Below, in pieces: positions 1-64,000 of a stretch of DNA of 64,000 bases. The notes below the pieces were generated by a model. That model was not told the DNA's origin and ran no database searches. It worked only from the letters and a program-made list of their open reading frames with translations. The position numbers and the translations under genes were made by a program. Origin of the DNA: Pleionea litopenaei (GTDB lineage: Bacteria; Pseudomonadota; Gammaproteobacteria; Enterobacterales; Kangiellaceae); NCBI RefSeq assembly GCF_031198435.1, contig NZ_CP133548.1:310001-374000 (forward strand). The letters run 5' to 3'. Position 1 is the first letter of the stretch, and each line of letters opens with the position of its first letter.

Positions 1-1
1 G

Positions 2-790
2 TCGGCTGTCATTGTTTTTGAACCCGACCCGCAAGAATATTTTGCTGGTGACAAAGCGCCTGCTCGGTTAACGCGATTTGGTGAAAAGTGGCGGTTGTTT
101 GAGCAGTTGGGTATCGATAAAGTTATCTGCCTACGGTTTGCCAAGTCTCTGGCATCGATGGAAGCCGAAGATTTTATTAACGACTTGTTGATTGATCGGT
201 TGCAGGTGAAACATTTGATTGTCGGTGATGACTTTCGTTATGGGCGTCAACGACAAGGTGATTTTAAGTTACTGCAAGCGCTAGGGCGAGAACACTTTAG
301 TGTTCAGAGTACGGCCTCGATTAAACAGGGGACTGAGCGAATTAGCAGCACGCTAATCCGTCAGAAACTGGCTTCAGGTGATATAAAAGCGGCCAAGCAG
401 TTGTTGGGTCGTCCATTCGCCTTATTAGGAAAAATTGTTCATGGTGATAAATTAGGGCGAACCCTAAATTTTCCGACCATCAATGTTCCATTGCGTCGTC
501 GGGTTTCACCTTTGCAAGGTGTGTACTTGGTTCGGGTTCACGGCTTGAAGGAAACCGCTAGTTGGGGCGTTGCGAATATAGGGCGACGACCAACCGTGAA
601 TGGGCAACAAGCGCGATTAGAAGTTCATCTTTTAGATTTTAATCGAGATTGCTACGGCGAACGCGTAGAAGTTGAAATTATTGAGCAATTACGACAGGAA
701 CAAAAGTTCGATTCGCTCGATGCACTAAAACAACAAATTGAAGCTGATATTGAAGCAGCAAAACAGATCATCCAAACGATGGGTGAGTGA
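2..790 (+). CDS. ribF: Bifunctional riboflavin kinase/FAD synthetase (RibF), 5' end outside window
   Basis: RibF phosphorylates riboflavin to FMN and adenylylates FMN to FAD in the cytoplasm. The frame is open from the first bases of the window; the visible N-terminal part contains FEPDPQEYF and APARLTRF, typical of the nucleotidyltransferase half. The C-terminal flavokinase domain shows GRPFALLGKIVHGDKLGRTLNFPT and then GVYLVRV and NIGRRPTV. About 262 residues are present, so roughly the first 40-50 are missing. It is followed 32 bases later by ileS, the usual gamma-proteobacterial order. The ATG at 95 is internal, not the start. Confidence 0.95.
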   Translation, partial: SAVIVFEPDPQEYFAGDKAPARLTRFGEKWRLFEQLGIDKVICLRFAKSLASMEAEDFINDLLIDRLQVKHLIVGDDFRYGRQRQGDFKLLQALGREHFSVQSTASIKQGTERISSTLIRQKLASGDIKAAKQLLGRPFALLGKIVHGDKLGRTLNFPTINVPLRRRVSPLQGVYLVRVHGLKETASWGVANIGRRPTVNGQQARLEVHLLDFNRDCYGERVEVEIIEQLRQEQKFDSLDALKQQIEADIEAAKQIIQTMGE

Positions 791-822
791 AATTTTAATT
801 CAAATTAACTTTGGAATTTATT

Positions 823-3624
823 ATGGCTGATTATAAAGCAACGCTTAACCTTCCAAATACAGAGTTTCCGATGAAAGCCAGTTTGGCACAGCGTGAACCT
901 GAAATGCTCAAGCAGTGGAATGAGAAGGGTATTTATAAGCGTATTCGTGAAGCTAGCCAAGGGCGCCCGAAGTTTATATTGCACGATGGTCCTCCCTATG
1001 CCAATGGTGATATCCACATTGGGCATGCGGTCAATAAAATTTTAAAAGACGTAGTATTAAAGTCGCGCAGTTTAAGTGGCTTTGATGCACCCTACGTGCC
1101 TGGTTGGGATTGTCACGGATTACCCATCGAGCACAATGTTGAAAAGAAGATTGGTAAAGCAGGCGTTAAAGTTCCTTTCGCCGAATTCCGGCAAAAGTGT
1201 CGTGATTATGCCGCGAAACAAGTCGACGGACAGAAAAAAGATTTCATTCGTCTTGGTATTTTTGGTGACTGGGAAAACCCTTACCTAACCATGAACTTCC
1301 AGTTCGAGGCCAACATCGTTCGAGCCCTAGCGAAGATCGTAATGAACGGGCATTTGCACAAAGGAGTTAAGCCGGTTTATTGGAGTGTTGTCGGTGGCTC
1401 CGCGCTCGCTGAAGCCGAAGTGGAATACCATGACAAGACTTCAGCTTCAATTGATGTGCGATTTAAAGCCGATGCAAGTTTGTTGCAAGCGTTCCATTTT
1501 GACAATTCAAGTAACCTTCCTGTGTCTGCGGTTATTTGGACCACAACGCCTTGGACTCTACCATCGAACCAAGCCATTTCGATCCATCCAAAGTTAGATT
1601 ATGCCTTGGTACAGGTTGATGCGGGCAGTGGCAAAGAGTTGTTGGTACTGGCGCGTGAAATGGTTGACGATGTGATGAAGCGGTACGACCTTGAAGAGTT
1701 TGAAGTCGTCGCAACCGCAGCAGGCAGTGATCTTGAAAATATTTTAGTGAGTCATCCGTTTTACGACAAACAAGTACCGCTCATTCTTGGCGAGCATGTC
1801 ACCACCGATGCGGGGACTGGCTTAGTGCACACCGCACCTGACCATGGCGCAGACGACTTTAATGTGGGTAAAGCCTATGGCATTGAGTTGCTCAATTATG
1901 TTGGGCCAGACGGCGTCTATTCATCGACAACGCCGTTATTTGCTGGTGATCATGTGTATAAAGTTGAAGATAAGATTTGTGACTTACTGGCAGAGCGGGG
2001 CAGTTTAGTTAGAAAAACTAAATTGACGCATAGTTACCCTCATTGTTGGCGTACCAAAACTCCTTTGATTTTCCGTACCACACCACAGTGGTTTGTCAGT
2101 ATGGAAAAAAATGGCTTACGTGAGAAAGCGTTGAGTGAGATTAAGCAAGTTCAATGGGTGCCAGATTGGGGACAAGCTCGAATCGAAGGTATGGTTGATG
2201 GCCGACCAGACTGGTGTATCTCACGCCAAAGAACGTGGGGTGTTCCATTGTGTTTGGTGATTGATAAAGAAACCGGTGAACCGCATCCTAATGCGGTTGA
2301 GATTATGGAGAAGGCGGCTCAAGCGATAGAAAAAGACGGTATTCAAGCTTGGTTTGATATGCCGCTTGAGGCATTAGTTGATGGCGATACGTCGCAGTAC
2401 GCAAAAATTGATGACACGCTCGATGTTTGGTTCGATTCGGGTGTTACGCATGCCTGTGTTCTCGCGGTTCGAGAAGAGCTGCAAGAGCCAGCAGACATCT
2501 ATTTAGAGGGGTCTGATCAACATCGTGGTTGGTTCCAGTCGTCTCTACTAACAGGCGTCGCGATCAATAATCGAGCACCCTATAAAGCGGTGTTAACTCA
2601 TGGTTTTACCGTCGATGAGAAAGGCGAGAAAATGTCGAAGTCTAAGGGCAATGTACTCGCTCCTCAGCAAGTCATTAATGAGCTCGGTGCTGATGTGTTG
2701 CGCTTATGGGTGGCTTCGACCGACTACCGTGGTGAAATTGCCGTATCAAAAGAAATCTTAAAGCGTACCGCAGATACTTATCGTCGTATTCGCAATACAA
2801 GCCGCTTTTTGCTAGCAAACTTAAATGGGTTTGATCCGGCAACCGATATGGTTGCGCCATCAGAGATGTTGCCGTTGGATCGTTGGGCGGTTAATGCTGC
2901 ATTAGAAACTCAGCAGTCGATTGCGAAATCTTACGAAAGCTACACCTTTTGGCAAGTCGTTCAGCAGATTCACCATTTCTGCGCGATGGATATGGGAGGG
3001 TTCTATTTAGATATCATTAAAGATCGGCAATACACTGCGAAACGAGGCAGTTTAGCTCATCGCTCATGCCAATCGGCAATGTATCTAATTTCACAAGCCT
3101 TGATCCGCTGGATGGCACCCGTGTTGTCTTTCACAGCAGAAGAAGCATGGCAGTATTTGCCTGGAGACCATAGCGACACCATTTTCATCGAAACCTGGTT
3201 TGACGGATTAACCGCCTATAGCGACGATACGATTTCGTTAGACGATTGGGCGGCCATTCGCGAAGTCAAAGCGGCAGTGAATAAGGCGATTGAAGCGATG
3301 CGCGTCGCTAAGACATTGGGCAGCTCTCTTGAGGCGAACGTGACCTTGAGTGTCTCAGAAAAGTGGTACCAACCTTTATCAAAGTTGCAAAACGAACTGC
3401 GGTTTGTATTGATCACCTCTCAAGCAACGGTTGAACAAGGTGAGCAAGGAGAAGCAACAGCATTAGAGGGTGTCTTTTTAACGATTACGGCTAATCAGGA
3501 CCAAAAGTGTGAGCGCTGTTGGCATCGTCGTCCAGAAGTCGGCACCTTGTCTGAACACCCAGGTCTATGTAACCGCTGTGTTGAAAACGTAGCTGGAGAC
3601 GGTGAAATAAGGGAGTTTGCGTAG
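823..3624 (+). CDS. ileS: Isoleucyl-tRNA synthetase
   Basis: Cytoplasmic class I aminoacyl-tRNA synthetase that charges tRNA-Ile and edits misactivated valine. The HIGH motif is seen in the stretch [19 protein letters not shown] and the KMSKS motif in [11 protein letters not shown]. The editing domain is in the first half, and a C-terminal zinc finger is marked by CERCWHRR and CNRCVE. I chose the ATG at 823 ([11 protein letters not shown], matching the E. coli start MSDYKSTLNLP) rather than the in-frame TTG at 811. Length is 933 residues, normal for the family. The stop codon overlaps the GTG of lspA, implying translational coupling. Confidence 0.97.
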
Positions 3625-4199
3625 TGTCTCAAGGCGCTGGTAATCAAACTTTAGTGCGACGAGTCAGCCAATCTGGATTGGTCTGGTTGTTCGTCACCTT
3701 TATTGTGGTCATTATCGATCAGTGGACTAAGTTATGGGCTGTTGATGCGTTATCCGACGGCTCCATTATTGAGGTGATGCCTCATTTCGATTTTCGCTTA
3801 GCGTACAACTACGGAGCGGCTTTTAGCTTTCTTGCTGATGCGGGGGGATGGCAACGATACGGTTTGTCGGTGTTCGCCGTGGTCATCAGTTTAGTTTTGT
3901 TGGTTTGGATGTATCGAATTAAAGCCAGCGAGAAATGGCTCAGCATTGCCTTATCTTTGGTGCTCAGCGGCGCCATTGGTAACGCCTATGATCGCATTAG
4001 CTATGGTTATGTTGTCGACTTTATCGATTGGTATTGGGAGAAATCTGGTTATCATTGGCCGGCGTTTAATATTGCAGATAGTGCAATTTGCGTGGGCGCC
4101 GTCATGTTGATTATTGATAGCTTATTTTTCCAGCAGGACTCAGAAGAAGAGACGTTACAAGGTAAGACAGCGAAAGGTAGTAGGGTAAATGAGCGGTGA
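3624..4199 (+). CDS. lspA: Lipoprotein signal peptidase (signal peptidase II)
   Basis: Inner-membrane aspartyl protease that cleaves the signal peptide of diacylated prolipoproteins at the lipobox cysteine. Four hydrophobic segments are visible. The catalytic aspartates lie in the family motifs NAYDRISYGYVVDFID and FNIADSAICVG. The start is GTG at 3624, sharing one base with the ileS stop. Length is 191 residues; the charged C-terminal tail is slightly longer than usual. It overlaps fkpB by 11 bases. Substrates may include the lipoproteins near 27.5 and 60 kb in this window. Confidence 0.95.
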   Translation: MSQGAGNQTLVRRVSQSGLVWLFVTFIVVIIDQWTKLWAVDALSDGSIIEVMPHFDFRLAYNYGAAFSFLADAGGWQRYGLSVFAVVISLVLLVWMYRIKASEKWLSIALSLVLSGAIGNAYDRISYGYVVDFIDWYWEKSGYHWPAFNIADSAICVGAVMLIIDSLFFQQDSEEETLQGKTAKGSRVNER

Positions 4200-4650
4200 A
4201 TTAAGTTGTGTGCATGAGCAAGCAAGAGTTTATGCCCACATGACATTGATGCTTGACGATGGTAGCGTTGCTGACTCGAGTCGTGCAAACGGAAAGCCTG
4301 CTTTAATTGAGCTCGGTAATGAGTCGGTAAGCGCCGCCTTAGAGCAGCAGTTGTTAGGAATGAAAGTTGGCGACAAAAAAACCTTTAAGTTGGCCGCCAA
4401 TGATGCTTTTGGCGAATCTAATCCGAACCTTATTCAATTTATGGATATTCAGAACTTCCCTCAGGATATTGACGTTTCTGAAGGCGCCGTACTTGCATTC
4501 GAGCAACCGTCTGGCGAGCCCATGCCTGGGATTATTCGCGAAGTGCAAGGCCACTCAGTCAAAGTTGATTTTAACCATCCACTCGCAGGCCATACGGTGA
4601 CATTTGAAATTGAAGTGTTATCGATTGATAATCCACCTCAAACGCATTAA
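4189..4650 (+). CDS. fkpB: FKBP-type peptidyl-prolyl cis-trans isomerase, SlpA/FkpB type
   Basis: Small cytoplasmic prolyl isomerase with an inserted IF chaperone domain, catalysing cis-trans isomerisation of X-Pro bonds. The sequence shows the SlyD/FkpB pattern: [14 protein letters not shown] near the N-terminus, [20 protein letters not shown], and the C-terminal [21 protein letters not shown]. It is 153 residues long, usual for FkpB, and lacks the histidine-rich tail of SlyD. It overlaps lspA by 11 bases and precedes ispH by 17 bases, a conserved lspA-fkpB-ispH order. Confidence 0.93.
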
Positions 4651-4667
4651 TAAATAGAGTCGTCATC

Positions 4668-5603
4668 ATGGAAATACTTTTGGCTAATCCTCGCGGTTTT
4701 TGTGCCGGAGTCGATCGAGCGATTGAAATCGTTAACCGAGCACTAGAAGTGTTTGGTGCGCCGATCTATGTTCGTCATGAGGTGGTTCATAACAAATTCG
4801 TCGTTGATGGATTGCGCGAGAAAGGGGCGGTTTTTGTTGAGCATGTATCTGAAATTCCGCAAGACAGTATTTGTATTTTCAGTGCTCACGGTGTATCGCA
4901 GCAAGTTAAAGAAGACGCTAAAGCCCGCAATTTAAAAGTGTTTGATGCGACTTGTCCATTAGTGACCAAGGTACACATGGAAGTTGTGAGAGCTAGCCGA
5001 CGGGGCGAAGAATGCATTTTAATTGGTCACAAGGGACACCCTGAAGTTGAGGGAACCATGGGCCAATACAACAATCAAGAGGCCGGTATTTATTTAGTTG
5101 AAACGGTTGCCGATGTCGCGGCGCTTGAAGTCAAAAACTCAGATTTATTGCACTTTGTGACCCAAACCACCTTGTCGGTCGATGATACTCGGCAAATTAT
5201 TGATGCGCTTCAAGCAAAATTTCCAAATATTCAAGGACCGAAAAAAGACGATATTTGCTATGCGACACAAAATCGACAAGATGCAGTGCGTTCCTTAGCT
5301 GAACAGGTCGAAGTGGTTTTAGTTGTCGGCTCGCAAAACAGCTCAAATTCCAATCGCTTGCGTGAACTTGCTGAAAAGCAAGGGATATCCGCTTACCTTG
5401 TGGATAGCGCCGCCGAGATACAGCAGTCATGGCTTGAAAATGCGGCCAAAGTAGGTGTGACTGCTGGGGCTTCCGCTCCGGAAATATTGGTTCAGCAAGT
5501 GATTTCTCGTCTTGAAGAGCTGGGTGGTTTTACCGCAAAAGAAATCGACGGAAAGCCAGAAGACATTGTGTTCGTTCTTCCCCCCGAGTTAAGAGCCAGC
5601 TGA
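4668..5603 (+). CDS. ispH: 4-hydroxy-3-methylbut-2-enyl diphosphate reductase (IspH/LytB)
   Basis: Last enzyme of the MEP isoprenoid pathway; reduces HMBPP to IPP and DMAPP using a 4Fe-4S cluster. The three cluster cysteines are visible: Cys12 in [13 protein letters not shown], one in [11 protein letters not shown] and one in [11 protein letters not shown]. The catalytic Glu region [10 protein letters not shown] and the SSNSNRLRE motif are also present. Length 311 residues, standard. It ends the ribF-to-ispH block and precedes the minor pilin operon, as in Pseudomonas-type genomes. Its Fe-S cluster would depend on the suf genes at 38-44 kb. Confidence 0.97.
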
Positions 5604-5749
5604 TAATATTCCTCAAATTGTGATTAAGTTCGCATTGTAATTCAATCGCTTAACCGCTTATCGGTTGTCTTTTGGCGCTTGTCGAAGAGCGGTTGAGTGT
5701 TGCGCAGATACCATTAAACTTACAATCAAGTTAATTTATCTGTGTACCT

Positions 5750-6295
5750 ATGATGCGAACTACAGCGAAACAAGTATCAAGCACCCGCACTGGCCATTAT
5801 CGCAGAGTCACTTTGAGCAGTGGCTTCTCGCTGATTGAGTTGATGATGGCTATTGTCATATTGGGTGTTGTCATGGCCTTTGCCGTTCCTTCATTCCAAT
5901 CCACCATGGCGAATAATCGCCTGGTCAGTTGTTCCAATAAAGTGGCTGCCGCCGTCCAATTTGCAAAATCTCAAGCGATCGTTCTTCGCCAACAGATTGT
6001 TGTGTCTGGCTTAAAAGGGGCTGCTGCAGAATATAAAGTTGGAACGGATCCAGACGGAAACAACATCGTCGATGCTGCTGATGAAATGAAAGTGTTTAGT
6101 TGTGACAGTGACGACGTGACAGTGACTCCCACTCCTGATGTTGACTTTATCTCTTACGGAACCTCTGGTTTTCGAGCCGACGGACAGGGGCAAGTTACTT
6201 TTTTGACTTGCAATGATAAGGGTAAAGGAAAGTCATTGACCGTTTCGACCGGTGGCGGTGTGTCCAGTAAAGACGCTGCAGATGGAGATTGCTGA
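5750..6295 (+). CDS. Minor type IV pilin, FimT/FimU (GspH) family
   Basis: Type IV pilus minor pilin that would help prime pilus assembly in the inner membrane. The prepilin signature SSG/FSLIELMMAIVILGVV gives a PilD cleavage site (G/F) with Glu5, followed by the long hydrophobic helix. The leader before the cleavage site is about 25 residues, longer than the usual 6-10. The C-terminal domain has a cysteine pair at its end. Length is 181 residues. It opens the cluster fimT-like-pilV-pilW-pilX-pilY1 and overlaps pilV by one base. FimT and FimU cannot be told apart by eye. Confidence 0.85.
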   Translation: MMRTTAKQVSSTRTGHYRRVTLSSGFSLIELMMAIVILGVVMAFAVPSFQSTMANNRLVSCSNKVAAAVQFAKSQAIVLRQQIVVSGLKGAAAEYKVGTDPDGNNIVDAADEMKVFSCDSDDVTVTPTPDVDFISYGTSGFRADGQGQVTFLTCNDKGKGKSLTVSTGGGVSSKDAADGDC

Positions 6296-6831
6296 TGAGT
6301 AAGTTTAAACAGTCAGGCTTAACGCTTATTGAAATTTTAGTCACTGTGTTGGTGTTAGGTATTGGCTTGCTAGGTGTGGCGGCCTTACAGGTGACCAGCA
6401 TTAATAGCAGTCAAGAAGGCTTGTTTCGTAGTCAGGCAACCGAAATTGCTGAAAGTGTTGCTGCGCGAATGCGAGCTGCCAAACTTGCCATTTACGATGG
6501 TAATACAACCTTGACCCAAGTGATTACGGCTTACGCAGGCGCGCCTTACGCGTGTGCGAATCCACCAGCATCATGCATCACCGGAACCTGCAGCGCAGCT
6601 GAACTCGTGGCTTTCGATATTTACGAAACCTGCAATATGGCGCAGACCGAGTTACCAGAGGGAGAGGTTTACGTGAGCGTCGTCTCTGGCATTCGCTCAC
6701 GTGTTGCGGTGGCCTGGACTCCATCCGCGGCTCGTGCCGATGTGGGGCAAGTCGAAGTCGTCAACCTTGAGTGCGCCAATATGAATGTACCAGACGGAAA
6801 AGACTGTGTAATTTTGGAGGTCATCCCATGA
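6295..6831 (+). CDS. pilV: Type IV pilus modification/minor pilin PilV
   Basis: Minor pilin with signature SG/LTLIEILVTVLVLGIGLLGVAALQ, the typical PilV N-terminus (PilV is marked by IGLLGVAALQ). I start it at the ATG at 6295, which overlaps the preceding TGA (TGATG), not at the upstream TTG. The product is 178 residues. The C-terminal globular part contains several cysteines (CANPPASC, CSAAE, ETCNM), likely disulfide-bonded in the periplasm. It overlaps pilW by four bases (ATGA), so the minor pilins are probably translationally coupled. Confidence 0.88.
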   Translation: MSKFKQSGLTLIEILVTVLVLGIGLLGVAALQVTSINSSQEGLFRSQATEIAESVAARMRAAKLAIYDGNTTLTQVITAYAGAPYACANPPASCITGTCSAAELVAFDIYETCNMAQTELPEGEVYVSVVSGIRSRVAVAWTPSAARADVGQVEVVNLECANMNVPDGKDCVILEVIP

Positions 6832-7568
6832 CATTGAGCAATATGAAACGCAGCCAAGGGTTCAGTTTAATTGAGTTGATGATCGCTGGATTTTTGGGCT
6901 TGCTTTTGCTTACCGGCGTGATCACCGTGTTTCTTGGGAGTAAAGAGTCTTTTCGAATGCAAGAGCAACTCTCTAACGTTCAGTCTGAAGGCCGTTTTGC
7001 CATGGTATTTATTGAGCGATTTGCTCGAAATGCCGGTTGGTATGAAGCAGTGACTCCTAGTTTAACTTCAGCGATCGACTTCACCACCAGTATCGATGGT
7101 GGCGCGGGTGGCAGTGATTCCATTACGTTGCAGCAAGAAGCGCCAGCGGGAACCTTACGTGATTGCAACGGCACCGTGGTAGCTGGCACTCAAGTACGTA
7201 ACACGTTTTCATTAAATGGAACCTCCTTGCTTTGTGCTGGTAACGGCGGAGCAGCACCTCAACCCGTGGTTGAGAATGTTGAGTCTTTTCAGGTGCTGTA
7301 CGGTATCGATAGCGATTCCGATGGCGTGATCAACCGATACGCCGATGCGGCAACCGTCACTGGTGGCGGTTGGGAGCGCAAGGTCATTTCCATTCAAATC
7401 GGTTTGTTGGTCGCTGCTGAGGCAAATACGATGCCGAGTGTGGTGGCCAAACAATTTAACGTTTTAGATCAAGTGGTGAATACCAACGACAGTCGTTTAC
7501 GTCGGCAGTTTAATAAAACCGTGATGCTTCCTAATCAAGCATTTGTCGTAGTGACGCAAAAACCTTAG
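6828..7568 (+). CDS. pilW: Minor pilin PilW
   Basis: PilW-type minor pilin; prepilin motif SQG/FSLIELMIAGFLGLLLLTGV followed by the PilW hallmark FLGSKESFRMQEQLSNVQSEGRFA. The real start is the ATG at 6828, overlapping the pilV stop and preceded by a TTGGAGG ribosome binding site; upstream in-frame codons lie inside pilV. The product is 246 residues. The later stretch VENVESFQVLYGIDSDSDGVINRY is also characteristic of PilW. It works with PilV, PilX, PilE and PilY1 as the tip/priming complex. Confidence 0.9.
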   Translation: MTLSNMKRSQGFSLIELMIAGFLGLLLLTGVITVFLGSKESFRMQEQLSNVQSEGRFAMVFIERFARNAGWYEAVTPSLTSAIDFTTSIDGGAGGSDSITLQQEAPAGTLRDCNGTVVAGTQVRNTFSLNGTSLLCAGNGGAAPQPVVENVESFQVLYGIDSDSDGVINRYADAATVTGGGWERKVISIQIGLLVAAEANTMPSVVAKQFNVLDQVVNTNDSRLRRQFNKTVMLPNQAFVVVTQKP

Positions 7569-8093
7569 GTGCAGTCAATGATGAAAGAGATTAAACAAAC
7601 TAAGCAACGCGGAGCAGCCTTAATCGTTGGCTTGGTGCTCTTAGTGATCTTAACTGTTTTAGGCGTCTGGGCAGTAAAAAACTCCAGTATGCAGGAGCTA
7701 GTCGCTAGCAACGTGCATCAAAGTAACTGGGTCTTCAATGCCGCCGATGCGGGTGTTGGTGCCTTTACCGAAATGGCGAACGCCGGCAACGATGTTGGCG
7801 ATCCCACTCATATTTTATTTCGCGCACGCGTCAACGGAAACGTTAACTTTTGTGTCGACGAAAACGGAAATGAAGCTGGCTGTAACGATACGTTTATCGA
7901 CGGAAAGGCCGCGCAAGTACAAGTGAATGTTGAAAAGAAGGGCTGTGTTCAGCAGCTGTGTTTCGGCTATAGCCTCGGATCCGATAAGGGTGGGGTTAAG
8001 TGCCTAGTTTACGAAGTTGACTCTACAGGTGACGGTATGGGTGTCACTGAGCAGGTAGAGTGGTGGGCTTATCAGATTTCAGCACAATGTTAA
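7569..8093 (+). CDS. pilX: Minor pilin PilX
   Basis: PilX-family protein; the N-terminus QRGAALIVGLVLLVILTVLGVWA is the PilX_N pattern, and NVHQSNWVFNAADAGV is the conserved segment after the helix. Like other PilX proteins it lacks the canonical Glu5. I place the start at the GTG at 7569 directly after the pilW stop; the ATGs at 7578 and 7581 are equally possible. Length 174 residues. Several cysteines in the C-terminal half suggest a disulfide-stabilised head. Confidence 0.85.
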   Translation: MQSMMKEIKQTKQRGAALIVGLVLLVILTVLGVWAVKNSSMQELVASNVHQSNWVFNAADAGVGAFTEMANAGNDVGDPTHILFRARVNGNVNFCVDENGNEAGCNDTFIDGKAAQVQVNVEKKGCVQQLCFGYSLGSDKGGVKCLVYEVDSTGDGMGVTEQVEWWAYQISAQC

Positions 8094-8132
8094 TTTTTCA
8101 TTTTCACCAAACCTTGGTGGGAGGAACCAACA

Positions 8133-11100
8133 ATGTTTAAGAAGCAGTTTTTTAAAGTAGCAGCCTGTACTGGCATGTATGCATTAGCCTGCATGAATTC
8201 AGTATACGCAGACGATACCGAAATATTCTTTAATGGAACCAATGCTGGCGGTGCCACACCGAACGTATTGTTTATATTTGATACGTCGGGAAGTATGAAC
8301 CGTAATGCATCTGGCTCAAACGAGTCTCGTATCGATGTAATGCGTGACGTTATGTATGAGTTCATTACAGATATCGAAGGATTAAACATCGGTATGGCAC
8401 GTTTCAGTGTACCTGGTGGTCCTATCTTAAATGCGGTATTTAACGTTGATGCAGCAACCGATCCAGTAGCTATTTCGCAAGTCAACAGCAATGACGATGA
8501 TGCGACCGAAAACTTTGCTGGCAATAAAATGGCTTATAATGCGGCCATTCTTGAGTTCAATGAAGAAAAAGCAACCGATTTAATGGGGCTGCGTTTTACT
8601 GACTTAGACATTCCTCAAGGTGCAATCATAACTAGCGCGACCATTACCGTGTCGAGCTACAACACCATCACTGGTAGTCCGGTCTTTGAGATTCTTGGCG
8701 AGAAAGTCGGAAACGCAGACACCTTTACTGGCGACAAGTTATCGGATCGATTAACCAGTAATCCAACCGCTAATAGTGTGAAATGGGCACCAGGTGACTG
8801 GATTGCTCCTTCTCCGCTGTACGATGCTGATGGTTTAGTGCCTCCAAGCAGTTACTCAACGGTCGACCTTGCTCCTTTGGTACAAGAAATTGTCAATCAG
8901 GGCGATTGGTGTGGCAGTAACAGCATGGCATTTTTCATTCGTGCTGGACAAACTCAAGCAGCACTTCGTGATGCAATTGCCCATGACGGTAATCCTTTGT
9001 ATGCGCCGCGAATTCGCATTGAGTTCGATGCCGACCCGCAAAAAATTCAAGACAACACTGAAGCGGTTAATAACGCAAAAGCGTTAGGTAATCCTGTTGG
9101 CTGTTACGTTAACCAAGCGAATCGCCAAATCTCTGATGGCGCTTACGATATCGAGTACCCAAGCACGGGTGGTTACTACGACTCTGGCACGATTCTAGAT
9201 TTTAACTCGACCGGTAATGGTCGTCGCAATCGAGGTATTGGCTTACATTTTGACAACATCTTAGTGCCTCAAGGCGCAGAAATCGAAGAAGCTTACATCG
9301 AAATCGTTGCCGATAATCCAGATAATGGTAACGCTCAAGCCGTGATTAAGTTTATTGATGCTGTGAACGCACCTGCAACGGCAAATGGCATTTTCTCATC
9401 GCCGAAACTTGGCGGTGTCAGTTGGACATTACCGAATTTTGAATCAAACATTACTTATGAGTCTCCTTCATTAGTGAGTCAGATTGAGTCGTTGACCGGA
9501 AATGCGGGTTGGGTCGCAGGTAACGGCATGTCAGTGTACATTGAGACCAATTCAGGTAACCGTGACGTTATCAGCTTTGAGAGCAGTGCGGTACGTGCAC
9601 CCCGATTGGTGATCAAATACCGCGGATCGTATGACGGTACAGGGTACACCAAGCGTGATGAAATGAAGCAGGTTGTGCAAGACTTCCAAGCCAGCGGTAA
9701 CACGCCCATCAGTGATACCTTATTAGAGGCTGGTTTGTACTATCGTGGCGAAGAAGTGCTTTATGGTAAAGTCCGTGGAACACCTTCAAGTAGAAACAAT
9801 CGTATCAGTAATCCCAACAGTTTTGATCCAACGGGGGTTGTCTATACTCCGTCAGGTTGTGATGGCTCAGACCCTAACGCTAATGCGTGTAAAGACGAGC
9901 GTGTTGATAACGATCCTAACTATGTGACGCCAATCGTTGATGGTTGTCAGAAGAATCACATCGTATTGTTAACCGATGGTGAGCCTACCAGTCATGACTA
10001 TCGTACTCAACAGACTTACAGCCGTTGGTCCGGTGGCTGGTGTAGTGGTAATCGTAGTGGCCGTGACTGTGCGATTAAAATCGCCGGGTTCCTAGCGAAC
10101 AACGACCAAAACAATAAGATTGCTGGAGATCAAACCGTGAAAACTCACGTGATTGGTTTCGACTATGACTCTGAATTTCTTGAAGATGTCGCCAACGCGG
10201 GTGGTGGTTTCTACTTTACTGCCAACGATAAAGCCGGCTTGTTGGCGAAGTTGAAAGAAATTGCTAACTCAATTTTAAAAACTAACACGACCTTCGTATC
10301 GGCAGGCTTAACGGTCAACCAATACAACCGTTTAACGCATAACGATCAGTTGTATTACTCATTGTTCCAACCCGGTGAAACTAAGTCTTGGGTCGGTAAT
10401 ATGAAGCGTTACCGTTTGAGCGATGGTCTCGTTGTTGATGTTAATGGTAATCCTGCCGTCGATGTATTGAATGGTGAGTTTACCGATACCGCACGAAGCT
10501 GGTGGTCTGACAGTGTTGACGGCAATGAGGTTGGTACCGGTGGTGTTGCCGGTGAACAGCAAATTGGTCGTACTTTGTACACTAATGTCACCGGTGACTC
10601 GACAACCGCTGCGTCTAATCGCATCGATGCAACCAATTTATTCATCACCAAAGAACTATTGAAAGCCGATGATGATGCTGATGCTTTAAGCATTAAACGT
10701 TGGGCGCTCGGTTACGATGTGAGTGATGCAAGTTTATTGACGCCACACCAAATCATCGGTGATCCACTGCATTCTCGACCAACGCTATTGAGTTACAACC
10801 GTAATGGCAATGAATACACAGCGGTATTTGTAGGAACCAACAACGGTTACTTGCACGCGTTTGAAGCCGAATCGGGTAAAGAGCTGTGGTCCTTTGTGCC
10901 GAAAGATTTGTTGCCACTATTAAAAGAGAAAAAGGAAAATAATCCGATTTCTGCTGGCACCGCACACCCTTATGGCGTCGATGGTGAGATCACTATTTAT
11001 CTCGACGACAAAAACAGTAACAGTGCGGCCGATAGTGGTGAAAGTGTTTACTTATTCGTTGGTCTTCGCCGCGGTGGTAAGTCTTACTATGCGTTTGATA

Positions 11101-12263
11101 TCACCAACCCGTTGCAGCCTAACCTACTGTATAAGATCAACCCTGATGAAAATCCTGACTTTGCGAAGTTAGGGCAGTCTTGGTCTAAGCCGGTCATTGG
11201 TAAAATGAACATTGGCGGCCAAACTGAGCGATTAGTGATGATCTTCGGTGCCGGTTATGATCCGGTGCATGATACAGCGGGTGTTGCTTCTCAGAATGTT
11301 GGTCAGGGTAATGCGGTTTATATTGCTGACGCGAAAACCGGTAAATACTTATGGGATTCAAGCAAAGCTGGCTCGATTCCTGGTAACGGCGGATCGGTTT
11401 CGAGTATGAACTCGGTTCCTTCGAACGTGAAAGCCTTTGACTTAGATGACGATGGCTTACTGGATCACTTCTACGTATCTGACAATGCGGGCCAAATCTT
11501 CCGTTTCGATATTGATAATGACAGCGGTTCAATCAAAGGTGGACGTCTTGCTAAATTGCAAAGTGGTGCAACGGCTCAAGAAAACCGTCGCTTCTTTACC
11601 TCACCCGATGTTGCGTTAGTTCGTGATACTGTGTCAGGTGAAACCTTTGTTTCGGTCTCTATTGGCTCGGGTTATCGAGCGCATCCTTTAGACACAGAGC
11701 TGGTAGAACATATGTATTCACTTCGTGATAAAGGTGTCTTGTCGAAACAAATCGTCAAAGACATTGGCTTGGTCGATTTGATCAAACAAACCTTTGCCGA
11801 CAGTGATGGTGATGGAACCTATGATACGACCGAAACCTTAGGTGATGTCACCGCCGACAAACATGGTTGGTACTATGACTTCCCAACCGAAGGTGAGAAG
11901 GTAATGGCAGATTCATTGACCTTTAACAATGCGCTGTTGTTTACTACTTATACGCCTCCACCGTTAGTGAATAACTCTGGCTCTTGTGTGCCAGCGGCAG
12001 GTAGTTCACGCATTTACGCACTAGCTGTCTCAGATGGCACGCCATATGTTGACATTAACTATGACGGCACGATTGACGAAAACGATCTCTATATCGACTT
12101 ACCTGGTGCCGGTATTGCCCCTGAGCCTCAAGTCATCTTGACTGAAGAAGGGAATGGCGTACGTGGTAATCTGTGTGTTGGTCGTAAATGTGACTTAGAT
12201 GAGTTGCTTCCGACTCCGCCGAAGCGTATGGTGCCGATTAAGTGGCGACACATTCTAAACTAA
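8133..12263 (+). CDS. pilY1: PilY1-like type IV pilus tip adhesin/biogenesis factor
   Basis: Large exported protein of 1376 residues. A signal peptide ends near SVYA (about residue 26). A von Willebrand A domain begins with the MIDAS motif DTSGS at residues 50-54; its later metal-site motifs, TPISDTL (about 524) and LLTDGEPT (about 612), come much further on. The C-terminal half is the PilY1/PilC beta-propeller, with a calcium-type acidic loop at DLDDDGLLDHFYVSD. Between the first and second vWA motifs lie two similar ~130-residue beta-rich modules (about 152-299 and 369-496). It has a good GGGAGGA ribosome binding site. PilY1 proteins sit at the pilus tip, promote extension and mediate adhesion or mechanosensing. 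It is the last gene before two hairpins. Confidence 0.92.
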   Translation: MFKKQFFKVAACTGMYALACMNSVYADDTEIFFNGTNAGGATPNVLFIFDTSGSMNRNASGSNESRIDVMRDVMYEFITDIEGLNIGMARFSVPGGPILNAVFNVDAATDPVAISQVNSNDDDATENFAGNKMAYNAAILEFNEEKATDLMGLRFTDLDIPQGAIITSATITVSSYNTITGSPVFEILGEKVGNADTFTGDKLSDRLTSNPTANSVKWAPGDWIAPSPLYDADGLVPPSSYSTVDLAPLVQEIVNQGDWCGSNSMAFFIRAGQTQAALRDAIAHDGNPLYAPRIRIEFDADPQKIQDNTEAVNNAKALGNPVGCYVNQANRQISDGAYDIEYPSTGGYYDSGTILDFNSTGNGRRNRGIGLHFDNILVPQGAEIEEAYIEIVADNPDNGNAQAVIKFIDAVNAPATANGIFSSPKLGGVSWTLPNFESNITYESPSLVSQIESLTGNAGWVAGNGMSVYIETNSGNRDVISFESSAVRAPRLVIKYRGSYDGTGYTKRDEMKQVVQDFQASGNTPISDTLLEAGLYYRGEEVLYGKVRGTPSSRNNRISNPNSFDPTGVVYTPSGCDGSDPNANACKDERVDNDPNYVTPIVDGCQKNHIVLLTDGEPTSHDYRTQQTYSRWSGGWCSGNRSGRDCAIKIAGFLANNDQNNKIAGDQTVKTHVIGFDYDSEFLEDVANAGGGFYFTANDKAGLLAKLKEIANSILKTNTTFVSAGLTVNQYNRLTHNDQLYYSLFQPGETKSWVGNMKRYRLSDGLVVDVNGNPAVDVLNGEFTDTARSWWSDSVDGNEVGTGGVAGEQQIGRTLYTNVTGDSTTAASNRIDATNLFITKELLKADDDADALSIKRWALGYDVSDASLLTPHQIIGDPLHSRPTLLSYNRNGNEYTAVFVGTNNGYLHAFEAESGKELWSFVPKDLLPLLKEKKENNPISAGTAHPYGVDGEITIYLDDKNSNSAADSGESVYLFVGLRRGGKSYYAFDITNPLQPNLLYKINPDENPDFAKLGQSWSKPVIGKMNIGGQTERLVMIFGAGYDPVHDTAGVASQNVGQGNAVYIADAKTGKYLWDSSKAGSIPGNGGSVSSMNSVPSNVKAFDLDDDGLLDHFYVSDNAGQIFRFDIDNDSGSIKGGRLAKLQSGATAQENRRFFTSPDVALVRDTVSGETFVSVSIGSGYRAHPLDTELVEHMYSLRDKGVLSKQIVKDIGLVDLIKQTFADSDGDGTYDTTETLGDVTADKHGWYYDFPTEGEKVMADSLTFNNALLFTTYTPPPLVNNSGSCVPAAGSSRIYALAVSDGTPYVDINYDGTIDENDLYIDLPGAGIAPEPQVILTEEGNGVRGNLCVGRKCDLDELLPTPPKRMVPIKWRHILN

Positions 12264-12277
12264 TCTAGTTTAGAATG
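12251..12277 (+). terminator. Hairpin at the end of pilY1
   Basis: A perfect 11-bp inverted repeat (CATTCTAAACT / AGTTTAGAATG, 5-base loop) spans the pilY1 stop codon. It is not followed by a T-run, so it may serve for mRNA 3'-end protection rather than termination. Confidence 0.5.
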
Positions 12278-12283
12278 GACTTG

Positions 12284-12320
12284 AACGGGTACAGGTGAAA
12301 ATCACTCAAGTACCCGTTTT
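12284..12320 (+). terminator. Probable rho-independent terminator between pilY1 and pilE
   Basis: The stem AACGGGTAC / GTACCCGTT is extended by an inner GGTGA / TCACT stem and followed by a TTTT run. It separates the minor pilin operon from the PilE-like gene, so pilE probably has its own promoter or receives only read-through. Confidence 0.65.
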
Positions 12321-12362
12321 GAGTGTTAAACGATTAAATGAAGACTCTATTTGAGGTAGACG

Positions 12363-12782
12363 ATGATAACAGCAAAAAATAAAGGCTTTACGCTGGTTGA
12401 GTTGATGATTGTGAGTGTGGTGATTGCCATTTTAGCGGCTATCTCGATTCCTGCTTACAATAATTACGTTTTACGTAGCAAGCGAGCCGACTGCATGGGG
12501 GCATTGAGTATCGCTCAAGGTGCAATGGAGCGATTTAAAGCGGCTAATATGACGTATGTGGGCGCTGATGCGAATCCTCCGTTTATCGCTAATGTTCCCT
12601 CTGATGGTGGTCTACCTTATTGCCAAATAGCGGTTGGTAATCTAACTCGAACAACCTATACATTGACGGGGACCATGGTCAACTCAATGGCAGGGCAAGA
12701 TAATCTAACGATTGATCAAGCTGGCAATAAAACCTGGGGAGCGAAAGCTTGCTGGCCCGAAGGTGGTGCTACTTGTAACTAA
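12363..12782 (+). CDS. pilE: Type IV pilin, PilE-like
   Basis: Type IV pilin of 139 residues with leader MITAKNKG, cleavage before F, and the N-terminal helix [24 protein letters not shown] with Glu5. The segment [16 protein letters not shown] and the C-terminal cysteine pair (CQIA and [10 protein letters not shown]) fit PilE-type minor pilins found after pilY1 in Pseudomonas-like clusters. A TTGAGG ribosome binding site precedes the ATG. It is flanked by terminators on both sides. Whether it is a minor or the major pilin cannot be decided here; position favours minor. Confidence 0.85.
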
Positions 12783-12800
12783 CTTCATCGTTCTTCGAGA

Positions 12801-12826
12801 GGCCGCGCTAGCGGCCTTTTTTATTT
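12801..12826 (+). terminator. Rho-independent terminator after pilE
   Basis: GGCCGC-GCTA-GCGGCC stem followed directly by TTTTTTATTT, 20 bases after the pilE stop. Confidence 0.85.
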
Positions 12827-12897
12827 GTCGCTTCAGTCTCGTTAATTGGCATGGGATCAGGTAGAATTGCGCCTCAATTTTGACTGTTACTTGAACC

Positions 12898-15061
<2,164 letters not shown>

Positions 15062-15087
15062 ACAATTAGAAAATTAAGGGGAACACT

Positions 15088-15399
15088 ATGTTATTAACTG
15101 CAGGTCAAGCGGGCGGAAGTCCTGTCACATTTTGGATTATGATGGGCTTGTTCGTCGTTATTTTTTACTTTTTGATTATTCGTCCTCAATCGAAACGACA
15201 AAAAGAACATAAAAATATGATAGCCGCGATTGATAAAGGTGATGAAGTAGTGACGGCAGGTGGAATTTTAGGAAAAGTTAACAAAGTGACCGACGATTAC
15301 ATTGTTATTTCTATTGCCGAAAACGTAAACATCAGCGTTCAAAAGCATGCGGTTACTGCCTCTTTGCCAAAAGGCACGCTTAAGTCGATTAAAGATTAA
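15088..15399 (+). CDS. yajC: Preprotein translocase subunit YajC
   Basis: Single-span inner-membrane protein associated with SecDF. Of 103 residues, the hydrophobic segment FWIMMGLFVVIFYFLIIRPQ is followed by the conserved RPQSKRQKEHKNMIAAIDKGDEVVTAGGILG. An AAGGGGA ribosome binding site precedes the ATG. It is spaced 26 bases from tgt and 13 from secD. Confidence 0.95.
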   Translation: MLLTAGQAGGSPVTFWIMMGLFVVIFYFLIIRPQSKRQKEHKNMIAAIDKGDEVVTAGGILGKVNKVTDDYIVISIAENVNISVQKHAVTASLPKGTLKSIKD

Positions 15400-15412
15400 T
15401 TAAGGGCGTTTT

Positions 15413-17350
15413 ATGATTTTGGGTCAACCTCGACACGCTCCCATCAATACTTTCCCGACGTGGAAGTATGTGATGGTGCTGTCTATTATATTTATCGGTG
15501 TGCTGCTGGCTCTCCCGAACATGTACGGAGAAGACTTTGCAGTACAAATTTCTAATAAAAACGGCGAGCCTGTTTCTCAAGAGCTGTTAGATTCCATTGC
15601 TAAAAAAGTCAGTGATGCAGATGTTACTGTCAAAAGCACGGAATTAGAACGTGGTCGAGGATTGATTCGATTGACGAGCCAAGAGGATCAAGATCTAGCG
15701 AAAACAGCAGCTTATCAATTCTTAAATAATCACAGTGATAAAAACGTAAGTGACGATATCGTCATTGCAGCAAATCTTGCTCCCGCCACACCTAGTTGGC
15801 TGGCTAACATGGGTTTGCGACCGATGAAATTAGGTCTTGATTTACGCGGAGGAGTGCATTTCTTACTTGAGGTAGATCTAGACGATTTATTCAGACGTGA
15901 ATTTGAAGGACTTACCTCGACCATTAAGACGACCTTGTATGAAGAAGACATTCATTATCAAGGGGTGTCTAATGCTAATACAGACTCGGTAGTTGCAACT
16001 TTCGAGAATGTAGAGTTGCAAGAAAGTGCCTTTGCAAAGTTAAATCCGTTATTACCAGAATACGAGATTACTGAAAGAGAAGTTGATGGTGCGCATCAAT
16101 TGATCTTTAAAATGACGGAACAGAAAACACGAGAGATCAGAGACATTGCGGTGAAAAAGAATATCACCACGCTGAGCAATCGTATCAATGAAATCGGTGT
16201 AGCAGAGCCGTTAATTCAACGTTCTGGTAGTAATCGAATCATTGTTCAATTGCCGGGTATTCAAGACACCGCAATTGCACGAAGTATCATTGGTGACACT
16301 CGTACCCTTGAGTTTCGAATGGTCAATGAGAAAGTCAGTTTAAGCCAAGCCATGAGCGGTCGAGTGCCTTATGATTCTGAGCTGATTCAAGAGAGCGATG
16401 GCACTTCTGTTCTTGTTTATAAGGATGTGCTGCTCGATGGTGAGCACGTCACTGGTGCGAAATCCGATCGCGATGAGCGAGGTTTACCTCAGATTAGTAT
16501 TCGACTAGACGGAACTGGCGGTTCGATAATGGCCAATGAAACAGGTAGTCGAATTGGTCAAAGAATGGCGATTATTTTAACCGAAGTTTCTCCTATTTTT
16601 AAGAAAGACGAAAGTGGGGACTTTGTAAAAAATGATCGAGGCGAACTTATAAAAGTTGATGAAAAGATTAAGAAAGAAGCGGTTAGCGTTGCAACCATTC
16701 AATCAACCCTTTCTTCAAGCTTCCGTATTACTGGTACCTTCACTCCAGAATACACGAGTAACTTAGTTTTAATTCTAAAGTCGGGTTCGTTAAAAGCGCC
16801 TATCTATATTATTGAGGACAGTACGGTTGGTCCGAGTTTGGGTCAAGAGAATATAGAGAAAGGAACCTTTTCGATTTTTATTGGCTTTATCTTAGTGTTA
16901 GCCTTTATGTTATTGCGTTATCGAATGTTTGGGTTATTCGCGAATATCGCTTTGGTGTGCAACCTAATTTTAATTGTTGGCATGATGAGCATGATAGGTG
17001 CGGTTTTAACCTTGCCGGGTATGGCGGGTATCGTTCTAACCGTCGGTATGGCCGTTGATGCTAACGTCTTGATTTTTGAGCGTATTCGAGAAGAGCTTAA
17101 AGCGGGTTCTGCACCGGCGCAAGCGATTCACAAAGGCTACGATGCCGCGTTATCGACCATCGCTGATGCGAACGTTACCACAGCAATAGCTGCGCTGATT
17201 CTGTTTGCCGTTGGTACTGGGCCGATCAAAGGTTTTGCGATTACTTTATTGTTCGGAATTCTAACCTCTATGTTTACTGCGATAGTGGGTAGCCGGGCAA
17301 TGGTTAATGCGACTTACGGTGGTAAAGCCGTAAAGAAAATTGCGATATAA
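15413..17350 (+). CDS. secD: Protein translocase subunit SecD
   Basis: Inner-membrane RND-fold protein that, with SecF, uses the proton gradient to aid late steps of Sec export. The N-terminal membrane segment is followed by a large periplasmic domain. The D1 motif GLDLRGGVHFLLEVD is seen near residue 142. The C-terminal half has five membrane segments, including GMAVDANVLIFERIREEL, the proton-relay region. At 645 residues it is somewhat longer than the E. coli protein (615). It lies ten bases upstream of the secF start. Confidence 0.96.
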   Translation: MILGQPRHAPINTFPTWKYVMVLSIIFIGVLLALPNMYGEDFAVQISNKNGEPVSQELLDSIAKKVSDADVTVKSTELERGRGLIRLTSQEDQDLAKTAAYQFLNNHSDKNVSDDIVIAANLAPATPSWLANMGLRPMKLGLDLRGGVHFLLEVDLDDLFRREFEGLTSTIKTTLYEEDIHYQGVSNANTDSVVATFENVELQESAFAKLNPLLPEYEITEREVDGAHQLIFKMTEQKTREIRDIAVKKNITTLSNRINEIGVAEPLIQRSGSNRIIVQLPGIQDTAIARSIIGDTRTLEFRMVNEKVSLSQAMSGRVPYDSELIQESDGTSVLVYKDVLLDGEHVTGAKSDRDERGLPQISIRLDGTGGSIMANETGSRIGQRMAIILTEVSPIFKKDESGDFVKNDRGELIKVDEKIKKEAVSVATIQSTLSSSFRITGTFTPEYTSNLVLILKSGSLKAPIYIIEDSTVGPSLGQENIEKGTFSIFIGFILVLAFMLLRYRMFGLFANIALVCNLILIVGMMSMIGAVLTLPGMAGIVLTVGMAVDANVLIFERIREELKAGSAPAQAIHKGYDAALSTIADANVTTAIAALILFAVGTGPIKGFAITLLFGILTSMFTAIVGSRAMVNATYGGKAVKKIAI

Positions 17351-17360
17351 GGGGAATAGA

Positions 17361-18287
17361 ATGAACTTTAATATTCCATTTTTAAAATACAAAAATATCG
17401 CTGTTGTCTTCTCGGCGCTGTTGTTAATTGCTTCTGTCTCTTCGTTATTCATGAAAGGATTAAATGTCGGTTTAGACTTTTCTGGCGGCACCATGATTCA
17501 AGTGAAATACGAACAGCCGGTAGAAATTCAATCGATTCGAGTAAATCTTGAGAAGCATAATATTAACGGAGCGGTCATTCAATTCTTTGGAAGTCAAAGC
17601 GATGTTACTATTCGTTTGCCGAACAATATTGGAATCGACAATAAAGAAATTGACGCTATTGTCATGAATGCTTTGCGGGAAGATCGACAAGACGTAACAA
17701 AAATCCGACGAGCTTATTTAGATTCGACGTTGGGTGAAGAGTTGCAAGAAGAAGGTGCACTGGCTTTGTTGGTCGCCCTGTTCTGTATTATGGTCTACGT
17801 CGCGGTTCGATTTGAATGGAAGTTTGCTGTCGGTTCGGTCGCGGCACTTGCGCATGACGTTATCATTGTTGCAGGCTTCTTTTCGTTCACCCAAATAGAG
17901 TTTGATCTTACGGTGTTAGCTGCGATTTTGGCCGTCATCGGTTACTCGTTAAACGATACCATCGTTGTTTATGATCGTATTCGTGAAAACTTTTTAATGA
18001 TGCGAAAAGGCAGTGCATTAGAAGTAATGAACCGCTCATTGAACCAAACGTTAACGCGAACCATGATTACCTCTTTCACCACCTTACTTGTGTTAATTGC
18101 CTTGTTTGTGTTTGGTGGAGAGTTGATTCATGCCTTCTCGATCGCTTTGCTTGTCGGTATTATTATTGGTACATACTCGTCGATTTATGTGGCGAGTGCG
18201 GCAGCTTTAGCGTTAGGTGTTTCAAAAGAAGATCTAATGCCTCCAGAAATCGAAAAAGAAGGGGCCGATCAAGACCCGTTGATGTAA
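17361..18287 (+). CDS. secF: Protein translocase subunit SecF
   Basis: Partner of SecD. The 308-residue product starts at the ATG at 17361 with an AAGGGGAA ribosome binding site; the in-frame TTG at 17340 lies inside secD. The periplasmic GLDFSGGTMIQV motif and the C-terminal membrane block with VIGYSLNDTIVVYDRIREN are diagnostic. Gene order yajC-secD-secF and the terminator behind it mark the end of the queA-secF operon. Confidence 0.96.
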   Translation: MNFNIPFLKYKNIAVVFSALLLIASVSSLFMKGLNVGLDFSGGTMIQVKYEQPVEIQSIRVNLEKHNINGAVIQFFGSQSDVTIRLPNNIGIDNKEIDAIVMNALREDRQDVTKIRRAYLDSTLGEELQEEGALALLVALFCIMVYVAVRFEWKFAVGSVAALAHDVIIVAGFFSFTQIEFDLTVLAAILAVIGYSLNDTIVVYDRIRENFLMMRKGSALEVMNRSLNQTLTRTMITSFTTLLVLIALFVFGGELIHAFSIALLVGIIIGTYSSIYVASAAALALGVSKEDLMPPEIEKEGADQDPLM

Positions 18288-18336
18288 CGGTTTTATTGAG
18301 CCAAATTTTCAGTCGGTATGACTTGAATCATGTAAT

Positions 18337-18363
18337 AAAAAAGCGCCATTAGGCGCTTTTTTA
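18337..18363. terminator. Bidirectional terminator between secF and ppsR
   Basis: AAGCGCC-ATTA-GGCGCTT stem flanked by an A-run on the left and a T-run on the right, so it can end transcription from both convergent genes. Confidence 0.85.
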
Positions 18364-18422
18364 TTTTCTGGTGCAAAAGACTAAAACGATATTTTTTTAA
18401 CAATATTCTTTAGAAGGTTCCC

Positions 18423-19238
18423 TTAAAACGAGATTCTTTTTAGTCCAGACTTCACCATGATTTTGGTCGCGATTTCTTCAATGGATTTGCTGGTGGTCGT
18501 AATGTAGGGAATGCGCTCTTTTCGCATCAGTGCTTCAACTTCACGTATTTCTAGCTGACACTGTTTCAAGGAAGCATACTGACTGTTTGCTCGTCGTTCT
18601 GTTCTAATTTCGTGTAACCTTTGTGCGTTAATGGTTAGACCGAAAAGTTTATCTTTGTATTTTTTTAACATAGCGGGCAGTTTCAAGTCTTCCATATCTT
18701 CTTCTGTAAAAGGGTAGTTGGCGACATGAATGCCGAACTGCATGGCCATATACAAAGACGTTGGTGTTTTTCCGCAGCGAGAGACGCCGACTAATATAAG
18801 TTCGGCTTTGTCGTAATAGCGAGTTGTCGCACCATCATCGTTATTTAAAGCGAAGTTAATGGCATCGATGCGAGAGTCATATTCTCCTTTCTCATCATAT
18901 GAATGGGTTTTTCCCACTCGAAAACCAGATTTTAGCCCGAGAGCATTTTCTAGTGGACCGATAAAGGTATGAAAAAAGTCGAGCACTAAACCCTTACTTT
19001 CCATAATGATTTTACGAATTTCGGGTGTCACTATTGTATCAAAGACAATCGGTTGCTCGCCTTTGGCTGCTGCGGTATCTATCTTTTCTTTCGCTTGAAT
19101 GGCCTTTTTCTCATTGTCGATAAAAGGGAGCGATATTTTCTCAAAATCAGCTTCTTCAAACTGACTAAGCAGAGATTGCCCCAACATCTCTGCGGTTATT
19201 CCGGTCCGATCTGAAATAAAAAACACCGTACGTTTCAT
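18423..19238 (-). CDS. ppsR: PEP synthase regulatory protein (kinase/phosphotransferase PpsR)
   Basis: DUF299-family bifunctional ADP-dependent kinase and Pi-dependent pyrophosphorylase that inactivates and reactivates PEP synthase by threonine phosphorylation. The P-loop-like motif [15 protein letters not shown] lies near residue 150, preceded by the N-terminal [15 protein letters not shown]. Length 271 residues. It is transcribed divergently from its target ppsA with 99 bases between the start codons, as in many proteobacteria. Confidence 0.95.
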
Positions 19239-19337
19239 ATTTTGTGTCCATCAAGTACAATACGGCTACACAAAGTAGCGCCAGAATTACTGAATATAAC
19301 AACTTCTGGCTTATGGAAACAACTCGGGAGAGAAACA

Positions 19338-21716
19338 GTGCAAGACTTTGTCCTCTGGTATGACGGCTTAGGCATGGATGATGTAGAAGTGGTCGGCGGT
19401 AAAAATGCTTCATTGGGTGAAATGATCAGTAACTTAGCGAATGTTGGAGTAAGCGTTCCAAATGGCTTTGCTACGACCGCATCAGCCTTCAGAACCTTCC
19501 TTAGCCAAAGTGGCTTAGATGATAAGATTCATCAAGAGCTAGAGCACTTAGACGTCGATGACGTTGAGAAGTTAGCTGAAACAGGCGCCAAAATTCGACA
19601 GTGGATTATTGATACGCCATTTATGCCAGAGCTAGAAAATGCCATTGAGTCTGCTTACCAAACCTTGAAAGGCGATGCGAACGAAGAGTTCGCAGTTGCG
19701 GTACGCTCTTCGGCGACAGCAGAAGATCTTCCTGACGCCTCATTCGCTGGTCAACAAGAGACCTTCTTGAATGTCCGCGGCTTTGATAACGTCAAACTTG
19801 CGTTAAAAGAGGTATTTGCCTCTTTGTTCAACGATCGTGCGATTGCTTACCGGGTTCATCAAGGCTTCGACCACAAGTTGGTGGCTTTGTCTGCCGGTGT
19901 GCAAAAAATGATTCGAAGTGATATCGCGGCAAGCGGTGTCATGTTCACCATGGATACCGAGTCGGGCTTCAACGATGTGGTGTTTATTACTGGTGCCTAC
20001 GGGCTTGGTGAGACCGTGGTACAAGGCGCGGTGAACCCTGACGAGTTTTACGTTCATAAGCCAACCTTAAGAAATAATCGACCAGCCGTGGTGCGCAGAA
20101 ACCTTGGCGGTAAAGCCATTAAAATGATCTACGGTGAGTCAGACGAGCATGGCAAATCCGTAGAGACGGTTAGTGTACCTATGGCGCAGCGCCAAGCTTT
20201 TTGTATTAATGACCAAGAAATTGAAGAGTTGGCACGCCAAGCGTTGATCATTGAAAAACATTATGGTCGCCCAATGGATATTGAATGGGCTAAAGACGGT
20301 GCCGATGGCAAGTTATACATCGTTCAAGCGCGTCCAGAAACGGTGAAGAGTCGTGACAATAAAAATGTTATTGAACGCTATTTGCTGAAAGGCAGTGGAG
20401 ACGTGTTAACCACAGGTCGAGCGATTGGCCAGCGCATTGGTAAAGGTCCTGCCGCGGTTATCAATGATATTAGTGAAATGTCTCGGGTTAAACCGGGCGA
20501 TGTTTTAGTGACTGACATGACCGATCCAGACTGGGAACCGATCATGAAACGAGCCTCGGCGATTGTGACCAATCGTGGAGGACGAACCTGTCACGCTGCA
20601 ATTATTGCTCGAGAGCTAGGTATTCCAGCAGTGGTTGGTTGTGGTGATGCAACGGATCATATTTCAGACGGTCAAGAAGTCACTGTTTCTTGTGCTGAGG
20701 GTGATACTGGAAATATCTACAATGGTTTGATTGATTTTGAGATTTCTCAAAACGAAGTCGACAATATGCCTGATCTTGCGTTTAAAATTATGATGAACGT
20801 TGGCAACCCTGACCGAGCTTTCGATTTCGCTCGATTACCCCATGCGGGAATCGGTTTGGCGCGTTTAGAATTTATCATTAACCGTATGATTGGCGTTCAC
20901 CCGAAAGCATTGCTTGAATTCGACGATCTTGACGATGACGATCTAAAAGAACAAATTCAAGAGCATATGGCGGGCTATCCGAATCCACGTGAATTCTACA
21001 TCGCTAAGTTAGTTGAGGGAATCTCGACGTTAGCTTGTGCTTTTGCGCCAGAGAAAGTCATTGTTCGTATGTCTGACTTTAAGTCGAATGAATATGCGAA
21101 CTTGGTTGGTGGGCATTTGTATGAGCCAGAAGAAGAAAACCCTATGCTTGGCTTCCGCGGCGCTTCTCGCTACATTTCAGAAGAGTTCCGTGAGTGCTTC
21201 AAACTTGAGTGTGAGGCAATAAAACGTGTTCGCAACGAAATGGGAATGACCAATGTCGAAATTATGATTCCGTTTGTTCGAACCACAGGTGAGGCGGCGC
21301 GAGTGATTGAGTTGCTTGCTGAGAATGGTTTGAAGCGTGGGGAAGATGGCTTACGAGTTATTATGATGTGTGAGTTGCCTTCAAATGCCTTGTTAGCGGA
21401 CGAGTTTTTACAGCATTTCGATGGATTTTCAATCGGTTCGAATGACTTAACACAATTGACCTTAGGTCTCGATCGCGATTCGGGCATTATTTCCCATTTG
21501 TTTGATGAGCGTAATGAAGCTGTTAAAGTGCTGTTAAGTAAAGCGATCACTGCTTGTAACAACGCCGGTAAGTACATTGGTATTTGTGGGCAAGGACCCT
21601 CTGATCACCCTGACTTAGCTCAGTGGTTAATGGAGCACGGAATTGATAGTGTTTCGTTAAATCCTGATACCGTGATAGAAACTTGGCTTTATCTTGCTGA
21701 GAATCACGCGAAATAA
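19338..21716 (+). CDS. ppsA: Phosphoenolpyruvate synthase
   Basis: Converts pyruvate, ATP and water to PEP, AMP and phosphate for gluconeogenesis. The N-terminal ATP-grasp domain has [12 protein letters not shown] and [22 protein letters not shown]; the swivelling domain carries the phospho-His motif [14 protein letters not shown]; the PEP-binding barrel ends with [17 protein letters not shown] and [10 protein letters not shown] start it at the GTG at 19338 ([16 protein letters not shown]), with a GGGAGAG ribosome binding site; this gives 792 residues, equal to E. coli PpsA. The open frame extends further upstream without similarity. Regulated by PpsR next door. Confidence 0.95.
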
Positions 21717-21720
21717 TAAA

Positions 21721-21749
21721 AAAGTCCCGCTTGAAGCGGGATTTTTTTT
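21721..21749 (+). terminator. Rho-independent terminator after ppsA
   Basis: TCCCGCT-TGA-AGCGGGA stem followed by eight Ts, just behind the ppsA stop. Confidence 0.9.
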
Positions 21750-21864
21750 ATCTTCAATTTTGTTATCTAAGACTCACTTTCTATTGCAGTGCAAAGTGTT
21801 GATTCAGTTTATCTGTGCTAAATTATTGAAATTATTAGTATTGACCTAAATAGACAAGGTTCTT

Positions 21865-23583
21865 ATGACTCACAATGTTGACTCAAGTAATTCAACTTCT
21901 GATGCTGGTCACTTTAAATCGCCTAGCTTTAGTTCTCCCATTACTCGTTTTAAGCAATGGGTCGAAGATACACCAGAACGAGTTTTTTTACGCCAACCGC
22001 AAGGTAATCAATGGCAAGAATATTCATTTCAAACCGTTTGGGATAAAGCGGAGTGTTTAGCTCAGTATTTGAAGCGATTGCCGCCTCGAAGTCATGTCGC
22101 TATTTACTCTTTAAACTGCGCAGAATGGTTTATTGTTGACTTAGCTATTTTAATGGCTGGGCATGTCTCAGTTCCAATCTATCCTACAGCGGGTCGCTCA
22201 ACCATTGATTTTATTCTTCAGCACGGTGATATAAAGCTTGCGTTTGTAGGTAAGCTTTTTGATTGGGAAGATAAGAAAGTGTGTTTTGCTTCTTATGAAA
22301 CTTTATCGTTTTTTAATGAAAAGCCGCATTTAAAATTTTGGGAAGAAGAGATAAAACGCCTCACTCCATTGGAGCAGACCTATCAGGCGCAGGCGAATGA
22401 GCTTGCGACGATTGTTTACACCAGTGGAACAACGGGAAGCCCTAAAGGTGTGATGCTAAGTTACCGAGCTATCAGTTCCGCACTATTAACCGTTGAGCAA
22501 GTTTTTGAAATTAACCAACAAGATCGATTGTTCTCCTATTTACCTTTGGCTCATGTTGCTGAGCGCATGATTGTTGAAATGGCTGCCGTTTACTTTGGTG
22601 CGCAAGTGAGCTTTGTGGAGTCACTCGATCGCTTTACCAATAATTTAAATTCGGTAAAGCCTACAGTATTTTTTGGTGTTCCAAGAATATGGGTAAAATT
22701 AAAGCAGGGCGTTGAAAATAAATTAGGTGGAGCAAAGCTATGCCGCCTACTTTTTTCATTGCCAGGCGTTGGTAACTGGTTAAAAAAGAAAATCATTAAT
22801 GGGCTAGGGCTGGCGGATGTAAAGATTGCTTTGTCTGCCGCGGCTAGCTTGCCAAAAGGGGTGATTGATTGGTTTGAAGGGTTAGAGGTAGAAATTTGCG
22901 AAGCTTATGGGCTCAGTGAGACCGCCGGATTTTCACATATTAATTTGCCAGGTCATCGGAAAGCTGGAACGGTTGGAAGACCTTTCCCTGGGGCCGAATG
23001 CATGTTGGCTGAAAATGGTGAAGTCTTATTAAGAAACGGTAGTTTAATGGATGGTTATTATAAGTTGCAGGAGCTGAGCAGTGCGGTTATTCAAGATGGA
23101 TGGTTTCGTACTGGCGATTTAGGTGAGATCGATTCAGAAGGATATTTATCGATTACCGGACGCGTCAAAGAGATCTTTAAGACCTTAAAGGGCAAATATA
23201 TTTCTCCTGTGCCTATTGAAAACCAATTACTGCCAAAGCTTGATGTTGAGCATTTATGTGTGACGGGCGCAAATCTACCGCATCCAATTTTAATCGTAAG
23301 TTGGTTACAGCCTTGGACGCCTGAAAATAAGAGTAAGATGAGCAAGCAGATAGAAGCGGTACTCTCACAAGTCAATGCGAACTTAGAAAAACATGAGCGA
23401 ATCAATTTAGTATTGATGGTGAATGAAGATTGGACGACGGATAATGGAATGATGACTCCAACGTTAAAGATTCGTCGTCAAGCTATTGATAAACACTACG
23501 CTGATATTGTAGAAAAATACCCAAGCTCTAAAATAATGAAAGTGCAATGGTGTGAGCGAGCGAAAACGGACAATGCTGAGTAG
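21865..23583 (+). CDS. AMP-binding long-chain acyl-CoA synthetase family protein
   Basis: ATP-dependent acid-CoA ligase of the ANL superfamily. The 572-residue product has the AMP-binding P-loop-like motif IVYTSGTTGSPKGVMLSYR, the A5 motif EAYGLSETAGFSHIN, and the hinge GWFRTGDLGEIDSEGYLSITGRVKEIFKTLKGKYI. This resembles the long-chain/bubblegum-type (ACSBG) branch. It stands alone between a terminator and the interrupted transporter gene. Activation of a long-chain fatty acid is likely, but the exact substrate cannot be read from the sequence. Confidence 0.85.
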   Translation: MTHNVDSSNSTSDAGHFKSPSFSSPITRFKQWVEDTPERVFLRQPQGNQWQEYSFQTVWDKAECLAQYLKRLPPRSHVAIYSLNCAEWFIVDLAILMAGHVSVPIYPTAGRSTIDFILQHGDIKLAFVGKLFDWEDKKVCFASYETLSFFNEKPHLKFWEEEIKRLTPLEQTYQAQANELATIVYTSGTTGSPKGVMLSYRAISSALLTVEQVFEINQQDRLFSYLPLAHVAERMIVEMAAVYFGAQVSFVESLDRFTNNLNSVKPTVFFGVPRIWVKLKQGVENKLGGAKLCRLLFSLPGVGNWLKKKIINGLGLADVKIALSAAASLPKGVIDWFEGLEVEICEAYGLSETAGFSHINLPGHRKAGTVGRPFPGAECMLAENGEVLLRNGSLMDGYYKLQELSSAVIQDGWFRTGDLGEIDSEGYLSITGRVKEIFKTLKGKYISPVPIENQLLPKLDVEHLCVTGANLPHPILIVSWLQPWTPENKSKMSKQIEAVLSQVNANLEKHERINLVLMVNEDWTTDNGMMTPTLKIRRQAIDKHYADIVEKYPSSKIMKVQWCERAKTDNAE

Positions 23584-23938
23584 AATCTAATTGGTATTTA
23601 AGGCCGGGACAATTAAAATAACGGCGAGCAATAAATCGGTAATTAATGATTTTAGATTGTCCCATTAATCAATGATAACCCTTTCGAAAAGTTGTTCCGT
23701 AAAGCATAAAAGATATTGCATAAGATCTATTTCAAAATAACTAATGCATAAGACATAGCGGACGAGCAAAAGTACATGAATAAAAACCTATGAATACTCG
23801 TGCATTGATGGCCGCGGTTGGCGCGATCGTTTTTATGGCCAGTGTTCCTACATTGATTAAAGTCAATGCGGCTAACGAGATAGAAATTGCTACCGCTCGA
23901 TTATTAATTGCTTGTTTGGGGATGACTTTATTATTAGG

Positions 23939-25144
23939 TGAATTAGTCTCGACTTAATCTGACACATCAACTTGAAAAAGTGAGAGTTACCCGTTTTGAT
24001 TAAAGGTGTCGAATCTTTAAATCAGAACGTTATAGAGGTAACTCTCATGCTACATACTAACAACCCAATCATAAAACACAAAGCTGGTTTACTTAACTTA
24101 GCAGAAGAACTCGGGAACGTATCGAAAGCCTGTAAGGTAATGGGCGTATCACGAGATACATTTTATCGCTATCAAGAACTGGTCGAAGAAGGCGGTATCG
24201 ATGCCCTTATCAGCAAGAGCCGTCGCAACCCAAATGTTAAAAATCGCGTTGATGAAGCCACAGAAACAGCGGTTATCAATTATGCCATTGAGTTTCCGGC
24301 ACACGGCCAACACCGAACCAGTAACGAGTTGCGAAAGAAAGGAGTCTTTGTATCAGGGAGCGGTGTCCGGTCGATATGGCTCAGGCATGACCTAGAAAAC
24401 TTTAAGAAGCGCTTGAAGGCACTGGAAGATAAGGTTGCTAAAGAGGGCATCATACTGACCGATAGCCAAATAGCTGCACTTGAGAAGAAGAAAAATGATG
24501 ATGAAGCCTGTGGTGAGATTGAAACAGCTCACCCTGGCTACTTAGGCTCACAAGATACCTTTTATGTCGGTAACCTAAAGGGCGTTGGACGAATTTACCA
24601 ACAAACCTTCATCGACACTTACAGCAAAGTTGCCTTTGCCAAACTCTACACCACAAAAACACCTATTACCGCAGCCGACATACTTAATGACAAAGTGCTA
24701 CCTTACTTCCAGCAACATGAGTTACCCATGTTGCGAGTATTAACGGATCGCGGCACTGAGTATTGTGGAAAAGTTGAACATCACGACTATCAGCTGTATT
24801 TAGCAATCAATGACATCGAGCATACAAAGACTAAAGCAATGTCACCGCAAACCAATGGTATCTGCGAACGATTCCATAAAACGATATTGAACGAGTTCTA
24901 CCAGGTTACATTTCGGAAGAAATTATACAGTTCACTGGATGAGCTTCAAAAGGATCTGGACGAATGGATAGTTTACTACAATAATGAACGCACCCATCAA
25001 GGAAAAATGTGTTGTGGACGAACGCCCAATGAAACATTAATTGATGGTAAGAGAATTTGGGCTGACAAAAATCTAGCTCAAATCTAAACTGACAGACACC
25101 AATTGAAAAACGGGTAACTGTCAGATTAAGTCTGAGCTAGTACA
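23939..25144 (+). mobile_element. IS481-family insertion sequence, copy 1 (1206 bp)
   Basis: The ends start TGAATTAGTCTCGACTTAAT on the left and, on the complementary strand, TGTACTAGCTCAGACTTAAT on the right. These are imperfect inverted repeats sharing GACTTAATCTGACA. Flanked by the 7-bp direct repeat tattagg (23932-23938 and 25145-25151). Carries one transposase gene and interrupts a DMT transporter. Copy 2 has the same length and encodes an identical transposase. Confidence 0.95.
24047..25087 (+). CDS. IS481-family transposase (copy 1)
   Basis: DDE transposase of 346 residues. The N-terminal helix-turn-helix covers GLLNLAEELGNVSKACKVMGVSRDTFYRYQ. The integrase core has the first Asp in QQTFIDTYSKVA, the second in LTDRGTEY, and Glu in SPQTNGICERFHKTIL. 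The ATG at 24047 with a GAGGT ribosome binding site is the likely start; an in-frame TTG at 23996 is less likely. The protein appears intact, so this copy may be active. Family assignment rests on recognised sequence patterns, not on a search. Confidence 0.92.
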   Translation: MLHTNNPIIKHKAGLLNLAEELGNVSKACKVMGVSRDTFYRYQELVEEGGIDALISKSRRNPNVKNRVDEATETAVINYAIEFPAHGQHRTSNELRKKGVFVSGSGVRSIWLRHDLENFKKRLKALEDKVAKEGIILTDSQIAALEKKKNDDEACGEIETAHPGYLGSQDTFYVGNLKGVGRIYQQTFIDTYSKVAFAKLYTTKTPITAADILNDKVLPYFQQHELPMLRVLTDRGTEYCGKVEHHDYQLYLAINDIEHTKTKAMSPQTNGICERFHKTILNEFYQVTFRKKLYSSLDELQKDLDEWIVYYNNERTHQGKMCCGRTPNETLIDGKRIWADKNLAQI

Positions 25145-25867
25145 TATTAGGGGTAAAAAAAATAAGCCTCAAATTAAGGAAGCGTCAATGGCTTGGTTTG
25201 TTATTAATTGGTGTTACCTTTGCCGTACATTGGTTTCTTTATTTTAAAAGTATAAAGTTATCAACCCCCTCTATCGCAGCCATTGCCGTATCAACCTACG
25301 GCATTCATGTTTTGTTTTTAAGCGCTGTATTTTTAAAGCAAAAAATCACTTCTACAGATTTGATTGCAACAGTCTTTGCCTTTGGCGGTATGCTCTTAGT
25401 GATTCCTGAATTCAATTGGTCTTCCGAGCTATTTTGGGGAGCCATTATCGGTGTTGCCAGTGGCTTTTTATACGGAGTATTGCCGGTGCTCCATCAATTA
25501 AATAACTCGCTGTCTAATACGCTGCGCGCTTGGGGGCAGTTTACTTTCGCTTTTGTCGCTTTTTTGCCGTTTGGCCTGCAGCAACAATGGGCGCTACAAT
25601 CGAACGATGTTTTAGGGTTGCTATTTTTGGGCGTTGTGTCGACGCTATTTGCTCATAGCATGTGGATTAAAGCGACGACGGAATTACCGGGCGTTATTAC
25701 CGGAATTACCTACTATTTGTACATCCCATTAGCCGTGTTGATAAGTTTTCTAAGTATTGACGAGCCTATCACGGGGTCGATGATTCTGGGCGCTTTAATA
25801 ATTATAGTGGCCAATGTAGTATTAGTGATTAATAAATGGCAAAGTCGGCTTAAGGCTAAAGCAAAGT

Positions 25868-25897
25868 AAAAGAGAAAGAGAAAGAGAAAGAGAAAGA
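25868..25897. repeat. Purine hexanucleotide repeat (GAGAAA)n
   Basis: Four perfect GAGAAA units directly after the stop of the interrupted transporter gene, followed by a further purine-rich stretch to about 25930. It could vary in length by slippage, but it lies outside any coding frame. Confidence 0.8.
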
Positions 25898-25968
25898 TAT
25901 TAGAAAGAGAAATAGAAGAGAAAGAAAATAATATAACGACAGTGTAAGTTGATGCGAAAGGGGAGAAT

Positions 25969-27375
25969 ATGAAACGAATAAACTACTTCCGAAGCTTAGC
26001 CGTTGGTCTAGCTAGCTCGAGTCTAATGATTGCAAGCACGCTGAATGCGGCGGGCGGTCAACAACAAACCATTCAATACATTGACCAGAGTGCGCTGCAT
26101 AAAATTGCCTCTGAAGTGTCTGCTAAGCGTATTGAGAACGATATCCGAAAGTTAGTCAGTTTTGGAACACGACACACTTTATCTGAGACTCAGTCAAACA
26201 CTCGTGGTATTGGTGCCGCTCGACGTTGGATCAAAGAAGAATTTGAGAAAATTTCTAAGCAATGTGGCGGTTGCCTTGAAGTGATTATGGTGAAAGATAC
26301 CATTTCAGGTGAAAAGAGAATTCCTAACCCAACTGAGGTCGTCAATGTCATTGCCATACAGCGGGGGAGCATCGACCCGAATCGGTACGTTGTTATGTCT
26401 GGTGACATCGACTCTAGAGTATCCGACCCTTTAAATGCAACCGATGACTCTCCCGGAGCTAATGATAATGCGTCTGGTGTTGCAGGCACGATAGAAGCCG
26501 CTAGGGTGCTTTCTAAGTATAAATTTAAAGGCTCGATTATCTACGCGGCTTTATCAGGTGAAGAGCAGGGGTTGTTTGGTGGAAAAATTTTAGCTGAACA
26601 TGCAGTAAAAAATCAGTGGCGAATCAAAGCGGTGTTAAACAACGACATGATCGGAAACATTGAGGGCATTAACGGTGTTATCAATAATACCACTGCACGA
26701 ATCTTCTCAGAGGGAACGCGAGCAGTTGAGACAACTGAAGAAGCGCGAATTCGGCGTTTTACTGGTGGTGAAGTTGATTCTCCAAGTCGTAACCTCGCTC
26801 GATATATTGACTGGATAGCCGATCGCTACATTCCAAATCTAGACACAATGATGGTTTATCGATTAGATAGATTTGCTCGTGGTGGGCATCATCGTCCATT
26901 TAATGCGGTCGGTTTTCCTGGCGTTCGTATTATGGAAACGAACGAACATTATGATCGACAACATCAAGACCTACGCGAAGAAAATGGTGTCCAATACGGC
27001 GATACTATTGATGGTGTTAATTTTCCTTACGCTGCTAAATTAACAGCGCTTAACGCTGTTTCGCTAGCCAGTATGGCGTGGGCGCCGGCACCACCCAGTG
27101 GCGTTGAAATAAGTGGTGCAGTCCTGCCATCGACAACATTGAAATGGAATAAGCCTGCCGTGCGAGAGTCGTCGATGATTGCCGGTTATAAAATCTATTG
27201 GCGTTATACCGATCAACCACAATGGCAGTTCAGTCGATTTGTAGGCAAAGTGAATCAATTTACACTAGAAAACGTGGTTATCGATAATTACTTTTTTGGC
27301 GTAGCGGCAGTTAGTCAAGATGGCTATGAAAGCCCAGTGGTGTTCCCTGGACCAAACGGATCATTTGGTGACTAA
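25969..27375 (+). CDS. Secreted M28-family metallopeptidase with C-terminal fibronectin-III-like domain
   Basis: Exported zinc aminopeptidase-like protein of 468 residues. A signal peptide ends near LNAA (residue 28). The peptidase core has GDIDSR (145-150), SPGANDNASG (161-170, bridging Asp166), SGEEQG (196-201), NNDMIGN (about 224-230) and NEHYDRQH (325-332). In most M28 enzymes the first motif is GHxD; here the His is Asp146, although the other ligands seem present. Residues from about 376 to the end look like a fibronectin III module. A GGGGAG ribosome binding site precedes the ATG. It is probably periplasmic or secreted and acts on peptides; the substrate is unknown. Confidence 0.88.
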   Translation: MKRINYFRSLAVGLASSSLMIASTLNAAGGQQQTIQYIDQSALHKIASEVSAKRIENDIRKLVSFGTRHTLSETQSNTRGIGAARRWIKEEFEKISKQCGGCLEVIMVKDTISGEKRIPNPTEVVNVIAIQRGSIDPNRYVVMSGDIDSRVSDPLNATDDSPGANDNASGVAGTIEAARVLSKYKFKGSIIYAALSGEEQGLFGGKILAEHAVKNQWRIKAVLNNDMIGNIEGINGVINNTTARIFSEGTRAVETTEEARIRRFTGGEVDSPSRNLARYIDWIADRYIPNLDTMMVYRLDRFARGGHHRPFNAVGFPGVRIMETNEHYDRQHQDLREENGVQYGDTIDGVNFPYAAKLTALNAVSLASMAWAPAPPSGVEISGAVLPSTTLKWNKPAVRESSMIAGYKIYWRYTDQPQWQFSRFVGKVNQFTLENVVIDNYFFGVAAVSQDGYESPVVFPGPNGSFGD

Positions 27376-27410
27376 ATTCTGAGTTGGTTTTTAATATAGT
27401 TTGAGCTGAT

Positions 27411-27446
27411 TAAAAAAGAACGCTGTGCAATCACAGCGCTCTTTTT
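27411..27446. terminator. Bidirectional terminator between the M28 peptidase and the small lipoprotein
   Basis: CGCTGTG-CAAT-CACAGCG stem with an A-run before it and CTCTTTTT after it, between convergent genes. Confidence 0.85.
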
Positions 27447-27519
27447 CGAGCTTGCTTTTTATGAGTAATTTCTCAAGATTAACTTTTCAAGGTTAACTTT
27501 TAAAAATTACATTGACCAA

Positions 27520-27756
27520 TTAACAATCGGTATCTTTGGTCTCTAATCCTTCTTTAATTTCTTCACACTTGTCTTCGATGGTGTTACCAACATCACGCGC
27601 TGTATCTTTTGCTTTGTCGCCGATGTCTTCAGCGGTATCGGTGATTGCGTCACTGGCATCTTTCACTTGCTCCTTCAACGAGTTGTCTTCTTCTTCAGCA
27701 CAACCCATTAAAGTAAAACTAAATAATGCGGCAGCGATAAAGGTTAAGTTTTTCAT
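27520..27756 (-). CDS. Small acidic lipoprotein
   Basis: 78 residues. The signal sequence MKNLTFIAAALFSFTLMGC ends in a lipobox with Cys19. The mature part is a highly charged, presumably helical repeat pattern (KDASDAITDTAEDIGDKAKDTARDVGNTIEDK), similar in character to entericidin/YtxH/LEA-like stress proteins, ending in two cysteines. AGGAGAA ribosome binding site. Likely anchored to a membrane in the periplasm. Its neighbour is the DUF1328 gene, often stress-induced; function not known. Confidence 0.8.
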   Translation of the reverse strand: MKNLTFIAAALFSFTLMGCAEEEDNSLKEQVKDASDAITDTAEDIGDKAKDTARDVGNTIEDKCEEIKEGLETKDTDC

Positions 27757-27849
27757 AGTTTTCTCCTATTGTTGTAAATGAAAGTTACAATGATGTTAAA
27801 AATGCGACTTTTCTTTTTTAAAATTTAATGCTTTTTTGCAATCACTCAG

Positions 27850-28017
27850 TTAGGCGTTACTTCGTTTCCTGCTTCGTAACATTGAAACGAACCAAAGTAT
27901 TAGGAAAAGAATAAACATTACTTTTGCAAACGTGGTCGCGACACCAGCAATATTGGTAAATCCTAGAACTGCAGCGATGATGGCAATGACTAAGAATAGA
28001 ATTGAACCGTTTAACAT
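27850..28017 (-). CDS. DUF1328 family small membrane protein
   Basis: 55-residue two-helix inner-membrane protein, [20 protein letters not shown] followed by [25 protein letters not shown] and a basic tail RSRKRSNA. This matches the DUF1328 (YtjA-like) pattern of [18 protein letters not shown]. Preceded by a strong ATAGGAGT ribosome binding site. It sits close to the small lipoprotein on the same strand. Function is unknown; family members are commonly general-stress or envelope associated. Confidence 0.88.
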
Positions 28018-28419
28018 GTTTACTCCTATAGATAAGGTTATCTGTTCAAGCTTTTAAAGTACCCAGCTATTTTTGAAATCGAAGCATTCAAAAACTCAGC
28101 ATCCAAAAGCTGGACGTTAAAAGTATTCGCCTGAATTTGCGTATACATAGAGCAGAGCATTTATCGTGCCAAACGAATTTACTGGGCTTTAACGCAGAAG
28201 TTGGCTAAAATGACCCAAGTCTTGGTTGATTTCCCCCAACCAGTGGTTTGTAAGAACCGTCATTTTTATTCCAAAAATATATTAAAAGTGGATATCTCCA
28301 ACTTTGGATATTGCAATTTAAAATAATGAACTCAATCGCGCTTTGAATAAATTCTTGTTGAAACAAAGATATGAACTGCCTAATTTGAAATTGACATCAA
28401 CGCTGTTCGGAGTAGAAAA
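28018..28419. other. Intergenic region between divergent DUF1328 and DUF3050 genes
   Basis: About 400 bases carrying the promoters of both flanking genes. I see no open frame, RNA gene or clear operator. A GGAG ribosome binding site for the DUF3050 gene lies at its right end. Confidence 0.5.
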
Positions 28420-29202
28420 ATGCTTAGTTTCAAGTCAGACAAAATTGAAGAGTTAGGTAATCTACTAACCACTCATCCTATTTATACATCAATCGATACT
28501 TTGGAAGATGCCAAAGTATTTATGGAACATCATGTTTTCGCAGTTTGGGATTTCATGACCTTATTGAAAGCACTGCAAATTAAAATGACCAATGTCACCA
28601 TTCCTTGGGTACCTACTGGTGACCCAGCGGTTAGAATGATGATTAATGAAATCGTACTTGGCGAAGAGTCAGACGAAGTGGTGGGTGGTTTATCTCACTT
28701 CGAATGGTATTTGCAAGCAATGAATGAGTGCGGTGCTGATACCAGTAAAATCGACGAGTTAGTTAACACCGTTCGTGAAGGCGGAGATTATCATGCGGTA
28801 ATCGAGACCCTTCCATTCTCAATTCAGCAATTTGTAACCACAACGTTAGAAGTGGTTGAGAAAGGTGAATTGCATGAGATCGCTGCTGCTTTTACCATTG
28901 GACGGGAAAATTTGATTCCTTCTATGTTTATTGAGTTTGTTCGTAATCTGAAAAACGAAGCACCAGAGCAAACCAAAACACTGATCCATTACTTTGAACG
29001 TCATATTGAAGTTGATGGTGATGAACATGGTCCGCTTGCATTAAGTATGTTGACGCGTTTGTGCGACAACAGCCAGAAGCGATATGAGCAATGTTTGAGA
29101 GTGTCTGAGCAAGTTCTTGAAAGTCGACACCTGCTTTGGGACGGTGCATTTTCAGACCTGCTTGAATTGAAAGGTTCCAATAAAGCGGTATCTATCGCTT
29201 AA
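28420..29202 (+). CDS. DUF3050 family protein (haem-oxygenase-like fold)
   Basis: 260-residue soluble protein. The pattern HPIYTSIDTLEDAKVFMEHHVFAVWDFMTLLKALQ, followed by WVPTGDPAVRMMINEIVLGEE and SHFEWYLQAM, is typical of DUF3050, which belongs to the haem-oxygenase-like helical superfamily. His residues in MEHHVFAVWDFM and SHFEWY, with H in IHYFERHIEVDGDEHG, could form a metal site of the diiron-oxidase type. No signal peptide. Ends in a strong terminator. Enzymatic role is not established; an oxygenase function is an inference from the fold. Confidence 0.8.
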   Translation: MLSFKSDKIEELGNLLTTHPIYTSIDTLEDAKVFMEHHVFAVWDFMTLLKALQIKMTNVTIPWVPTGDPAVRMMINEIVLGEESDEVVGGLSHFEWYLQAMNECGADTSKIDELVNTVREGGDYHAVIETLPFSIQQFVTTTLEVVEKGELHEIAAAFTIGRENLIPSMFIEFVRNLKNEAPEQTKTLIHYFERHIEVDGDEHGPLALSMLTRLCDNSQKRYEQCLRVSEQVLESRHLLWDGAFSDLLELKGSNKAVSIA

Positions 29203-29232
29203 ATAATTATTTTAAGAGTACTCCCAGCACAT

Positions 29233-29262
29233 AGGCCAAGCGAAAGCTTGGCCTTTCTTTTT
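29233..29262 (+). terminator. Rho-independent terminator after the DUF3050 gene
   Basis: AGGCCAAGC-GAAA-GCTTGGCCT stem with a GAAA tetraloop followed by TTCTTTTT. Confidence 0.88.
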
Positions 29263-29436
29263 GCGCAGTATTTATCGAATGCTTTTGATAACTGAACACA
29301 CTAGTCACAATCAAATGAATGATTGACTAAGCGCAATGAAATCATATTCTTCTTTAACACGATAATCGTGTATTTCTAATTGTTGTAAAAACAGACTGTA
29401 GTAAAATAAGGAAGACTTTTAAAGGAGTAAGTGACC

Positions 29437-29745
29437 ATGTTATCCATCCGCCCGAATTGCGAGCTTTGCGATAAAGATTTACCCGCCAACTCAACAAAAG
29501 CAATGATCTGTTCTTATGAGTGTACGTTTTGCAGTGACTGCGTTGCTAATACTTTGCTCAATGTATGCCCTAATTGTGGCGGCGGTTTTGTTTCAAGACC
29601 GATTAGACCGATAAAAGATTGGCGAAAAGGTACCGGACTGACATTTCATCCAGCTTCTGAGAGTAGAGTGCATTCACCCTATAAGGTTAATGATTTAGCT
29701 GAGTATAACCAAAACATAAAAGACATCGCTCCTGAAAAACGTTGA
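29437..29745 (+). CDS. DUF1272 cysteine-rich zinc-ribbon protein
   Basis: 102 residues. The N-terminal half MLSIRPNCELCDKDLPANST, then ICSYECTFCSDCVANTLLNVCPNCGGGF, has eight or more cysteines in CxxC pairs, the DUF1272 pattern, presumably binding zinc. The ATG at 29437 is nine bases from an AAAGGAG ribosome binding site; the GTG at 29431 is too close to it. The C-terminal 40 residues are an unconserved tail. No partner gene is evident, and function is unknown. Confidence 0.85.
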   Translation: MLSIRPNCELCDKDLPANSTKAMICSYECTFCSDCVANTLLNVCPNCGGGFVSRPIRPIKDWRKGTGLTFHPASESRVHSPYKVNDLAEYNQNIKDIAPEKR

Positions 29746-29762
29746 ACCTTCCCTAGTTAAGA

Positions 29763-30401
29763 TTAGCGTTTGAAGCTGTCGCCATCTCGTCCTATATAAA
29801 AGTCGATGGTGCCTTGGTTTGCGTGATGTTCAAAAACAAAGGTGGCTTCTGGATCATGCCAACTGGTGTCTCCTAAATATTGAGCAAGTTTACTTGCGAT
29901 GGCGCTAGAGCTAGTTTGATTAGAGTTCACACTGAGCTTGCAAATCGTTGTTCGACAGTGAACTTGTTGCACCGGATGATCGGCGAGTTGTGGTGTTTGA
30001 TGAAAAAGTTCTAATAAATGTTGCTCTTGCTGATTCGCCCAGTCGTTATCGATACCTTGCTCTAAATATTGTTCCTCGATTATTGTCCATGTATCGGTTT
30101 TATTATTTCTAAGATTAGATGGCGGCTGATCGATGCCAGTTAGATCTTGTAATCTTGAGTCGGTGCTCGATAGAGTATGAGATGGTGATGATTTCTGTTT
30201 GTTCACCTGAAGTACTTTTTCTAACTCCAAATTTTTAACACGTACAAGTGCCAAGCTTTCTTGCGATGCTTCTAATTTCATCTGTGTCGACTCTAACTGA
30301 CGAGTGAGATTGTCGTATTTTATTGAAGACTCGGTAAACATCAGTAAGTAGACATTAGTTGCGCAGGATGCGAGCAACAGCGACACGAGTAGTTTGTTCA
30401 T
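29763..30401 (-). CDS. Membrane-anchored coiled-coil protein of unknown function
   Basis: 212 residues, not recognised. An N-terminal hydrophobic anchor (LLVSLLLASCATNVYLLMF) is followed by a heptad-rich helix to about residue 70 (LTRQLESTQMKLEASQESLALVRVKNLELEKVLQ). The C-terminal domain has a cysteine pair, HCRTTICKLSVNS, resembling periplasmic disulfide pairs seen in small envelope proteins. Probably inner-membrane anchored with a periplasmic domain. Convergent with the DUF1272 gene. Confidence 0.6.
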   Translation of the reverse strand: MNKLLVSLLLASCATNVYLLMFTESSIKYDNLTRQLESTQMKLEASQESLALVRVKNLELEKVLQVNKQKSSPSHTLSSTDSRLQDLTGIDQPPSNLRNNKTDTWTIIEEQYLEQGIDNDWANQQEQHLLELFHQTPQLADHPVQQVHCRTTICKLSVNSNQTSSSAIASKLAQYLGDTSWHDPEATFVFEHHANQGTIDFYIGRDGDSFKR

Positions 30402-30807
30402 TGATATTAATCCATTCTTATCTAGCTTAATATGTTATCTAGCTTAAACCTATGTGGTTTAGCGGAAAACAGTATTTTCTAACTGAAAATTGTATCGTCT
30501 AGCTGTCACTACTCATTCATAAGCTAGCTGGATAACTCTGACTTAAAAGTCGGTTTGGTTTCCATGTATCTAACATCTTTGCAATCTATTATGTTTGTCC
30601 AGGGTAGGCAATGTCTTCGTAGGTTTTATCTGTAAGGTTGAGACATGCGTTCATTTCTTGAGCAAATTATTAAGAAACTAAATAGCCTATTGATCAGTCA
30701 TTGGTATTGTTTACTTGTTCAAGATGATGAATAATTGCCGATATTCGAAAGGAATATCTCGTAAATAAATTTACAACAATAAATTTACAACCGCTAGGAA
30801 AAGCATT
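30402..30807. other. Intergenic region between divergent genes
   Basis: About 400 A+T-rich bases holding the promoters of the flanking divergent genes. Near 30417-30502 there are short TATCTAGCTTA-type repeats (at least three versions). No gene or RNA is recognised. Confidence 0.4.
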
Positions 30808-31341
30808 ATGCATATCATTATTGGGGTGATTACTGCGATCGCGGGCTTATTGTGGGCCTTAAATCGACTGAATGAGTCGGGTTTCAATCTAAATTCTTTG
30901 AACCCCTTTCTATGGGCTAGGCGAAGAAAGTGGGAGAAGGCGCATGGCACTAAACCCATTCACCGGCTTGAAAACTCTCTTGAAGCGGCTGCGCTATTAG
31001 TATCGGGAATGGCTTTAATCGATGGCGCTGTTTCTCGAGAGACGAAAGAGTTGGTCATAGACTTGTTTCAAAAAGAATTTGGTATCAGCGAGCAGCAGTC
31101 GCTAGATTTATACAATGTTTCTAGTCATCTATTGAAAGATACCGATAATCTATCAGCCGAAGTCAAAATGATTCTAGCACCTTCAATCAATACTTTTAGT
31201 GAATCTAACCAGCAGCAGCTGATGTCGATGTTGAATGAAGTAGCCAAGGTGGAGGGCGGTATTTCGAATAATCAAAAGAATCTTCTAGAGGCGATAGCAA
31301 AACAGTTTAATCGAATTCAGTCTCAGCCAACATGGCATTGA
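30808..31341 (+). CDS. TerB-like domain protein with N-terminal membrane segment
   Basis: 177 residues. The first 18 (MHIIIGVITAIAGLLWAL) form a membrane helix. Residues from about 50 on (RLENSLEAAALLVSGMALIDGAVSRETKELVIDLFQKEFGISEQQ) fit the TerB/DjlA N-terminal helical fold with its acidic IDGxVS motif. It resembles the membrane-proximal part of DjlA without a J domain. Role unknown; TerB-type domains are linked to envelope or metal stress. Confidence 0.6.
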   Translation: MHIIIGVITAIAGLLWALNRLNESGFNLNSLNPFLWARRRKWEKAHGTKPIHRLENSLEAAALLVSGMALIDGAVSRETKELVIDLFQKEFGISEQQSLDLYNVSSHLLKDTDNLSAEVKMILAPSINTFSESNQQQLMSMLNEVAKVEGGISNNQKNLLEAIAKQFNRIQSQPTWH

Positions 31342-31719
31342 TGTTTGTTCATTAGAAGAATTTTAAACAGAACAAAGCTTTTTGCAGTTTTAATTAACTT
31401 GGAAATCCAGAATACTGCTTTCTTACGCGTTAGTTCGAAATATGGAATTAGATCGCTGGAGAGATGTAACTGGATTGTAGAGAGTTTATAAAGAGTGAAA
31501 GAAGCTCTTGCTGAAACAGTGATATAACTAAGGTGGACGTTACTTAATATGCATTATATAAGAACAATAATTTTCTGTTTTCTGTTAGCTTTGATGCCTG
31601 AGATCATTGGTTTTTTTCATGGCATGACTCTGCCTTTAACATGGGAGCTTTATGGTGCAACCATAAAAGAAGCTGTGCAGAACTCAACGCATATAAGAAA
31701 CGGCGTTATAATACTTATC

Positions 31720-32925
31720 TGTACTAGCTCAGACTTAATCTGACAGTTACCCGTTTTTCAATTGGTGTCTGTCAGTTTAGATTTGAGCTAGATTTTTGTC
31801 AGCCCAAATTCTCTTACCATCAATTAATGTTTCATTGGGCGTTCGTCCACAACACATTTTTCCTTGATGGGTGCGTTCATTATTGTAGTAAACTATCCAT
31901 TCGTCCAGATCCTTTTGAAGCTCATCCAGTGAACTGTATAATTTCTTCCGAAATGTAACCTGGTAGAACTCGTTCAATATCGTTTTATGGAATCGTTCGC
32001 AGATACCATTGGTTTGCGGTGACATTGCTTTAGTCTTTGTATGCTCGATGTCATTGATTGCTAAATACAGCTGATAGTCGTGATGTTCAACTTTTCCACA
32101 ATACTCAGTGCCGCGATCCGTTAATACTCGCAACATGGGTAACTCATGTTGCTGGAAGTAAGGTAGCACTTTGTCATTAAGTATGTCGGCTGCGGTAATA
32201 GGTGTTTTTGTGGTGTAGAGTTTGGCAAAGGCAACTTTGCTGTAAGTGTCGATGAAGGTTTGTTGGTAAATTCGTCCAACGCCCTTTAGGTTACCGACAT
32301 AAAAGGTATCTTGTGAGCCTAAGTAGCCAGGGTGAGCTGTTTCAATCTCACCACAGGCTTCATCATCATTTTTCTTCTTCTCAAGTGCAGCTATTTGGCT
32401 ATCGGTCAGTATGATGCCCTCTTTAGCAACCTTATCTTCCAGTGCCTTCAAGCGCTTCTTAAAGTTTTCTAGGTCATGCCTGAGCCATATCGACCGGACA
32501 CCGCTCCCTGATACAAAGACTCCTTTCTTTCGCAACTCGTTACTGGTTCGGTGTTGGCCGTGTGCCGGAAACTCAATGGCATAATTGATAACCGCTGTTT
32601 CTGTGGCTTCATCAACGCGATTTTTAACATTTGGGTTGCGACGGCTCTTGCTGATAAGGGCATCGATACCGCCTTCTTCGACCAGTTCTTGATAGCGATA
32701 AAATGTATCTCGTGATACGCCCATTACCTTACAGGCTTTCGATACGTTCCCGAGTTCTTCTGCTAAGTTAAGTAAACCAGCTTTGTGTTTTATGATTGGG
32801 TTGTTAGTATGTAGCATGAGAGTTACCTCTATAACGTTCTGATTTAAAGATTCGACACCTTTAATCAAAACGGGTAACTCTCACTTTTTCAAGTTGATGT
32901 GTCAGATTAAGTCGAGACTAATTCA
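31720..32925 (-). mobile_element. IS481-family insertion sequence, copy 2 (1206 bp, reverse orientation)
   Basis: Same ends as copy 1, in reverse. Flanked by acttatc at 31713-31719 and 32926-32932, a 7-bp target duplication. Interrupts a small membrane protein gene. Same length as copy 1, with an identical predicted transposase. Confidence 0.95.
31777..32817 (-). CDS. IS481-family transposase (copy 2)
   Basis: Residue-for-residue the same 346-residue DDE transposase as copy 1, with HTH region, LTDRGTEY and SPQTNGICERFHKTIL motifs. It appears intact and is read leftwards. Identity between copies implies very recent transposition or gene conversion. Confidence 0.92.
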   Translation of the reverse strand: MLHTNNPIIKHKAGLLNLAEELGNVSKACKVMGVSRDTFYRYQELVEEGGIDALISKSRRNPNVKNRVDEATETAVINYAIEFPAHGQHRTSNELRKKGVFVSGSGVRSIWLRHDLENFKKRLKALEDKVAKEGIILTDSQIAALEKKKNDDEACGEIETAHPGYLGSQDTFYVGNLKGVGRIYQQTFIDTYSKVAFAKLYTTKTPITAADILNDKVLPYFQQHELPMLRVLTDRGTEYCGKVEHHDYQLYLAINDIEHTKTKAMSPQTNGICERFHKTILNEFYQVTFRKKLYSSLDELQKDLDEWIVYYNNERTHQGKMCCGRTPNETLIDGKRIWADKNLAQI

Positions 32926-33292
32926 ACTTATCGCTACGATTTTATATTATTTGCTTTTCGTTAAAATACAAACAGCGGTTGTAAAACACTTTCTTTTTGC
33001 ATTCATTCTTACTTCGGTGTTGATGGAGTTTTGGGAATTCTTAATGGGAAGTTTTTCTATTGTCGAGTTGTTTAATATTTACACAATTATTCATCTGTGC
33101 ATTGCTCTAACTGCGCAAGGCTTAGTGTTATTACAGCGCAAAATCAGTGATAAGAAAGCGTGAATTGAATACTGATAGATTATGACACTCTGGATTCTAA
33201 ATAGTTATCGCTTAGGAACTAATAAGTTGTCATAAACAATGAGACGTTTGATTTTTACGGTTACAAGATCAATGCGAAGGAATAGGGTATAA

Positions 33293-33318
33293 GCACCTTT
33301 TCTACCTATTAGGTGCTC
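33293..33318. terminator. Possible terminator between convergent genes
   Basis: Inverted repeat AGCACCT / AGGTGCT with a 12-base loop rich in T, located between the split membrane gene and fpr. Weak T-run, so only tentative. Confidence 0.35.
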
Positions 33319-33345
33319 TTGTCACAAAATCATATACTGGTTAAA

Positions 33346-34119
33346 TCAATCGACAAATGCTCTTTCAATCACATAGTCACCTTGAATGCCCGTTTTGGGA
33401 CTAATTTCGAATCCGGCTTGGTTGAGCAGTTCCGAAATGTCTTTAAGCATTTCTGGATTTCCGCAAATCATGGCTCGATCAGTTTCAGGGTCTAATGGAG
33501 CCATATTTAAAAGCGTAAATAAGCTGCCATTGCTTAAGTGTTCAGTGATTCGTCCTTGGGTCGGGAAATCTTCACGCGTTACCGTTGGAAAATAGGTCAG
33601 GTGCTGCTGTATCATTTCACCAATATAAGGATGAGCTTTTAACTCATGTTCAATAAACTCTTTATAGGCTAATTCACTCACGTGTCGAACGCCGTGACAA
33701 AGAATCACTTGGTCAAACTTCTCAAAAGTATCTGGGTCTTGAATAATGCTTAAAAATGGCGCTAAGCCAGTACCAGTGGCAAAAAGGAATAAGCGTTTGC
33801 CTGGTTTAAGATCATCAATGACCAGAGTTCCCGTTGGCTTTTTGCTTACGACGATTTGACTGCCTTTTTCCAAGTGTTGGAGTTTTGAGGTGAGGGCACC
33901 GTTAGGAACCTTTATGCTAAAAAATTCAAGGTGATCTTCGTAGTTAGGGCTGGCAATGCTGTAGGCACGAACAATAGGCTTTTCATCTTGCGGTAAACCG
34001 ATCATTACAAATTCACCGTTTCTGAATTTTAACGACTGATGTCGAGTTGTTTTAAAGCTAAAAAGCTTATCATTCCAGTGATGGACGTCGAGAACGGTTT
34101 CTACATTTAAGTTCTTCAT
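33346..34119 (-). CDS. fpr: Ferredoxin-NADP reductase
   Basis: FAD-dependent reductase transferring electrons between NADPH and ferredoxin or flavodoxin. The 257-residue product has the FAD motif RAYSIASPNY, the segment TGTLVIDDLKPGKRLFLFATGTGLAPFLSI of the NADP domain, CHGVRHVSELAY, and the C-terminal MICGNPEMLKDISELL ending in IERAFVD, as in bacterial subclass I Fpr. It could supply electrons for Fe-S assembly or oxidative-stress repair. A Fur-like box lies about 150 bases upstream. Confidence 0.93.
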   Translation of the reverse strand: MKNLNVETVLDVHHWNDKLFSFKTTRHQSLKFRNGEFVMIGLPQDEKPIVRAYSIASPNYEDHLEFFSIKVPNGALTSKLQHLEKGSQIVVSKKPTGTLVIDDLKPGKRLFLFATGTGLAPFLSIIQDPDTFEKFDQVILCHGVRHVSELAYKEFIEHELKAHPYIGEMIQQHLTYFPTVTREDFPTQGRITEHLSNGSLFTLLNMAPLDPETDRAMICGNPEMLKDISELLNQAGFEISPKTGIQGDYVIERAFVD

Positions 34120-34268
34120 ACTGCACCTTACTAACTAGATTAGACGGCTAAACGAAGCGCTTTGTTTAGCTTCAAAAGGGCTAATTACATTCTTTCTAGA
34201 CCTTTTAACATATACGTTGATAATGGTCATTTAATGCGTGCAGTTTAAAATATTAATCCAATAATGTA

Positions 34269-34287
34269 AATAAGAATAATTATCATT
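34269..34287. promoter_or_regulatory. Fur-box-like sequence upstream of fpr
   Basis: AATAAGAATAATTATCATT matches the 19-bp Fur consensus at about 13 positions. It lies between the RND exporter (3' end) and fpr on the minus strand, so it would control fpr if real. Nearby is the short direct repeat AAGGAGCGTT. Confidence 0.35.
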
Positions 34288-34348
34288 AAGGAGCGTTAAG
34301 GAGCGTTGTCACTAAGCAAATGCTTCCGCTGATTTTTATTCATTGCGA

Positions 34349-36667
34349 TTAGACCTTTGCCTTAGTCTTATCCTTTTGAAATAACATCAAAGCAATGGGC
34401 AGGAGGGTAAAGTCTACAATCAGTGCAATCACCAGTGTAATGCATAATAGGCTGCCCGTCGCGGCAGTTGGATTTAGGGGCGATGCGATTAATGTTGCAA
34501 AACCAGCGACTAAAATAACCGTGGTAGTAACGAGCGCTTTGCCGACGACATGGAACGCGTAGTTAAGAGATTCTTTGCTTGACTGCTTAAGCTGATCTCG
34601 AGCTCGAGAGTATTTGGTAATAAAGTGGACACTGTCGTCAACAATAATCCCTAGACTCATACAAATTACAACAGACAAAGCCAAGTCTATGTAGCCAAAC
34701 CAATAACCCCACAATCCATAAGCGATGGCTCCTGGAATTAAATTAGGCAGCAAACTGATCATCCCATATTTAAACGAACGAAGTACGATCGCTATCAGCA
34801 GACTGATGACCAATAAGGCCGTCGCGCTTCCGAAGATCATTTGCACGATATTACGGTGGGCTATGTGCGCAAAAATGTTATCCATGCCTGACACTTCAAG
34901 TTTTACGTTATTTCCTGTGGTCATGGTTGCAAAAGCGTCATGGAGTGATGTTTCGAATTCGAGCAGCTGCTGTGAGTCCATTGGCTCTAGTAATATTGAG
35001 GTACGCGTTGCTGAGCGGTCGAAGGTGACAAATGCATTGGCTCCGAGCCCTTGTGGCAACGAGAATTCATAAAGCAGCAAGTATTGCGCAGCGAGAGGGC
35101 GCGATTCTGGCATTTGGAAGTAGCTAGCTGAGTCTTGGTGCATGGCTTGATTTAAACGTTTTAGAATATAGCCATAGCTCTGAATATGCTTTACCTCTGA
35201 CTGTCGCTCTAAGTAATGAATGAGTTGATCGAGCGTGTTCAAATACGTCGGCTCGTTTACGCCATTGTTGACTTGACTATCGATTACGATTTCGTAGCGA
35301 TGGAGACGATTAAACTTGTCTTTTAGTAAGTTAATAGCTTGTGACAAACGAAACTCTTCACCAAAATACTGGCTCCAGTTTTCAGTGATTCGAAGCTGAC
35401 TGATCCCTAGAATAGATATTGCTGACAAACCGAGCATGATGATCAGTACTTTAACGCGATTCCTAGCGAGCAACCTCGATAACTTCAACATCCCTTTATT
35501 CTTGGTTTTTCGAACGGGATAATTTATCGGGAATCGAGCCAATATTAGTGGAATAAAGCTAATACTTAAAACCCACGCTAGTGTGACACCAATAGCAACC
35601 ATGTTCCCTAAATCTCGATATGGCGGCGAATCACTGAAGTTGAGAAACAAAACTCCAATGGCGGTGGTGACGCTGGTTAAAGAAATCGGACTAAAATTAA
35701 TCTGGTAGGCTTCTTTGTTGGCCGCTTCAGGCGAGTAGTTTTCGTGTTCGATCAGATATCGATAACTCGTCAAGTAATGAACGCAATCAGCCACGGCTAG
35801 GGTCAGTATTACCGAGGGTACAAAGCCAGCAACGGGTGTAAGTTCTTGTTTGAAAAATGAAAATATAGAGAATGTGAAGATGATGCTAATAGTGACAATA
35901 AATAAGGTAATCAGCGTGGCTTTTATGCTTCGTAGAAAAAATAGTAAACCGAAGGTAATGATTAGGTAACTTAGCGGCACTAATAAAATCAGATCATTTT
36001 TAACCGCGTTCTCTAAGGTTACGTTTGATACCACTGACCCGACGATATAAATTTCTTTAATAGGTAAGTCGGCGTTGAGCAGGGTTCGATTCCACTGTTC
36101 TTGTAATGCTTGTGCGGCTAAATATATTTCTTTTACTTCACTCTTATCCGACTTATTAAATTCAAGATCGGCTTGAATAACGGCGACAGTCTCATCGGGT
36201 GAGAGATAAGTGAATTTTAATTGAATATCGTCGAGCATTTTTCGTCGTAAAAAATCGACATTGCTCCCTAAACTAAAGAAAGCATCGGTTTGAATTAAAT
36301 CGCCTTCGGCTTGAGTATATTGGTAATTGGTTAATGAATTTACGCGAGTGGTGGCTGGTAATTGCCAAGTTTGCTCGGTAAATTGGTTGAGTTTTTGAAG
36401 GTACTTGGGTGACAACCAGGAGCTATTCTCGAGCGCTAATATAAATGCAACGCTATCGTGAGAGCTGAACTTTTCTTCGAAACTGTCGAAAGCCTTTAAC
36501 TGAGGGTTCTCTTGGCTAAAGTAGACACGAAAATCATTGCTGAAATACAAGCTAGGTATTCCAAATGAGGTGACTAACCCAAGCAGAATAACACCCAAAA
36601 ATAGCAGGTGTCTTAATTTAAAAATGATATCGCTCCAAGTTGGTGATTGAGCGGATGGCTTCATCAT
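34349..36667 (-). CDS. RND-superfamily (MMPL-type) exporter
   Basis: 772-residue inner-membrane protein with about 12 helices in two halves. Each half has a large periplasmic loop after its first helix and a five-helix bundle. Motifs LAVADCVHYLTSYRYLIEHE and SLGIIVDDSVHFITKYSRARDQ are the paired proton-relay helices of predicted exporters of the RND superfamily (hopanoid/sterol-type MMPL branch). No membrane fusion protein or outer-membrane partner is adjacent, so a lipid or hydrophobic substrate is more likely than a tripartite drug pump. Substrate unknown. Confidence 0.85.
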   Translation of the reverse strand: MMKPSAQSPTWSDIIFKLRHLLFLGVILLGLVTSFGIPSLYFSNDFRVYFSQENPQLKAFDSFEEKFSSHDSVAFILALENSSWLSPKYLQKLNQFTEQTWQLPATTRVNSLTNYQYTQAEGDLIQTDAFFSLGSNVDFLRRKMLDDIQLKFTYLSPDETVAVIQADLEFNKSDKSEVKEIYLAAQALQEQWNRTLLNADLPIKEIYIVGSVVSNVTLENAVKNDLILLVPLSYLIITFGLLFFLRSIKATLITLFIVTISIIFTFSIFSFFKQELTPVAGFVPSVILTLAVADCVHYLTSYRYLIEHENYSPEAANKEAYQINFSPISLTSVTTAIGVLFLNFSDSPPYRDLGNMVAIGVTLAWVLSISFIPLILARFPINYPVRKTKNKGMLKLSRLLARNRVKVLIIMLGLSAISILGISQLRITENWSQYFGEEFRLSQAINLLKDKFNRLHRYEIVIDSQVNNGVNEPTYLNTLDQLIHYLERQSEVKHIQSYGYILKRLNQAMHQDSASYFQMPESRPLAAQYLLLYEFSLPQGLGANAFVTFDRSATRTSILLEPMDSQQLLEFETSLHDAFATMTTGNNVKLEVSGMDNIFAHIAHRNIVQMIFGSATALLVISLLIAIVLRSFKYGMISLLPNLIPGAIAYGLWGYWFGYIDLALSVVICMSLGIIVDDSVHFITKYSRARDQLKQSSKESLNYAFHVVGKALVTTTVILVAGFATLIASPLNPTAATGSLLCITLVIALIVDFTLLPIALMLFQKDKTKAKV

Positions 36668-36991
36668 TTATCGGTCTCTTTTAAGATAGTTATTGAGCCA
36701 ATTGTTTAATGTGAATACTCGTTGCACCTGCAGCATTAAGTGAATCAGTTGCAGAACCTTACTTAATAAACTCTACCACGACTCTTCGCCACTGCACGGC
36801 ATAAGAGTCATTGATTGGCTTTACTGTACCAAAGTACAGTTGAGAATGTAATCGTTAAACATAGAAGCTGCTTGTTAGCCGCGAAGTTTTTGCAATCAGT
36901 TGGACATGAAGCAGAAACAGCGAGCTCATGGTAACGCATATTTGCAGTAGCTGTGCCGATCTCTAACAATCATTTTAATTAAGGAGAAGGT
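36668..36991. other. Divergent promoter region between RND exporter and lipase
   Basis: About 320 bases without a gene, holding the promoters of both neighbours and the palindrome described at 36823-36840. A strong AAGGAGAAGG ribosome binding site for the lipase is at the right end. Confidence 0.5.
36823..36840. promoter_or_regulatory. Palindromic candidate operator
   Basis: ACTGTAC-CAAA-GTACAGT, a perfect 7+7 palindrome in the divergent intergenic region. It is compatible with a dimeric repressor site, but no cognate regulator is encoded nearby. Confidence 0.35.
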
Positions 36992-37687
36992 ATGCAACGC
37001 TTTCAATTATTTCTGATCGCTATTTGTTTATTCCTCATCAGTCCGCTTGTTTCTGCCGTTTGTAAAGACTCTGTGGTTTTGGTTCACGGAAATACTGGCA
37101 ATGCCTCAGACTGGCAAAATACCTACGACTACTTTCGTTCTCAAGGATACTCATCAAACCAACTTTATCGGCCTGAGTGGGGAAGTAAATCTTGTGCTGC
37201 TTGTAACAATCATAGTGGTAGTGAAGAGACCCCGGTTCGACAAGCACTGCAAAGTGCTTTAGCGAACTCTTGTACGGGTAAAGTGGATGTTATTGCTCAT
37301 TCGATGGGAGTAACTTTAGCCGCTCAGCAGATTATTAAACTAGGAGCAGTAAGCAAGGTTGATGCTTTTGTTGGTGTCGCTGGAGCCTATCGTGGTCTTT
37401 GGAGTTGTGGTACCTATCCATTTAACTTTGCAACGTCCACTTGCGGCTATTGGGGACTGTCAGTTAGCAGCCCATTTCTTGATGATTTATACGGAAGAAA
37501 ATTTGCCAGCCGCGTCTATTCAATCAAAAGTTACGTTGACCAAGTCGTTTGTGCGACGGGGACCTGTTATGTTGGTGGTGTCCACTCGAGTCGAATAGCT
37601 GGTGAAAAAGCAACTTACACTTACAATTATGGACACTTTGGTTTACAAACTTACACTTATACTAAGCAATATCAATTAGTGCAGTAG
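36992..37687 (+). CDS. Secreted lipase/esterase, alpha/beta-hydrolase (class 2 lipase-like)
   Basis: 231 residues with a clear signal peptide (QLFLIAICLFLISPLVSA). The alpha/beta-hydrolase core starts with VVLVHGNTGNASDW (oxyanion HG), the nucleophile elbow is AHSMGVT, Asp is in SYVDQVV and His in YGHFGLQ. The pattern resembles lipase_2 (EstA/LipA-type) enzymes. At least eight cysteines (SKSCAACNNH, SCGTYPF, TCGYWG, CATGTC) suggest several disulfides in an exported protein. Substrate is likely a lipid ester. Transcribed alone. Confidence 0.82.
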   Translation: MQRFQLFLIAICLFLISPLVSAVCKDSVVLVHGNTGNASDWQNTYDYFRSQGYSSNQLYRPEWGSKSCAACNNHSGSEETPVRQALQSALANSCTGKVDVIAHSMGVTLAAQQIIKLGAVSKVDAFVGVAGAYRGLWSCGTYPFNFATSTCGYWGLSVSSPFLDDLYGRKFASRVYSIKSYVDQVVCATGTCYVGGVHSSRIAGEKATYTYNYGHFGLQTYTYTKQYQLVQ

Positions 37688-37770
37688 ATTGATGGCCAAT
37701 CAAGAAAGCGCCTAATCAATAATGTACTTATTAAAATAAGCACTCAATAAGTAGTAAATTCATACAACAA

Positions 37771-37808
37771 TGCGTAATAGGAGAGGCCTGTTACGCAGCG
37801 TTTTTTTG
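37771..37808 (+). terminator. Probable terminator of the lipase gene overlapping the end of sufE
   Basis: TGCGTAA / TTACGCA stem (13-base loop) followed by GCGTTTTTTT. The right arm is also the last codons and stop of sufE on the opposite strand. Confidence 0.55.
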
Positions 37809-38219
37809 AGCGATGTCTTGAATCTTCAGGACCATAGCTTGCAGTCCATTGCCTCGAGTTGGGCTTAAATGTTTTACCAGATCGATTTTTGCAAAGTAGT
37901 TTTCAATATCGAAATCTAAAATATCTTGTGGTGATTTATTGTTGTAGGCCGCCATGACCATAGCCAATAATCCTCTGACAATATGAGCATCACTATCGAC
38001 ATGAAACGTTAATGTATTAGCCGTGAGTGATGGCTCTAACCACACTTGACTTTGACAACCAGGAATTAAGCGATCGTCAGTTTTTAAAGCGTCGTCCATT
38101 GGTGGAAGTTGTTTTCCTAAATCAATGATATAGCGATAACGGTCTTCCCAGCTATCAAAAAAACTTAAGTCATCAATAACGTCATCAGCGTTAATAGTGG
38201 TGCCAAAAGGATTTGTCAT
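37791..38219 (-). CDS. sufE: Cysteine desulfuration protein SufE
   Basis: Sulfur acceptor that takes persulfide from SufS and hands it to SufBCD. 142 residues; RYRYIIDLGKQLPP near residue 27 and the active Cys55 in LIPGCQSQVWL are diagnostic, followed by DSDAHIVRGLLAMVMAAYNNKSP. Last gene of the leftward iscR-suf cluster, 63 bases after sufT. Confidence 0.94.
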   Translation of the reverse strand: MTNPFGTTINADDVIDDLSFFDSWEDRYRYIIDLGKQLPPMDDALKTDDRLIPGCQSQVWLEPSLTANTLTFHVDSDAHIVRGLLAMVMAAYNNKSPQDILDFDIENYFAKIDLVKHLSPTRGNGLQAMVLKIQDIAQKNAA

Positions 38220-38282
38220 AATAAAAATCTTAATTCAGATGCATGAGTTAAAGGAGTATTTTAATTTTATCAGTGTCGTCGG

Positions 38283-38816
38283 CTAGAAAAATAAACCCGT
38301 TTCTAATTGAGCCTCTTCCGACATCATTTCTCGCGACCAAGGAGGATCAAATACTAACTCCACTTCAACGTCAGCCACGTGGGGTACTTTGTTGACTCGA
38401 TACTTAACATCACTGACAAGTACCGGACCCATTCCACAGCCTGGTGCCGTTAATGTCATATCGATGATGACCTTTTTAGTTGCTTGATCAATACTCACTT
38501 TATAGATTAAACCAAGGTCGACAAGGTTTACCGGAATTTCTGGATCAAATATGGTCTTTAAAGCTTCCCAAACTTGCTCTTCACTAATCTGGCCGTCAGC
38601 TGGCGCTTCGAAATTAAATTCTTGCGCTTGATAACCAATCGCTGCCGCGTCTGTGCCATCAATTCGGGCCATATTGCCATTGACCGATACCGTGTAGTTA
38701 CCACCGAGCGCTTGTGTGATCGTCACAAAGGTATTTTTAGGAATCGTTATTTTTGTTCCAGCCGGAACTAAGCGAGCGGGACAGTCACTCTGGGTGACAA
38801 CCATTTTACGTTCCAT
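38283..38816 (-). CDS. sufT: Fe-S assembly protein SufT (DUF59/MIP18 family)
   Basis: 177 residues. The C-terminal DUF59 domain contains FDPEIPVNLVDLGLIYKV and TLTAPGCGMGPVLVSDVKYRV with the conserved cysteine, then VELVFDPPWSREMMSEEAQLETGL. The N-terminal extension (IPKNTFVTITQALGGNYTVSVNG) is specific to SufT. SufT acts in maturation of Fe-S proteins and is usually found in suf operons, as here between sufA and sufE. Confidence 0.93.
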   Translation of the reverse strand: MERKMVVTQSDCPARLVPAGTKITIPKNTFVTITQALGGNYTVSVNGNMARIDGTDAAAIGYQAQEFNFEAPADGQISEEQVWEALKTIFDPEIPVNLVDLGLIYKVSIDQATKKVIIDMTLTAPGCGMGPVLVSDVKYRVNKVPHVADVEVELVFDPPWSREMMSEEAQLETGLFF

Positions 38817-38825
38817 TGATAGACC

Positions 38826-39176
38826 TTAAAGTGTAAAGCTTTCGCCACAGCCGCACATGGCTTTGGCGTTAGGATTTTTAAATTGAATGCTGCTATTAAC
38901 ACCCTCGGTGACGAGATCGATTTCTGTGCCGTTTAGAATGGGCAAAGCGTCTTGCGCAACAAATACGGATATACCATCAAAGGTAAAGGGCTTATCTGAG
39001 TCTTCACCTTGGTTTACAAAATCCATAACGTACATAAAGCCTGAGCATCCACTTTCTTTAACAGAAAGACGAACAGCGCTTTCAGACTTGCTGTCGAGTT
39101 GCCGTTTAAAATGACGAATCGCTTTGTCGCTCATGGTCAATTCAATGTCATGCGGTGAAAATGTTTCTACGCTCAT
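38826..39176 (-). CDS. sufA: A-type Fe-S carrier (SufA/ErpA/IscA family)
   Basis: Carries Fe-S clusters from the scaffold to apoproteins. 116 residues from the ATG at 39176, which has a GAGGA ribosome binding site. The three ligand cysteines are in ESGCSGFMYVMDFV and CGCGESFTL. Family position within SufA/IscA/ErpA is chosen from operon context. Only ten bases separate it from sufT, so the two are co-transcribed. In enterobacteria sufA is the first gene; here it follows sufS. Confidence 0.9.
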   Translation of the reverse strand: MSVETFSPHDIELTMSDKAIRHFKRQLDSKSESAVRLSVKESGCSGFMYVMDFVNQGEDSDKPFTFDGISVFVAQDALPILNGTEIDLVTEGVNSSIQFKNPNAKAMCGCGESFTL

Positions 39177-39240
39177 AGTTTTCCTCAAATCTCTTCAGCA
39201 ATCATTTAGCGATTGCTGAATTATATTCAATTAAGGTAGA

Positions 39241-40494
39241 TTAAATTAAAAAGCTCTTAGCTTTTTCTAACGCAGTAAAAAGTCGCTTAACATCACTTTC
39301 ATTATTATAAAAAGAAAACGATGCTCTGATGGTTCCTGGTATCTTAAATTGCTGCATAATGGGCATTGCACAGTGATGGCCCGTTCTAACAGCAATACCT
39401 TGCTGATCGAGTAAAGTGCCAACATCATGAGGATGCGCACCATCCAATAAAAAGCTCATTACCCCAGTTTTATTCTTTGCTGTACCAACCAGCGTGATAC
39501 CGCCAATGGCTTTGGCTTTCTCAGTCGCCATGGCTAACAGTCGATCTTCATAAGCGAGAAGAGCAGGGCGGTCTAGTTGATTGAGATAGTCGATAGCAGC
39601 GCCTAGGCCAATGGCTCCCGCAATATTCGGTGTCCCGGCTTCAAACTTATAGGGTAGCTTGTTGTAGCTGGTGCCATTAAAACTAACGACCTCGATCATT
39701 TCTCCACCAGCTTGATAGGGTTGCATTTGCTCAAGAAGTTGCTCTTTTCCGTAGAGCACGCCGATGCCCGTCGGAGCAAACAGCTTGTGTCCGGAGAATG
39801 CATAAAAGTCACAATCCAACGTTTGTACATCGATGGCAAAGTGAGGGACCGCTTGGGCACCATCAATCATTACTTTGGCGCCAATTTTATGCGCCGCATC
39901 GATAATTTCCTTGACCGGATTGATGCTTCCTAATGCGTTAGACACATGATTCACCGATACGAACTTGACCGACTCATTGAGCATTGCATAGTACTCGTCT
40001 AACTCGATTTCTCCAGCAGCGTTTACCGGAATGACTCGTAGTTCGGCGCCTGTTTGTTCGCAAACAATTTGCCAAGGCACAATGTTAGAGTGATGCTCTA
40101 ATGCAGAAACCAAAATAACATCGCCGGTTGTTACCATTGAACGAACGTAGCTTTGCGCCACTAAATTAATACTTTCTGTTGTGCCACGAGTCCAGATTAT
40201 CTGCTCGCGTTTTGGCGAGTTAATAAAGGTTGCCACTTTGGTTCTAGCATTTTCAAAATCTTGCGTCGCACGGTCGCTTAATGCGTGAGCCCCACGATGA
40301 ACATTCGCGTTGTCATTTTGATAATAGGCTGCGACAGCGTCAATGACTGCCTGTGGCTTTTGCGTAGTCGCTGCACTGTCAAGATACACCAAAGGATGAC
40401 CATTAACCTGCTGGTCCAAAATAGGGAAGTCTTTACGAAGAAGAGTAAAGTCCAATTCAGTTGTCATTGCGTTATCCAAATGGGTTAATGTCAT
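39241..40494 (-). CDS. sufS: Cysteine desulfurase SufS
   Basis: PLP enzyme releasing sulfur from cysteine as persulfide. 417 residues by the first ATG; the second ATG at 40467 (MTTELDFTLLRKDFPIL) fits the family start better. The PLP lysine is in FSGHKLFAPTGIGVLYG and the catalytic Cys in VRTGHHCAMPIM. This is a group II (SufS) enzyme, distinct from the group I IscS at 47.9 kb. Delivers sulfur to SufE. Confidence 0.95.
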   Translation of the reverse strand: MTLTHLDNAMTTELDFTLLRKDFPILDQQVNGHPLVYLDSAATTQKPQAVIDAVAAYYQNDNANVHRGAHALSDRATQDFENARTKVATFINSPKREQIIWTRGTTESINLVAQSYVRSMVTTGDVILVSALEHHSNIVPWQIVCEQTGAELRVIPVNAAGEIELDEYYAMLNESVKFVSVNHVSNALGSINPVKEIIDAAHKIGAKVMIDGAQAVPHFAIDVQTLDCDFYAFSGHKLFAPTGIGVLYGKEQLLEQMQPYQAGGEMIEVVSFNGTSYNKLPYKFEAGTPNIAGAIGLGAAIDYLNQLDRPALLAYEDRLLAMATEKAKAIGGITLVGTAKNKTGVMSFLLDGAHPHDVGTLLDQQGIAVRTGHHCAMPIMQQFKIPGTIRASFSFYNNESDVKRLFTALEKAKSFLI

Positions 40495-40512
40495 AGTCTT
40501 ATGAGCCTGCGA

Positions 40513-41802
40513 CTAGTTAGCCGCTTGATCGAATAGCTTAGCTAAAATGGGGCGTAAGTATTCGGCAATGGGTTGATCAGACAAGTTATCGAGCAACTCA
40601 TTTACAAATCCAAAACTCAACATTAGCTCTGCTTGAGCTTTGGGAATGCCACGCGACATTAAATAAAAGAGTGCTTTATTGTCCATCTGCGCAACAGTTG
40701 CACCGTGCGCGCACCGCACATCATCGGCATAAATTTCGAGCTCGGGCTTGGTGTTAATTTCTGCTTTATTTGAGAGCAGTAAATTTTTATTACTAAGCTC
40801 AGCTAATGTTTTCTGTGCATCTTTAAAAATATGAATTCGACCATTGAACACAGCTTTCGCTGACCCACCAATTAGCCCGCGAAAGACCTCTTGAGAAGTG
40901 CAATGCGGCACTTGGTGTTCAATGTTGGTATGAAAATCAACTTGTTCGTTGTTCAATGCTAGGTAAAGTCCGTTTACATCAGCGTGTGACCCTGAAGCTT
41001 GATGATGCACATTAATGTCAACACGCTTAATTGCACTGCCTAAAGCCAAGTGAAAGCTGTTGATTTTCGAATCGCGAGCTAACCAGACATTGTTTTCACC
41101 GAAATGAACCTGTGATGAGTTTTCTAAATGTAGACGGTAATGAGTTAAGTTAGCACCGTCTTCGATCACAAAGTGTGACGATTGGTGACGCACACTATTA
41201 TCTTCACCATCTGATACAAAGTGTTCAACAATGTTGGCTGACGCTAGCTTAGATACTCGAACAATTAATTGCTCGTTCAATACGTGCTGGCTAGAAGCCT
41301 GGGTGTTGATATAAATAATGTGCAAGGGGTTTTCAGTGCGCTCATCAAATTCAACAAGATAACCATTTTGCGTTAAACCATTACCTAATAATGAAAAAAC
41401 ATTCTTGCCATAATTTTTTCGCTTTAAGGTCTCAAGTACAAATGCTTGCTGTTGCTCGTTGGTGTCACTAAAAGCGGTCACATAAGTGAGAGCCGAGGTT
41501 GAGGCTTCTTTTGATAATTGACCATCAATAATGACCAAGCGGTCAGCATCAAAATGGTCACATAAAGAGGGCAATTGCGTAGCATTGGCCGGATTTGTTG
41601 GCATCTGATGGTACGCTTGCTTACTTAACAAGGTTAAGTTGTTGTATTTAAAATGTTCAACTTTTCTCGACGGCATGTCTTGTTCGACGGCCGCCGCTAC
41701 CTGTTGCTGCCGAAACTCTGCCAGCCAAGGTGTTACTGAACCATGCTCAAGGGTTTGCGCAAGCTTTGCCGTTGTTTCAATGTAGTTGATTGCTTGAGAC
41801 AT
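40513..41802 (-). CDS. sufD: Fe-S assembly protein SufD
   Basis: 429-residue partner of SufB in the SufBC2D scaffold. Typical segments are MPSRKVEHFKYNNL, the beta-helix core, and the C-terminal EIYADDVRCAHGATVAQMDNKALFYLMSRGIPKAQAELMLSFGF with the conserved Cys and His. Its ATG overlaps the sufC stop by one base, implying coupled translation. Confidence 0.95.
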   Translation of the reverse strand: MSQAINYIETTAKLAQTLEHGSVTPWLAEFRQQQVAAAVEQDMPSRKVEHFKYNNLTLLSKQAYHQMPTNPANATQLPSLCDHFDADRLVIIDGQLSKEASTSALTYVTAFSDTNEQQQAFVLETLKRKNYGKNVFSLLGNGLTQNGYLVEFDERTENPLHIIYINTQASSQHVLNEQLIVRVSKLASANIVEHFVSDGEDNSVRHQSSHFVIEDGANLTHYRLHLENSSQVHFGENNVWLARDSKINSFHLALGSAIKRVDINVHHQASGSHADVNGLYLALNNEQVDFHTNIEHQVPHCTSQEVFRGLIGGSAKAVFNGRIHIFKDAQKTLAELSNKNLLLSNKAEINTKPELEIYADDVRCAHGATVAQMDNKALFYLMSRGIPKAQAELMLSFGFVNELLDNLSDQPIAEYLRPILAKLFDQAAN

Positions 41803-42554
41803 TAGGCAACCTCGTTTTGTTCTAGCCAGCTGTAACCTTTTTCTTCCAACTCGAGAGCGAGTTCTTTTCCACCAGACTTTACGATCTTTCCATCAGCTAA
41901 AACGTGAACGTAATCTGGCACTATGTAATCGAGTAATCTTTGGTAGTGGGTTACCACAACAAAAGAACGTTCGGGAGAGCGCAGCTCGTTAACGCCTTTG
42001 GCAACGACTTGCAGTGCGTCGATATCTAAACCAGAGTCGGTTTCATCAAGAATGCAGAGCTTAGGTTGCAATAACATCATTTGCATGATTTCATTACGTT
42101 TTTTCTCACCACCAGAAAAGCCTTCATTCACGCCGCGCTTTAAAAAGCTTTGATCTAAGTCGACCGCTTTGCAGGCTTCTCGTGCGAGCTTCATAAAAGA
42201 CACTGAATCGAGCTCAGGGCGACCATGATATTTATTGATCGCATCCATCGATGCTTTTAAAAATTCAAGGTTACTCACGCCAGGAATTTCTACTGGGTAT
42301 TGAAACGCTAAGAATAAACCTTCAGCTGCGCGTTCTTCAGGCTCCAGTTCGAATAAATCTTTGCCAGCAAAGTTTACTTTGCCGTCAGTCGCTTCGTAAC
42401 CCTCTCGACCGGCAAGAACATTACCTAATGTGCTTTTTCCCGCACCATTAGGCCCCATAATGGCATGTACTTCACCTGGCTTTACGTCTAAGTTTAAACC
42501 TTTGAGAATGGTTTTTTCTTCAACTGCTGCAACTAAGTTTTCAATGCTTAACAT
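41802..42554 (-). CDS. sufC: Fe-S assembly ATPase SufC
   Basis: ABC-type ATPase of the SufBC2D complex, 250 residues from the ATG at 42554 (MLSIENLVAAVEEKTILKGL, like E. coli). An in-frame GTG at 42572 is less likely. Walker A IMGPNGAGKSTLGNV, signature GFSGGEKKRNEIMQM and Walker B CILDETDSGLDIDAL are clear. Separated from sufB by 130 bases. Confidence 0.96.
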   Translation of the reverse strand: MLSIENLVAAVEEKTILKGLNLDVKPGEVHAIMGPNGAGKSTLGNVLAGREGYEATDGKVNFAGKDLFELEPEERAAEGLFLAFQYPVEIPGVSNLEFLKASMDAINKYHGRPELDSVSFMKLAREACKAVDLDQSFLKRGVNEGFSGGEKKRNEIMQMMLLQPKLCILDETDSGLDIDALQVVAKGVNELRSPERSFVVVTHYQRLLDYIVPDYVHVLADGKIVKSGGKELALELEEKGYSWLEQNEVA

Positions 42555-42684
42555 ACGAAACTCTAACTCCACCTACTTTAGTGCGAGGTTGTCATCGATG
42601 GTGACTAAACGTCGCAAAGATTTATTAACTATAAATTCGTAATTAACTATAAATCTGTTTTAAACGGCTGTCGCTTGGTCTTTA

Positions 42685-44121
42685 TTAACCAACCGATCCT
42701 TCAAGACTGACTTCGAGTAACTTGCCAGCTTCTACCGCAAACTCCATTGGTAACTCTTTAAAGACCTCTTTACAGAAACCATTGACGATCATCGACACTG
42801 CTTTTTCTGGATCTATGCCACGTTGTTGACACAAAAATAATTGATCATCACTGACTTTTGACGTTGTTGCCTCATGCTCAACAATAGCTGAAGGGTGCTT
42901 ACTCTCAATATAAGGGAAAGTATGTGCGCCGCATTGGTCGCCGATAAGGAGTGAATCGCATTGAGTATAATTACGCGCACCTTCAGCCATAGGGCTCATA
43001 CGCACCAAGCCGCGATAAGAGCTTTGGCTTTTACCCGCCGAAATACCTTTAGAGATAATCGTAGAACGAGTATTTTTACCCAAGTGAATCATTTTGGTGC
43101 CGGTGTCGGCTTGCTGAAAGTTGTTGGTCAATGCAACGGAATAAAACTCACCAATACTGTTATCACCTTTAAGTACACAGCTTGGGTATTTCCAAGTCAC
43201 CGCAGAACCGGTTTCAACTTGAGTCCAACTTATTTTTGCATTGGTGTGACAAATTCCGCGCTTGGTTACGAAGTTGTAAATGCCGCCTTTACCGTTTTCA
43301 TCACCTGGGTACCAGTTTTGAACAGTAGAGTATTTAATTTCTGCATTATCTAAAGCAACCAACTCAACAACCGCCGCGTGTAATTGGTTTTCGTCGCGCA
43401 TTGGGGCGGTACAGCCTTCAAGATAAGACACATGACTGCCTTCGTCGGCAACGATTAAGGTGCGTTCGAACTGACCGGTTTTTGCTTCATTAATACGGAA
43501 GTAAGTCGATAACTCCATTGGGCAGCGAACGCCTTTGGGAATATAAACAAATGATCCGTCAGAGAATACAGCACAGTTTAGCGCTGCATAGAAATTGTCT
43601 TGCACGGGTACGACGGTTCCCAAATATTTTTTAACTAGCTCAGGGTATTTGTGGACTGCTTCAGAAATCGGGCAAAAAATAACGCCAGCTTCTTCTAACT
43701 TTGCGCGGAACGTTGTTGCAACAGAGACCGAGTCGAACACGGCGTCAACAGCAACACCTGCTAAAATTTCTTGTTCATGCAGAGGAATTCCGAGCTTCTC
43801 GTAAGTTTCGAGCAATTGGGGATCAACTTCATCGAGGCTTTTCGGTTTATCGGCCATGCTTTTGGGCGCTGAAAAGTAAGAAATCGATTCGAAATCAATT
43901 TTCGGATAGTTGACGTGAGCCCACTCTGGTTCTTGCATGGTTTGCCAAATTGCAAATGCTTTTAATCGCCATTCAAGCATCCACTCCGGCTCGCCTTTTT
44001 TGGCCGAGATAGCTCGAATAACGTCTTCGTTTAATCCTGGTGGCAAGGTTTCAGAGTCTACTTCGGTAACAAAACCGGCTTTGTACTCTTTACCAATTCG
44101 CTCGTTAATGACTTCAGACAT
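42685..44121 (-). CDS. sufB: Fe-S cluster assembly scaffold SufB
   Basis: 478-residue scaffold on which the cluster is built with SufC and SufD. Diagnostic stretches are [62 protein letters not shown] and [19 protein letters not shown]. It follows iscR by 171 bases; a TATAAT hexamer just behind the iscR stop could be a second promoter, though iscR-suf co-transcription is also likely. Confidence 0.96.
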
Positions 44122-44292
44122 CTAACTTTGCTCCAATGACCACTGTTCGCTGTGGGTCATAGTAATTTAATTCATTTTTAAACACTTACGCGCTTGTTTG
44201 TTGTTGAACTTCAGATCATTTCTAACTCAGTTCAGCTATAAGCAACTCAACCGCCAAAAAGTGGGCGCAAATTATAGCAGAATTCTCGCGCT

Positions 44293-44778
44293 TTAACTTA
44301 CTTCAGAGAGAATAAATGTGTCTTCTTTATGCTGTATAGTGATGGATTCACCTGCTTTCTCTCGTTGTTGTTTCGCTTGCTGTTTATCAATGACCGTTTG
44401 CAGAGTGATATTGGATAAAAACTGATGAATCTGTTCGCTCAGTTCGCACCATAAGTCGTGTGTGATGCATTGTTTGCCATCATGACAATTGCCTTTACCA
44501 CCACACGCCGTTACATCCGTTGATTCGTTGACTGCGTCAATCACGCGCGAGATAACAATGCTGTCGGCCGTATCTTGTAACTGATAGCCACCACCCGGTC
44601 CACGAATACTCTTTACTAGCTCATTGCGCCTAAGTTTGGCGAACAACTGCTCTAAATACGACAAGGAAATGCCCTGGCGACCAGAGATCTCTTGCAAGGT
44701 GACGGGTGTGTCTTGGGCATGAATGGCCAAGTCCAACATGGCGGTCACTGCGTAGCGACCTTTTGTGGTCAGTTTCAT
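44293..44778 (-). CDS. iscR: Rrf2-family Fe-S regulator IscR
   Basis: 2Fe-2S winged-helix repressor that senses Fe-S status. I start at the ATG at 44778 ([18 protein letters not shown]), with GAGG upstream, giving 161 residues. Winged helix [28 protein letters not shown] and the cluster cysteines in [21 protein letters not shown] are as in E. coli IscR. It heads the suf cluster and is preceded by two abutting IscR type-1-like operators, so autorepression of the whole suf cluster is likely. Confidence 0.95.
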
Positions 44779-44807
44779 AGCTAAACCTCTCAACAACTGA
44801 GGGGCCA

Positions 44808-44860
44808 ATTATACCCGACTGAATTAGTCAGGTAAATAACCTACTAGATTAGTTGGTTAT
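44808..44860 (-). promoter_or_regulatory. iscR-suf promoter with two tandem IscR type-1-like sites
   Basis: On the minus strand a TATAAT -10 box (44808-44813) precedes iscR. Two 25-bp imperfect palindromes lie end to end: 44811-44835 (core CCCGACTGAATTAGTCAGG) and 44836-44860 (core ACCTACTAGATTAGTTGGT). Both fit the type-1 IscR pattern ATASYYGACTRwwwYAGTCRRSTAT, the first more closely. The first overlaps the core promoter, as expected for repression by holo-IscR. Confidence 0.75.
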
Positions 44861-44908
44861 AGATAACTCGGTTGAATAAAGACTCGGCTATATTGTTTAT
44901 TGAAGGCC

Positions 44909-44986
44909 GATTAGACAGGTTGTGTAGAGAGGCCGTGTAGAGAGCTCATGTAGACAGATTGTATAGAGAGTTCGTATTGAGAACGT
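44909..44986. repeat. Degenerate 13-bp minisatellite
   Basis: Six successive 13-base units of the type GTGTAGAGAGGCC (44922-44934 and 44935-44947 the best pair, then ATGTAGACAGATT, GTATAGAGAGTTC and others). Lies between suhB and the iscR promoter and has no coding potential. Confidence 0.7.
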
Positions 44987-45030
44987 CGTGCTAAGAATGG
45001 CCGTTAAAACAAGCTGTTTTGTGGCCCAGA

Positions 45031-45061
45031 CAATTTCGTGCCTTGAATAGGCACGAAATTG
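45031..45061. terminator. Perfect 12-bp hairpin downstream of suhB
   Basis: CAATTTCGTGCC-TTGAATA-GGCACGAAATTG, 12 matched pairs and a 7-base loop, 24 bases behind the suhB stop. There is no T-run on either side, so it may be an RNA stabiliser or a rho-dependent pause instead of an intrinsic terminator. Confidence 0.5.
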
Positions 45062-45084
45062 CTATGATTGCTTGCACCAAAGAA

Positions 45085-45858
45085 TTAGCGAATCGCGGCT
45101 AATATGGTTTTAAATATTTTCGGGTTGGCCGCTAACAATGACTCGGCATTTTTGAAGTTTGGGTTACCACTTAAGTCGCTAAGCATTCCGCCTGCTTCTG
45201 TGACTATCAATGACCCAGCGGCGATATCCCACCATTTAAGGCCATATTCCCAAAAGCCGTCAAATCGTCCTGCGGCGACGTAGGCCAAATCAAGCGATGC
45301 TGAACCAGCCCGACGCATATCGCTAACTTGAGGATATAATTTAGCGAAAATTTCTTGGTAGCGTTCAAACTTATCCATATTGCGGTAGGGGAATCCAGTT
45401 GCTAAGAGGGTTTGCTCTAAGTTAGTCGCTTGTGCAACACGGATGCGTTTACCATTTAATTGCGCGCCATTACCACGAGATGCCGTAAACAGCTCTTCAC
45501 GAACCGGATCGTAGATAACGCCAACTTCTAGTTTGCCTTTAACTTGGGCTGCAATGGATACTGCGAAATGAGGGATACCACGGACAAAGTTGGTAGTACC
45601 GTCGATGGGATCGATAACCCATTCTACTTCTGACTCTTCGCCAGTTTGACCGCTTTCTTCGGCAAAAAAAGCGTGGTTTGGATGGGTCTTTTGGATGGTC
45701 TCAATAATGCGTTGTTCTGCGCGGTGGTCAATGTCGGTGACGAAATCGTTACGACCTTTAACGTCGGTTTTGACTTTGTCCATATTTTCTGTTGCGCGCA
45801 TAATCGTATCGCCAGCCGCGCGCGCCGCACGGACTGCAATGGTTTGCAATGGATGCAT
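45085..45858 (-). CDS. suhB: Inositol-1-monophosphatase / rRNA-processing factor SuhB
   Basis: Mg-dependent sugar phosphatase that also takes part in rrn transcription antitermination. 257 residues; metal motifs FFAEESG, WVIDPIDGTTNFVRGIPHF and KWWDIAAGSLIVTEAGG are present. Divergent from trmJ, the standard gamma-proteobacterial arrangement next to the isc locus. Confidence 0.95.
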   Translation of the reverse strand: MHPLQTIAVRAARAAGDTIMRATENMDKVKTDVKGRNDFVTDIDHRAEQRIIETIQKTHPNHAFFAEESGQTGEESEVEWVIDPIDGTTNFVRGIPHFAVSIAAQVKGKLEVGVIYDPVREELFTASRGNGAQLNGKRIRVAQATNLEQTLLATGFPYRNMDKFERYQEIFAKLYPQVSDMRRAGSASLDLAYVAAGRFDGFWEYGLKWWDIAAGSLIVTEAGGMLSDLSGNPNFKNAESLLAANPKIFKTILAAIR

Positions 45859-46210
45859 TTGAGATCACCTTGTATAAGAACGTTTGCCAAAATGGCGGGT
45901 TGGCGAAGGGCGGCTAAAACCCATGCCTGTTTCAATGGGGGCGAAGTCTAGCAGAAGGACGATAAGATTTGAACATTCAAATGCAACTTAATTGCACGAA
46001 GTTTGAGCAAATATGGCGATTTCAAGTCTTGTGGGCGTTTGGCAGGTACTTGTGGAAGGTTCGTAGGAGTTTTGCAGGTAAAAGTTGCTGTATTGCTGTT
46101 AGAAAATCTCAGTAGAACTCAGAATTATTGGCTCATAGTTTAATTGAATTGCGGATTTCGTTGCCTTATCTGCTAAAATGCCGGCGCAATAGCCTCAACA
46201 ATGGATCAAC
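45859..46210. other. Divergent promoter region suhB/trmJ
   Basis: About 350 bases with the promoters of suhB and trmJ. A TAAAAT hexamer at 46174-46179 is a possible -10 box for trmJ. No gene is seen. Confidence 0.45.
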
Positions 46211-46948
46211 ATGTTAAACGATATTCACTTTGTACTGTCGCATACCACTCATCCGGGTAACATTGGTGCCGCAGCGCGAGCGCTTAAGACCATGGGGTTA
46301 CAACACCTCAAATTGGTTAACCCGAAAGACTTTCCAAGCGCAGAAGCAACGCGTCGAGCGTCGCGAGCAGACGATATTTTAGCGAATGCTCAGGTCTGCA
46401 ATACGATTGAAGAAGCGGTCACCGAGGCCAAATTAATTGTCGGCACGTCGGCGCGCAGTCGAACGCTACCATGGCCCATGTTAGAGCCCCGTGAACTGGC
46501 TGAAAAAATCGCGAATGATCCGGCCCAGCGACCAGTGGCCATATTATTTGGAACAGAAAATTCCGGGCTGACCAATGAAGAATTGCAAATGTGTCACTAT
46601 CATGTGTGCATTCCGACTAACCCAGAATATTCATCGTTAAATGTTGCATCAGCCATTCAATTAATCACTTACGAGTTGCGTTTAGCCGCACTGGCCCAAG
46701 ATCAAGAGATTGTGGTCGCTCCACCCATTGAAGACGAAGGCGAATTACCGGCTCGCAGTGAAGACATAGAACAGATGTTTGATCATTGGCAACAAGTGAT
46801 GGAGCACAGTGGGTTTTACAACCCGTTAAAACCGAAAAAAATTCAAATGCGCTTTCGTCGTATTTTTAATAAGGCGCAATTAACCGATAGCGAAGTCAGG
46901 TTGCTAAGAGGATATCTTGCGGCCATTCGCAAATACGAAAGTCAATAA
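46211..46948 (+). CDS. trmJ: tRNA (cytidine/uridine-2'-O)-methyltransferase TrmJ
   Basis: SPOUT-class SAM-dependent enzyme methylating position 32 of tRNAs. 245 residues; [17 protein letters not shown] at the N-terminus and the knot motifs [15 protein letters not shown] and [23 protein letters not shown] are clear. It is followed by cysE after 31 bases. Confidence 0.95.
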
Positions 46949-46979
46949 ATCTGATTCTAAACAGTTGAGGCGATTGAAC

Positions 46980-47852
46980 GTGTTCCGACGAATCCGAGAA
47001 GACATCAACAGTGTATTTGAACGTGATCCAGCTGCGCGTAACTGGTTTGAAGTATTGACCTGTTACCCAGGCATGCAGGCTATTTGGATATACCGATGCA
47101 CGAATTGGTTATGGCGTCATCGCGTAAAATGGTTTGCTCGTTTTCTTGGTATGATCGGTCGTTGGCTAACCGGTGTTGAAATTCACCCGGGCGCAACCAT
47201 CGGGCGGCGATTTTTTATTGACCATGCAACAGGCGTGGTGATCGGAGAGACAGCCATTATTGGCGATGATTGCACGCTTTATCATGGTGTGACGCTGGGC
47301 GGGACAACATGGAACCCGGGTAAACGTCATCCTACATTAGAAGACGAAGTTGTTATTGGCGCTGGCGCTAAAGTTCTCGGGCCCATTACCGTTGGTAAAG
47401 GTGCGCGAGTTGGTTCAAACTCCGTGGTTGTTAAAGACGTGCCGCCGCGTGCAACGGTCATAGGTATTCCCGGTCATGTTGTTCGTGACAGCGAGGGGAA
47501 AAATCCAGAGCACCGTAAACGTATTGAGCAATTAATTGGCTTTGAAGCGTACGGTGAAAGTTCGATTGCGTTTGATCCTGTGGCGCAAGTCATCTCAAGT
47601 ATGTTGCAACATTCACGGGCAGTCGATCAGCAACTAAAAATGTGTCGACAAGCACTCGAAGCAGCCAATATTGATGTGACTAAAGTGCCACTGCCTGGTA
47701 TTCAAATCGCTGACTTTTTAGAAGAATATAAAATTCCTCAACAAGGCGTTGAACAGCCTGATTCTCAACAACCGGACTCTGAACAAAAAGAAAACCCAAG
47801 CACCGGATCTGATGACGTTTCTCGATCCAATGAAAACTCAAAGACTGAATAA
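46980..47852 (+). CDS. cysE: Serine O-acetyltransferase
   Basis: First step of cysteine synthesis, making O-acetylserine. The GTG start at 46980 gives [31 protein letters not shown], the canonical N-terminus; 290 residues. Left-handed beta-helix with [29 protein letters not shown]. The C-terminal tail is long, acidic and low in complexity ([16 protein letters not shown]), unlike short-tailed homologues. Feeds cysteine to the neighbouring desulfurase. Confidence 0.95.
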
Positions 47853-47887
47853 TTGTGTAAGCGATTATTCGTTATAATCAAGCCATT

Positions 47888-49039
47888 ATGAAAACACCTT
47901 TATATTTAGATTACGCATCCACCACACCAATTGACCCAGTGGTCGCCTCAGAAATGATGCAGTTTATGACGCCGGACGGGCAGTTTGGTAATCCGGCTTC
48001 TCGCTCGCATCGGTTTGGCTGGCAGGCCGAAGAGGCGGTCGATATTGCGCGCAATCAAATCGCCACAGCGGTGGGTGCCGATCCGCGAGAAATCGTATGG
48101 ACTTCAGGTGCAACTGAGTCTGATAATCTAGCGCTTAAAGGTGTTATGCGAAGCGCTCCTGAGAACAAGCGGCACTTAATTACCGTGGCCACTGAACACA
48201 AAGCGGTGTTAGATACGTGCGAGGCCTTGAGTCAAGAAGGGGTTGAGGTTACCTATTTAAAGCCACAGCCGAATGGCCGTTTAGATTTGTCAGAGTTAAA
48301 AGAAGCCTTTACAGAATCAACCCTGTTGGTCTCGGTAATGGCGGTCAATAACGAGACTGGAGTCATACAAGACATTGCGGCTATTTCGGCGTTATGTCGC
48401 GAACACGGAGCTTTGCTTCATGTCGATGCAGCTCAGGCGATCGGTAAGATTCCATTTAATGTTGTCGAATTGGGCGTTGATTTGGCGTCTTTTTCTGCTC
48501 ACAAAGCTTACGGCCCGAAAGGCATCGGTGCCTTGTATGTGCGTCGCAGTCCCTATGTGCAAGTCGCGGCAATGATTCACGGTGGAGGGCACGAGCGGGG
48601 TATGCGTTCGGGTACGTTGCCGACCCATCAAATCGTTGGTATGGGTAAGGCGTTTGAACTTGCAGCTGAGCAATTGCAGCAAGAGACGACCCGGTATCAA
48701 GAGTTTCGCAATCGGCTTTGGCAAGGGCTGTCTGAAATAGAAGGTATTCAACGTAATGGCGACCCCGATAACAGTGCTGCAAATATTCTTAATATCAGTG
48801 TCGCTGGCGTTGACGGTGAAACCTTGCTGATGTCGTTGTTCAACCTCGCGGTTTCCTCGGGATCGGCGTGCAATTCTGCCAGTGTTGAGCCTAGCTATGT
48901 ATTAAAAGCCATGGGTGTAGACGATGAGCTGGCACACAGTGCGATTCGGATCAGTGTCGGGCGCTTTACCACTTCGGAAGATATCGACTATGCTATAGCA
49001 GAGCTGCGGTCGGTTATTGAACAATTGCGGCAGTTATAA
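47888..49039 (+). CDS. iscS: IscS-type cysteine desulfurase, short form
   Basis: Group I PLP cysteine desulfurase. 383 residues: [13 protein letters not shown], the [10 protein letters not shown] segment, PLP lysine in [16 protein letters not shown], and active-site Cys in [22 protein letters not shown]. It stops at IEQLRQL, about 20 residues before the end of E. coli IscS, so the C-terminal tail that docks IscU is missing. No iscU, iscA, hscBA or fdx follows. It probably supplies sulfur for tRNA thiolation and other uses, while suf makes clusters. Confidence 0.92.
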
Positions 49040-49146
49040 GGTAAGGTTTTCTAAAAGAAGATTGGGTAAATTTTCGTCGAAAACACGCGAAAATGAACAC
49101 AATTTCAACATCTTTACCAGAGTATGATGTTTTTTTGAAAAAACGC

Positions 49147-49174
49147 TTGATTAATTTTTTTAAATCAGCATAAT
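49147..49174 (+). promoter_or_regulatory. Candidate tRNA-Lys promoter
   Basis: TTGATT and CATAAT hexamers with a 16-base spacer, followed by a G+C-rich stretch (CCGAGCGGGGC) typical of stringently controlled stable-RNA promoters. It would leave a leader of over 100 bases before the tRNA. Confidence 0.4.
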
Positions 49175-49293
49175 ACGCATCTCACCGAGCGGGGCACCGG
49201 AAAATTTCATTAATTTTCCAACAGTTAAGCCAAGCAACGGTGTTTAAAAAGAGTCGAAGTTTACGCAAATTCAACATCGATTCTTCAAAATTT

Positions 49294-49369
49294 GGGTCGT
49301 TAGCTCAGTCGGTAGAGCAGTTGACTTTTAATCAATTGGTCGCAGGTTCGAATCCTGCACGACCCACCA
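49294..49369 (+). tRNA. tRNA-Lys (anticodon TTT)
   Basis: 76-base tRNA with encoded CCA. Acceptor GGGTCGT pairs with ACGACCC; D-arm GCTCAGTCGGTAGAGC; anticodon loop CTTTTAA with TTT at 49327-49329; T-arm GCAGGTTCGAATCCTGC. It is almost identical to E. coli tRNA-Lys. Its 3' end is repeated in the tandem array behind it. Confidence 0.97.
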
Positions 49370-49775
49370 AATTCTGAGAAGGCCGCTTATCAAAGCGGCC
49401 TTTTTGTTTTTAGGGTGCTGCTAACGATTAACGTTGGTGTTAAAGCGACGAGTCGCAGGCCGGAATGCCGGACCATCGAATCTTGCACGACCCACCAAAT
49501 TCTGAGAAGGCCGCTTATTGAAGCGGCCTTTTTGTTTTTAGGAAACGGTAATGATTAACGTTGGTGTTAAAGCGACGGGTCGCAGGCCGGAATGCCGGAC
49601 CATCGAATTCTGCACGACCCACCAAATTCTGAAAAGGCCGCTTATTGAAGCGGCCTTTTTGCTTTTAGGGAACGGCTAATGATTAACGTTGGTGTTAAAG
49701 CGACGGGTCGCAGGCCGGAATGCCGGACTATCTAATCCTGCACGACCCACCAAATTCTGAAAAGGCCGCTTATCA
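49361..49775 (+). repeat. Tandem tRNA-end/terminator repeats (about 3.3 copies of 127-128 bp)
   Basis: The string GACCCACCAAATTCTG recurs at 49361, 49489, 49616 and 49744. Each unit has the last bases of tRNA-Lys, a GGCCGCTT/AAGCGGCC terminator, a spacer with GATTAACGTTGGTGTTAAAG, and a broken T-arm (GTCGCAGGCCGGAATGCCGG). The last copy loses the right arm of its hairpin near 49770. The remnants cannot fold as tRNAs. The layout resembles the rtT repeats behind E. coli tyrT. Confidence 0.88.
49381..49405 (+). terminator. Rho-independent terminator of tRNA-Lys
   Basis: GGCCGCTT-ATCA-AAGCGGCC followed by TTTTTGTTTTT. Repeated at 49509-49533 and 49636-49660 in the tandem array. Confidence 0.9.
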
Positions 49776-49971
49776 AATTGGTTTCAAAAGCATCTCAAGC
49801 TTCAATACTTTGAATCCGTTAAGCAACGGGGCATATTTAATCTAAGCATTTTTTCTTAAAGATGTCCTCATATATTTAATATAGTAAAATCGACATTGAC
49901 TCATGTTCGAATGAACAAGAGAGGAATGACGGCTGTGCAGTCTTCGATATATGAAATGGAGGAAGTAAATC

Positions 49972-50334
49972 TTGACTGAGAAAAAATCAAGTGTTGATGA
50001 TGCGTTGGGTGCAATTCAAAAGTCTTATCTAGGAAATTTACTGTTTGGAGAGTTTTCATTCAAATTTTTTAAATTGCTTTTTCTAGGGAGCTTTATATTT
50101 TACTTTATTAGCATTCTAATCGTGTTTATTCATCAAGAGTTACAAATTGTATTGATGTTTATGTTTTTTGTTGGGGTACTTTTTATTTCTGTTGCCAGCT
50201 TTTTCTCAGAAAAAGTCAAAAGTAGAATACTTGTCAGTGATTATGATTTTCAGAAAGCAAAGCTAGGGTTGGGGCTTTTAATTTATTCGTCAGGTTTAGC
50301 AGTTGCGGGATTGACGTTGAGATGGATTTTTTAG
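49972..50334 (+). CDS. Small membrane protein of unknown function (island)
   Basis: 120 residues, start TTG at 49972 with a strong GGAGGA ribosome binding site eight bases away. About three or four hydrophobic segments (FKLLFLGSFIFYFISILIVFI, IVLMFMFFVGVLFISVASFF, LGLLIYSSGLAVAGLTL) separated by short charged loops. Not recognised. A+T-rich relative to the housekeeping genes and flanked by tRNA-end repeats on both sides, so probably acquired. Small membrane proteins of this type can be immunity proteins, but nothing in the sequence proves it. Confidence 0.6.
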   Translation: MTEKKSSVDDALGAIQKSYLGNLLFGEFSFKFFKLLFLGSFIFYFISILIVFIHQELQIVLMFMFFVGVLFISVASFFSEKVKSRILVSDYDFQKAKLGLGLLIYSSGLAVAGLTLRWIF

Positions 50335-50444
50335 GTAAGTTAGATAGTGGTAGTTTTAGGTGTGGTATTTGGTAGTATTACTGAGATGATGTTTTGATAA
50401 TAATAATCAATTCATTCAATATGGTAACTGAAAAACTTCGGCGG

Positions 50445-50515
50445 TGCATACCCACCAAGTTCTGGAAAGACTGCTTAGCAAATCGATCTCAAAGTCATCG
50501 CAAACTTTGATGGTT
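50445..50515 (+). repeat. Degenerate copy of the tRNA-end/terminator module
   Basis: GCATACCCACCAAGTTCTGG and the following AAAGACTGCTTAGCAAATCGATCTCAAAG align by eye with 49738-49795 (GCACGACCCACCAAATTCTG ... GGCCGCTTATCAAATTGGTTTCAAAAG). The hairpin is destroyed. It brackets the small membrane protein gene with the main array. Confidence 0.6.
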
Positions 50516-50623
50516 TTTACACGGTAAGAAAAGGGTTTTCTCTCATATTTAATGGGTGTCCTGTAAAGGCAGCGATACCTGGTTCGGGTAAAGTATTTAA
50601 ATCAAGTCAATAAAGGTTAATCA

Positions 50624-51142
50624 ATGGATGAATTAGTTGTAGCGGTGGTGAAGTACCGAGGAAATATATCTTACTATCGTTGTGAGCGAGAAAATTGGGT
50701 ATTAGATCTAAATAAGTTAAGAGATGCGTTCAATTCATTTGGTTATAGTATTCCTGAATTAGACGATACTGATAGGTTTGGAATTCATACCATTACAGAT
50801 GGCAATGTGGAATTGTTTTTGGATAAGATGAAAGCTTATAAGGTTGATAAAGAAGCCCTCAGTTTAATCCTTATGAAAAGGTTCCCGGTGGCTCGATCCT
50901 GGTGGGATGTCGGCGAAATATTCCCTTTAGTATTTGTTGATTTTGATCGAAAGACGTTGGGTGCTTTTTATTATGAAGGAGTAAAAATGGAGAAATATAT
51001 TCCTGATGGATGGACCGGAGAGTTTATCGACTTTGCTAATGAATACCCTGAAGATATTTTCCCAGCATCGGAAAAGTTTTGGATTAAAGAGGATTCTGAC
51101 TTACTTAAACTATTAAATGAAAGAGGGGCTAGTCAAAAATAG
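50624..51142 (+). CDS. Hypothetical island protein, 172 aa
   Basis: Soluble protein with no signal peptide, an AAAGG ribosome binding site and 172 residues. Features: MDELVVAVVKYRGNISYYRC, ARSWWDVGEIFPLVFVDFD and KMEKYIPDGWTGEFIDFANEYPEDIFPASEKFWI, with many acidic and aromatic residues. The layout is like polymorphic-toxin immunity proteins, but I do not recognise a named family. Convergent with the DUF4291 gene, with two bases between the stops. Confidence 0.6.
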   Translation: MDELVVAVVKYRGNISYYRCERENWVLDLNKLRDAFNSFGYSIPELDDTDRFGIHTITDGNVELFLDKMKAYKVDKEALSLILMKRFPVARSWWDVGEIFPLVFVDFDRKTLGAFYYEGVKMEKYIPDGWTGEFIDFANEYPEDIFPASEKFWIKEDSDLLKLLNERGASQK

Positions 51143-51144
51143 GC

Positions 51145-51747
51145 TTATGTAGACACTCCTACTTTCTTAGCAAGCTCATTATTGATAGGAAAAGGCAACT
51201 CAACCGGAAGCAGCTTTTTAGCTGCTTCTTTTTTATCTTGAATAACGAGTCCGTGGATCTCATGGGCCAGTTCGGTAACATCGGTGATGTTCTGTATCCA
51301 ACGGTTAACGTACAGAGGAACCGCCTCATTAGTTAAGCCAATCTGAATGGCGCGATGCTCAAGAGACTGTAAATGGAGATCGCGTTCAGGATCCCATTGA
51401 ATACGAACGGGTGTTGCTTTTTTAATTTTCAACCACTCTTCTTTATCGGCATAGTCATGGGCTTGATGACTTAATAAACTATGTTCGAGCGCCCATTCAA
51501 AACCTTCTCTTGTAATATCGATAGCTAAAATACGGTTCTGCCCATTGTCTTTTTTACCCCAACCAGAACGATACATCATCCAAAGAAAAGACGGCTTAAT
51601 CCATGTCATACGATCCATCTTAAAAGGTGGTGAAACGAAAGTGCCATTCTCTAATGCTTTATTGGCAATAGCGTGACTGTAGGCCTGATATATTCGAATG
51701 GTTTTTTCGTCGTAAAATGCGCGGATTTGTCGAGTAGGAATAGCCAT
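51145..51747 (-). CDS. DUF4291 family protein
   Basis: 200 residues. IPTRQIRAFYDEKTIRIYQAYSHAIANKAL, PPFKMDRMTWIKPSFLWMMYRSGWG and ILAIDITREGFEWALEHSLLSH are the DUF4291 hallmarks; the conserved Arg, Tyr, Trp and His suggest an enzyme, but no activity is established to my knowledge. AAAGGA ribosome binding site. The only gene on the minus strand between iscR-suf and 58 kb, and its leader contains the long hairpin at 51766-51809. Confidence 0.85.
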   Translation of the reverse strand: MAIPTRQIRAFYDEKTIRIYQAYSHAIANKALENGTFVSPPFKMDRMTWIKPSFLWMMYRSGWGKKDNGQNRILAIDITREGFEWALEHSLLSHQAHDYADKEEWLKIKKATPVRIQWDPERDLHLQSLEHRAIQIGLTNEAVPLYVNRWIQNITDVTELAHEIHGLVIQDKKEAAKKLLPVELPFPINNELAKKVGVST

Positions 51748-51765
51748 TTTAATCCTTTATTGAGA

Positions 51766-51809
51766 AAGGGTGTGCAATAATGCCCTATACGGTATTATTG
51801 CACACCCTT
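51766..51809 (-). promoter_or_regulatory. 19-bp hairpin in the leader of the DUF4291 gene
   Basis: AAGGGTGTGCAATAATGCC and GGTATTATTGCACACCCTT pair over 19 bases with one G-T wobble and a 6-base loop. It lies 18 bases before the start codon and just ahead of the ribosome binding site. It could be an operator, a riboregulatory stem, or a remnant of a mobile-element end. Confidence 0.6.
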
Positions 51810-51844
51810 AAAGAGTATTGACAGGTTTTAGGGGAAACAGGCTT

Positions 51845-52337
51845 ATGGCACGCAAATCGGATGAACTCATCGACTGGATCAAACAGGAAGTATCCCTGGT
51901 TCGGCCCGTTGAGGCTTAGGCCTTAAAAATGTCGAACTGATTAATACTTTAAATTGGGATTTGCTAATTGAATCTTGGGTTATCGATTACCCACGCGAGA
52001 CAGTCAGTTTAGTAAAGAGCAGCGCGCGTTATTGCTGTCGGTCGGGTTGTTACGAGAGTCAGGCCACGAGCATTTTAACGGTTTGATAGTCGTACCGACG
52101 ATGAACGAAGAAGGTATTATTAGTGAAGTTTACGGGCGCAAAGCCTTAGGTAAACGATTGCGCAAAGGCACGGCGATACATACCTGTTTACCGGGGCCGC
52201 ATCAAGGTGTTTGGAATGTTGAAGGTATAAAAAACTGCACTGAAGTGGTAACAGGGAAAGTGGTAACAGGGGACACACATCACTCTCGGATTAGAGAATT
52301 TTATTATCAAAGCGGATCTCTTTATCTAATTATTTAA
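51845..52337 (+). pseudogene. Decayed primase-like (CHC2/Toprim) gene remnant
   Basis: Two fragments recall the CHC2 zinc-finger/Toprim primase-like proteins of mobile elements. One is an N-terminal piece MARKSDELIDWIKQEVSLV ending in a stop at 51917. The other is an internal piece from 51975: GYRLPTRDSQFSKEQRALLL, LLRESGHEHFNGLIVVPTMNEEGIISEVYGRKAL and GTAIHTCLPGPHQGVWN. Most of the zinc finger and all of the Toprim core are gone; after CTEVV the frame runs into unrelated sequence. This indicates a degraded mobile element in the island. Identification is from remembered family patterns. Confidence 0.6.
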
Positions 52338-52519
52338 TGAATTAGCAGTGATAGGTTGCCTTTTAACAAGGATGGCGATAAAAACGATAAGATTGATGGT
52401 GTCCTGTATAGGCATATTATTTATATGAGAGATAAAATCAGGGTTAAACAATGACGAAATTCATGCAAGCGTGACTTTTATGAATTATAGAGCGCCTCGA
52501 AGAAGATAGGTTTAATAAA

Positions 52520-52915
52520 ATGACAAAAGATTTAGCAGAGATTTTAGGGGTCTCGTCGTTACCAACAGTAAGGGAGATTCCAGGAACGATTGAAGTTGAT
52601 GGTAGAGAGTTTTGGTATGTTGGATGTGATGGTAAAGGTGCATTTAACAAGCTCTTTTCCAAGCTGCTAAGCGCTATTAGTCCACCATTGCATAGAAGTG
52701 GAGGAGCTATCACTGGCGGTTGTTCACTTACCCTTCCTGATGGTAGAGTTTTTCACTCTTTATCGTACAGAGGGGATTTAGCAGGATGGAAAAAGCAAGT
52801 TACTCAAGGTGCGCAAAAACTTAACCTTGAGTTAGCTCAAATCAAAGCAGACAAGATAGAGCTTATTCATGGTGAAACATTTCTATTATCGGAATGTGAA
52901 GTTGATTTTTATTAG
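52520..52915 (+). CDS. Hypothetical island protein, 131 aa
   Basis: 131 residues, no signal peptide. TVREIPGTIEVDGREFWYVGCDGKGAFNKLFSKLL is followed by a Gly-rich turn (RSGGAITGGCSLTLPDGRVFHSLSYRGD) and a helical C-terminus. The ribosome binding site is weak. The opening MTKDLAEILGVSSLPTVREIP looks helical and then beta-rich. Not recognised; may be an orphan immunity or nucleic-acid-associated protein. Confidence 0.5.
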   Translation: MTKDLAEILGVSSLPTVREIPGTIEVDGREFWYVGCDGKGAFNKLFSKLLSAISPPLHRSGGAITGGCSLTLPDGRVFHSLSYRGDLAGWKKQVTQGAQKLNLELAQIKADKIELIHGETFLLSECEVDFY

Positions 52916-53345
52916 AAGGGACGTTTCATAGAAAATTATGTCAGTTAGCTGAACGAGAAAAGCATCTAGTGTAAATACGGTAATTGATTCAGGCGGTGTT
53001 AAAGATTGTTTTGTTTAATTCGAGATGTACTTTCGAAAGTCGTGTTTGAGAGCAATGTTTGTAGTGTAAAACAGCTTGTATTCTCAGTATTCTTAGGTTG
53101 ATGAGTGACACTAAGTTGTTCATTTAATAGAACCAGACGCTCTAGATTCCAGAAAGAGAGGTTAAAGTAGTGTATCTATGAGAAACTCTATGTGAGTATC
53201 CTAAAAAACCTTATAGGGTTAGATTACAGAGAGGGCTCGCCAGTGCGACTATATAAAAACAGCTTGTATTTACTTCAAGATATAATTCGTTAGCATATAG
53301 GCAGTAATAAAACTTCACTTCGAAAGATAATGGCGGTTAAGTAGG
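52916..53345. other. Gene-poor stretch in the island
   Basis: About 430 A+T-rich bases with no convincing frame. AAAACAGCTTGTATT occurs twice (near 53070 and 53259), the only structure noticed; possibly debris of lost genes. Confidence 0.4.
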
Positions 53346-53933
53346 ATGGAAACGGTGATGGTTCAGTATAGTATGCCTGCTCAAATAATCGATGCTATAA
53401 AAGACGAGAACGAAGAACTCATACGAGAGTTGACAAGAAGTAGTCCAGAGCAAATTACAGAGTTTACCCCGTTTGGAGGACAAACTTGGTTAGGCTATGC
53501 GTCTCTACTAGGGAAGTTAGGATCGGTTAAAGCTCTCGTTGGTTTGGGACTTGATATAAATGTAGGTGACAACAGAGAGAATATCCTGCCAATTTGTAGT
53601 GCCGCGGATGGAGGGCATGCTCAAGTCGTTAAGTATTTGCTGAGTAAAGGTTCAAGTTTAGATGTCAGCAAGTCTGTTCGAAACCCTCTTTTTGCCGCAA
53701 TCGTTGGTCGCTCAGTTGAGATCGTTGAGTTACTTTTAGCCGCGGGGATAGATAGTGAGACAAGGTGTAATAGCGAGACAATGATTGATTTGGATGCAAC
53801 TGCGTTTGCGTTGCTAAGAGGCGAAGAAGATTGTGCAAAAGCTATAGCAATGTGGAATTCCAAAGGGAATCAAGAAGTAGCTAAACTACTACTCGCCGAG
53901 GCAGATAACATCGCAGAGAAAAATGCATATTAA
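53346..53933 (+). CDS. Ankyrin-repeat protein
   Basis: 195 residues, cytoplasmic. At least three ankyrin units are visible: GQTWLGYASLLGKLGSVKALVGLGLDIN, ENILPICSAADGGHAQVVKYLLSKGSSLD and NPLFAAIVGRSVEIVELLLAAGIDSE, then a fourth, weaker unit. Alternative start ATG at 53358. Ankyrin proteins often occur as immunity proteins in polymorphic-toxin loci, which would suit the surrounding genes, but other protein-binding roles are possible. Confidence 0.75.
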   Translation: METVMVQYSMPAQIIDAIKDENEELIRELTRSSPEQITEFTPFGGQTWLGYASLLGKLGSVKALVGLGLDINVGDNRENILPICSAADGGHAQVVKYLLSKGSSLDVSKSVRNPLFAAIVGRSVEIVELLLAAGIDSETRCNSETMIDLDATAFALLRGEEDCAKAIAMWNSKGNQEVAKLLLAEADNIAEKNAY

Positions 53934-54215
53934 ATTAAATATGTACTTATAGAATAAACTCTAGGCCTATAGTCTTAGTTTTATTTACCGATAGCCTGCT
54001 AACTTGGAGCTTTTACCTAGCGAATGTAAAGTGCATTTAGTGGTTTTCCAACTGGCCGATTCGATGATCATCATACTATGAAAAGATGCTACGATACGCC
54101 TAACCAATAGTGGAATATACCTCCGATTAAATTTCCGGATCAGCATCAAGACTGCATTCATCGCACTGTTGGTATAGCACGTGTAATTATTTCCGGTAAC
54201 TAATAAGGAATAGAG

Positions 54216-54617
54216 ATGGCGATTTATAATGATCTCTTGGCTGATACACAGCCAGGAGGACGATTAGAAAGATTTGAAAAAGTTGAGTCGTCGGAAGTCG
54301 AAAAGCTGAAAAGTATTTATCCAAATTTGCCGGAAGACTACTTATCCTTTTTAGAGGAGGTGGGCAATGGAGAAATTGGAAATGCAGCTTACATGATCTA
54401 TAACGGTGTTTTGTCGCCTGATGAAATCTATGATGAAACAACGGCGGAAAGCTTAAGTGATATATTAATCTTTGGCGACGATATGCAAGGGTTTTGCTCT
54501 GGTTTTGATGTTGAGCATGGCTGGTCAGTTGTAGAAGTCGATCCAATAGACGTGAGTTATAGAAAAACATTTGACTGCTTCTCTGATTTTGTTAGAGATA
54601 AATTAAAGCTGATTTAA
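54216..54617 (+). CDS. SMI1/KNR4 (SUKH) family protein, probable immunity protein
   Basis: 133 residues. The SUKH core is visible: VEKLKSIYPNLPEDYLSFLEEVGNGEIG near residue 30 and FGDDMQGFCSGFDVEHGWSVVEVD near residue 90. Good AAGGAAT ribosome binding site. SUKH proteins neutralise nuclease and other toxins of contact-dependent and polymorphic systems. No toxin gene is seen next to it, so it is an orphan immunity gene. Confidence 0.8.
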   Translation: MAIYNDLLADTQPGGRLERFEKVESSEVEKLKSIYPNLPEDYLSFLEEVGNGEIGNAAYMIYNGVLSPDEIYDETTAESLSDILIFGDDMQGFCSGFDVEHGWSVVEVDPIDVSYRKTFDCFSDFVRDKLKLI

Positions 54618-54874
54618 ATCCAATTTCAATACATTTAAATGATTGTTTTATTTTAAAAGTTTTTTTAGGGGAGTTGTGGCAGAAAATTAGGTCTATTTAT
54701 CCAAAGTAAACAGAAAGTTCTTATTTTAGAATCAAGCAGCTAGTTATAACGATGATGACAAGGTGGATTTAGAAGATCAGAATATGGTAAATGTAAGGGT
54801 ATTACTGCTGACTATAAGGTAACCGTAAAACTTATAATTGATTGGATTTTCAGTGTAAGAAGAAATGGACTAAT

Positions 54875-55339
54875 ATGATGAGTGTAAAAATTGGCGACAT
54901 AATCGAAATTAAAACAACTTTAGGTAATAGCTATGCGCAATACACACATAGGAGCTCTCGATATGGTGCGCTTATAAGAGTTTTCAAGAAGGTATATCGA
55001 GAGCGTCCGGAAACGATAAATAGTATTCCAGATGATAATCTAAGGTTTTCCACATTTTTTCCATTAAAAGCAGCAGTAGAGAATAAGATTGTGGAAGTGA
55101 TTGGAAATAAATCTGTTTCAGTTGAGCTTTCGGAATTTCCAATGTTTCGTGCTGGAGTAGTGGACCCTTCAACCGGAAAAGTGGCCAGTTGGTGGTTATG
55201 GGACGGAGAAAGTGAAGAGCAAGTTGGAAGATTAACGGAAGAACAGATGCATTATCCTATTCGTGGAGTCTGGAATGATACTCTTTTGATTGAAAGAATC
55301 GAGTCGAATTGGACTCCCTACACGGATCCAAGTAACTAG
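54875..55339 (+). CDS. Imm26-like probable immunity protein
   Basis: 154 residues from the ATG at 54875 (the ATG at 54878 is also possible). VKIGDIIEIKTTLGNSYAQYTH and RYGALIRVFKKVY, then FFPLKAAVENKIVEVIGN and GKVASWWLWDGESEEQVG, follow the beta-rich layout I associate with Imm26, an immunity family of polymorphic toxins. Family assignment is by memory and moderate. No cognate toxin is visible. Confidence 0.55.
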   Translation: MMSVKIGDIIEIKTTLGNSYAQYTHRSSRYGALIRVFKKVYRERPETINSIPDDNLRFSTFFPLKAAVENKIVEVIGNKSVSVELSEFPMFRAGVVDPSTGKVASWWLWDGESEEQVGRLTEEQMHYPIRGVWNDTLLIERIESNWTPYTDPSN

Positions 55340-55409
55340 TTAGGTAGAAGCTAAATTAAACATATAGAATCTATCTATAATAAATATCTGAGATCATACG
55401 ACGAATTCC

Positions 55410-55688
55410 ATGACTTTATTAGATGTTATTACAAGGTTAAGTAGGCTAGATGATGAGCTGACAATCTATGCTAAATTACCTTGGTCAATCACCTCAGACG
55501 TAATTTTGGATTACGAGCCGGAGGAAGGGCGCCTTCCGAGTTCGGCTGTCGATTTAAACATGGAGTATTTTATAGACGTTTATACTGCATTAGACTTTAT
55601 AGACGGATGGCTATCTAACAAGGGGGCTCTTCCTAGCGAAGATAAGGTCTGTGAGAGGCTGATCGAATATGTGATCAATGACGCTTAA
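55410..55688 (+). CDS. Small acidic protein, DUF7716-like
   Basis: 92 residues, soluble, acidic. MTLLDVITRLSRLDDELTIYAKLPWSITSDVILDYEPEEG and FIDGWLSNKGALPSEDKVCERLIEYVINDA match a small family I recall as DUF7716. No strong ribosome binding site. Such genes commonly sit among immunity genes; function is unknown. Confidence 0.6.
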   Translation: MTLLDVITRLSRLDDELTIYAKLPWSITSDVILDYEPEEGRLPSSAVDLNMEYFIDVYTALDFIDGWLSNKGALPSEDKVCERLIEYVINDA

Positions 55689-56043
55689 GCCATTTGGTTT
55701 TAAGTGTTTGATGATTGAGGAATAGCCGATAATGAGTTTCGTTTTGAGGGTATAAATAGCGGTATATTATTGTTTAACTTTAACTGAATTATAACTATGA
55801 AAATTTTCGAGGACACCCATTACTTGTAACATTATTGCGCTTAGATAGGGGGTTAACCAGTTGATAAATATCGTGAATCTCTCGGGTGGATATATTATTA
55901 TTTTCACCTAGCGAAATTAATAGTATTGGCCAATCAAACAGATACCAGTAACCTATTGATTTTTAATTAATTAAGTTCTATATCGGTGAATACGAGTTCA
56001 TTACTTGTGATTTAGTGAATAGAATAAGCTGTTATGAGTTCAT
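55689..56043. other. Gene-poor stretch before the cassette region
   Basis: About 355 A+T-rich bases. GTTAACC occurs at 55853-55859, the same heptamer as the R' box of attC3, but no palindromic arm precedes it. No gene is recognised. Confidence 0.35.
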
Positions 56044-56502
56044 ATGAGCAGCTACGATAAACTTAGACCTTGGACAGAGATAGAGAATTGTGATTGCAAA
56101 GAAATCACATCTATTGTACTTGTGGATATATTGACGGATAACCCAATTCATTGTTTTAATTGCAAAAATGAAATAGATCCGGAATTTTTAAAATTGGATC
56201 AAAAATTGGTTGATGATATTGCGAGTTGGTATGGCGTATTTCAATCACTATACAACTTGTGGTTAAATTCCGGGGAATATGAAGAGTATGCAAAAGAAAA
56301 GCTTACAAATAAAAATAGTCAGGTGAATGTCGAAGGTATGTCTGTTGCAAAAAGACTGTCTGCCTATTACCCGTCGTACTATTGGTGGTTCTCCGACACA
56401 GACGATGGCGAATTAATCTATTGTCCCAACTGCGCTAAGAAACTAGACCCCAATGTCAAGTACGGTACGGGTAAATGTGAGGCCTGCAATGTTGTTGTGT
56501 AA
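56044..56502 (+). CDS. Zinc-ribbon protein, DUF2310-like
   Basis: 152 residues. One CxxC near the middle of the N-terminal half (HCFNCKNEIDPE) and two at the C-terminus (IYCPNCAKKLDP, GKCEACNVVV) suggest zinc binding. VDDIASWYGVFQSLYNLWLNSGEYEEYAKEKL and RLSAYYPSYYWWF resemble the DUF2310 zinc-ribbon family, though this protein is shorter. It ends a few bases before attC1, so it may be the first cassette gene of the array. Confidence 0.6.
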   Translation: MSSYDKLRPWTEIENCDCKEITSIVLVDILTDNPIHCFNCKNEIDPEFLKLDQKLVDDIASWYGVFQSLYNLWLNSGEYEEYAKEKLTNKNSQVNVEGMSVAKRLSAYYPSYYWWFSDTDDGELIYCPNCAKKLDPNVKYGTGKCEACNVVV

Positions 56503-56505
56503 CAC

Positions 56506-56616
56506 TCATAACAAATCGTGCCAGTCGGACAGTTTGTTCCGTGGCTTCTTTTGTGCTGGTTGCTACGCTAGCACAAAACGCCACTCCACAAACTGCCGCT
56601 GCACTCAGCGTTAGGC
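56506..56616 (+). other. Integron attC site 1
   Basis: Starts with a CATAAC R''-type box and ends with GTTAGGC (56610-56616), the R' core site with its G/TT cleavage point. Between them the arms GTGCCAGTCGGACAGTTTGT and the complement of ACAAACTGCCGCTGCAC pair with extra-helical bases, as attC sites do. The inner stem TTTTGTGCT / AGCACAAAA (56549-56557, 56570-56578) closes the loop. About 111 bp. Confidence 0.82.
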
Positions 56617-56630
56617 ACTTAGGAAAACGC

Positions 56631-57317
56631 ATGGAATCGAAAACAGTTTGTAGTTTTTCTGACTTCATATGTGAGATAGAAGAACTTGACGAAACTTCGG
56701 AGCTTATATTGTTTAGAGGGCAATCCGTTCAAGGTAACCTTCTGCCTAGTGTCTGCCGAGAAGCTCCGACAAAGAATACAACTAGATCTGAAAAGGAAAC
56801 ACTGAAAGAGCTCAGAAGAATGGGCGGCGCTCTGGTATCTAATGAGCAGATGTCAGATTGGGATTTGCTTGTAGTAGCTCAGCATTTTGGGTTAAAGACT
56901 CGTTTGCTGGATTGGTCGAGTAATCCTTTGGCTGCTTTGTGGTTCGCTTGCTCAGATTACAGAGAAGGGGACGTATATGTATATGTTCTGTATGCCGATG
57001 AATTTTTGCACAATGCAGAGAAAGGGCCTTTCGATACTGGTGCCACCAGGGTATTTAGACCAACACTGAACAACCCTCGTATTGTTGCGCAGCACGGGTG
57101 GTTCACATCACACAAGTACTCTTCGAAAACCAAAAAATTTGTTGCGCTTGAGAAAAATAAGAAAATGAAGCGTTCCGTTTTTGAAATTCATGTTCCAGAA
57201 AGTTCCAGAAAAACAATGCTTAAAGCTTTGGATAGGCATGGTGTAAATAGCCACACTTTGTTTCCAGATCTTGAAGGGCTATGTAAGTATCTAAATTGGC
57301 GTCACAATGGTGCATAA
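56631..57317 (+). CDS. FRG-domain protein (gene cassette)
   Basis: 228 residues from the ATG at 56631; the upstream in-frame part lies inside attC1. ELILFRGQSVQGNLLPSVCRE carries the F-R-G motif near residue 25, followed by WDLLVVAQHFGLKTRLLDWSSNPLAALWFAC, IVAQHGWFTSHK and HGVNSHTLFPDLEGLCKYL, the normal FRG-domain order (PF08867). The domain occurs in many mobile and defence-related contexts, but its activity is not settled. It sits alone between attC1 and attC2 and its start is 15 bases after the R' box, typical of an integron cassette. Confidence 0.85.
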   Translation: MESKTVCSFSDFICEIEELDETSELILFRGQSVQGNLLPSVCREAPTKNTTRSEKETLKELRRMGGALVSNEQMSDWDLLVVAQHFGLKTRLLDWSSNPLAALWFACSDYREGDVYVYVLYADEFLHNAEKGPFDTGATRVFRPTLNNPRIVAQHGWFTSHKYSSKTKKFVALEKNKKMKRSVFEIHVPESSRKTMLKALDRHGVNSHTLFPDLEGLCKYLNWRHNGA

Positions 57318-57383
57318 CAAAGTGCTGCTACGGAAAATTTACTCGCTGGCGCTCCTAAATTTCCGCAGAGCACGGCGTTATAA
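57312..57383 (+). other. Integron attC site 2
   Basis: GCATAAC (57312-57318) and GTTATAA (57377-57383) form the complementary R''/R' boxes. The arms GTGCTGCTACGGAAAATTTA and TAAATTTCCGCAGAGCAC pair with bulged bases; loop CTCGCTGGCGCTCC. 72 bp, within the normal attC size range. The FRG gene stop overlaps its first bases. Confidence 0.85.
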
Positions 57384-57402
57384 CTAAATCGAGATCAAAG
57401 AA

Positions 57403-57954
57403 TTGTTCAAGAAAAAAGATCCTAATTTAGAGAGGTTGAAAAATCTATTAAGTAAAATAGAGGAAGCAGAAAGTCCTTCCGGGTGGGAGAAAGTGGCTTC
57501 CCCATCTGTCGGAGGCTTAACTGATTTAGGGTTTTCCCGGCAGGGCCCATACTTAATAGTAATTTCAAGCCAAGGTAGAGGGCTTTTTAATTGTGAAACT
57601 GGCGAGAGGGTATCCCGCGATTATGAAGAGTACGGCGACTGGTTTAACGAACGCGACCTTACTTGTAAAGGTATTGGCCCCGTAGAATCGGAGCTTATTC
57701 AAACCTGTGGAATTCACGGGGGAGGACTTCCTCACTCAGGAGCAACAGGTGAGAGCATAGAGGTGCATGCACCCAATTGGCCAGAGTATGACTTATATTT
57801 TTGCTCAGAATATAAGTCCGCCCTAATTGATGGTCATGCTTCCTATTGTAAAAAAATCGATTCAGAACACTTAAGGGCGTACGGGTTTTCGTGGTGCGGT
57901 AACTTTTTAGTTTCAGCAGTTGGTAGTGATTTCAATCTATGGAAAAAGTTATAA
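57403..57954 (+). CDS. Hypothetical cassette-encoded protein, 183 aa
   Basis: 183 residues from a TTG at 57403, the only reasonable start; no ATG is in range. LERLKNLLSKIEEAESPSGWEKVASPSVGGLTDLGFSRQGPYLIVISSQGRGLFNCETGERVSRDYEE suggests a beta-sheet-rich protein of the kind often found in integron arrays, with CGIHGGGLPHSG and several cysteines further on. Not a recognised family. Its stop lies inside attC3, as is normal for cassettes. Confidence 0.65.
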   Translation: MFKKKDPNLERLKNLLSKIEEAESPSGWEKVASPSVGGLTDLGFSRQGPYLIVISSQGRGLFNCETGERVSRDYEEYGDWFNERDLTCKGIGPVESELIQTCGIHGGGLPHSGATGESIEVHAPNWPEYDLYFCSEYKSALIDGHASYCKKIDSEHLRAYGFSWCGNFLVSAVGSDFNLWKKL

Positions 57955-58054
57955 CAAAGCTATCTACCGCACTCCATTTCCGTAACTTGGTTTTTATGCT
58001 GAGTAGCATAAAAATCCAATCAACTACAATTCGCCGGTAATAGCGGCGTTAACC
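57949..58054 (+). other. Integron attC site 3
   Basis: TTATAAC at the left and GTTAACC (58048-58054) at the right. GCTATCTACCG pairs with CGGTAATAGC; the inner stem TTTTTATGCT / AGCATAAAAA (57991-58000, 58005-58014) is perfect. About 106 bp. It closes the second cassette. Confidence 0.78.
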
Positions 58055-58104
58055 GACATTAAACTTTCCACTGAGCCTACAAGAACAGTCTCTTTAAACT
58101 CGAT

Positions 58105-58143
58105 AAAAAGAGTCCCAAAAGGGAACAAAACATACTCTTTTTT
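58105..58143 (+). terminator. Possible terminator behind the cassette array
   Basis: AAAAAGAGT pairs with ACTCTTTTT around a nested TCCC-AAAA-GGGA stem, ending in a T-run. Confidence 0.45.
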
Positions 58144-58310
58144 AACAATCCGCTTCTGCTAGTCATTACTACTCTAACGGAGATCTCTCGACTGCGCTTG
58201 AGACGACATATTTTGGTGTCGGCTTTTGGCGTTTGCAGAATTAAGTTGTACGATTATGTCAAACTCTTAACCCTAAATTGCCAGGTCGAGTTTGAGCTAC
58301 TACATAAAAT

Positions 58311-58353
58311 CCACCAAATACTAAAAAGGCCGCTTATCAAAGCGGCCTTTTAT
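58311..58353. repeat. Distant copy of the tRNA-Lys end/terminator module
   Basis: CCACCAAATACTAAAAAGGC and the following CGCTTATCAAAGCGGCCTTTTAT match the sequence straight behind the tRNA (49363-49405) with few changes. It keeps the full GGCCGCTT/AAGCGGCC hairpin and marks the right edge of the island. It can also act as terminator for both strands. Confidence 0.8.
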
Positions 58354-58366
58354 AGGTTTTAATGAC

Positions 58367-59251
58367 TCACTTTTGTTTCTTTAGCTCTTCCATAAACTCA
58401 ACGGCGAGCTTCCCAATCATTTCTGGGTTTTCTTGCAGTTCTTTCTCGAATTCTTCTTGGGCTTCTTGAGCATTCACAATTCTGATTGCTTTAACCAGTG
58501 CAAAGATTACCCAAAAGCCGATACTGATGCCAAAACTGATCCAAAATCCGAAGAAATACCAACCAACAAGCGTAGTGATAATTAATCCAATGATGGAAAA
58601 GATAATAGTCAGGAGTATGCGATATCCGGATTCTTCATCTGGATCAATCTTTCCACCGACTCTGTCGAAAAACACTTGAGCTATCTTACTGTTCTCTGTG
58701 TCAAGAATGATCAACTCAAGGCATTGATCAACAGCGGGCAAAGAAACAAAGTTTATTTTGAAGTACTTACCAAATAGTTGATTAACAAACTCAAAATACT
58801 CTTCTGCCACCCAATCACTGCTTTGCTTCCAAGTCTTTGAATGCTTTTTTCCGTCAATTATGCAGGATAAGCTAGCTTGCTCATTGTCATAATTGTAGCT
58901 TGAGCGAATTTCAGACACTTTATCATTGAGGTCGGCATGAGTAACGAAGTGAATAAATAATCCCGCATAATCCTCTGGATTTTCAATACATTCACAATCA
59001 AACGTTAATATCTTCTTCGGGGCGTGTAATGCAATTTGCTCCGGTAGCTCTTCAACTTCAAGCGATTCGTCGAGTGTATCTGGCAAGAAGCCATTCTCTT
59101 GTAAAATAGGAATGAGCTTCTCGCTTTGGCTCTCGGTTTCGCTCAAGCACATGCCTTCGACCATATCATTAATAAATGATGACAACACAATCGTATCCTT
59201 TTTTAATAAATAACAATCCAATACATTTGACAGTAATATTGATACTGTCAT
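58367..59251 (-). CDS. Membrane protein of unknown function, 294 aa
   Basis: 294 residues. A soluble N-terminal domain of about 215 residues (with LDCYLLKKDTIVLSSFINDMVEGM and a CIIDGKKHSKTWKQSSDWVAEEYFEFVNQL segment) is followed by two adjacent membrane helices (ILLTIIFSIIGLIITTLVGWYFFG and WISFGISIGFWVIFALVKAI) and a charged helical tail (AQEAQEEFEKELQENPEMIG). Not recognised. It is read leftwards toward the island boundary repeat. Confidence 0.6.
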   Translation of the reverse strand: MTVSILLSNVLDCYLLKKDTIVLSSFINDMVEGMCLSETESQSEKLIPILQENGFLPDTLDESLEVEELPEQIALHAPKKILTFDCECIENPEDYAGLFIHFVTHADLNDKVSEIRSSYNYDNEQASLSCIIDGKKHSKTWKQSSDWVAEEYFEFVNQLFGKYFKINFVSLPAVDQCLELIILDTENSKIAQVFFDRVGGKIDPDEESGYRILLTIIFSIIGLIITTLVGWYFFGFWISFGISIGFWVIFALVKAIRIVNAQEAQEEFEKELQENPEMIGKLAVEFMEELKKQK

Positions 59252-59352
59252 TTAAGAGGGGCTAAGATACCATTAAACTCAATTTGAGGTAAGTGTGTGG
59301 TTTAAAGTGAATTTAGGTGGTTGAATTTTAAGCAATCCATGCTGTGCAATAC

Positions 59353-59424
59353 GAAATAATAATAGAACTTGAAATAACAATAGAACTTGAAATAACAATA
59401 GAATTTGTTACGGCAGTAGAATTT
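59353..59424. repeat. Tandem 18-bp repeat
   Basis: The unit GAAATAACAATAGAACTT begins at 59353 (one change), 59371 and 59389, with a degenerate fourth copy at 59407. Lies in the promoter region before the YbaK-like gene. Confidence 0.75.
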
Positions 59425-59489
59425 GCTATATAAGACGAATTCTTAGAAGATAACGCTGTTTTAAAAGTGATTAATCAAGGGATGAAGCA

Positions 59490-59969
59490 ATGATAAAACT
59501 TAAGCCGTCATCAGCAAAGGTACAGTCGTTTCTCGCCGAGCGTGGCCAAGAGTTTATTGTTCAGCAAATGCCTGCATCGACGCGAACGGCGAAAGACGCT
59601 GCAGAAGCGATTGGTTGTCGTGTTGAGCAAATTGCAAAATCCTTAATTTTTAAAGATGATGAATCAAAGAGTGCAGTATTGATTATTGCGTCAGGTAGCA
59701 ATCAAGTATCATTAGAGAAAGTCAAAGAGCAAACGGGAATGCAACTAGGGAAAGCCGATGCAGATTTTGTTCGAGAAAAGACCGGATTCGCGATTGGCGG
59801 CGTACCTCCCGTCGCTCATACTACTGAAATCATTACTCTGCTTGATCAAGATCTGCAACAATTCAACGAGATTTGGGCCGCTGCCGGTACACCTAATTCG
59901 GTATTTAAGTTGACTCCCGAGCAGTTGGGAGATCTCACGCATGGTCGGTGGTTAGACATTAAAAAATGA
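59490..59969 (+). CDS. YbaK/EbsC-family aminoacyl-tRNA deacylase
   Basis: 159 residues of the YbaK/ProX-like editing domain, which hydrolyses mischarged tRNAs such as Ala- or Cys-tRNA-Pro. TRTAKDAAEAIGCRVEQIAKSLIFK contains the catalytic Lys motif, then LIIASGSNQVSLEKV, FAIGGVPPVAHT and the C-terminal AAGTPNSVFKLTPEQL. Which mischarged tRNA it clears cannot be told by eye. AAGGGAT ribosome binding site. Confidence 0.9.
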   Translation: MIKLKPSSAKVQSFLAERGQEFIVQQMPASTRTAKDAAEAIGCRVEQIAKSLIFKDDESKSAVLIIASGSNQVSLEKVKEQTGMQLGKADADFVREKTGFAIGGVPPVAHTTEIITLLDQDLQQFNEIWAAAGTPNSVFKLTPEQLGDLTHGRWLDIKK

Positions 59970-60070
59970 AACTAAGTAAAAAGTAACAAGACTAATAATA
60001 CAAAGTAGAATCAATTAAAAAAATAGTACGAGTAAGAATAATAGTACGGGTAAAAATATTGGGGTTTAAC

Positions 60071-60364
60071 ATGAAATATTTGGTTTTGGCATTTGTTGTA
60101 CTAGGTCTAAGTAGTTGCGATGAAGCCAGCGCAGAAAAATTCGGATTTTTAATGGGGCTAGAAAATGCGCTGACTGAGCGATGCGCTGGTAACGAGCGAT
60201 GCATCAGAATTATCGAAGAGAAAATAGAAAAGTGCATGGATGCAAGTGATTGGCGACGAGTGTTAAATGACAGTGAGAATGTCGAAGAGATTAAACGATT
60301 CTATTCATCAATGAACCAGTGTTTAGAAGAGGGCGAAGATGCCCCAGTATTTCCTGCTCAGTAA
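60071..60364 (+). CDS. Small lipoprotein
   Basis: 97 residues. MKYLVLAFVVLGLSSCDEAS has a lipobox LSSC with Cys16. The mature part is short and acidic with four cysteines (TERCAGNERCIRIIEEKIEKC, NQCLEEGED), probably disulfide-bonded. ATG at 60071; the TTG at 60059 is less likely. Followed by a second lipoprotein gene 43 bases on. Function unknown. Confidence 0.7.
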   Translation: MKYLVLAFVVLGLSSCDEASAEKFGFLMGLENALTERCAGNERCIRIIEEKIEKCMDASDWRRVLNDSENVEEIKRFYSSMNQCLEEGEDAPVFPAQ

Positions 60365-60407
60365 AAAGAGTACTTTTTCTTCGCTTCAAATAAAGGCAGC
60401 TAATAAG

Positions 60408-60959
60408 ATGAAATTCATAGTTATAATTGCCGTTTTATTATCCACATTACAGGGTTGCATCCAATCGTATGCAGAAAGCTCTTCGACTGCTGCAACCAGA
60501 ACATTTCAATGTGACAAGGTTACGATTCAATTACCCAAAGATTTTAAGGCGAAGAATATGGTTTCCTTAGGTTGGGGGGCTGTTAACGTATGTAAGTATG
60601 TGATGGATGACAAAAGCGATATTGAAGTAAAGCTAAGTATCGATTATGGATTAAAAACGCCAGAAATGAATTTTTCGACTGAAGAATCTTCAGCGATTGC
60701 TAAGTACTTAGCTGGCTTAGAATATCAATTTTATAATAATATGAACGACAATCAGCTGGAGTTTTCTGGGCCTTCGATAGTAATCATAAAGAATAAACCT
60801 TTCTTTTGTACTTTAGCGATTATCAAGAATGGTCCGAGAAATAGACATTGCACCTATTTTAGTAATGAGTTAACGGTGCAAGTTAAATATCAATATAGTT
60901 CTCAGTCGAATCTATCGGTCGATCGACTGGATAACAGTATTGAAAGTTTAGATTTTTAG
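60408..60959 (+). CDS. Putative lipoprotein, 183 aa
   Basis: 183 residues from the ATG at 60408, preceded by AAAGGCAG. MKFIVIIAVLLSTLQGCIQ has a lipobox LQGC. The mature domain looks beta-rich (FQCDKVTIQLPKDFKAKNMVSLGWGAVNVCKYVMDD, FFCTLAIIKNGPRNRHCTYFSNELTVQVKYQYSS). Not recognised. Likely co-transcribed with the preceding small lipoprotein; convergent with the CPBP protease gene. Confidence 0.7.
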   Translation: MKFIVIIAVLLSTLQGCIQSYAESSSTAATRTFQCDKVTIQLPKDFKAKNMVSLGWGAVNVCKYVMDDKSDIEVKLSIDYGLKTPEMNFSTEESSAIAKYLAGLEYQFYNNMNDNQLEFSGPSIVIIKNKPFFCTLAIIKNGPRNRHCTYFSNELTVQVKYQYSSQSNLSVDRLDNSIESLDF

Positions 60960-60962
60960 AGC

Positions 60963-61688
60963 TTAAACTCTGCCAGCCATTGATACCGTATTTAATACGC
61001 AATGGGCGATAATCAAAGGCCACAGATTTCGACCAAAGGCGACATAGCCAATACCCATCGCAAGTCCAATGAGCGCCACGGTAATTGAACGTTCTGAAAT
61101 GTCATAGGAGTGGCGAAACCCAAATATAAGTGCCTGAGTGATAACCGCGATAACCGTTGCGAGCCAATTGTTCGATAGGGCTCGTTCAATCCAGTTAATG
61201 AGAAACCCTCGATCAAGCAATTCTTCAAAAGCAGATTGTATCCAAACCAAGGGGATGATTAATAAGAACATTCCCCAATTATCTTTTAAATATCCGAACT
61301 TAGCAGTTGCCTGATGATCAGACTGATCTTGCGCAAGGTTCAATGCTAATTGATCTTTTAATAGTTCAAATATAATAATGGAAACAAGACTAAACACAAA
61401 AATAAACACCGTAGCCATAGCGGCTTTTTTCATGCTTTTGGGTAAACATAAACCAATATCTCGCCACGCTACGCCGCGTAATCGCATTAAGGTGAGTGCT
61501 ACTGTGAGAGACGTTAGAGACCAAAATAACCCGTTGGTAATAAAGTTAAACTGAGAAAAATACACTTCTCTGATTAAAAACATGACCGAAATATAAATAG
61601 CTAGATCGAGTAAGAAATAATAAAAAGGGAGAGATTTACTCTGAGAAAGGTCTTGTTTGTAAGATGTCTGCATGTGGCGGGCGTCCAT
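60963..61688 (-). CDS. CPBP-family intramembrane metalloprotease
   Basis: 241 residues with about seven membrane helices. The catalytic motifs FEELLDRGFL (EExxxR), IFGFRHS (FxxxH) and PLIIAHCVLNT are all present. I start at the ATG at 61688 (MDARHMQTSYKQ), with GAGAGG upstream. Longer frames begin inside the IS element. IS copy 3 begins 50 bases upstream of the start and may have altered the promoter. The family includes CAAX-type proteases and bacteriocin self-immunity proteins. Confidence 0.87.
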   Translation of the reverse strand: MDARHMQTSYKQDLSQSKSLPFYYFLLDLAIYISVMFLIREVYFSQFNFITNGLFWSLTSLTVALTLMRLRGVAWRDIGLCLPKSMKKAAMATVFIFVFSLVSIIIFELLKDQLALNLAQDQSDHQATAKFGYLKDNWGMFLLIIPLVWIQSAFEELLDRGFLINWIERALSNNWLATVIAVITQALIFGFRHSYDISERSITVALIGLAMGIGYVAFGRNLWPLIIAHCVLNTVSMAGRV

Positions 61689-61737
61689 GTTATTCCTCTC
61701 AGCGAGTATCGTGGTGAAGCTATAAGGACTGATTATG

Positions 61738-62944
61738 TGAATTAGTCTCGACTTAATCTGACACATCAACTTGAAAAAGTGAGAGTTACCCGTTTTGATT
61801 AAAGGTGTCGAATCTTTAAATCAGAACGTTATAGAGGTAACTCTCATGCTACATACTAACAACCCAATCATAAAACACAAAGCTGGTTTACTTAACTTAG
61901 CAGAAGAACTCGGGAACGTATCGAAAGCCTGTAAGGTAATGGGCGTATCACGAGATACATTTTATCGCTATCAAGAACTGGTCGAAGAAGGCGGTATCGA
62001 TGCCCTTATCAGCAAGAGCCGTCGCAACCCAAATGTTAAAAATCGCGTTGATGAAGCCACAGAAACAGCGGTTATCAATTATGCCATTGAGTTTCCGGCA
62101 CACGGCCAACACCGAACCAGTAACGAGTTGCGAAAGAAAGGAGTCTTTGTATCAGGGAGCGGTGTCCGGTCGATATGGCTCAGGCATGACCTAGAAAACT
62201 TTAAGAAGCGCTTGAAGGCACTGGAAGATAAGGTTGCTAAAGAGGGCATCATACTGACCGATAGCCAAATAGCTGCACTTGAGAAGAAGAGAAAATGATG
62301 ATGAAGCCTGTGGTGAGATTGAAACAGCTCACCCTGGCTACTTAGGCTCACAAGATACCTTTTATGTCGGTAACCTAAAGGGCGTTGGACGAATTTACCA
62401 ACAAACCTTCATCGACACTTACAGCAAAGTTGCCTTTGCCAAACTCTACACCACAAAAACACCTATTACCGCAGCCGACATACTTAATGACAAAGTGCTA
62501 CCTTACTTCCAGCAACATGAGTTACCCATGTTGCGAGTATTAACGGATCGCGGCACTGAGTATTGTGGAAAAGTTGAACATCACGACTATCAGCTGTATT
62601 TAGCAATCAATGACATCGAGCATACAAAGACTAAAGCAATGTCACCGCAAACCAATGGTATCTGCGAACGATTCCATAAAACGATATTGAACGAGTTCTA
62701 CCAGGTTACATTTCGGAAGAAATTATACAGTTCACTGGATGAGCTTCAAAAGGATCTGGACGAATGGATAGTTTACTACAATAATGAACGCACCCATCAA
62801 GGAAAAATGTGTTGTGGACGAACGCCCAATGAAACATTAATTGATGGTAAGAGAATTTGGGCTGACAAAAATCTAGCTCAAATCTAAACTGACAGACACC
62901 AATTGAAAAACGGGTAACTGTCAGATTAAGTCTGAGCTAGTACA
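61738..62944 (+). mobile_element. IS481-family insertion sequence, copy 3 (1207 bp)
   Basis: Same ends as copies 1 and 2. Flanked by gattatg at 61731-61737 and 62945-62951. It is one base longer because of an inserted G at 62291. Inserted upstream of the CPBP protease gene without splitting a reading frame. Confidence 0.95.
61846..62887 (+). pseudogene. IS481-family transposase, frameshifted (copy 3)
   Basis: Same sequence as copies 1 and 2 except an extra G at 62291 in the run after LEKK, which shifts the frame. The first part stops at 62298, and the catalytic part (DDEACGEIETAHPG to the end) continues in another frame to 62887. The HTH piece alone cannot catalyse transposition. Inactive unless a programmed shift restores it, which I think unlikely because the other copies are intact without one. 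Confidence 0.88.
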
Positions 62945-62951
62945 GATTATG

Positions 62952-62968
62952 TGTACTAGCTCAGACTT
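62952..62968 (-). mobile_element. Isolated 17-bp IS end next to copy 3
   Basis: TGTACTAGCTCAGACTT is identical to the outer 17 bases of the right IS end, in inverted orientation, and abuts the 7-bp duplication of copy 3. The rest of that element is missing. Confidence 0.7.
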
Positions 62969-63159
62969 CATATCTTCCGGATTCCGAGAGTGCTTTCTGT
63001 ACACCTTTACGCTAGTCAATACTTGAAAAAATTTATTACATTAATTTGTCCGAACTTGAACATATCAATCGACGTTCAACTTGTTAAATCGCCTATGAGC
63101 GAGTATTGTTATTCACATCAACAGATACCTGAATCATTGAACACCATAAGTGGCTTATC

Positions 63160-64000
63160 GTGATTAAGTTTAAGAAGCAGCATATACCTCCAGCTGTATT
63201 TTTATTGCTTGCGATGAGTTGGAGTTTCTACTATCTATCCAATATATGGCTGAACGATTACGGTAAAAGCAAACCAGACTGGTTATTCTTAATCGATATT
63301 TTGGTCGTTGTTCCGATTACCTGCCTCCTTTTTATGAATAACGTAAAAGAAGCGTTACTGAAGTCGCTGGTATACGGCAGTCTATTAATCTTACTAGGCA
63401 GTCTAATCATTCCTGCCAGTGAAAAGATGGTCTGGTTATACCTCGAACCCATTCGCTATGTGATCTTAGGGGTATTTGTACTCTTTGAGCTGAGCATGAT
63501 AATGACGGTTGTGATTACCATTAAGGGATTGCTCAGCGAACGAGTCGATCCCGATGATGCCATATCGACTCCCATTGTCTCTTTTATAGGCCGATCATTG
63601 GTCAGCGATATTCTGTCTTTTGAGGCGCGTGTTTGGACTTATTTTTTCTTTTATAAACGAGTCAATCAAAATGCCTTTAAGGGTCAGAGCCACTACATGT
63701 GTCACGAAAAAGATGGCGTTAAGAGTAATTTACTGGCGTTTATTATTCTTATTTTGATTGAATTGCCCATCGTTCACTTATTAATACATCTGTTTGGATC
63801 TGCATTAGCCGCGAATATAGTGACAGGCTTAACATTGCTAGGGATTATCTATTTTGTGGCCGAATATCGGGCAATATCAATACGACCCATTTCTCTTGAT
63901 GATGACGCCATTATTATTCGATATGGTGTTTGGAATCCGTTGACGATTAAGTACGACAATATTAGTGCTGTATCGATCAACCGAGAAACCATTCGACGAG
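63160..64000 (+). CDS. Multi-pass membrane protein, 3' end outside window
   Basis: An open frame from a GTG at 63160 runs to the window end (280 codons seen, no stop). Features: MIKFKKQHIPPAVFLLLAMSWSFYYLS, WLFLIDILVVVPITCLLFM, a helix VILGVFVLFELSMIMTVVITI, then VKSNLLAFIILILIELPIVHLLIHLFG and VTGLTLLGIIYFVAEYR. About six membrane helices. The last part, ISLDDDAIIIRYGVWNPLTIKYDNISAV, resembles bacterial PH-like domains. Family not identified. Confidence 0.7.
   Translation, partial: MIKFKKQHIPPAVFLLLAMSWSFYYLSNIWLNDYGKSKPDWLFLIDILVVVPITCLLFMNNVKEALLKSLVYGSLLILLGSLIIPASEKMVWLYLEPIRYVILGVFVLFELSMIMTVVITIKGLLSERVDPDDAISTPIVSFIGRSLVSDILSFEARVWTYFFFYKRVNQNAFKGQSHYMCHEKDGVKSNLLAFIILILIELPIVHLLIHLFGSALAANIVTGLTLLGIIYFVAEYRAISIRPISLDDDAIIIRYGVWNPLTIKYDNISAVSINRETIRR

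Follow-up and report, generated by a model that had tools for sequence, protein, structure and literature searches.

A gene cassette array in Pleionea litopenaei is very probably an integron without its integrase gene

The locus lies in a 64-kb stretch of the Pleionea litopenaei chromosome, referred to below as the window, and consists of three cassettes, each made up of a gene followed by its own attC site (Table 1). The original prediction had described two co-oriented cassette genes framed by three attC sites, and had suspected that the Zn-ribbon gene in front of them was an earlier cassette. This guess was right, as attC1 belongs to the Zn-ribbon gene; the layout of attC-bounded genes in one direction stands, with three cassettes instead of two.

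Table 1. Features at the cassette array (positions in the window)
Feature	Position	Strand	Description
5' segment	55830..56031	+	Homologous to about -201 to +3 of the crossover in other clusters
attI-like core, TTGTGATTTAGTGAATAGAATAAGCTG^TTA	56005..56034	+	Crossover between 56031 and 56032
Cassette 1 gene	56044..56502	+	152 aa, Zn-ribbon, DUF2310-like; Pfam PF10071 26.5 bits (cut-off 25)
attC1	56506-56616	+	Long type; R3 36.0 bits, E 1.3e-6; R2 16.9 bits, E 0.038
Cassette 2 gene	56631..57317	+	228 aa, FRG domain; PADLOC PDC-S15 candidate defence protein
attC2	57312-57383	+	Short type; R2 57.6 bits, E 5.7e-13; R3 32.3 bits
Cassette 3 gene	57403..57954	+	183 aa, no known family; several relatives are cassettes
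attC3	57949-58054	+	Long type, terminal; R3 61.1 bits, E 7e-13; R2 23.5 bits
TE2	58048..58135	+	Array-end sequence of about 88 bp, begins at the attC3 R' box
TE1	58218..58304	+	Array-end sequence of about 90 bp, 164 bp after attC3
tRNA-Lys downstream terminator copy	58311..58351	+	Adjoins TE1

Covariance models of attC were built from candidates at integron loci in related genomes and on plasmids, with every site of the window and of this genome kept out of the training set. Model R2 was trained on 22 short attC, taken from plasmids and other genomes, and model R3 on 14 long attC, none from this genome. Arm co-variation in the short-site alignment was 0.464, compared with 0.118 in shuffles and 0.058-0.160 in slid structures. 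R2 matched exactly three sites in the window at E <= 10, namely attC1, attC2 and attC3, and R3 matched the same three plus one extra at E 3.4; below E 1, neither model matched anything else in the 64 kb. attC1 was weak with R2, not reaching E 1 in the whole-genome search, and clear with R3. All three sites carry R''/R' boxes in an imperfect palindrome that fits the covariance models, and their bottom-strand folds beat 200 of 200 dinucleotide shuffles (z -4.1, -3.0 and -3.5 for attC1, attC2 and attC3, respectively). These results bear out the three attC predicted from the letters alone, for which a covariance-model check had been proposed. The predicted bottom-strand attC shape held in part: the minimum-energy fold of attC3 closed the central hairpin alone, and the top-strand folds were about equally strong (z -4.3, -1.6 and -5.2, in the same order), so that folding alone does not single out a strand. 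In addition, attC2 was 95.5% identical over 67 bp to an attC of the IncC plasmid pKAZ2 and 92.9% identical over 70 bp to an attC of a Catenovulum plasmid.

The FRG domain proposed for cassette 2 was confirmed by Pfam (E 1.1e-22). Like the FRG / PDC-S15 defence candidates, the protein matches the best PADLOC PDC-S15 profile over residues 1-226 (E 1.7e-90); unlike them, it is an integron cassette here. Frg domains have been placed in the ADP-ribosyltransferase superfamily, with a possible NADase action in prokaryotic immunity (PMC9503650). The product of the cassette is probably a single-gene anti-phage effector of this superfamily, perhaps an NADase. Stores of anti-phage genes in integrons are known (Darracq 2025, Getz 2025 and Kieffer 2025, as cited in PMC12444791). 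FRG matches were present in 266 plasmid records, and one of six FRG loci elsewhere had an attC: on the Shewanella baltica plasmid pS18501 (L207), the FRG gene is followed by an attC (R2 30.1 bits) and then by restriction-modification genes, and no attC was found at L205, L206, L209, L070 and L071.

For the cassette 1 protein, no relative was found within the plasmid collection searched. The 183-residue protein of cassette 3 is, as predicted, of no known family: Pfam matched none of the nine members of its family, all of which share invariant GGGLP and GFSW motifs. Its structural model is beta-rich (pLDDT 79.7); the top Foldseek match had a TM of 0.38, the others among the matches listed were mostly beta-propellers, and these matches are too weak for a fold to be named. 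Neither the 183-aa protein nor the FRG protein had a reliable match to any solved structure. An attC (R2 or R3) stands right after the gene in three of the eight long relatives (L016-L023), found in Stutzerimonas zhaodongensis (L017, within a run of attC), Pseudomonas alcaliphila (L018) and Marinifaba aquimaris (L023); neither model found one after the other five, nor at L208. Moreover, a 69% identical copy of the gene precedes an attC in the integrase-less cluster at 1.67 Mb of the same genome.

We then compared the DNA in front of the array with that of other clusters, in this genome (G000; 4.42 Mb, 3 contigs) and in four sister genomes of the genus (G001-G004). Directly 5' of the first cassette is an attI-like site scoring 41.0 bits with a matrix built from seven intI-adjacent sites only; the next best site in the window scored 4.2 bits, and the maxima of ten shuffled windows were 2.0-13.0 bits. 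The junction thus carries a predicted attI next to the first cassette, as in a complete integron, and does not have the form of an attG, an insertion point that is neither attI nor attC. Within the 360 bp upstream of the first cassette, the last 28-39 bp match intI-attI regions at several intI loci, and matches of 176-204 bp occur at two places, before the cassettes at G000:C1:4091k and in G003:C63. These upstream matches stop at the crossover G^TT, as is required if different cassettes follow. The 5' segment shows 72.9% identity over 203 bp to the 4091k copy, and 77.7% over 202 bp and 78.2% over 174 bp to the G003:C63 copies, a divergence of 22-27%. Its left limit lies at -201 to -205 in the window, at 4091k and in one G003 copy; among the other integrase-less clusters it lies at -210 to -216 in several, at -171 in another, and closer in at 95k (-106), 3389k (-53) and the third G003 site (about -60 to -70), while contig ends set the limit in two further clusters. 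A common left end thus appears to be a property of some copies, not of all. The distance from the crossover to the start of intI is 265 and 274 bp at two intI loci. The 14 bases round the window crossover, AGAATAAGCTG^TTA, are identical to the attI of IntA, the complete integrase of this genome. The upstream half of the window site, AGTGAATAG, differs from that of IntA, ACTAAAAAG, which makes cutting by IntA a guess. A crude scan of 55650-56043 gave no sigma-70-type promoter match in the 5' segment.

As had been predicted, the window carries no intI: tblastn of IntA against the 64 kb gave nothing below E 0.83, and no remnant was found. The locus therefore lacks the functional intI of a complete integron and, with three attC, fits the IntegronFinder definition of a CALIN (at least two attC, no intI near). 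The label originally given to the locus is correct to this extent, although an attI-like site with its upstream segment is present as well.

A genome-wide search for intI and further arrays, also proposed with the original prediction, revealed two intI over the TIGR02249 cut-off; in 14 control genomes none was found, and in a family survey 20 of 40 genomes had intI over the cut-off. IntA (C1:1007951-1008925) is a complete protein of 324 aa covering profile positions 4-315 of 315, and at about 0.64 Mb it is the nearest intI to the window cluster. It contains the motif TTQIYTH, whose tyrosine is the catalytic one of tyrosine recombinases. IntB (C1:1998992-1999912) ends with ...DVRTTVLAQT before this motif, at the point where an IS copy begins. 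The whole-genome search with R2 found at least 24 attC at E <= 1 in at least nine clusters, two with intI and seven without (including the window); as 150 of 523 candidates were scored, clusters may have been missed.

An attI-like start was found in five of these seven integrase-less clusters, being of a first type in the window, 4091k and 95k clusters and of a second type at 1.673 Mb and 3389k; at 1388k and 1707k no attI-like site was found. The 95k site resembles that of IntB (82.9% over 111 bp). The first-type matrix gave second-type sites 9.6-16.3 bits, where shuffles reached up to 13.0; these sites were called on their own shared upstream segments. The second-type site at 1.673 Mb stands beside a 48-aa intI fragment (L122; 7392 (-) and 7639-7782 (+), respectively), which is probably a third, decayed integrase of the genome. 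attC at E <= 0.01 were present in all five genomes of the genus, and attI-like sites were found in sister genomes at G002:C10, C6 and C3, G003:C63 (three) and G004:C119 and C138. None was found in the fetched stretches, several of which end at contig ends, of G001:C24, C25 and C22, G002:C9, C17 and C2, G003:C49 and C66, and G004:C63, C54 and C69. The three sites in G003:C63 (L210) lie within 4 kb (4383, 5682 and 8249 (-)) with cassettes between them, an arrangement of tandem platforms. IS110-like transposases lie near attC at L010, L012, L023 and L125, as attC-targeting IS do; the family is annotated in L012 only and was assigned by reading in the others.

The 3' ends of the arrays also recur. 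Three more copies of TE2 were found, all in G004 (92%, 88% and 89%), and all four copies start at an attC R' box and are followed by unrelated DNA, the copy at G004:C13 with only 17 bp of contig before it. TE1 likewise follows the terminal attC at G000:C1:4094k, at G004:C119 and, with a short interruption, at the IntA locus; the first three copies detected besides that of the window were picked up by a plain blast of the window right flank and were not selected for attC. Among the matches in the genus (E <= 1, starting at model position 5 or before, a count that leaves out four weaker matches starting at positions 7-10), six of eight lie 3' of a terminal attC, namely the window copy, those at the IntA locus, 4094k and G004:C119, and two weak ones at G002:C2 and 1388k. 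At 1450922 and G002:C6, R2 found no attC in the fetched stretch, and shorter TE1 matches occur away from attC. In another family, TE1 is present 97 bp after an attC in G071, and in G039, G130 and G190 no attC stands beside it. When the sequences 3' of 75 attC were compared (37 array-terminal and 38 internal, assigned by position in the fetched stretch, where contig ends may fake some terminal ones), all six shared pairs joined terminal sites.

We also considered TE1 and TE2 as transposon ends and as RNAs, and rejected both. At ten loci there was no convincing inverted partner upstream, the partners seen being matches with three or four mismatches, as arise by chance, and known IS ends. Neither sequence had a stable fold relative to shuffles, and Rfam gave only tRNA over threshold and otherwise weak sub-threshold matches. 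The IS at 61.8-62.95 kb has an inverted repeat similar to the right end of TE1, so that TE1 may include an old IS end. This IS (window 61795-62950) has its transposase in two overlapping frames and about a dozen near-identical copies in the genome; the copy at the end of IntB encodes its transposase in a single frame of 363 aa.

On the left of the cluster, in the region 49294-50492, a tRNA-Lys(ttt) is followed by tandem degenerate copies, of about 128 bp, of its 3' end and terminator. Together with the terminator copy next to TE1, these repeats possibly mark an island with its right border near TE1. The right-hand genes (58367-59251 and 59490-59969) had no match in the four sister genomes, which leaves no empty locus for comparison. 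Between 51975 and 55688 there is a row of small co-oriented genes, with ankyrin, SUKH (SMI1/KNR4), a sub-threshold Imm26 match and unknowns, which looks like an immunity-gene cluster; R2 with filters off found no attC below E 1 in this row.

In integrons, IntI joins the folded bottom strand of attC to attI, so that the cassettes come to follow attI one after another, all pointing the same way. The platform at this locus comprises a 5' segment of about 200 bp ending in an attI-like site, three cassettes in the same direction, and short recurrent 3'-end sequences. This anatomy fits integron biology and argues that an integron integrase, encoded here once or acting in trans, put the cassettes here. 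We therefore regard it as very probable that the locus is an integron lacking only its integrase gene, perhaps usable in trans. The cassettes would have been placed by IntA, the only complete integrase candidate at present, or by a lost integrase, through recombination of the folded attC bottom strand with attI. Because the 14 crossover bases are the same as in the attI of IntA, an integrase acting in trans may still excise or add cassettes. However, the divergence of the 5' segment is what an old, possibly silent platform would show, and the crude scan gave no sigma-70-type match to point to a cassette promoter.

Whether such a platform is dead is evenly balanced. The locus could be the relic of an ordinary integron whose intI was deleted, leaving attI and cassettes to decay. 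The 1.67 Mb cluster, with an intI fragment beside its attI-like site, shows a path to this state, IntB exemplifies the loss of an integrase, and both the missing promoter match (crude scan) and the varied ends of the other 5' segments, as after separate deletions, agree with it. However, the window contains no intI remnant, the left limits of three copies almost coincide (-201 to -205), and the near identity of attC2 to a plasmid attC favours cassette traffic somewhere.

It is rather unlikely that the clusters are non-autonomous integrons, in which an intI-less attI segment with a fixed 3' end (TE1/TE2) spreads as a unit through genomes of the genus and cassettes are docked in trans, much as non-autonomous transposons rely on a helper transposase. 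The attI segment is about 205 bp long in three copies, and the window, the 4091-4094k cluster and the IntA locus have both the attI end and TE1 in common. This sharing is suggestive of spread as a unit but falls short of proof, given that TE1 is also found with no attC nearby and looks like an IS end; the different end points of other copies of the 5' segment take further weight from the reading. The attI types of the platforms would, on this reading, match different resident or lost integrases: the sites in the window and at 4091k are IntA-like at the crossover, the 95k site is IntB-like, and a second-type site stands beside the intI fragment.

Insertion of the cassettes in trans at a non-attI genomic site (attG) is very improbable. 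This mechanism is documented (Loot et al. 2024, as cited in PMC12444791) and agrees with the absence of a nearby intI, and we inferred it at first. It was dropped once the upstream comparison showed the attI-like site: the first cassette starts at the crossover of the 41.0-bit site, scored with an intI-adjacent matrix, and the 200 bp or so upstream are common to other such places, which largely refutes it. Finally, the possibility that the attC are chance palindromes of AT-rich DNA is refuted, for although a simple motif-plus-fold scan gave 3, 3 and 8 matches in three shuffled windows and 11 in the real one, R2 and R3 match these three sites alone below E 1, and relatives of cassette 3 have attC at the same place.

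The integron without integrase described here can be set beside known systems. Like a sedentary chromosomal integron, it has attI, attC and cassettes in one orientation; unlike one, it has no intI at the locus and only three cassettes. CALINs number in the thousands (2961; PMC9024848); in Shewanella they are present alongside intI (PMC9229058), and about half of the genomes of Xanthomonas contain them (PMC12444791). As with these CALIN / SALIN arrays (attC without integrase), attC-bounded cassettes lie away from intI, several per genome, with intI elsewhere, whereas the window cassettes are preceded by an attI-like site and about 200 bp of 5' DNA. No mention of attI in the CALINs of Shewanella or Xanthomonas was found in the available text of PMC9229058 and PMC12444791. 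The attI-bearing CALIN is nevertheless a kind already known from one earlier case, the Shewanella prophage M16-3, in which a CALIN with its own attI stands beside a complete integron in one element and both arrays start at the same attI type (PMC9892861). Unlike that single CALIN in a prophage, five of seven clusters of one chromosome are concerned here, with two attI types and recurrent array ends. In the accessible part of a mainly open literature, we found no description of attI-bearing integrase-less clusters recurring along one chromosome, or of array ends shared by such clusters.

Clusters of attC without intI are common and are mostly interpreted as arrays in decay or as stray insertions. 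Should many CALINs begin at attI, one integrase would have several docking sites per genome, and cassette capture would not be tied to one place. The pattern found here runs through the chromosome and the genus, and a complete IntA together with short sites makes it immediately open to testing. The locus also adds an integron cassette carrying a candidate anti-phage gene.
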